22,432 nucleotides of DNA from a virus. The stretch is from positions 1 to 22,432 of the IMG/VR virus record IMGVR_UViG_3300042867_000097, one strand, 5' to 3'. The notes below the pieces were generated by a model, which saw only the letters and a program-made list of their open reading frames with translations, made no database searches and was not told the origin of the DNA. Of the stretch, positions 1 to 22,432 are shown piece by piece. The position numbers were made by a program, and so were the translations under genes. How positions within the stretch are numbered: the stretch's first letter is position 1; each line of letters begins with the position of its first letter.

Positions 1-1
1 C

Positions 2-568
2 TGTGACTTTGTAGCCCCCTTGGTTGAGATGCGTAACAACTTTAAGGCCGACTGGACTGTCTGGGTGGACACCATTGAGCAGAGCCGGTTTGATGACACC
101 AACAAGGCGTTTGTTCCACCAGAACAGTACGACTTCAGGGTCACTGAGCAAGACGCCGAGAAGTGGGCAGAGTTCATTGGTCGGCACATCCTTGACGAAC
201 GCCGCCGCCCCGTGTTTGATTGGAAGAAAGAAACCGTGCAGATGCTAGGCCGCTGGCAACCGTGGCACAAAGGCCATCGTGCGTTGTTTGACAGGGCTAT
301 CGCCAAGACGGGTCAAGTGGTCATTCAGATCAGGGATTGCCAAGGCTGGAACGGCTCCAATCCTTTTGAAAAGACTCAAGTCGAACAGCTTATCAAGCGC
401 GATTTAGACCCGTTGTACCAAGGGCAGTACATTGTGCAGCTAGTCCCAAATGTGACAAACATCACCTATGGCCGAGACGTTGGCTACAAGATTGAGCAGG
501 AATCGTTTGACGATGCTACTCACGCCATCTCTGCAACCAAAATACGAAAAGAGATGGGTATTGAATAA
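2..568 (+). CDS. APS-kinase-like / NMNAT-like nucleotidyltransferase fusion (5' partial)
   Basis: The reading frame is open from base 2, so the true start lies left of the window; a TTG at 20 is only an internal codon. The first ~65 visible residues resemble the C-terminal part of adenylylsulfate-kinase-family proteins (CDFVAP, then VWVDTI, RFDDTNKAF and PPEQYDF); the P-loop would be upstream. The second half is a nucleotidyltransferase of the HxGH superfamily: GRWQPWHKGH carries the HxGH ATP-binding motif, NPFE follows, and ISATKIR near the end matches the ISxTxxR motif of NMNAT-like enzymes. A transferase joining a nucleotide to a phosphorylated acceptor is therefore likely, but the substrate is unknown. 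It heads a sugar-nucleotide block and overlaps the next gene by 8 bp. Both domains are supported by motifs; calling the first a true APS kinase is inference, since related kinases act on other nucleotide substrates (Campylobacter Cj1415, for example, acts on cytidine diphosphoramidate). Confidence 0.7.
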   Translation, partial: CDFVAPLVEMRNNFKADWTVWVDTIEQSRFDDTNKAFVPPEQYDFRVTEQDAEKWAEFIGRHILDERRRPVFDWKKETVQMLGRWQPWHKGHRALFDRAIAKTGQVVIQIRDCQGWNGSNPFEKTQVEQLIKRDLDPLYQGQYIVQLVPNVTNITYGRDVGYKIEQESFDDATHAISATKIRKEMGIE

Positions 569-785
569 ATACCATGTTCGCTTTAACACCAAACATGATG
601 GCTCAGAATTGGTGTGGCGTATCTTTGAGAATGGTGCCGAACATCTCGCCTCTGATGTAAGAATCATTGGCGAGACTTTTACAGAGTGTACTCACGAGCA
701 CGGTGAGACCAAATGGAACATAGCATGTAAAGGCAGGCTGGTCTGGGTGGACAAGGTTGCCGTTATCGTGACAGACAAGGACTAG
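561..785 (+). CDS. small protein of unknown function, TTG start
   Basis: A 74-residue protein (starts MNKYHVRFN) that I do not recognise. The frame is open further upstream to an ATG at 468, but that would overlap the preceding enzyme by 101 bp. The TTG at 561 overlaps its stop by only 8 bp and has a purine-rich AAAAGAGA stretch upstream, so I chose it. The sequence is soluble-looking and rich in alternating hydrophobic residues (VWRIF, VRIIGETF, KWNIACKGRLVW, KVAVIV), consistent with a small beta-sheet fold, and has two Cys residues and a central ECTHEHGE segment. It sits between the nucleotidyltransferase fusion and the heptose adenylyltransferase, so it may belong to the same pathway, but nothing in the sequence shows a function. 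Confidence 0.65.
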   Translation: MNKYHVRFNTKHDGSELVWRIFENGAEHLASDVRIIGETFTECTHEHGETKWNIACKGRLVWVDKVAVIVTDKD

Positions 786-788
786 GTA

Positions 789-1187
789 ATGACCACGGTC
801 TTCACCAACGGCTGCTTTGACATTTTGCACAGGGGCCATGTGGAGTACCTTGAGCAGTCCCGTGCATTGGGCAACAAGTTGATTGTTGGACTGAACTCGG
901 ACGCATCGGTGCGCAGGTTGAAGGGGTCTGAGAGGCCTATCAACAACCAAGAAGACCGCAAGGCTGTTCTGCTGGCGTTGCGCAGTGTCAGCGCCGTTTA
1001 CATCTTTGAAGAAGACACGCCATACGAGCTAATCAAGCGTCTCAAGATAGACTTGATAACCAAGGGCGGCGACTATCTACCAGACCAAGTAGTTGGCAAC
1101 GACATTGTAAAAGTTGCTATCCTTCCGTACCTTAAAGGCCACTCAACGACTGGGATGATCTATGCGATTAACGGGAACCGTGACTAA
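789..1187 (+). CDS. hldC: D-glycero-beta-D-manno-heptose 1-phosphate adenylyltransferase (HldE C-domain type)
   Basis: A 132-residue stand-alone version of the C-terminal half of bifunctional HldE/RfaE. It would join AMP from ATP to heptose 1-phosphate, giving ADP-D-glycero-beta-D-manno-heptose in the cytoplasm. Motifs in order: [16 protein letters not shown] with the HxGH catalytic signature (residues ~7-22), [16 protein letters not shown] then [18 protein letters not shown] (~90), and GHSTTGMI near the C-terminus, corresponding to the GCSTTNII ending of E. coli HldE. The length matches the isolated domain. An AAGGA sequence about six bases before the ATG supports this start, three bases after the previous stop. 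The kinase half is encoded separately two genes downstream (1512-2222), so the pathway is split rather than fused, and in the opposite order to E. coli HldE. Confidence 0.9.
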
Positions 1188-1524
1188 GGGCTGGGGCAGC
1201 GAAACCATTTGGGCAACCAATGATCTGTACTGCGGCAAGCTGCTGAATTTCAATACTGGAGCCAAGTTCTCCATGCACTTTCATGCCGTCAAGGATGAGA
1301 CTTGGCATGTGCAGAGCGGCAAGTTTAAAGTCATCATCATTGACACCAAGACCGCCAAGCGGTTTGTGCATGTTCTTAACGTAGGCGATACGTGGCACAA
1401 CCCGCCCATGCTTCCTCACCAGCTTGTCTGCGTTGAGGCTGGCAGCATCATTGAAGTTTCTACTGCGGATTCTGTGGAAGACAACTATCGAGTAGAAGCT
1501 GGAGATAGTCAATGCGCGTCCTAG
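1162..1524 (+). CDS. cupin-fold protein, mannose-6-phosphate-isomerase-like
   Basis: A 120-residue single-domain cupin. The first cupin motif is visible as [16 protein letters not shown] followed by a Gly (residues ~32-52), supplying two His and a Glu as metal ligands; the second is [13 protein letters not shown] (~85-97) with the fourth His. The N-terminus ([11 protein letters not shown]) resembles the KPWG/KxWG entry of phosphomannose-isomerase type II-like cupins. A sugar-phosphate isomerase, epimerase or sugar-binding role is plausible, but the substrate cannot be read. It lies between the separated adenylyltransferase and kinase halves of HldE, overlapping the former by 26 bp and the latter by 13 bp, which argues for function in the same sugar pathway. 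An alternative GTG start at 1180 would remove six residues; the ATG is preferred because the extra residues fit the family N-terminus. Confidence 0.75.
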
Positions 1525-2222
1525 TCATTGGTGATGCCTGCATAGATGAGTACCGCTACGGCGAAATCCGGAGAGTAAATCCCGAATCGTCTGCGCCCTT
1601 GCTAACATTTGTCCGCACCGAAGAGCGGCTGGGCATGGCGTACAACGTAGCTGCCAACCTCAAATCTTTTGGAGTTACCGCCCATGTGCGCGTACCGTCC
1701 GAGATGTCCCGCAAGATTCGGTACGTAGATCTACGTACCCAAGACCACTTGCTGCGCGTAGACCATGATGTTGAGCCAGAGCCGTACACGGTTGAGGCCG
1801 CTTACGACTATGACGCCATAGTGATCTCAGACTACGACAAGGGCTTCGTTACAGATGAGGTGATCCACGCTATCAGAGCGGCGTTTAAAGGGCCGATCTA
1901 CATGGACACCAAGAAGCCCAATCTAGGTGACTTTCCCAGCATCTACATCAAGATCAACGAGCGAGAGTTGTTTGAGTCAACCTCCCTACCAGACCCAGAG
2001 ATGCTGATCGTGACCTACGGAGCCAAGGGCGCGGGGCATCTCAAGCAACTGCATCGTGCGCCAGCAACTGAGGTGGTCGATGTCTGCGGGGCTGGCGATG
2101 TGTTCTTGGCCGCTCTGGTTGCCAATCACCTTGAGACTCAAGACATGGACGCCGCCATCCAGTTTGCCAACGAGAAAGCCGCCAAGTCCTGCACCTACAT
2201 GGGAACGGTATGCGTATCCTGA
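1512..2222 (+). CDS. hldA: D-glycero-beta-D-manno-heptose 7-phosphate kinase (HldE N-domain type, PfkB family)
   Basis: A 236-residue ribokinase/PfkB-family sugar kinase matching the N-terminal half of HldE. It would phosphorylate heptose 7-phosphate at O1. Visible motifs: [13 protein letters not shown] (residues 5-17, cf. VVGDVMLDRYWYG in E. coli HldE), RVNPESSAPL, EERLGMAYNVAANLKSFG (cf. EERPGGAANVAMN), LLRVDHD, VISDYDKG, and the catalytic anion-hole/base motif VVDVCGAGDVF (GAGD 193-196, D196 the expected base). It is about 80 residues shorter than the E. coli domain, with a visible deletion of roughly 30 residues between SFGVTAHVR and RKIRYVDLR, in the region near the lid, and one Gly of the usual GG pair is Met. 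GGAG ten bases before the ATG supports the start. It overlaps the cupin and the epimerase genes by 13 bp each. Confidence 0.88.
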   Translation: MRVLVIGDACIDEYRYGEIRRVNPESSAPLLTFVRTEERLGMAYNVAANLKSFGVTAHVRVPSEMSRKIRYVDLRTQDHLLRVDHDVEPEPYTVEAAYDYDAIVISDYDKGFVTDEVIHAIRAAFKGPIYMDTKKPNLGDFPSIYIKINERELFESTSLPDPEMLIVTYGAKGAGHLKQLHRAPATEVVDVCGAGDVFLAALVANHLETQDMDAAIQFANEKAAKSCTYMGTVCVS

Positions 2223-3046
2223 TTACGGGTTACAAGGGCTTTATCGGGCAGAACATGGTCAAGGCCTTGGCCGATCACGAGCTATCCCTGTATGAGTGGG
2301 GCGAGCCTGCCTACAACCTAGTTGGTCTGGACATGGTCATTCACCTTGGCGCGATCTCAAACACTCGCTGCCAAGACTGGCCTGCGCTCAAACAGCAGAA
2401 CGTGGACTTCACCACTACCCTAATGGAGCGCTGCCAGAAGTACGAGATCCCGCTACAGATTGCCTCATCAGCCTCGGTCTACGGCCCAGAGAACACCACG
2501 TTCAAGGAGTCTGACTCAGTAGCCCCAGCCAACATGTACGCTTGGTCAAAGGTTCTGGTGGAGCAGTATTTTCATGAAATGACGCCAATCTCACCCGTGC
2601 AGTTGTTCAGGTATTTCAACGTCTACGGCCCCCATGAAGACCACAAGGGTGACCAAGCCTCCCCATTCCACAAGTTTAGGGAGCAGGCCAAGACTGGGGT
2701 AATCAAGATTTTTGAGGGCAGCGCAGACTTTAAGCGTGACTTTGTGCCGGTGCAGACGGTCATTGACGTACACAAGGCGTTTTTCAATGTGCCCAAGTCA
2801 GGCATCTGGAACGTAGGAACGGGAGTTGCCAGATCGTTCCTGTCTGTGGCTGAAGAGATTGGCGGCCCTATTGTTGCGGTGCCTATGCCTTCTGATTTAA
2901 AATCAACCTACCAGCGTTATACCCAAGCAGACCTTGAAGAACTACACCAAGTGCTAGGTGACCACTATGATAGATCCGCTAACAGCCCTTGCAGGCATAC
3001 AAGCAGCAGTTGCGCTAATCAAAAAGGTCAGCAAGACTGTCGATGA
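2210..3046 (+). CDS. hldD: ADP-L-glycero-D-manno-heptose 6-epimerase (HldD-like SDR)
   Basis: A 278-residue extended short-chain dehydrogenase/reductase that would invert C6 of ADP-heptose using bound NADP. Motifs: the Rossmann loop TGYKGFIG (6-13), SSASVYG (86-92), catalytic Y110-xxx-K114 (YAWSK), and then a run highly specific to HldD: RYFNVYGPHEDHKG (134-147), KIFEGSADFKRDFVPV (166-181), GIWNVGTGVARSF and TYQRYTQADLEEL. These align with E. coli HldD RYFNVYGPREGHKG, LFEGSENFKRDFVYV, GIFNLGTGRAESF and RYQAFTQADLTNL. The family is usually ~310 residues; here the final helix is lost and the last ~25 residues (after GDHYD) do not resemble HldD and overlap the next gene by 80 bp. Together with the genes at 789 and 1512 it forms a heptose-nucleotide module. 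Confidence 0.9.
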   Translation: MRILITGYKGFIGQNMVKALADHELSLYEWGEPAYNLVGLDMVIHLGAISNTRCQDWPALKQQNVDFTTTLMERCQKYEIPLQIASSASVYGPENTTFKESDSVAPANMYAWSKVLVEQYFHEMTPISPVQLFRYFNVYGPHEDHKGDQASPFHKFREQAKTGVIKIFEGSADFKRDFVPVQTVIDVHKAFFNVPKSGIWNVGTGVARSFLSVAEEIGGPIVAVPMPSDLKSTYQRYTQADLEELHQVLGDHYDRSANSPCRHTSSSCANQKGQQDCR

Positions 3047-3446
3047 CGTATCCAGTCTTGGCCCCGTACTTGGGAAGTATTGGGACGCCAAGGCGGTAGC
3101 GACAAAGGCCGCTGTACAGGCTAAAAAATCAAAATCATCCATGTCGGTTGCGTTGCAAATCGAGTTAATTTTGGATGAGGCGAAAAGGTTTGAAAATCAG
3201 CTTGAACTCATGTTCATGCAAAGCGGTCGTGTAGACGTCTGGAACAAGATCAAAGCTAGGGCGGCAGCGCTGGATGTTGAAGCGGCCCACGATGCTAGGC
3301 GCGAAAAGGAACTTGCTGAAAGGCGCAAAAAAGAGATTGATGAAGTCATTGAGTTGGCTTTGCTTGGTCTGGTGTTCACCGCCATGCTAGGGGCCATTAC
3401 GTACTTTGTCTTTGGCATCTTTGAGCAGTGCGGCGGGAAGTGCTGA
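2967..3446 (+). CDS. membrane-anchored coiled-coil protein in the lysis region
   Basis: A 159-residue protein with no function I can name. Residues ~1-60 are Ala/Lys-rich and helical, ~65-100 continue as amphipathic helix, ~105-127 are a highly charged Glu/Arg/Lys coiled-coil-like segment (ARREKELAERRKKEIDE), and ~129-151 form one transmembrane helix ending just before a short Cys-containing tail (EQCGGKC). A C-terminal anchor following a cytoplasmic coiled coil could suit a lysis accessory or a virion-associated membrane protein. The ATG at 2967 has AGGTG about seven bases upstream; a GTG at 2958 would add three residues but lies within that site. It starts inside the 3' end of hldD in another frame and its TGA overlaps the next start. 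Confidence 0.7.
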   Translation: MIDPLTALAGIQAAVALIKKVSKTVDDVSSLGPVLGKYWDAKAVATKAAVQAKKSKSSMSVALQIELILDEAKRFENQLELMFMQSGRVDVWNKIKARAAALDVEAAHDARREKELAERRKKEIDEVIELALLGLVFTAMLGAITYFVFGIFEQCGGKC

Positions 3447-4057
3447 TGGCAAGTGACGCACAACTTAGCATCATCGACAAGGTGCTGGCATATGTCAGCA
3501 GCCCGTTCCGTCTGTTTGCAATGGTGCTCATGGCCGTTCTGACCTTTGCAGGGTACTTTGTATATACAAACCAAGAATTATTGATAGGGGCGTACAAGGA
3601 GTCAAAGAAGATTCCAAGCATTGCTGAGGACAGAGTTGAGGACGCAGCGGCGCTTTTGTTCAAGCAGTCTGGCGCTTTGGTGGTGGCGGTGTTCAAAGTC
3701 AACAGCATGTTTGGCACAAGGGTTTTGCATCGGGCTTATGGGAAGAACGGCAGAGACAAAACAAACGATGGCTTAGATGTCGGGCTGTTTACGCAAAACG
3801 CAGCCAACAACGCGGATGTGGTCAAGCTGATGGCAAGTGAAATTCCTTGCGGAGAATACAAATCTGCACAGAGCGAAATGGGGCTTTGGTATATTGCCAG
3901 AGGTGTTGCGTATACCTGCCGCATCAGTGTCCCTCCAGAGCCGGGGAGGTTTGTAGGACAGATTACAGTTGGATGGGCGACCCAGCCTGAAGACATGGAC
4001 AGCACCCGCGCCATGCTTCAAATTGCAGCAACAATGCTTTCAAGGAGTAAACAGTAA
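3446..4057 (+). CDS. membrane-anchored protein with a possible GAF-like domain
   Basis: A 203-residue protein, start chosen at the ATG 3446 (TGATG coupling with the previous stop, GGGAAG upstream) rather than a GTG 18 bases earlier. Residues ~22-42 form one transmembrane helix (FAMVLMAVLTFAGYFVY). A helical stretch follows and then an ~125-residue globular region with beta strands ALVVAVFKVNSMFG, TRVLHRAYGKNGR, GLWYIARGVAYTCRISVP and FVGQITVGWA, ending in a helix (TRAMLQIAATML). The order of strands and final helix resembles a GAF/PAS-like sensor fold, but this is by eye only. It sits directly before the holin, so a role at the inner membrane, perhaps in lysis timing, is possible. No catalytic motif was seen. 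Confidence 0.65.
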   Translation: MASDAQLSIIDKVLAYVSSPFRLFAMVLMAVLTFAGYFVYTNQELLIGAYKESKKIPSIAEDRVEDAAALLFKQSGALVVAVFKVNSMFGTRVLHRAYGKNGRDKTNDGLDVGLFTQNAANNADVVKLMASEIPCGEYKSAQSEMGLWYIARGVAYTCRISVPPEPGRFVGQITVGWATQPEDMDSTRAMLQIAATMLSRSKQ

Positions 4058-4554
4058 TGGACTGGTTAAAACAAATCGCGCCGACAATCGCCACGGCGCT
4101 AGGGGGTCCCTTAGCTGGGATGGCCGTATCTGCCATCTCAAAAGCCATAGGGGTGGATCCTGAGAAGGTTGGCGATTTAATCTCCAGCAACAAACTTTCA
4201 GCAGAGCAAATTGCTCAGGTCAAGATTGCTGAAATTGAACTTCAAAAACAAGCGCAGGAGCTTGGCCTAAACTTTGCAAAGTTGGAAGTTGAAGACCGCA
4301 AGTCTGCGCGTGACATGCAAGCTGCAACACGCTCAATTGTCCCCCCGGCACTGGCTGCAATCATCACTGTTGGGTTTTTTGGCATCTTAGGGATGATGCT
4401 GTTTGGCAAAGTGGATGGCAACAACCCCACTATTTTGATGATGCTGGGCAGTTTGTCTACCGCTTGGACGGGCATCATTGCGTATTATTTTGGCTCCTCT
4501 GCTGGCTCACAAGCCAAGACCGATTTGCTTTCTAAGGCGGGGCCAGTCAAATGA
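4057..4554 (+). CDS. holin, 3-TM (GTA/phage holin) family
   Basis: A 165-residue inner-membrane protein that would form the lesions releasing or activating the endolysin. The N-terminus is a hydrophobic, Gly/Ala-rich segment (IATALGGPLAGMAVSAISKAIGV, ~11-33), a charged amphipathic helix follows (~50-92, with VKIAEIELQKQAQELG and EDRKSARDMQ), then two clear transmembrane helices at ~96-117 (ALAAIITVGFFGILGMMLFG) and ~125-146 (ILMMLGSLSTAWTGIIAYYFG), and a polar tail. This layout, with the RDMQ...PALA junction, is typical of the GTA_holin_3TM family (PF11351). The start overlaps the previous stop (TAATG) with AAGGAG upstream. The endolysin follows with an ATGA overlap, the usual lysis pair. Confidence 0.8.
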   Translation: MDWLKQIAPTIATALGGPLAGMAVSAISKAIGVDPEKVGDLISSNKLSAEQIAQVKIAEIELQKQAQELGLNFAKLEVEDRKSARDMQAATRSIVPPALAAIITVGFFGILGMMLFGKVDGNNPTILMMLGSLSTAWTGIIAYYFGSSAGSQAKTDLLSKAGPVK

Positions 4555-5015
4555 ACCTCACCGAACACTTCTCGCTGTCCGAAATGACCAAAAGCGAAAC
4601 CGCTTTGCGTCATGATATGGACAACACGCCGAATGCAGCAACGATTGCCAACCTTCAGGTGCTAGCCGAAAAGGTGCTACAGCCGGTGCGCGAGCATTTT
4701 GGCAAAGGCGTGAAAGTGAACTCTGGATACCGAAGCTCTGACGTCAATGCCAAGGTAGGCGGCTCTCGCACGTCCGACCATTGCCTTGGCCGAGCCGCTG
4801 ACATTGAGATCCCAAGCGTTCCAAACCACGAACTGGCCGAGTGGATTAGAGAAAATCTGACCTATACGCAACTGATTCTTGAGTTTTATACTCGGGGCGT
4901 GCCGGACTCGGGCTGGGTGCATGTGTCTTATGACCCCGAAAACCTAAAAAAGCAAGATTTGACCGCAGTAAAAGAGGGCGGGAAAACGATGTACCTGTCT
5001 GGACTCCATGCGTAA
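4551..5015 (+). CDS. endolysin, peptidase M15A family
   Basis: A 154-residue zinc peptidase that should cut peptide cross-links or stem peptides of peptidoglycan. The M15 signature is visible: SGYRSSDVN (58-66), then SDHCLGRAADIE with zinc ligands H77 and D84, and GWVHVSYDP with H124 as the third ligand; E111 in ILEFY or the residues near H124 would supply the catalytic acid/base. The N-terminal FSLSEMTKSETA is characteristic of the phage M15A (Peptidase_M15_3, PF08291) group. No signal peptide or separate wall-binding domain is present, so it depends on the holin. ATGA overlap with the holin. No Rz/Rz1-type spanin pair was found after it. Confidence 0.88.
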   Translation: MNLTEHFSLSEMTKSETALRHDMDNTPNAATIANLQVLAEKVLQPVREHFGKGVKVNSGYRSSDVNAKVGGSRTSDHCLGRAADIEIPSVPNHELAEWIRENLTYTQLILEFYTRGVPDSGWVHVSYDPENLKKQDLTAVKEGGKTMYLSGLHA

Positions 5016-5019
5016 CAAG

Positions 5020-5049
5020 TTGCCTTGAACTTTGTTTCAAGGCTATAAT
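5020..5049 (+). promoter_or_regulatory. candidate sigma-70-type promoter before the virion operon
   Basis: In the 83-bp gap after the endolysin there is a perfect -10 TATAAT at 5044-5049 and a -35-like TTGCCT at 5020-5025, separated by 18 bp. It would start transcription near 5056, about 43 bases before the adaptor ATG at 5099. The better-looking hexamer TTGAAC at 5025 is only 13 bp from the -10 and was not used. A perfect 8-bp inverted repeat fills the spacer. Confidence 0.5.
5022..5043. repeat. 8-bp inverted repeat inside the promoter spacer
   Basis: GCCTTGAA (5022-5029) and TTCAAGGC (5036-5043) are perfect inverted copies separated by six bases (CTTTGT). The right arm abuts the TATAAT -10 box. 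It could be an operator, or a short RNA hairpin at the end of the lysis transcript; no T-run follows the stem, so it is not a standard intrinsic terminator. Confidence 0.6.
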
Positions 5050-5098
5050 CATATAAACGGCGCATGCTGAATCAGCGGCTAATACCCATGGAGTGTAT

Positions 5099-5731
5099 AT
5101 GAGCTATAGCATGACGTACGACAGCTTGCTGGTAGACGTGCGGCGCTACCTTGAGCGTGGTTTCACGCAAGATAGCGACCAGATCGTCTACGACCAACTG
5201 CCTAGGTTGATCACATTGGGCGAGCGCAGGATTGCGCGAGAGCTTAAAATTCAGGGGTTCATCCGAGCGGTGAGTACCCCTTTATCCGTTGGCGTGGCTG
5301 TCTACCTGAAGCCTGACCGCTGGCGCGACACAATCAGCATGACTGTCAACGGATCGCCTATCTTTGCTCGGGCCTACGAGTATTGCCGCAGCTATTGGCC
5401 GAACGAGGCCCAGACTGCCGCGCCTCAGTTTTATGCTGACTACGACTACCAGAACTGGTTGATCACCCCAACACCTTCTACGGTACAAACTCTTGAGATT
5501 TTGTACTACGAACAACCCGCCCTTTTGGGCGATGACTTACAAACCAACTATCTCACTGAATACGCCCCTGATGTGTTGCTGTATGCAACCTTGCTTGAGG
5601 CTACCCCGTTTCTTAAGAAAGACGAGCGTATCCAGACGTGGCAGATGATGTATGACCGTGCGGCGCAGGCTCTCAATGGCGAAGACCTCAAGCGCATCAT
5701 GGACCGCTCAGCAAATAGGAGTGAAGCGTAA
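5099..5731 (+). CDS. head-tail adaptor / tail tubular A-like protein
   Basis: A 210-residue protein. Helical N-terminus with YDSLLVDVRRYLERG and LITLGERRIARELKIQGF (~35-53), a central beta region (VAVYLKPDRWRDTISMTV, then ARAYEYCRSYWP and YQNWLITPTPSTVQTLEILYYEQP), and a helical C-terminus (YAPDVLLYATLLEATPFLKKDERIQTWQMMYDRAAQAL). This pattern of a helix containing E(R)RIxREL, a beta insert and a C-terminal LLYAxLLEAxPFL helix is common to podovirus adaptor or tail-tubular-A proteins that ring the portal. TGGAG precedes the ATG at 5099 by five bases; an upstream GTG at 5093 was not preferred. It is the first gene after the candidate promoter. Confidence 0.65.
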   Translation: MSYSMTYDSLLVDVRRYLERGFTQDSDQIVYDQLPRLITLGERRIARELKIQGFIRAVSTPLSVGVAVYLKPDRWRDTISMTVNGSPIFARAYEYCRSYWPNEAQTAAPQFYADYDYQNWLITPTPSTVQTLEILYYEQPALLGDDLQTNYLTEYAPDVLLYATLLEATPFLKKDERIQTWQMMYDRAAQALNGEDLKRIMDRSANRSEA

Positions 5732-6936
5732 TGCCTATCTACACAGACGTCTTTGGTGGCGCAAACATTTACCCGAGCGAGATTAGCTATAGCGCTATCA
5801 CGCTGACTACTACGGATGTGACGCTGAGTTGGCCCGAGGAAACTAGCACCAGCACCAATCTTGCGACCCGCATCATTGATGTAACGGCCACTACCGCAGG
5901 GCGGTCAATCTTTTTGCCAGACGCGCAAAAAAGTGGCGTTGGCAACACCATACTGTTCAACAACCAAGGCGCTCAAACTTTTGTAGTTAAGAACGCTGGC
6001 GGCACGCAAGTTGTTTCAATTGCCGCTGGAACGGTTTGGCAAGTCTATTTGACAGACAACACCACCACAAATGGTTTGTGGGAATCGCTTCAATTTGGAG
6101 CCACGGTATCTACTGCTAATGCATCTGCTTTGGCAGGCACTGGCATTGTGGCTGTGGGCACGCTGTTGTCTCAGTCTGTGCCGATCACCAACTTTAATTC
6201 AAACTACATTGCAGGCGATTCAGACCGCGCCAAAATGTACTTGTGGACCGGATCAGGGTCAGGCACCTTGACACTGCCTAGCGCAGCTACAGTGGGCAAC
6301 AACTGGTTCATGTACTTGCGCAACTCGGGTGGCGGTCAAGTCACGCTGACACCTTCTGGCGTCAACACAATTGATGGTTTGGCGACAAAAGCCTACCAGC
6401 CAACTGAGTCGTCGGTGATCATCAGTGATGGCACAAACTTCTACACACTAGGGTTTGGTCAGGCTTCTGTCTTTGTGTTTGACTACACAGTGATCAGCGT
6501 TGCGGGAACTGGAACCTACACGCTAACCGGATCAGAACTGAATCGTATTGTTTACAAATTTACAGGTGCGCTAACGGGCACTAGGGTTGTGATTGTCCCC
6601 GCCACTGTCCAGCAGTATTGGGTTGATAACGCGACAACTGGCGCTTACACACTCACCGTTAGGACTTCTGCTGGAACTGGTGTTGCAGTCGCACAAGGCT
6701 CACGAGGCATTTATTACTGCGACGGCACTGATGTTGTTGATGCAGATAGCGCAACTTCAAGTTTTCCAATTACGGTTGCTCAAGGCGGCACAGGCGCTAC
6801 CACAGCAGGCGGCGCACTGATCAATCTTGGTGGAACTGCGGTTGGTATCCCTATTTTTGAAGCGGCTAACCAACAAGCAGCTTGGACTGTTTTGGGTGTT
6901 GCGCCAGCAGGTGTTGTAAATGGCGGGACTTATTGA
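5731..6936 (+). CDS. fibre-like virion protein with three beta-repeat modules
   Basis: A 401-residue protein low in charge and rich in Thr, Ser, Gly, Ala and Val. Three modules of similar pattern can be seen at residues ~27-125, ~175-255 and ~260-345, each with strands around a (I/V)xLP or VIVPA core, then a GNxxxxxN or similar turn, and ending in a DG-type turn plus strand (DGTNFYTLGFG; CDGTDVVDAD). Near the C-terminus (~347-367) is ITVAQGGTGATTAGGALINLG, the motif found in many phage tail-fibre proteins. A fibre, appendage or head-decorating role is therefore likely. It lies between adaptor and nozzle genes, an uncommon position for a receptor-binding fibre. TAATG coupling with the adaptor. 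Which part of the virion it occupies is not shown by the sequence. Confidence 0.6.
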   Translation: MPIYTDVFGGANIYPSEISYSAITLTTTDVTLSWPEETSTSTNLATRIIDVTATTAGRSIFLPDAQKSGVGNTILFNNQGAQTFVVKNAGGTQVVSIAAGTVWQVYLTDNTTTNGLWESLQFGATVSTANASALAGTGIVAVGTLLSQSVPITNFNSNYIAGDSDRAKMYLWTGSGSGTLTLPSAATVGNNWFMYLRNSGGGQVTLTPSGVNTIDGLATKAYQPTESSVIISDGTNFYTLGFGQASVFVFDYTVISVAGTGTYTLTGSELNRIVYKFTGALTGTRVVIVPATVQQYWVDNATTGAYTLTVRTSAGTGVAVAQGSRGIYYCDGTDVVDADSATSSFPITVAQGGTGATTAGGALINLGGTAVGIPIFEAANQQAAWTVLGVAPAGVVNGGTY

Positions 6937-8771
6937 TGCCAGAATCCACAATAGTCCTGAAGTCCCTGCCCGGTATCAAGCGAGATGGTACTAGGTACGA
7001 TGGTGACTTTTACATTGACGGACAGTGGGTCAGGTTTCAGCGCGGACTGCCGAGAAAAGTTGGGGGGTATCGCTCCATCAACAAGTACTTAACAGAAATC
7101 TCTCGCGGTTTTAATAGTTTTACTCAACAAAGTTTGCAGTATTGCCACTCGGCGGGTGCATCAACTGTTGAGCGTTTTACGATTGATAGCACAAAGAATA
7201 GCTCGGTTATCAGCAACCGCACCCCAACAGGTGTTGCGGCAACGGGGACTGTAACTTTGACCGGTGGTGGGGCTGGATCGGTTAACAGCATCACAGTCAA
7301 CGGTGTGACGATCACATCAGGCGCTGTTGCGTTTGCAACTGACTTGCCTACAACTGCGACTGCTGTTGCGGCAAATATCACAGCTTTTGCATCTACACCA
7401 AATTACTCTGCGGTAGCCGTTGGCGCTGTAATCACCATCACAGCTTCGACTGTTGGTCAGGCTACAAACGGATTTGTGGTGGTAGCTAACACCACCACAA
7501 TCACAACCACAGTGACAAACATGGCTGGTGGCTTAAACACCATAGCTAGTTCTATTTACAACCAGTGGATGTTCCAGACATCGTACGACGCATCAACCAC
7601 ATACAACTCCATCATTGCGCACGTGGCTCCTAATTTGCAGTGCGTGTGCAATGACACTGGTGGTCAGATTTTCTATGGTGATGTGCTTGGAACTGCACCA
7701 CTGGTAGAGATTCCACTGCCTGCCGGAGCAAATGTTACTGGCGGCATTGTGATGCTGTTCCCGTACCTGTTTTATTTTGGTACGGCAGGAATTGTGGGTT
7801 GGTCAGTTGCTGGTGACTTCACCGATCTAAGCGGCTCAGGCTCAGGCATAGCCCGTGTATGGGGTCAAAAGATCATCAAGGGTATGCCACTGCGTGCAGG
7901 CTCTGGGTCAGCGCCTGCGGGTATATTTTGGGCGTATGACGCTGTGATTCGTGCAACTTTTGCTGGTGGGTTGACTGTATTTCAGTTTGACGTAATTGCC
8001 ACAGACACATCGATCATGTCGCCTGACTGCGTGGTGGATTACGACGGTGTGTTTTTCTGGTGCGGTGTTGACCGATTCTTAATGTTCAACGGCGTGGTGC
8101 GTGAAGTTCCTAACCAAATGAACTTGAACTACTTCTTTGACAATGTCAACCCAAATCATCGCGCTAAAGTTTTTGCATTCAAGGTGCCGCACTTTGGCGA
8201 GATCTGGTGGTGTTATCCACGTGGTGACGCCACTGAATGCACCCACGCCATTATTTTTAACGTGCGCGAGAATACTTGGTACGACACAGAGCTGCCTGCG
8301 TCTGGACGAGCTTCCGGCGGCTACAACAATGGCTTTGCCGCGCCCCTGTTAACGGACTGCATTCCTGCGACAAGTGGCTATCGTGTGTGGATTCATGAGC
8401 AAGGTGTTGACGCAATTGAGGGTCAATCAACATTGCCAATTCAATCGTATTTTGAGACAGCAGATTTGTCCGCATTGCCACAAGGCAAGAACGAGTATTT
8501 GCGGATCACAGAAATTGAGCCTGACTTTGTTCAAAACGGGCCTATGACCGTTCAGGTCACAGGACGGGCTAACGCTAGAGCGCCTGAAGTCTCCAGTAGC
8601 GTGTTCTCATTTCCTGAGACAGCCTCAGAGCCTTACCAGCAGATTGTGATGCTTAAAGAACAACGCCGCGAGTTGCGTGTGCGCTTTGAGTCAAACGCCG
8701 TAGGCGGTGATTACCAAATGGGCCAGATTATTGGGCACATTGATTCTGGCGATAAGACGGTGCTTGGATGA
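6936..8771 (+). CDS. tail nozzle / stabilization-like virion protein with an inserted beta domain
   Basis: A 611-residue protein starting at the ATG that overlaps the previous TGA. The N-terminus (LPGIKRDGTRYDGDFYIDGQWVRF..GLPRKVGGYR) is of the type found in podovirus nozzle or DNA-stabilization proteins (T7 gp12 / P22 gp10 role), and the C-terminus (MTVQVTGRANARA, then QRRELRVRFESNAVGGDYQMGQIIGHI, ~585-603) is the characteristic beta-rich ending. The middle holds repeated short beta elements as expected of a propeller (FPYLFYFGTAGIVGWSV, AYDAVIRATF, WCGVDRFLMFNGVVREVPNQMN, GEIWWCYPRGDATECTHAIIFNVRENTWYDTELP). Residues ~98-203 are a Thr/Ala/Gly/Val-rich block interrupting the N-terminal region and look like an inserted Ig-like domain. 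Confidence 0.6.
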   Translation: MPESTIVLKSLPGIKRDGTRYDGDFYIDGQWVRFQRGLPRKVGGYRSINKYLTEISRGFNSFTQQSLQYCHSAGASTVERFTIDSTKNSSVISNRTPTGVAATGTVTLTGGGAGSVNSITVNGVTITSGAVAFATDLPTTATAVAANITAFASTPNYSAVAVGAVITITASTVGQATNGFVVVANTTTITTTVTNMAGGLNTIASSIYNQWMFQTSYDASTTYNSIIAHVAPNLQCVCNDTGGQIFYGDVLGTAPLVEIPLPAGANVTGGIVMLFPYLFYFGTAGIVGWSVAGDFTDLSGSGSGIARVWGQKIIKGMPLRAGSGSAPAGIFWAYDAVIRATFAGGLTVFQFDVIATDTSIMSPDCVVDYDGVFFWCGVDRFLMFNGVVREVPNQMNLNYFFDNVNPNHRAKVFAFKVPHFGEIWWCYPRGDATECTHAIIFNVRENTWYDTELPASGRASGGYNNGFAAPLLTDCIPATSGYRVWIHEQGVDAIEGQSTLPIQSYFETADLSALPQGKNEYLRITEIEPDFVQNGPMTVQVTGRANARAPEVSSSVFSFPETASEPYQQIVMLKEQRRELRVRFESNAVGGDYQMGQIIGHIDSGDKTVLG

Positions 8772-9001
8772 GCGTACGTATTACTTTGCCTACGGGCATG
8801 GGGCTTCGTGACTGGGCTGACCAGATTGCGCTTGACTTGGACAATTATGGAGCGCTTGGTCGGTTGGATGACGTTGACAATTGGCAGAACTGGGCAATGC
8901 AATTTTTAAATAACACGACTTTAGGTAGAAATTTTCCTCTGCCTTACGATTTTGACGACTGGCGAGAGTGGGCTGAGCGGTTTTGTCAGACGGCTGAGTA
9001 A
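8768..9001 (+). CDS. small acidic, Trp-rich virion-operon protein
   Basis: A 77-residue protein coupled to the nozzle gene by an ATGA overlap. It has a repeated pattern of RDWADQIALDLD, NWQNWAMQFLN and DDWREWAERFC, giving six Trp and many Asp residues: three short amphipathic helices with a similar (D/N)W..WA motif. No family name recognised. The position between structural genes suggests a minor virion or assembly factor. Confidence 0.7.
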   Translation: MSVRITLPTGMGLRDWADQIALDLDNYGALGRLDDVDNWQNWAMQFLNNTTLGRNFPLPYDFDDWREWAERFCQTAE

Positions 9002-9019
9002 TGAAATTTGGAGTGAAAA

Positions 9020-10720
9020 ATGGATAAGCAACAAATTCTTGAAATTGCTAAAAACGATCCTCGTTTTTCTCAGGCAGTTTTGACTCTTGAGAATCAAATC
9101 GGAGACATGCCGATCACGACTGAGAGTCTTGACGAAATCGTGCAGATGCTTGAGTTCGCCCTGAACAACCCAGACAAGTATCAGGAAATTCTTCAGGCGG
9201 CTATTGATGACGACTTGCTCGATCCGGGTGATCTGCCCGAGCAGTTTGACCAAGTCGCCATCATCTCAATTTTGGTGTTGATGTACGGAATGCAGGAGCG
9301 CACCAAGCAAAAAGGTTTTGCTCGTGGTGGCTTGGCGTCTATAGCGGCCAAAGGTCGTCGCGGCGACACGATGCTGGCGCACATTAATCCACGCGAAGCA
9401 GCCATGCTCAAGCGCATGGGAGGCTCAGGGACGATCAACCCGCAAACCAATTTGCCTGAGTATTTTTCCTTCAAAGATTTTATAAAAATAGCTGCGCCTA
9501 TTGCAATAAACTTTCTTGCGCCCGGTCTTGGTTCGGCTATCGGCTCAGCAATCTTGGGAACCGGTGCAAGCGCTCTAGCTACGGGTGCGCTCGGCAGTGC
9601 GATCATTGGCGGCGCTACATCTGCCTTGACAGGCGGCGATCCTCTCAAGGGCGCTTTGATGGGTGGCTTGGGTGGTGGCTTAGGCGGTCTGGCTGGCGGT
9701 GCAGCTAGCGACGCGCTTAAGCTAGGATTAGGCGATGTAGGCAAAAACCTTTTGGGCGGCGCACTTGTGGGCGGCGTGTCGGGTCTGGCAACTGGTCAGG
9801 GCTTTGGTAAGGGTGCGTTGCAAGGCGCAGTCGGCAGCGGTGTTAGTGAGTTAGCTGGCGGCATGTCTGGCCCTACAGCCTTCCAGCAAGGCATTTCTAA
9901 CGCAGGTCGCACGTTTGGGCAAAGCCTGACCGCAGGCAATGACCCCAAAACAGCCGCTACTAGCGGTGTGTTGTCCGGCTTGGTGACAGGGTTTAACTAC
10001 AAGCCTTCGGATGCCGTTGTCAACGACCTCAAAACCAAAGACGGCGCAGTAGCAAAAGAACCTTCTTTCTTAGACAAAATATTAAAAGGCGGTCCGCTTG
10101 ATACTCAAGCTGCAACGACAACGACAACGACTAAACCCACCGGCATCTTAGGTTCTGGAGTTACCGCAGGTCAAGCCTTGAGCGGTCTAAGTTTAATTAG
10201 CGCCTTGCAGAAACCGCCACCTGCGGCAGAAGACGCCATTAAAAAGATGTCTCCTGAACAGCAAGAATATTTTAATCGTCCTTCAGTCACTTGGGACTGG
10301 AACAAGATGCAGAACGATGCAAATGCGTCTGGCATGAGTCTTGACCGGTTCATGGCTTCTAACTGGCCGCGAATCACGGGTTACGCATCTAGCACTCCTG
10401 ATGCGCGGCAAGGAGCTTATAATCAGCCAGCGCCTGTCGTACAAAAAGCCCGTGGCGGCGCTCTGTCAGCTATCGCCAGATTTGCTCAAGGAGCCGGTTC
10501 TGGTCGAGCAGACACCATTGATGCCAAACTATCTGATGGTGAATATGTGATTGATGCAGAAACAGTTGCGATGCTTGGAGATGGCTCTAATCAAGAGGGA
10601 GCTAACCTCCTCGACGCTATGCGCAAAAACATCCGCTCACACAAAGGTAAGGCTTTAGCAAAGGGCAAATTCAGCCCTAACGCCAAGTCACCATTGGCAT
10701 ATTTGAAAGGGGTTGCGTAA
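9020..10720 (+). CDS. internal/ejection-type virion protein with Gly-rich hydrophobic core
   Basis: A 566-residue protein. Residues 1-95 are acidic helices (QILEIAKNDPRFSQAVLTL ... LDEIVQMLEFALNN) with a hydrophobic end (VAIISILVLMYGM). At ~105-155 comes a module of the form RRGDTMLAHINPREAAMLKRMGG..TINPQTNLPEYF, which I recall from virion proteins of environmental podoviruses. Residues ~160-310 are a long Gly/Ala/Leu glycine-zipper-like region (IAINFLAPGLGSAIGSAIL, GGLGGGLGGLAGGAA) that could insert into membrane. Near the C-terminus, SGRADTIDAKLSDGEYVIDAETVAMLGDGS is a second such module followed by a Lys-rich tail. Together these suggest a head-internal or ejected channel-forming protein. 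GGAG lies eight bases before the ATG. The exact role is inference. Confidence 0.55.
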   Translation: MDKQQILEIAKNDPRFSQAVLTLENQIGDMPITTESLDEIVQMLEFALNNPDKYQEILQAAIDDDLLDPGDLPEQFDQVAIISILVLMYGMQERTKQKGFARGGLASIAAKGRRGDTMLAHINPREAAMLKRMGGSGTINPQTNLPEYFSFKDFIKIAAPIAINFLAPGLGSAIGSAILGTGASALATGALGSAIIGGATSALTGGDPLKGALMGGLGGGLGGLAGGAASDALKLGLGDVGKNLLGGALVGGVSGLATGQGFGKGALQGAVGSGVSELAGGMSGPTAFQQGISNAGRTFGQSLTAGNDPKTAATSGVLSGLVTGFNYKPSDAVVNDLKTKDGAVAKEPSFLDKILKGGPLDTQAATTTTTTKPTGILGSGVTAGQALSGLSLISALQKPPPAAEDAIKKMSPEQQEYFNRPSVTWDWNKMQNDANASGMSLDRFMASNWPRITGYASSTPDARQGAYNQPAPVVQKARGGALSAIARFAQGAGSGRADTIDAKLSDGEYVIDAETVAMLGDGSNQEGANLLDAMRKNIRSHKGKALAKGKFSPNAKSPLAYLKGVA

Positions 10721-12063
10721 TGGCTAGCTTATTCCAAGGGTCTCCTCAGACCGCAACTTCGTACGCTACCTCATCCACCGAGACACCAAAGTGGATGCAG
10801 GATGCAATTTACAACCAAATTCAGGTTGCACAAAACATTGCCAACAAGCCGTATCAAGCATATGACATGCCTACGGTGGCTGAGCTTTCGCCTTTGCAGC
10901 AGCAAGCGTACAAGAACGTACAAGCCAACCAAGGCTTCTATCAGGGTGACCTAGACAAGGCTCAGTCTGGCATGTATGACTTTGGCAGCAAAGGTACTGC
11001 CGACACGCTACGTTCTGCGCAAAATCAGTACCTACAAGCCCCCGCAACGGCGATGGGTCAGTTGGCAAAAGGGCAGGGCTATTTTGATAAAGCAGGGACG
11101 CTAGACATTGTGGGTGCGTCTCAGCCTTTTATGACGCAAGCAGGTGCCACTACTGCGCAGGCGTTGTCTGACCGAGCGCTGAGCGCGGCTAATCCTTACC
11201 TAACAGCAGCCGCTGGTTCTGCCGCTGGCGGGATTAAAGACTACATGTCTCCTTATCAAACAGGAGTCATGGACGTAATTGCCAAGCAAGGTGCTCGTAA
11301 TTTAAGCGAGAACCTACTGCCGAGCGTGTCTGACTCGTTCATCAAGGCAGGTCAATTTGGCGGCACTCGCATGGGTGAATTTGGCTCACGCGCATTGCGT
11401 GACACTCAAGAGGCTGTACTCAATCAGCAAGCTCAACTGGCGAACCAAGGCTACGGGCAAGCTCTCGGCGCTTCTCAGGCAGATCTTGCACGTCAAGCTC
11501 AGTTAGCAGGCACTGTGGGCAGCATCTCCGGTGCAGACCTTTCTCGCGTACTTCAGGGTGGTGCTCAGTACGGCAACCTTGCTCAGACTCAAGGCCAGTT
11601 GACCGGCCAGCAAATGTCTCAGTTGGGCAACCTCGGCCAGATGCAAACTGGTGCAGGTCAAACCCAACAACAATTTGGTTTGAGTGCAGCTCAGGCAGCT
11701 CAGGCGGCTCAGGCTCAAGACTACCAGCGTCAAATGTCTGCGCTACAGCAGTTTGCCAACATGCAACAGCAAGAGCAAGCCATGCGCTCAGCCGACGTTG
11801 CGTCACTTGAAGGCGCTGGAGCTGCTCAACAGGGTCAAATGCAGCGGCAACTTAGCGCCGCAGAGCAACAGTTCCAGAACGAGCAGTTGTATCCTAGACA
11901 ACAAGCCGACTTTCTCAGCACGCAAATTCGTGGTATGGCTCCAATCACACCACAAACGACAACGCAATCCGGCGGTTCAACCGGCGCTACGTATTCAGCC
12001 TCGCCTCTGTCTCAGTTGGCAACAGGGCTGTATACGTACAAAGGTTTGAACGCTTTAGGCTAA
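10720..12063 (+). CDS. Gln/Ala-rich helical virion protein, probable DNA-ejection protein
   Basis: A 447-residue protein, TAATG-coupled to the previous gene. After a polar N-terminus containing PKWMQDAIYNQIQVAQNIANKPYQAYD and VAELSPLQQQAYKNVQ, it is largely helical. A conserved-looking centre (YMSPYQTGVMDVIAKQGARNL, then FIKAGQFGGTRMGEFGSRALRDTQEAVLNQQAQL) leads into ~150 residues very rich in Gln, Ala and Gly with heptad-like spacing (QAAQAAQAQDYQRQMSALQQFANMQQQEQ), ending in a Ser/Thr-rich tail. This composition and the neighbourhood fit the internal/ejection proteins of podoviruses (P22 gp7/gp20 or T7 gp14-16 class in role). No enzyme motif is visible. Confidence 0.6.
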   Translation: MASLFQGSPQTATSYATSSTETPKWMQDAIYNQIQVAQNIANKPYQAYDMPTVAELSPLQQQAYKNVQANQGFYQGDLDKAQSGMYDFGSKGTADTLRSAQNQYLQAPATAMGQLAKGQGYFDKAGTLDIVGASQPFMTQAGATTAQALSDRALSAANPYLTAAAGSAAGGIKDYMSPYQTGVMDVIAKQGARNLSENLLPSVSDSFIKAGQFGGTRMGEFGSRALRDTQEAVLNQQAQLANQGYGQALGASQADLARQAQLAGTVGSISGADLSRVLQGGAQYGNLAQTQGQLTGQQMSQLGNLGQMQTGAGQTQQQFGLSAAQAAQAAQAQDYQRQMSALQQFANMQQQEQAMRSADVASLEGAGAAQQGQMQRQLSAAEQQFQNEQLYPRQQADFLSTQIRGMAPITPQTTTQSGGSTGATYSASPLSQLATGLYTYKGLNALG

Positions 12064-12072
12064 GGAGCAATC

Positions 12073-15000
12073 ATGGGATTTGAACTCAATCGCATCATGA
12101 AGCAGTACGGGGTGAGCACGCCCGGTGTTGTTAACTACTCCGGTACTACTGCGCCTTTGGTGCCTACGGCTCCTGCTGGAAGCAGGCCTACAGACGCAGG
12201 CGCTGCGGCTACTTACGATAAGCAACTTGCTGACTTCAACACGTTTAAAACCGACCCAGCCGCTTTCAACGAAACAATGCGCAAGTACGGTCTTGATCAG
12301 AAGTCTTACGACACGTACAAGACTGACTACCAGAACCGGTTGCAAAACACGCCAATGTACATTCAGAGTCAGTTTGGCACAGGCACTGGCACGGGCAGCG
12401 CTGGGGGGGGGGCTGCCATGCCTGCTGAGCAGCCCTTTCCCATGCCTCGGTTTACAAACGAGGGGAAACAGTCTTTTTCGAGCAACGAGTTACCCCCCGG
12501 TTATCCCACAAGACGGCCTTCCGGCATAACGGGGGGCTTTACTCCTATGCCTGTTATGGACAGCGACAACCCCTTGGGTGGTCAAGTAGGCACAAACATG
12601 GGTGGTATTAGCAACCGAGGCCAGTATGACACTACCGGCAGCTACTATGGCAATCAGCTTAAAAACCCGACGTACGGCGCCATGCCTGCGTCAATGATCA
12701 ATGCTACGCCTCAAGAAAAGTCAGATTACTACTTGCAGCAGCGCAACCTCGGTTATAACAATGCTGACCTGCGTACCGCATCAGAAAACACTTTTGGCAA
12801 AGTAGATGAAAATAAATGGGCGCAAATGACAGCGGGGGCTTATCCGACTTACAACCAGAACATTGTTGACGCTTACAAAAGCATTGGCCGTAGCTGGGAG
12901 CAAGGAACAATTGACTCTCCGGGCTACAACTACTGGATGAACCAGCTTTCAAGTGGTGCGTTTGACCCTAAAAATCTCAACTCTACATTTGCACAAGCAG
13001 CTGCCGATGAAAAAGCTAAGGCTACAGTCAAGGCTTACACAGGCGGCTCTGTCAATGAGCTTGCTGCCAAGTATGCACAAGGCGGTGGTGTTTCCTCGCC
13101 GGGTCAAGCAGCGGCTTACTACAAACAACGCTCACAAGACGGCTACACGGACTCAGAAATCAGGGCTGCATCGGATAACATTTTTGGCGTTAGTTCTGAT
13201 GCTGACTGGCAATACATTAAAAACATTGCAAATGTAAACCCTGCGTCAACAATGTCCAGTACAGGCGTAGGCCCGATAAACATTGCTGGTACTAATGTCG
13301 GCTACGGAGGTGGCGACGCATACGTTGATCCAAACCCTGCGTGGACAAATTTGTCTAATGAAGGAAAAGCTGCTTATTTTGCTGCAAATCCAATAGAGGC
13401 AAATCTAAACGCTCTTGCTATATATGGTTTTAAGAATACACCACTTGGCGCAATACAAAACTATTTTGACCCAAATTTACAACAACAACTTTTAACAAAT
13501 TTGTCAAGCAACTTTGCGCCTGTAGAAAGCAGGGGGACAGCAGCGGGTCCCGGTACCGGTTCGCCAGCATCGCAAGGTCAAACCAGCGCTGAATCTGGGC
13601 AGGGTATTCCCGGAGAGACCGATACAACTAGCTACAGTACCGGTGAAGGCAACCCCGCTGAGTCCCTTTCCGGCGGTACTGGTTCGCCAGCATCGGGAGG
13701 AGAAACCAGTTCACAATCCGGCGATGGCAACCCCGGTGAAAGCGACACATCTAGCTCTAGTACTGGTGAAGGCAACCCCGGTGAAAGCAATGCTCGTGGC
13801 GGCAGGATCAAAACCCACTACCAAACAGCAGGTGAAGTTCGCCTACCTAGCGGCTACGGCAGCATTGAGGAAGAACAAGACTTTGCTCGTAGGTTTCGCA
13901 CACAGCCTGAAGCTGTAACTTCTCCTGTGAATATGATTGTGCCTCCTGCGCCTGTGACTATTGAGCCTGAACCTGTACCGGCCACTGTCATTACTGACGC
14001 ACCTAAGTCTCGTTCTATCTTGACCAAGATCGCTAATGTTAAAGATGCTTCACTAGATGCTAACGCAGTCAACGCCATGAATGAGGCGGCTGGCACTCTA
14101 TCTGCGCCAGTTAATTCTGCTGTTCCTGTTGCGGTAGCGCCTAAAGCGGCCATGCCCTTGGGTGGTGACCGCATGGCTAGCTTGCAAGCAATGCTGGCTG
14201 CTTACGGTCCAAAAGACGGTGCGTATGATGCAGAATTAAAATTGGCTCGCGCACGTGCTACTGCCGATAGCGATGCGTTTGCTAGGATGCTCACGACCTC
14301 TATGAGTTCTCCTGAAGACGCACAGAGTTCCAAGGCAGAGATGTACTTCCGCTTGGCAGCAGCGTTTGGAGCGCCTACTAAGACAGGCCAGTTCAGTGAG
14401 AACCTTGGCATGGTTGGAAAAGAGCTAGGAGAATTTGCTAAAGGCAAACGTGCTTCTGCTAGAGAGAAACAGCTCCTTGGTCTTGAAGTTCAGAAATTAA
14501 AGATGGCCTCTTCAAAAGACGACTTAAACACGTTGCGTGCATTGTCTGCTGAAGAGATGAAAGACAAGCGAGCTATTTCCATTGAACTTATTAAAGACTA
14601 CGTCAGATCTGGTGAGCCACAGTCTGCTGCTGGTAAGCAAGCTCTTGATGAAGGTTTCACAAAAGGCACTCCGGAGTTTGAAAAACGAGCAAAAGAAATT
14701 TTTGCTTTAACTGTAGATGCAAAAACGTCTCAACTTCAAGCTCAACTTGCTGGCATGAGTTTGACCCAAGCTAAATTAATTAGCGAGCAACTTAACACTC
14801 AAACAATGAGTGATGCTGAACTAACCAAAGTTCTTGGGACAAAAGAAGTTATAGGAACATTGGAAGGCGCAATCGGTGATGTCCGACAAGCCATTACATT
14901 AAATCAAAATGCGTATGGTGGAAGTTTGGGTGAAGCGACAGAAGAAAACATTACTAAAATATTTCTGCCCAAAGATCAAAAATTAATTAACACTAGACTG

Positions 15001-15273
15001 TTGAAAAATTTCCTTAGCGCACAAGGCGTTGCAAAACTTCGTGCATCGTTTGGTGGCAACCCAACTGAAGGCGAGCGAGCAATTTTGCTTTCTTTAGAGG
15101 GTATCGATGCCTTGTCCTCAAAAGAGCGGGACGCCATCATGATCAGGACATTGGATGCCTTGGATAAAAAATTGGCGCGAGAAAGAACAACGCTTGAAGG
15201 TCTGCAATCTGGATCGTTGCGACGTTACACGCAACCTCAAACACTGACTCCACCAACAGCAGGGAAAAAATAA
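12073..15273 (+). CDS. very large internal virion protein with repeat modules and DUF4214-like segment
   Basis: A 1066-residue protein beginning MGFELNRIMKQYG (AAGGAG nine bases upstream). Residues ~30-90 are helical. At ~213-257 and ~344-384 is a duplicated module of the form YYxQR..GY...(D/E)(L/I)R.AS(E/D)N.FG...D..W. Between them (~264-310), GRSWEQGTIDSPGYNYWMNQLSSGA resembles the DUF4214 motif. Residues ~494-575 are two 41-residue Pro/Gly/Ser/Thr tandem units. Around 576, ARGGRIKTHYQTAGEVRLPSGYG begins a further module, and the last ~350 residues are mostly coiled-coil helix (ASLQAMLAAYG, AKGKRASAREKQLLGLEVQKLKM). Likely carried inside the capsid or ejected with DNA. A run of ten G lies at 12403-12412 within codons for GSAGGGAAM. 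Function is inferred from position, size and composition. Confidence 0.6.
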   Translation: MGFELNRIMKQYGVSTPGVVNYSGTTAPLVPTAPAGSRPTDAGAAATYDKQLADFNTFKTDPAAFNETMRKYGLDQKSYDTYKTDYQNRLQNTPMYIQSQFGTGTGTGSAGGGAAMPAEQPFPMPRFTNEGKQSFSSNELPPGYPTRRPSGITGGFTPMPVMDSDNPLGGQVGTNMGGISNRGQYDTTGSYYGNQLKNPTYGAMPASMINATPQEKSDYYLQQRNLGYNNADLRTASENTFGKVDENKWAQMTAGAYPTYNQNIVDAYKSIGRSWEQGTIDSPGYNYWMNQLSSGAFDPKNLNSTFAQAAADEKAKATVKAYTGGSVNELAAKYAQGGGVSSPGQAAAYYKQRSQDGYTDSEIRAASDNIFGVSSDADWQYIKNIANVNPASTMSSTGVGPINIAGTNVGYGGGDAYVDPNPAWTNLSNEGKAAYFAANPIEANLNALAIYGFKNTPLGAIQNYFDPNLQQQLLTNLSSNFAPVESRGTAAGPGTGSPASQGQTSAESGQGIPGETDTTSYSTGEGNPAESLSGGTGSPASGGETSSQSGDGNPGESDTSSSSTGEGNPGESNARGGRIKTHYQTAGEVRLPSGYGSIEEEQDFARRFRTQPEAVTSPVNMIVPPAPVTIEPEPVPATVITDAPKSRSILTKIANVKDASLDANAVNAMNEAAGTLSAPVNSAVPVAVAPKAAMPLGGDRMASLQAMLAAYGPKDGAYDAELKLARARATADSDAFARMLTTSMSSPEDAQSSKAEMYFRLAAAFGAPTKTGQFSENLGMVGKELGEFAKGKRASAREKQLLGLEVQKLKMASSKDDLNTLRALSAEEMKDKRAISIELIKDYVRSGEPQSAAGKQALDEGFTKGTPEFEKRAKEIFALTVDAKTSQLQAQLAGMSLTQAKLISEQLNTQTMSDAELTKVLGTKEVIGTLEGAIGDVRQAITLNQNAYGGSLGEATEENITKIFLPKDQKLINTRLLKNFLSAQGVAKLRASFGGNPTEGERAILLSLEGIDALSSKERDAIMIRTLDALDKKLARERTTLEGLQSGSLRRYTQPQTLTPPTAGKK
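12403..12412 (+). repeat. G10 homopolymer tract within a virion gene
   Basis: Ten consecutive G encode the Gly-Gly-Gly (plus first base of Ala) part of GSAGGGAAM. Runs of C6 and G6 occur ~100 bases downstream. A one-base change would close the frame by 12529 (in the +2 register) instead of continuing to residue 1066. Confidence 0.9.
13552..13797 (+). repeat. two-copy 123-bp in-frame tandem repeat
   Basis: The identical string GGTTCGCCAGCATCG occurs at 13558 and 13681, giving a 123-bp (41-codon) period. Each unit encodes GTGSPAS followed by two SG.G.PGE or STGEGNPxES sub-repeats, making a flexible Gly/Pro/Ser/Thr linker. The copies differ at many third and some coding positions, so the duplication is not recent. 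Confidence 0.85.
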
Positions 15274-17372
15274 TGGCTAGTGATGCACTCAATTTCACAC
15301 GCGCCTTGGTTGGTCAAGGTCTTGGTATGGGCTGGGGCGATGAGGCCGAAGCATGGTTGCGATCTAAAGTTGGTCAAAAAAGTTATCAAGATAACTTAAA
15401 AGAAATCAACCAAGAATATGCAAAATATGCTGAGGAAAATCCCTTAATTGCGCCAATCACCGAGTTTGCTGGTGGCGTCATGCCAATGGCCGCAAGCTAT
15501 TTGGGCACGGCAATGACAGGCGGTGCAGCGGCACCAGCAGCCGTAGCGACAACTGCTAGGTCGGCTGGTGCGCTAGCAAGGTTGGCTAATCAACTAGGTA
15601 GAGTCGTGCCCAAAAATCCATTGGCTCGGGGCGCAGTTGTTGGCGGCGGTACTGGAGCAATAGCTGGAGCAGGCTCTGCTGAAGAAGGCAGTCGCACCAA
15701 GGGCGCAATAATTGGTGGAACTGTTGGAACAGGTTTTGGCGTTGGCCTGCCTGTGGCAATTCGCGGTGGACGTGATCTTGCAACATTTGCACGAGACAGG
15801 ATTGGTCGCAGTCCAGACTATATTGAAAAACGTGCTGCCGCAAAAGTTAACACGGCACTAGAGCGTGCTGGAATGACCCCTGCACAAGCGCAAGCTGCAA
15901 TGGCCTTGGACAGAGCCGCAGGAATCCCCTCTACATTGGCAAACGTGAGCAGGCCAACTGTAGGCCTTAGCGAAATTGTTGCCGCTAAAAGTGAGAGAGC
16001 TGGTGACACACTTGGCAAGATACTTGATGCCAATAAAAAAGGCATTCAAGATCGTGTAATTGGACAGACAGAGCGCGGCATTGGAAACAAGGGCGACTTC
16101 TTCCAGCAAGAAGAAGACATGGTTAGGAACTTGCGTGCTAACGCCAATGATTTGTATGACGAAGCATACAAATTTGGGACCGTCAATGACCCAACAATTA
16201 CCCGTGTTTTGCAAAGCCCAAAATTTAAGACATTTTTTGATGAAGCCAAAAAGATTGCAGACAATGAAAAACTTGCAGCAGAGTTGCGCGGAGAAGATGC
16301 TTCCAAATATGTGCTAGACGACATCTTTATCGCAGATGAGGCTGGCAATGTTGCCTTGTCAAAACTACCAGACGTACGCACGCTTGACTATATCAAGCGG
16401 GGCATGGATGCGGTGGTCAACAAGGGCTACAAAGGCGAAGGCATGAGTAGCGCTGAAGCCAGCAGCTTAAAAGATTTGAAAAAAGCAATGGTCGGCGCGT
16501 TAGACAAAGCAACAGAAGTTAATGGTGTCTCAGCCTATAAGACGGCACGCCAACAATACGCTGGCGATGCAGAAGTGCTAGATGCTTTGCGCTCAGGAAT
16601 GGATGACTTTGATAAATTTAAGCCTGAGCAAATAACTCGCATGATAAAAAACTTTAGCGCGGCAGAACAAGAAGCCTTTAGAACTGGTGCTGTTCGTAAA
16701 ATATATTCCATAGTGGAAAAAGGCAAGGACAACACTGATGCGGCCTATCGCTTGACTGGTTCGCCTGAAATGCAAAAAAAGTTAATGCCGCTGTTCCCAA
16801 GTCAAGCAAAGTTTGATTTGTTTAAAGCGGCTTTAGACCGTGAACACCAACTATTTCAAGAAGCAAACAGAATTATGGCTGGCTCTCCATCAGCTAAAAG
16901 GCTAGCTGGCATTGAGGCGTTTGACGCAGGCGAAAGTGCAATCAATGCTTTTGTTGGCAATTCAGTAACAGGCGGCTGGTTCAATTCTTTGTTAAACATG
17001 GCGGCAACTACAGCAACAAAAGCAGGCGTTAGCGATGACGTTGCGGCCAAAGTTGCAAAACTTCTTTCGTCGTCAAAGCCAGAAGAAGTTGCCGCTGCTG
17101 TAAAAATTCTAGAGCGTAATTCAGCTCAAGCTCAACGCGCTGTTGAAAACCTTAACCGAGGAGAGACCGGCGCAATCATGGGGGCAGCAGTCATGTCTCC
17201 ACGTGCTCCAGAAGTTGAGCAAGAGCGGCCTACCACTGACCAGATGCTGTCTAAAGACAGGGCAAATCAATTAGATACAAGCGTGGTCGACAGAATGCTT
17301 GAAGAGTACCGCAAGAAAAGAGATGGCAACGAAGCAAACATTCCCGGCCCCGTGATGGTTCCAGCCGAATAA
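15273..17372 (+). CDS. large internal virion/ejection protein
   Basis: A 699-residue protein, TAATG-coupled to the 1066-residue gene. The N-terminus (LNFTRALVGQGLGMGWGDEAEAWLRS, then YAEENPLIAPITEFAGGVMPM) is a pattern I recall from internal virion proteins of environmental podoviruses. Residues ~70-175 are Gly/Ala-rich and hydrophobic (GAIAGAGSAEEGSRTKGAIIGGTVGTGFGVGLPVAIRGG) as in membrane-inserting segments. The remaining ~500 residues are helical (AKVNTALERAGMTPAQAQAAMALDRAAGIPSTLANVS; MRNL-type helices; EVAAAVKILERNSAQAQRAVENL), ending in a Pro-rich tail. No lytic transglycosylase or protease motif was found. It is the last gene before the terminator, and likely enters the cell with the genome; that role is inferred. 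Confidence 0.6.
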   Translation: MASDALNFTRALVGQGLGMGWGDEAEAWLRSKVGQKSYQDNLKEINQEYAKYAEENPLIAPITEFAGGVMPMAASYLGTAMTGGAAAPAAVATTARSAGALARLANQLGRVVPKNPLARGAVVGGGTGAIAGAGSAEEGSRTKGAIIGGTVGTGFGVGLPVAIRGGRDLATFARDRIGRSPDYIEKRAAAKVNTALERAGMTPAQAQAAMALDRAAGIPSTLANVSRPTVGLSEIVAAKSERAGDTLGKILDANKKGIQDRVIGQTERGIGNKGDFFQQEEDMVRNLRANANDLYDEAYKFGTVNDPTITRVLQSPKFKTFFDEAKKIADNEKLAAELRGEDASKYVLDDIFIADEAGNVALSKLPDVRTLDYIKRGMDAVVNKGYKGEGMSSAEASSLKDLKKAMVGALDKATEVNGVSAYKTARQQYAGDAEVLDALRSGMDDFDKFKPEQITRMIKNFSAAEQEAFRTGAVRKIYSIVEKGKDNTDAAYRLTGSPEMQKKLMPLFPSQAKFDLFKAALDREHQLFQEANRIMAGSPSAKRLAGIEAFDAGESAINAFVGNSVTGGWFNSLLNMAATTATKAGVSDDVAAKVAKLLSSSKPEEVAAAVKILERNSAQAQRAVENLNRGETGAIMGAAVMSPRAPEVEQERPTTDQMLSKDRANQLDTSVVDRMLEEYRKKRDGNEANIPGPVMVPAE

Positions 17373-17418
17373 GGTAAAATCTACTCGCTGTCTCCTTCAA
17401 AGGCAGTTGCCAACTTTC

Positions 17419-17446
17419 AACCCCGCTTCGGCGGGGTTTCTTTTTT
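17419..17446 (+). terminator. intrinsic terminator of the virion operon
   Basis: A perfect 8-bp stem AACCCCGC / GCGGGGTT with a TTCG tetraloop (17427-17430), followed by TCTTTTTT. It lies 47 bases after the last virion gene. The T-run overlaps the final codon of the convergent minus-strand gene, so the two transcription units meet here with no spare sequence. On the minus strand the stem is not followed by a T-run, so it mainly serves the plus strand. Confidence 0.93.
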
Positions 17447-17627
17447 AGAAGTTCTCGTCATAGAACTTGCGCAGCACCTCGTGCAAGTCTATTTCTTTAA
17501 ACTCACCGCCTTGCCCTCCCTCTATTTCACCGATCCAGACTGTGCCGGTGTTGGGCACTCGGCCCGGTGCGATGAACAAGTCTCCGACTTGAATGTGCCA
17601 AGGGCACATGGGTTCAAACTTTTCCAT
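17445..17627 (-). CDS. small protein of unknown function
   Basis: A 60-residue protein, last in the minus-strand run. It begins MEKFEPMCPWHIQVGDLFIAPGR and has beta-like segments (GDLFIAP, TVWIGEIEGG) then a helical end (DLHEVLRKFYDENF). No family recognised. The ATG follows the previous stop by two bases, with a purine-rich AAGAAAGAG upstream. Its stop codon falls within the T-run of the convergent terminator. Confidence 0.7.
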   Translation of the reverse strand: MEKFEPMCPWHIQVGDLFIAPGRVPNTGTVWIGEIEGGQGGEFKEIDLHEVLRKFYDENF

Positions 17628-17629
17628 GA

Positions 17630-18274
17630 TTACTCTTTCTTTTCATTGATGTCATAAAACCAGTCGTCGCCTGCCGACCACTTGCGCGTGCCGTCCACGG
17701 TCCACAATTTTCTGGCCGCTTGAAAGTCAGGGAATTTTGTCTCAGCAGGGATCAGGCTCTGGTCGTACCACAGGCATCGATTGTTGGGCTGGCATGCAAA
17801 CTGGCCGTTGTCTAAGGCAATCCAGTTGAAGCTCTTGTGCTCTTCGGCCTGTTCGGTAAACCCAGTGTCCAGCGCCATCTCATCAGCGCAGAAGTCCACC
17901 GTAAACAAATAGCGACCAAAGTGCCACTGCTTGTCCTTGCCTAAAAACTTGACGCCAAGGTTGCGTAGGCCAATCTTCTCTACAATGGTGAAGTTGTAAC
18001 CCATGCAGTCCCATAACTGCAAAACGTCAATGGGGAGGTCAACCGACCCCTTGTAAAAATCATCCATCCAGACGTAAGCATGTATTGGCAGCTTGTCGTA
18101 CAGCGCTCCGTAGTTGGGCAGCAATGACTCAATGCGGAACACTTGTCCACGCAAGGCCTTGAGGCTTACCCAGATGGCCGGTTCTAACTCGCCATGGCCC
18201 TTCTCAAAGTTGTACAAAAACTCCCGCTTGACAAAGCACTTAATTGGTGGGAGTGATGCGATCAGATAGCTCAT
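17630..18274 (-). CDS. conserved-looking phage protein of unknown function
   Basis: A 214-residue soluble protein, the largest of the small-gene block on this strand. It is rich in aromatic residues (12 Trp) and appears mainly beta: KCFVKREFLYNF, PAIWVSLKALRGQVFRIESLLP, PIHAYVWMDDF, YNFTIVEKIGLRNLGVKFLGKDKQWHFGRYLFTVDFCAD, NWIALDNGQFACQPNNRCLWYD. The LPIHAYVW and LDNGQFACQPNNR stretches look like conserved cores, but I cannot name the family or see catalytic residues. The start has AAGGA eight bases upstream and lies inside the 3' end of the zinc-ribbon-like gene in another frame (35 bp overlap). Confidence 0.75.
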   Translation of the reverse strand: MSYLIASLPPIKCFVKREFLYNFEKGHGELEPAIWVSLKALRGQVFRIESLLPNYGALYDKLPIHAYVWMDDFYKGSVDLPIDVLQLWDCMGYNFTIVEKIGLRNLGVKFLGKDKQWHFGRYLFTVDFCADEMALDTGFTEQAEEHKSFNWIALDNGQFACQPNNRCLWYDQSLIPAETKFPDFQAARKLWTVDGTRKWSAGDDWFYDINEKKE

Positions 18275-18419
18275 CTTTTTCCTTTAAATTGGGCGATATA
18301 ACCCGCTCTTCGGTTACAAAAATATGTTCGTTTGCGCACTTGCGACGGCGCACTGTAATGGTGTTTTTGTTTCGCGTGTCGAGCACGGAAGTCCAGACAT
18401 TGCAGATGGGGCACTTCAA
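18240..18419 (-). CDS. NrdR/Ogr-like zinc-ribbon mini-protein, TTG start
   Basis: A 59-residue protein. It reads MKCPICNVWTSVLDTR, then TVRRRKCANEHIFVTEERV: CPxC, a WTSVLDTR stretch, RRR, and a second Cys followed by N-x-H, closely resembling the N-terminal zinc ribbon of NrdR and small phage zinc-finger proteins (CPxCxxxxTxVxxTR...RRRxxCxxxHxFxTxE). Zinc would be held by C3, C6, C28 and probably H32. The TTG start overlaps the previous stop by three bases and has AAGGAG eight bases upstream, which decides the start. A DNA-binding or transcription-regulating role is likely from the family resemblance. It is hidden by its TTG start and by a longer spurious frame over the same bases. Confidence 0.8.
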   Translation of the reverse strand: MKCPICNVWTSVLDTRNKNTITVRRRKCANEHIFVTEERVISPNLKEKDELSDRITPTN

Positions 18420-18586
18420 GCGTTTTTCTCCTTGAGTTTGGCTTCAATGGCTCGCGTAAAACCATCAAGATCAAAAGTGTCTTCCCAGTCCCACCATTTC
18501 ATTTGCTGTATTGCTACGCGCTCTTCATCCGTCAGGTTTACCCACGGCTTCTTGTAGACCTGTGTGTCATCGTCTTCTTCAGTCAT
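18416..18586 (-). CDS. small acidic protein of unknown function
   Basis: A 56-residue protein starting MTEEDDDTQVYKKPWVNLTDEE. The ATG at 18586 overlaps the previous TGA (ATGA) and has AAGGAG seven bases upstream; a longer frame from 18610 was not preferred. Acidic N-terminus, then LTDEERVAIQQM and FTRAIEAKLKEKN, two helices seen in many small phage proteins. No function known to me. Confidence 0.75.
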   Translation of the reverse strand: MTEEDDDTQVYKKPWVNLTDEERVAIQQMKWWDWEDTFDLDGFTRAIEAKLKEKNA

Positions 18587-18795
18587 GTGTTCTCCTTTGG
18601 TGGTGTGCATGTGTGAATCGTGGTCAGGTCAGCAGTGCGCTTGCCGCATCGTTGGCAGAAGTTCCATTCCCGTTTAGCAAATTCTGCTGCTGCAACAAGG
18701 GCGGCAAAGGCTTCAAGTCTTTCTACAAAGCGCGGGGTCAATTCCCACATTTCCTCAAGCCCAGACTGCCGCGCCATCTCAATGATTGTTTTCAT
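18583..18795 (-). CDS. small helical protein with C-terminal Cys cluster
   Basis: A 70-residue protein starting at the ATG 18795 that overlaps the previous stop (ATGA), with GGAG upstream; the frame is open to 18900 but that would overlap the preceding gene by over 100 bp. N-terminus MKTIIEMARQSGL, then RFVERLEAFAALVAAAEFAKREW, a pattern common in small phage proteins, and a C-terminal C-x2-C...C arrangement (FCQRCGKRTADLTTIHTC) that may bind zinc. Confidence 0.72.
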   Translation of the reverse strand: MKTIIEMARQSGLEEMWELTPRFVERLEAFAALVAAAEFAKREWNFCQRCGKRTADLTTIHTCTPPKENT

Positions 18796-19052
18796 ATCAG
18801 CAAACTCCAAACCCAAAGCCCTGTAAAGAACAGCAGCAAACAGATCACCATCAGCGCCACCAGTACAAAGCCAACTAAAACGCTGCCGACTATCTGCCAC
18901 CCTTGTGGCACTGGCTCGATGTCATCAGGCACTGTCGGATACGCTTTGATCTTGCGAGTCTCCGGGTCGTTCTCTGCGTTGGTGAAGTGACAAAAATGCT
19001 CACATTGCGGAGTGTGGCCGCAGATACCCCCTGCATCGCACATCCTGTTCAT
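18792..19052 (-). CDS. small membrane protein with Cys/His-rich N-terminus
   Basis: An 86-residue protein. The first ~25 residues contain five Cys and three His (CDAGGICGHTPQCEHFCHF), suggesting a bound metal. A polar linker follows (YPTVPDDIEPVPQG), then one long transmembrane segment (~53-84, IVGSVLVGFVLVALMVICLLLFFTGLWVW), long enough for a helical hairpin. GGAGG seven bases before the ATG; ATGA overlap with the gene before. Unknown role. Confidence 0.75.
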   Translation of the reverse strand: MNRMCDAGGICGHTPQCEHFCHFTNAENDPETRKIKAYPTVPDDIEPVPQGWQIVGSVLVGFVLVALMVICLLLFFTGLWVWSLLI

Positions 19053-19318
19053 ACTTTCCTCCTCTCAAGCATGGCATCTGCCATGTCATATGCGCTGTCA
19101 GCAATCACTATTTTTGTGTCGCTGTCGAAAACACCCCTATCCTCTTTGACTCTATCTTCAGCATCAGCAGCATCTGGATGGTAGTAATCATTCGTCCAAA
19201 ATTGATAGCAGATTGGCAAAGCCTTGATTGCAAAATAGTCTCGCAAAGTCATGCCTGCACTTGTCCAATTCGTTTGTCGTTCGCATGGAAACGCTGGCCC
19301 ACCTGTTTCTGTAGTCAT
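19049..19318 (-). CDS. small phage protein of the GGPAFP...GMTLRDYFA type
   Basis: An 89-residue protein with the recognisable small-phage-protein pattern: ETGGPAFPCE near the N-terminus, GMTLRDYFAIKALP (~22-35), and a C-terminal helix ending in AYDMADAMLERR. This family is widespread in phages and prophages of Proteobacteria, function unknown. GAAGGAG lies before the ATG, and it overlaps both neighbours by four bases. Confidence 0.8.
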   Translation of the reverse strand: MTTETGGPAFPCERQTNWTSAGMTLRDYFAIKALPICYQFWTNDYYHPDAADAEDRVKEDRGVFDSDTKIVIADSAYDMADAMLERRKV

Positions 19319-19530
19319 GTTGGCTCCTTCACTTCTTCGGTTTTATCCAAATACGCCTTCAAACGCTTGACTCTGTTCTTATTGAACACGACCAGTGCGG
19401 AGGCATATTCCACCCCGCTCTCTGCTTTCAACAGTTCGTGTTCTGCGTGAAGCAACTCATGCGCCACCGCTTGCGCTGGCGTCACGGTCTTCAACATTGT
19501 TTTGATCTCTGTCCACATGTACTTGATCAT
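19315..19530 (-). CDS. small helical phage protein
   Basis: A 71-residue helical protein: WTEIKTMLKTVTPAQAVAHELLHAEHELLKAESGVEYASALVVFNKNRVKRLKAYL. The TPxxxAxxELxxAExxLLxAxxxxEYA pattern is shared by small proteins in many phage genomes; function unknown. GAGG lies eight bases before the ATG. A second ATG at 19518 would remove four residues. Confidence 0.78.
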   Translation of the reverse strand: MIKYMWTEIKTMLKTVTPAQAVAHELLHAEHELLKAESGVEYASALVVFNKNRVKRLKAYLDKTEEVKEPT

Positions 19531-19537
19531 GGTCGCC

Positions 19538-19675
19538 TCACTTCACAAGGACGTCAAAGTAAGCCATCAACAGGACCACTCCTATGGTGACCAAAAAAAT
19601 AGCTCCAACAATGCTCATGACTGCACGGCGAAACAATGACTCAGTGTGGCTAGGTGGGTAGTAAGTGTGTTTCAT
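19538..19675 (-). CDS. single-pass membrane mini-protein
   Basis: A 45-residue protein (starts MKHTYYPPSHTESLFRR) with one transmembrane helix, AVMSIVGAIFLVTIGVVLLMAYF (~18-40), and a short tail. GGAG with nine-base spacing precedes the ATG, which overlaps the stop of the ribbon-helix-helix-like gene (ATGA). The polar/basic residues before the helix predict the N-terminus in the cytoplasm. Too short for the usual length cut-off but supported by ribosome site, coupling and a coherent helix. Confidence 0.72.
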   Translation of the reverse strand: MKHTYYPPSHTESLFRRAVMSIVGAIFLVTIGVVLLMAYFDVLVK

Positions 19676-19815
19676 TTCGTTTTCTCCTTGGTTAATTTAC
19701 TGACATATCCACGCACTTTGGCGGCGTGTTCTGGGGTGAGGTAAAACTCGACTCGCACCAAGCCAAGCGCCTTTCGGCGCTGGCGTAGGGCGGCTACTCG
19801 TTCGGTGGTAGTCAT
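19672..19815 (-). CDS. ribbon-helix-helix-like small phage protein
   Basis: A 47-residue basic protein: ERVAALRQRRKALGLVRVEFYLTPEHAAKVRGYVSKL. The segment LVRVEFYLTPEHAAKVRGYVSKL has the strand-helix pattern of the small RHH-like phage proteins with a GLVRxEx(W/Y)(V/L)xPEH motif. A DNA-binding dimer is plausible by analogy with Arc/MetJ-type folds but is not proven. It starts on a TGATG overlap with the previous gene; the ribosome site is weak, so translational coupling is likely. Confidence 0.72.
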   Translation of the reverse strand: MTTTERVAALRQRRKALGLVRVEFYLTPEHAAKVRGYVSKLTKEKTK

Positions 19816-20084
19816 CAGTAGTCTTGACCAGCACGGGCTGGCTGTGCGCCCAGAAACTCTGGGTTGTATGTTGATGGCGCGTTATAAATTTCTTTACGTG
19901 CGTCCATTCTGGCGTTCACTTCAAATTGCTTGCTGGTTTCGCACTTGATGCAACGGTAAGCCTTGGCTTCCATTTTAAAATTTTCCCAATCGGTGCTCAT
20001 TGGCGTCCGCAAAATGTTGCGACCACAAGCAGTTCTTGAAGTAAAACCGCTACCGCTTTTGTTGAGATGCATTTGATGTGACAT
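19815..20084 (-). CDS. small protein with Zn-ribbon-like CxxC
   Basis: An 89-residue protein: MHLNKSGSGFTSRTACGRNILRTPMSTDW, then YRCIKCETSKQFEVN. One CxxC and one further Cys are present, so a metal site is possible but incomplete in a monomer. I recall similar small proteins from phages, function unknown. GGAG precedes the ATG within a leader (AACAACACAACGGAGCAAAC) that closely resembles the leader of the next gene to the right. Confidence 0.72.
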   Translation of the reverse strand: MSHQMHLNKSGSGFTSRTACGRNILRTPMSTDWENFKMEAKAYRCIKCETSKQFEVNARMDARKEIYNAPSTYNPEFLGAQPARAGQDY

Positions 20085-20111
20085 GTTGTTTGCTCCGTTG
20101 TGTTGTTAAGT

Positions 20112-20125
20112 GGGGCCGTAGCCCC
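20112..20125 (-). terminator. small hairpin with TACG loop after a minus-strand gene
   Basis: GGGGC / GCCCC with a CGTA loop (TACG on the minus strand), a compact cUACGg-type hairpin, seven bases after the stop of the 69-residue gene. No T-run follows on the minus strand (ACTTAACAAC), so it may be an mRNA 3'-end stabiliser or weak attenuator rather than a full terminator. Confidence 0.45.
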
Positions 20126-20132
20126 GCTTTAT

Positions 20133-20342
20133 TTAGATGTCTTTTGTCAGGTTGTAGACTAATTTTTCTGTACTGACCAAGCGGCCAGATTTGCTGTAGT
20201 AGCGCTTAACAGCCCACCAAGAAATGTTGCCGCTGGTAATCTTTCTCCAACCTTTACGAAAGCTGGGGTGGAAAAATTTTTCGTCAAGCGAATCAAAGTA
20301 AGCGCCGTCTTCAAGCAGTTCAATCATTTTGTCTTTGTTCAT
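20133..20342 (-). CDS. small protein of unknown function with its own promoter
   Basis: A 69-residue basic, aromatic protein: MIELLEDGAYFDSLDEKFFHPSFRKGWRKITSGNISWWAVKRYYSKSGRLV, then EKLVYNLTKD. No family recognised; the order of helix then strands (NISWWAVKRYY, SGRLVSTEKLVY) could form a small alpha/beta fold. It stands apart from the overlapping run: a promoter-operator lies 30-60 bases upstream and a small hairpin follows its stop. GGAGC lies ten bases before the ATG. Probably an accessory gene inserted as an independent cassette; this is inference from layout. Confidence 0.65.
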   Translation of the reverse strand: MNKDKMIELLEDGAYFDSLDEKFFHPSFRKGWRKITSGNISWWAVKRYYSKSGRLVSTEKLVYNLTKDI

Positions 20343-20373
20343 TTCGTTGCTCCGTTTCGTTGTTGATGTCTCT

Positions 20374-20401
20374 ACTATAACAGCGTTTCCGGTAACATCA
20401 A
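20374..20401 (-). promoter_or_regulatory. promoter with GTTWCCGGWAAC operator, copy 1
   Basis: On the minus strand: -35-like TTGATG (20401-20396), 16-bp spacer, -10 TATAGT (20379-20374). The spacer holds GTTACCGGAAAC (20396-20385), a near-palindrome with only one symmetrical mismatch pair. The same site sits at the same offset in copy 2. Expected transcript start is about 20367, leaving a 25-base leader to the ATG at 20342. Confidence 0.65.
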
Positions 20402-20430
20402 CAATTATTTTGTAGGTGTTTACCCTTAGA
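20385..20430. repeat. duplicated promoter/nuclease-tail segment, copy 1
   Basis: Shares with 20701-20755 the 12-mer GTTTCCGGTAAC, the 11-mer TATTTTGTAGG (20406-20416) and an ACCCTTAGA-like end, in the same order and orientation, with a nine-base length difference between the blocks. In copy 2 the TATTTTGTAGG string contains the end of the nuclease gene; in copy 1 the matching minus-strand bases still spell Pro-Thr-Lys-stop but no gene precedes them. Confidence 0.7.
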
Positions 20431-20432
20431 GA

Positions 20433-20450
20433 ACAGGGCCGTAGCCCTGT
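20433..20450 (-). terminator. 7-bp hairpin with TACG loop after a minus-strand gene
   Basis: ACAGGGC / GCCCTGT with a TACG loop on the minus strand, five bases after the stop of the 62-residue gene. It resembles the hairpin at 20112-20125 in loop, stem core and distance from the stop. The sequence after it is TCTCTAAGG, with no T-run, so termination strength is uncertain. Confidence 0.5.
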
Positions 20451-20455
20451 CTGAT

Positions 20456-20644
20456 TTAAGAGTACGACAACCCTTGGAACTCAAAACTATCAGCCAACTC
20501 TGGCGCAGCAGACTTGCGAATGCTGATGGAGACGCAAGCAAAGCCATAACGCTCTGCAAGGTATTGTTTGCCGTCTGGCGTATTGGCAACCACTGTGATC
20601 TCAGTGGCGTTGAAGTCTGCTGGCGAGAAAGTGAAATCGGTCAT
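20456..20644 (-). CDS. small protein of unknown function with its own promoter
   Basis: A 62-residue protein starting MTDFTFSPADFNATEITVVANTPDGK, then YLAERYGFACVSISIRKS and LADSFEFQGLSYS. Mainly beta-like, no family recognised. AGGAGG six bases before the ATG at 20644 decides the start; an in-frame ATG at 20683 has no ribosome site but coincides with the predicted transcript start, so a leaderless longer form is conceivable. Preceded by promoter copy 2 and followed by a TACG-loop hairpin, so it is laid out as a self-contained cassette. Confidence 0.68.
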   Translation of the reverse strand: MTDFTFSPADFNATEITVVANTPDGKQYLAERYGFACVSISIRKSAAPELADSFEFQGLSYS

Positions 20645-20689
20645 AAGACCTCCTAAAAAACCCTCTGCGAACTGCTGAGGCATGGGTAA

Positions 20690-20717
20690 ATCATATCATC
20701 GTTTCCGGTAACTGCAA
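20690..20717 (-). promoter_or_regulatory. promoter with GTTWCCGGWAAC operator, copy 2
   Basis: On the minus strand: -35-like TTGCAG (20717-20712), 16-bp spacer, -10 TATGAT (20695-20690), with GTTACCGGAAAC at 20712-20701 in the spacer, exactly as in copy 1. Transcription would begin near 20683. The region starts within 13 bases of the VRR-NUC stop codon. Confidence 0.65.
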
Positions 20718-20755
20718 GTCTTTTTTCAACTATTTTGTAGGGACAAACCCTAAGA
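20701..20755. repeat. duplicated promoter/nuclease-tail segment, copy 2
   Basis: Partner of 20385-20430. GTTTCCGGTAAC at 20701-20712, TATTTTGTAGG at 20731-20741, ACCCTAAGA at 20747-20755. The right half is coding (the last codons of the VRR-NUC gene), so this copy is probably the source. Confidence 0.7.
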
Positions 20756-21080
20756 CTTTTTCTTTGGCCTGATCAGCACCCTTTGCCACTATGCAGGTGT
20801 AGCCACAGCCCTCCAGATAGGCGATCCAGTCCTTCTGCTCGGCGCTCACGCTACCGCCCTTGGTGCGCTTCATCTCCACCCACAGACGCCAAGCAGGAAT
20901 AAAAAGATCTGGCACGCCAGCGGACACGCCTTCGACCTTTAGACGCCCAGCCGTAGCCATGCTTCTGGCCCCGCCATTGGGGATGGCAAAGATACGCACG
21001 TCCTTGTAGCCTTGGCGAAACCAGCGCACGAACTCGCGCTGCTCCTCGTGCTCGGTAGGTATGCGTTCTAAAATGGGCAT
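20730..21080 (-). CDS. VRR-NUC domain nuclease
   Basis: A 116-residue single-domain nuclease of the PD-(D/E)xK superfamily, VRR-NUC branch (PF08774). Motifs: EHEEQREFVRWFR at the N-terminus with conserved Glu, FAIPNGGARS (31-40), RLKVEGVSAGVPDLF (46-60) with D58, LWVEMKR with E69 and K71 as the ExK catalytic pair, and SAEQKDW (79-85). In family members this fold cuts branched or structured DNA; in phages it is often a stand-alone enzyme near replication genes. GGGAGG six bases before the ATG at 21080 makes this start better than the GTG at 21092. It overlaps the Cys-rich gene by 13 bp, and with the helicase upstream suggests a replication/recombination operon. Confidence 0.88.
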   Translation of the reverse strand: MPILERIPTEHEEQREFVRWFRQGYKDVRIFAIPNGGARSMATAGRLKVEGVSAGVPDLFIPAWRLWVEMKRTKGGSVSAEQKDWIAYLEGCGYTCIVAKGADQAKEKVLGFVPTK

Positions 21081-21259
21081 TCGGCCTCCCACCTATCGCA
21101 CTCACCCACGGTGGCTGCGAACTCTTCCGGTGGCTGCATAAAGAACTCCACGCACAAGCCGTCAACGCCATAGTGTTCACAGGTATGGCAGCACCTCGGT
21201 GGGCCAGCAGCTATCCAGCGCTTGTAGTCAGTCACCAAATCCGGTTCAGGGTGTCTCAT
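21068..21259 (-). CDS. Cys-rich mini-protein
   Basis: A 63-residue protein with six Cys, grouped as CCHTCEHYG..GLC in the middle and GECDRWEAECPF at the C-terminus, plus two His, consistent with a small metal-binding or knotted domain. Similar short Cys-rich proteins occur in phage replication regions; function unknown. AAGGAG lies five bases before the ATG. It overlaps the helicase end by 14 bp and the nuclease start by 13 bp, so the three are probably co-translated. Confidence 0.75.
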   Translation of the reverse strand: MRHPEPDLVTDYKRWIAAGPPRCCHTCEHYGVDGLCVEFFMQPPEEFAATVGECDRWEAECPF

Positions 21260-22432
21260 GCCATCTCCTTTTAATCACTCTAAAAAACTTGCCGTCTTTC
21301 TTGTACTCAATGCTGATGGGTGCAAGCGTTTTATTCATGTTGATGACCATCTGGTCCAGCGACTTCACGTTAAGGCCACCTGCCTCGATCTGAGCACGCT
21401 GTGCCATATCCACCAGCTTCTTCATCGCCATCTCTCCGGCGTAGCCCTCGTGCATCAGCGGCAGGTACTCCGTAATGGCTGGGTCGCTCAAGTTGCCGTA
21501 ATAGGTCACCGCCAGCATCTCCTTGCCCGATGCCTTGCTCAAGTGCTTGCGCCATGCCCAGCTCCTCACATCCAGATCACGCCCCTCCAGCCCCATAATG
21601 TCGTCATCGTGCAGCTTAAGTTTCTTACCCGGTTTAATTGGAAATGGAGTGCCACACGCAGGACAAACAAATGTCGAAATAGCGCACAACTCGCCGCAGT
21701 TGTCGCAGACCTTTACAGGCGGTACGCCATCCCCATCGCCCCCCTTCTTTGGGGGCTGGACAGCAGTGATCGGCCCGTGGCTAGCCACCACACCAGCGAA
21801 GTCAAGCACCAAGCAATGATCGGTGTGGCTCTTAATCCTCATGCCTCGACCCGCCATTTGTACGTACAAACTGGCGCTCATGGTCGGGCGCAGCATGGCG
21901 ATCAGGTCAATATCGGGGTAATCAAATCCGGTGGTCAGCACATTGGCATTGGTGAGCGCACGCAAGCGCCCAGCCTTAAAGTCGCTGATCATGCGCTCTC
22001 GCTCTTTCTTTGATGTCTCACCCGTCACGCACTCCGCTACCACGCCCTGCTGATTCAGCGCATCCGCAATGTGCTGGGCGTGCCTTACGCCAGCGCAAAA
22101 GACCAGCCACGCCTTGCGGTCACCAGCCAGTGCAATGACCTCCTGCACCACCGCCTGATTCTTGTCGTCGGTATCCACCGCCGCCTGCAACTCAGACTCA
22201 ATAAACTCTCCTCCCCGCTTATGCACGCCAGTCACGTCTAGCTTGGCCTTGGTGACCTTGGAGCGCAGGGTTGATAGGTAGCCCTTGTAAATCAACTCCT
22301 CAATGCTCACCGGCTGAATCAACGCATCAAACAGCGCTGGCTTGTCGGTGATCAAACCGTGCCCTAGCCGGTACGGTGTGGCCGTCAAACCTATCACGCG
22401 CAGCGATGGGTTAATCGCTTTGAGCTGCTCCA
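21246..22432 (-). CDS. superfamily 2 helicase, RadD/YejH-like (5' partial)
   Basis: The frame is open through the right edge of the window (EQLKAINPSLRVIGLTATPYR), so the start, Walker A and DEAH box lie outside; ~394 residues are visible. Motif III is GLTATPYR (~14-21), then the C-terminal RecA lobe: WLVFCAGVRHAQHIADAL (motif IV), LTNANVLTTGFDYPDIDLIAMLRPT (motif V), YVQMAGRGMR with the QxxGRGxR arginine fingers (motif VI). A zinc finger follows (CDNCGELC...FVCPACGTPF), and a ~130-residue tail ends in FFRVIKRRWHE. This order matches RadD/YejH-type repair helicases and related phage enzymes. ATP-driven DNA remodelling in phage replication or recombination is the likely role. It heads the nuclease-containing operon. 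Confidence 0.87.
   Translation of the reverse strand, partial: EQLKAINPSLRVIGLTATPYRLGHGLITDKPALFDALIQPVSIEELIYKGYLSTLRSKVTKAKLDVTGVHKRGGEFIESELQAAVDTDDKNQAVVQEVIALAGDRKAWLVFCAGVRHAQHIADALNQQGVVAECVTGETSKKERERMISDFKAGRLRALTNANVLTTGFDYPDIDLIAMLRPTMSASLYVQMAGRGMRIKSHTDHCLVLDFAGVVASHGPITAVQPPKKGGDGDGVPPVKVCDNCGELCAISTFVCPACGTPFPIKPGKKLKLHDDDIMGLEGRDLDVRSWAWRKHLSKASGKEMLAVTYYGNLSDPAITEYLPLMHEGYAGEMAMKKLVDMAQRAQIEAGGLNVKSLDQMVINMNKTLAPISIEYKKDGKFFRVIKRRWHETP

Follow-up and report, generated by a model that had tools for sequence, protein, structure and literature searches.

PAPS synthetases of the human PAPSS1/2 type join an N-terminal APS kinase to a C-terminal HxGH nucleotidyltransferase, and the animal proteins are about 620 aa long. 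The protein described here has the same domain order in less than half of that length (about 260–283 aa) and occurs as a fusion in phages and bacteria; compared with PAPSS1/2, it has a shorter kinase lid and a second domain of 117 aa that is NadM-like, instead of a three-part sulfurylase of the Sat type. NadR, another enzyme with two such domains, has the opposite order (an NMNAT followed by a ribosylnicotinamide kinase), whereas the kinase here is APS-kinase-like. The phage members of the family are covered at nearly full length by phrog_10255 (E 6e-49), which is annotated as a kinase only and leaves the second domain without a proposed function. We consider it highly likely that the fusion is a compact bifunctional PAPS synthetase, and that in SAR11 its nucleotidyltransferase replaces the missing Sat.

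The stretch of DNA analysed (the window, 22,432 bases of a virus record) begins within the fusion gene. Frame 2 contains an uninterrupted reading frame of 188 aa, which runs from base 2 to the TAA stop at 566–568; VWVDTI, RFDDTNKAF, PPEQYDF, HKGH, and ISATKIR all lie in this single frame. These are the last 188 residues of a 283-residue protein, the 95 N-terminal residues of which are outside the window. Contig IMGVR_UViG_3300043465_000038 (L002), which comes from nearly the same phage, encodes a stretch identical to these 188 residues (100% identity), and the full protein was read there at L002:4898-5749 (283 aa, starting with MKKILIMGLPGSGKTFLA). The original prediction, made from the window alone, had placed an APS-kinase-family domain and an NMNAT-like HxGH nucleotidyltransferase on one chain with a P-loop to be expected upstream; both domains are in one frame in the window and in L002, and the P-loop is present as GLPGSGKT at residues 8–15 of the full-length protein. 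The features of the gene are as follows.

L002:4898-5182, left of the window: P-loop half of the kinase domain (read in L002).
2..205, + strand: C-terminal portion of the APS-kinase domain (residues 96–163 of the full-length protein), with FVAP and the short lid RFDDTNKAFVPPEQYDF (Pfam, model, profile).
86..112, + strand: shortened kinase lid RFDDTNKAF, including F132 (48-sequence alignment, compared with CysC residues; PMC4373884).
218..565, + strand: HxGH nucleotidyltransferase domain (residues 168–283), the proposed compact ATP sulfurylase (profile, model).
248..277, + strand: GRWQPWHKGH, the HxGH signature (residues 178–187; 60-sequence alignment).
332..334, + strand: R206 at the end of strand 2, with a putative role as oxyanion ligand (alignment).
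467..487, + strand: YGRDVGY signature (residues 251–257; 60-sequence alignment).
527..547, + strand: ISATKIR (residues 271–277), counterpart of the ISxTxxR / SGTxxR motif (alignment).
566..568, + strand: stop codon of the fusion gene (ORF reading).

A scan of viral contigs yielded at least 600 stretches related to this gene, and among the matches listed, five named phages carry the fusion at 38–41% identity. Casjensviridae and DLP_6 members are divergent (38–42% identity). The P-loop, with small variants included, was found in 125/125 of the full-length viral relatives used, and the kinase and nucleotidyltransferase formed one open frame in almost all of these loci. Two exceptions were observed. 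A few phages (L161–L166) have the kinase without the nucleotidyltransferase, and in many Pelagibacteraceae, where a scan of genomes detected the family, it occurs mostly as pairs of adjacent genes on the SAR11 chromosomes (42 loci). Thus, on the earlier question of a stop or a separate start between the two parts in relatives, the fusion holds for almost all of the viral relatives, whereas in SAR11 the parts are usually two genes.

The kinase half matched the Pfam APS_kinase family (PF01583) with an E of 1.7e-7 (31.8 bits against a cut-off of 21.1). When a profile of 48 relatives was compared with the PDB, APS kinases ranked ahead of every other kinase family (best match 2yvu, 1e-15) and dominated the top 24 matches of this kinase profile (A3). 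The AlphaFold model of the full-length protein had a pLDDT of 88, and with this model, a prediction that had been suggested together with the fusion, Foldseek ranked human PAPS synthetase 1 first (E 2e-6); model residues 1–163 matched APS kinases with Z values of up to 17.7. In the structure of M. tuberculosis CysC, APS is held by Asp480, Arg483, Phe492, Arg497, and Phe576 (PMC4373884). By motif spacing, these residues correspond to D59, R62, F70, R75, and F132 of the fusion protein; the first four were identical in 48/48 sequences, also in the 21 most diverse, and the position of F132 was F, Y, or W in 48/48. The P-loop, the D-x-x-R, F, and R residues for APS binding, and the FxxP motif are common to both proteins. 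The fusion kinase differs from CysC in that the first Asp of DGDN is replaced by Asn in the phage kinase, in the attached nucleotidyltransferase, and in a lid that is shorter (RF[DE]DTNKxF in the 48 sequences) and lacks the R-D-P-K-G-L-Y and F-T-G elements of the CysC type, although it retains an Arg in 41/48 and an aromatic residue in 48/48. Sequence, model, and the conserved APS-binding residues all assign the N-terminal half to the APS kinases. The stand-alone kinases of L161–L166 belong to the same family and are short (133–164 aa), and in L162 and L164–L166 the gene overlaps an upstream SAM methyltransferase-like gene by 4 bases.

The nucleotidyltransferase half is a domain of about 117 residues of the HxGH type. 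In a profile search of the PDB, its closest matches were NadM-type NMNATs (2qjt, 1e-10; 1f9a, 1e-9), with which it has the GRxQPxHxGH and NPF motifs in common, and no ATP sulfurylase structure was matched. The predicted fold (pLDDT 89) is that of the HxGH superfamily. In Foldseek searches with this domain alone, NMNAT, PPAT, and ATP sulfurylase were not separated (all E > 0.02, with PPAT and NMNAT tied in Z), and thus the fold was not used to decide the function. By family membership, as far as sequence can assign it, the domain is NadM-like and not Sat; its working function is a separate question.

In an alignment of 60 sequences, the G, R, Q, P, H, G, and H of GRWQPWHKGH were invariant (60/60), and the catalytic residues of HxGH and ISxTxxR were invariant or nearly so. 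Such conservation disagrees with the idea that the kinase alone is active and that the C-terminal domain persists merely as a remnant with a regulatory or structural role, and so does the occurrence of the SAR11 nucleotidyltransferase without a kinase (L327 and L330); with only the kinase-only phages (L161–L166) in its favor, we regarded this as the least probable of the explanations considered. A NadR-like NAD salvage function, in which the kinase would phosphorylate nicotinamide riboside and the NMNAT-like domain would make NAD, agrees with the closeness to NadM-type NMNATs (2qjt, 1e-10) and with the overlap of the fusion with a NADAR-domain gene in Casjensviridae. However, the kinase belongs to the APS-kinase family and not to the NadR kinase family, and the Arg of NPFTxxER, which we take to be phosphate-binding in NadM, is replaced by V or I in 56/60 sequences and is not Arg in the alignment. 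In addition, the stretch from strand 3 to the ISxTxxR helix comprises 14 profile positions against 39 residues in 1f9a, and is thus about 25 residues shorter than in NadM-type NMNATs, where this segment presumably holds the nicotinamide-binding Trp. Moreover, the gene contexts consist of sulfur genes, not NAD genes. NAD salvage, which had been considered because of the NADAR neighbour in Stenotrophomonas phages, was rejected as very improbable on the kinase family, the missing NMN-pocket segment, and the sulfur contexts, and, as that segment is shorter here, the NAD-like chemistry mentioned in the original prediction is not supported.

Two arginines distinguish the domain from NadM. R206, a candidate oxyanion ligand, is R in 58/60 and K in 2/60 sequences, where NadM has GSAQ, and R253 of YGR[DG]VGY is invariant (60/60). 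From the alignment, the pocket for the acceptor seems to be small and rich in arginine. YGRDVGY is similar to the GRD loop found in ATP sulfurylase, with D in 35/60 and G in 20/60. When the 60 sequences were compared with the Sat motifs (PMC3779200), S-A-T-x-x-R was present and GR was invariant; the QxRN sulfate-binding motif was absent, with G-R-[YWF]-Q in its place in 60/60 and an aromatic residue instead of the Arg. The Sat profile PF01747 matched neither the fusion proteins nor any of the 16 carrier genomes (0/16). Compared with Sat, the domain has in common the superfamily fold (1g8f was among the Foldseek matches), ISxTxxR, a partly conserved GRD loop (GR[D/G]), and, as described below, the place upstream of aprMBA; it differs in having no sequence match, no QxRN, and a third of the size.

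Downstream of the fusion, the window contains a cassette of heptose-activation genes (HldE halves and HldD; 789–3046), separated from it by a short open stretch (570–785) in which no family match was found.

789..1187, + strand: HldE-type heptose-1-phosphate adenylyltransferase (RfaE domain II; TIGR02199, E 1e-48).
1162..1524, + strand: small cupin protein, labelled cysteine dioxygenase in PHROGs.
1512..2222, + strand: short PfkB kinase, HldE domain-I-like (heptose kinase).
2210..3046, + strand: HldD-like ADP-heptose epimerase (TIGR02197, E 3e-58).

Given its place among the heptose genes, the cupin may have a role like that of a sugar isomerase or epimerase. From the heptose genes and the APS-kinase homology, the original prediction had proposed that an unusual head group is activated in two steps, possibly as in Campylobacter, where the APS-kinase homologue Cj1415 uses a CDP derivative during phosphoramidate synthesis. 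A two-step device is retained in our reading, with the order reversed: nucleotidyl transfer would come first and 3'-phosphorylation second. The head group itself found no support. The residues that hold the phosphosulfate in the APS site, including its arginines, are invariant, no glutamine-kinase, CTP-dependent, or other phosphoramidate-pathway partner genes were seen, and the neighbours vary among loci while sulfotransferases and aprMBA recur. Activation of a heptose head group was rejected, as only some of the close relatives have heptose genes next to the fusion and most other members have none nearby; overall, we considered this explanation very improbable, like NAD salvage.

The commonest neighbour cluster of the fusion contains a sulfotransferase, which was found in 74 of 142 viral loci and always on the same strand as the fusion; close relatives of the window phage also have a sulfotransferase upstream of it. 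Pfam confirmed sulfotransferases of different subfamilies near the fusion in phages (L006 and L004) and in bacteria (L191, L167, and L178), with weak support in L170 and L091. The two genes overlap by four bases in L006 and L007 (ATGA) and in L010 and L011, and the gap between them is 55 bp in L191, 80 bp in L167, and 34 bp in L178. Among dereplicated viral loci, sulfotransferase-like ORFs were concentrated within 1.5 kb (20/225 ORFs, compared with 4/417 ORFs further away; p 1e-6), although only 16/48 of these loci had a sulfotransferase within 3 kb; in L002 it lies 3.6 kb from the fusion. Across 80 viral contigs that share the window's tail gene, a sulfotransferase was present in 3/5 with the fusion and in 0/75 without it, two of the three being near-copies of the window phage. 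Bacterial carriers showed the same association, with Sulfotransfer_3 in 12/16 carriers against 2/14 control genomes. For the window phage, the heptose genes of the window and the upstream sulfotransferase of its close relatives make a sulfated heptose-containing glycan a reasonable guess for the target.

Several arrangements around the fusion were observed besides these. A phage protein at L004:2331-4100 consists of an N-terminal sulfotransferase, a TPR-like middle, and a C-terminal part without a PDB or Pfam match; this C-terminal part of the L002/L004 protein had been suspected by eye to be GT9-like (heptosyltransferase), a candidate that was rejected for want of any such match. In a second phage group (L091–L104, about 4300–5990), two proteins encoded in tandem, each with a (P/N)RSGST-like start, precede the fusion; they are weakly Stf0-like by Pfam and are probably divergent sulfotransferases. 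In contrast, Sulfotransfer_3 had no match in the whole records of the named Casjensviridae and DLP_6 members; this subgroup does not fit the sulfotransferase context and is unexplained, and the role of the fusion may differ in it. In Casjensviridae, a NADAR gene identified by Pfam (L082:5355-5798) lies directly upstream of the fusion and overlaps it, and L084, L085, and L086 have an upstream gene there that is equally long. This adjacency is an unexplained and possible link of APS or PAPS with NAD or ADP-ribose chemistry.

The genomes of SAR11 provided a second context. In Allochromatium vinosum, sat is located immediately upstream of aprMBA (PMC3779200). In two Pelagibacteraceae loci (L327 and L330), the nucleotidyltransferase occurs without the kinase and occupies this sat position, and in L328, L329, and L331 the kinase and the nucleotidyltransferase together lie upstream of aprMBA. 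The gene order in L327 is nucleotidyltransferase, a membrane protein in the place of aprM, aprB (TIGR02060, 7e-56), aprA (TIGR02061, 1e-299), and then a TauE/SafE exporter. Of 99 sampled Pelagibacteraceae genomes, 18 had aprA within 5 kb of the nucleotidyltransferase, always downstream and on the same strand, and the two genes co-occurred strongly in this sample (37/11/7/44, OR 21, p about 1e-10). Co-occurrence of Sulfotransfer_3 with the nucleotidyltransferase in SAR11 genomes was moderate (28/20/14/37, p 0.002), and for CysD a tendency to mutual exclusion (1/7) was not significant (p 0.11); because SAR11 genomes are incomplete and related, these p-values are optimistic. In the domain tree, the aprMBA-linked copies were mixed among the fused SAR11 copies, and the window copy fell in a neighbouring, mostly viral group, which makes the same reaction the simplest assumption for the SAR11 and window copies. 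In many SAR11 genomes, the split pair lies not beside aprMBA but at a different locus, together with genes for a Rieske oxygenase, a DddP-like DMSP lyase, a BHMT-like protein, SBP56 (methanethiol-oxidase-like), and one-carbon metabolism.

L204:8001-11341: split kinase/nucleotidyltransferase pair, DddP/SBP56-type locus.
L216:6766-10420: split kinase/nucleotidyltransferase pair, DddP/SBP56-type locus.

The aprMBA location and the apparently small, arginine-rich acceptor pocket would also agree with an APS:phosphate adenylyltransferase (ADP sulfurylase), or another user of a small oxyanion, that disposes of APS, with the phage fusion mainly phosphorylating APS made by the host. However, a fused APS kinase with an adjacent sulfotransferase needs APS to be made and not removed, the HxGH superfamily uses ATP and pyrophosphate, and the gene position is that of sat. 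We therefore considered an ADP sulfurylase improbable, if less so than the other alternatives, and favored an ATP sulfurylase.

The distribution of Sat was complementary to that of the nucleotidyltransferase. Ca. P. ubique is reported to have AprBA but neither sat nor cysDNCHIJ (PMC5069961), incomplete sulfate pathways have been reported as core in the SAR11 family (PMC12636525), and AprBA without Sat or CysDNC has been described for SAR11 (PMC5069961, PMC12636525). Of the 337 Alphaproteobacteria that we sampled, 19 had aprA, and these comprised 15 with Sat and without the nucleotidyltransferase, 3 with the nucleotidyltransferase and without Sat, and 1 with neither (p 0.004); the three also belong to the Pelagibacteraceae sample. 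Among 18 further SAR11 genomes with aprA and the nucleotidyltransferase, Sat was unmatched in 16. PF01747 matches were observed in two SAR11 genomes that carry the nucleotidyltransferase (G038:C1:311365-311886, E 1e-46; G045:C11:2913-3431, E 6e-25), and may reflect contamination or an additional sulfurylase.

The sulfotransferase and aprMBA contexts suggest that the substrates are sulfate and APS. One PAPS scheme accommodates the kinase with its preserved APS site, the nucleotidyltransferase that occupies the position of ATP sulfurylase, and the neighbour that uses PAPS and recurs among loci. In the first step, the C-terminal NadM-like domain would use ATP to adenylylate sulfate, with APS and PPi as products; in the second, the N-terminal kinase would phosphorylate the 3'-OH of APS, giving PAPS and ADP. 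In the phage, PAPS would pass to its own sulfotransferases, which would probably add sulfate to a glycan or protein located at a surface or associated with the tail, and the product of the window gene very probably turns sulfate into PAPS for the sulfate-adding enzymes of the virus. In SAR11, the nucleotidyltransferase beside AprMBA, alone or with the kinase, would run in reverse, converting APS and PPi to ATP and sulfate, and its use there would be dissimilatory. More broadly, we think it likely that a NadM-like nucleotidyltransferase gave rise to a new class of ATP sulfurylase with a minimal structure, which took over from Sat in the SAR11 aprMBA operon and, when fused to a short-lid APS kinase, became a PAPS synthetase (about 270 residues) carried by phages along with sulfotransferases. 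Our literature search, which covered sources other than subscription papers and preprints, found no earlier report of such a SAR11 sulfurylase or phage PAPS synthetase.

If this proposal is true, so small a sulfurylase (about 117 residues) would be useful as a compact tool for PAPS production. As current database labels for the family are "kinase" or NMNAT-like, NAD metabolism may have been annotated wrongly in some phages. Many aquatic phages would bring their own sulfate activation together with sulfotransferases, implying sulfated surfaces on the phage or its host. In SAR11, the most abundant bacteria of the ocean, the reported presence of AprBA without Sat or CysDNC had left the fate of sulfite-derived APS open; the nucleotidyltransferase would provide a concrete candidate for the step that consumes this APS, with a possible gain of energy for the cell as ATP from APS and PPi.
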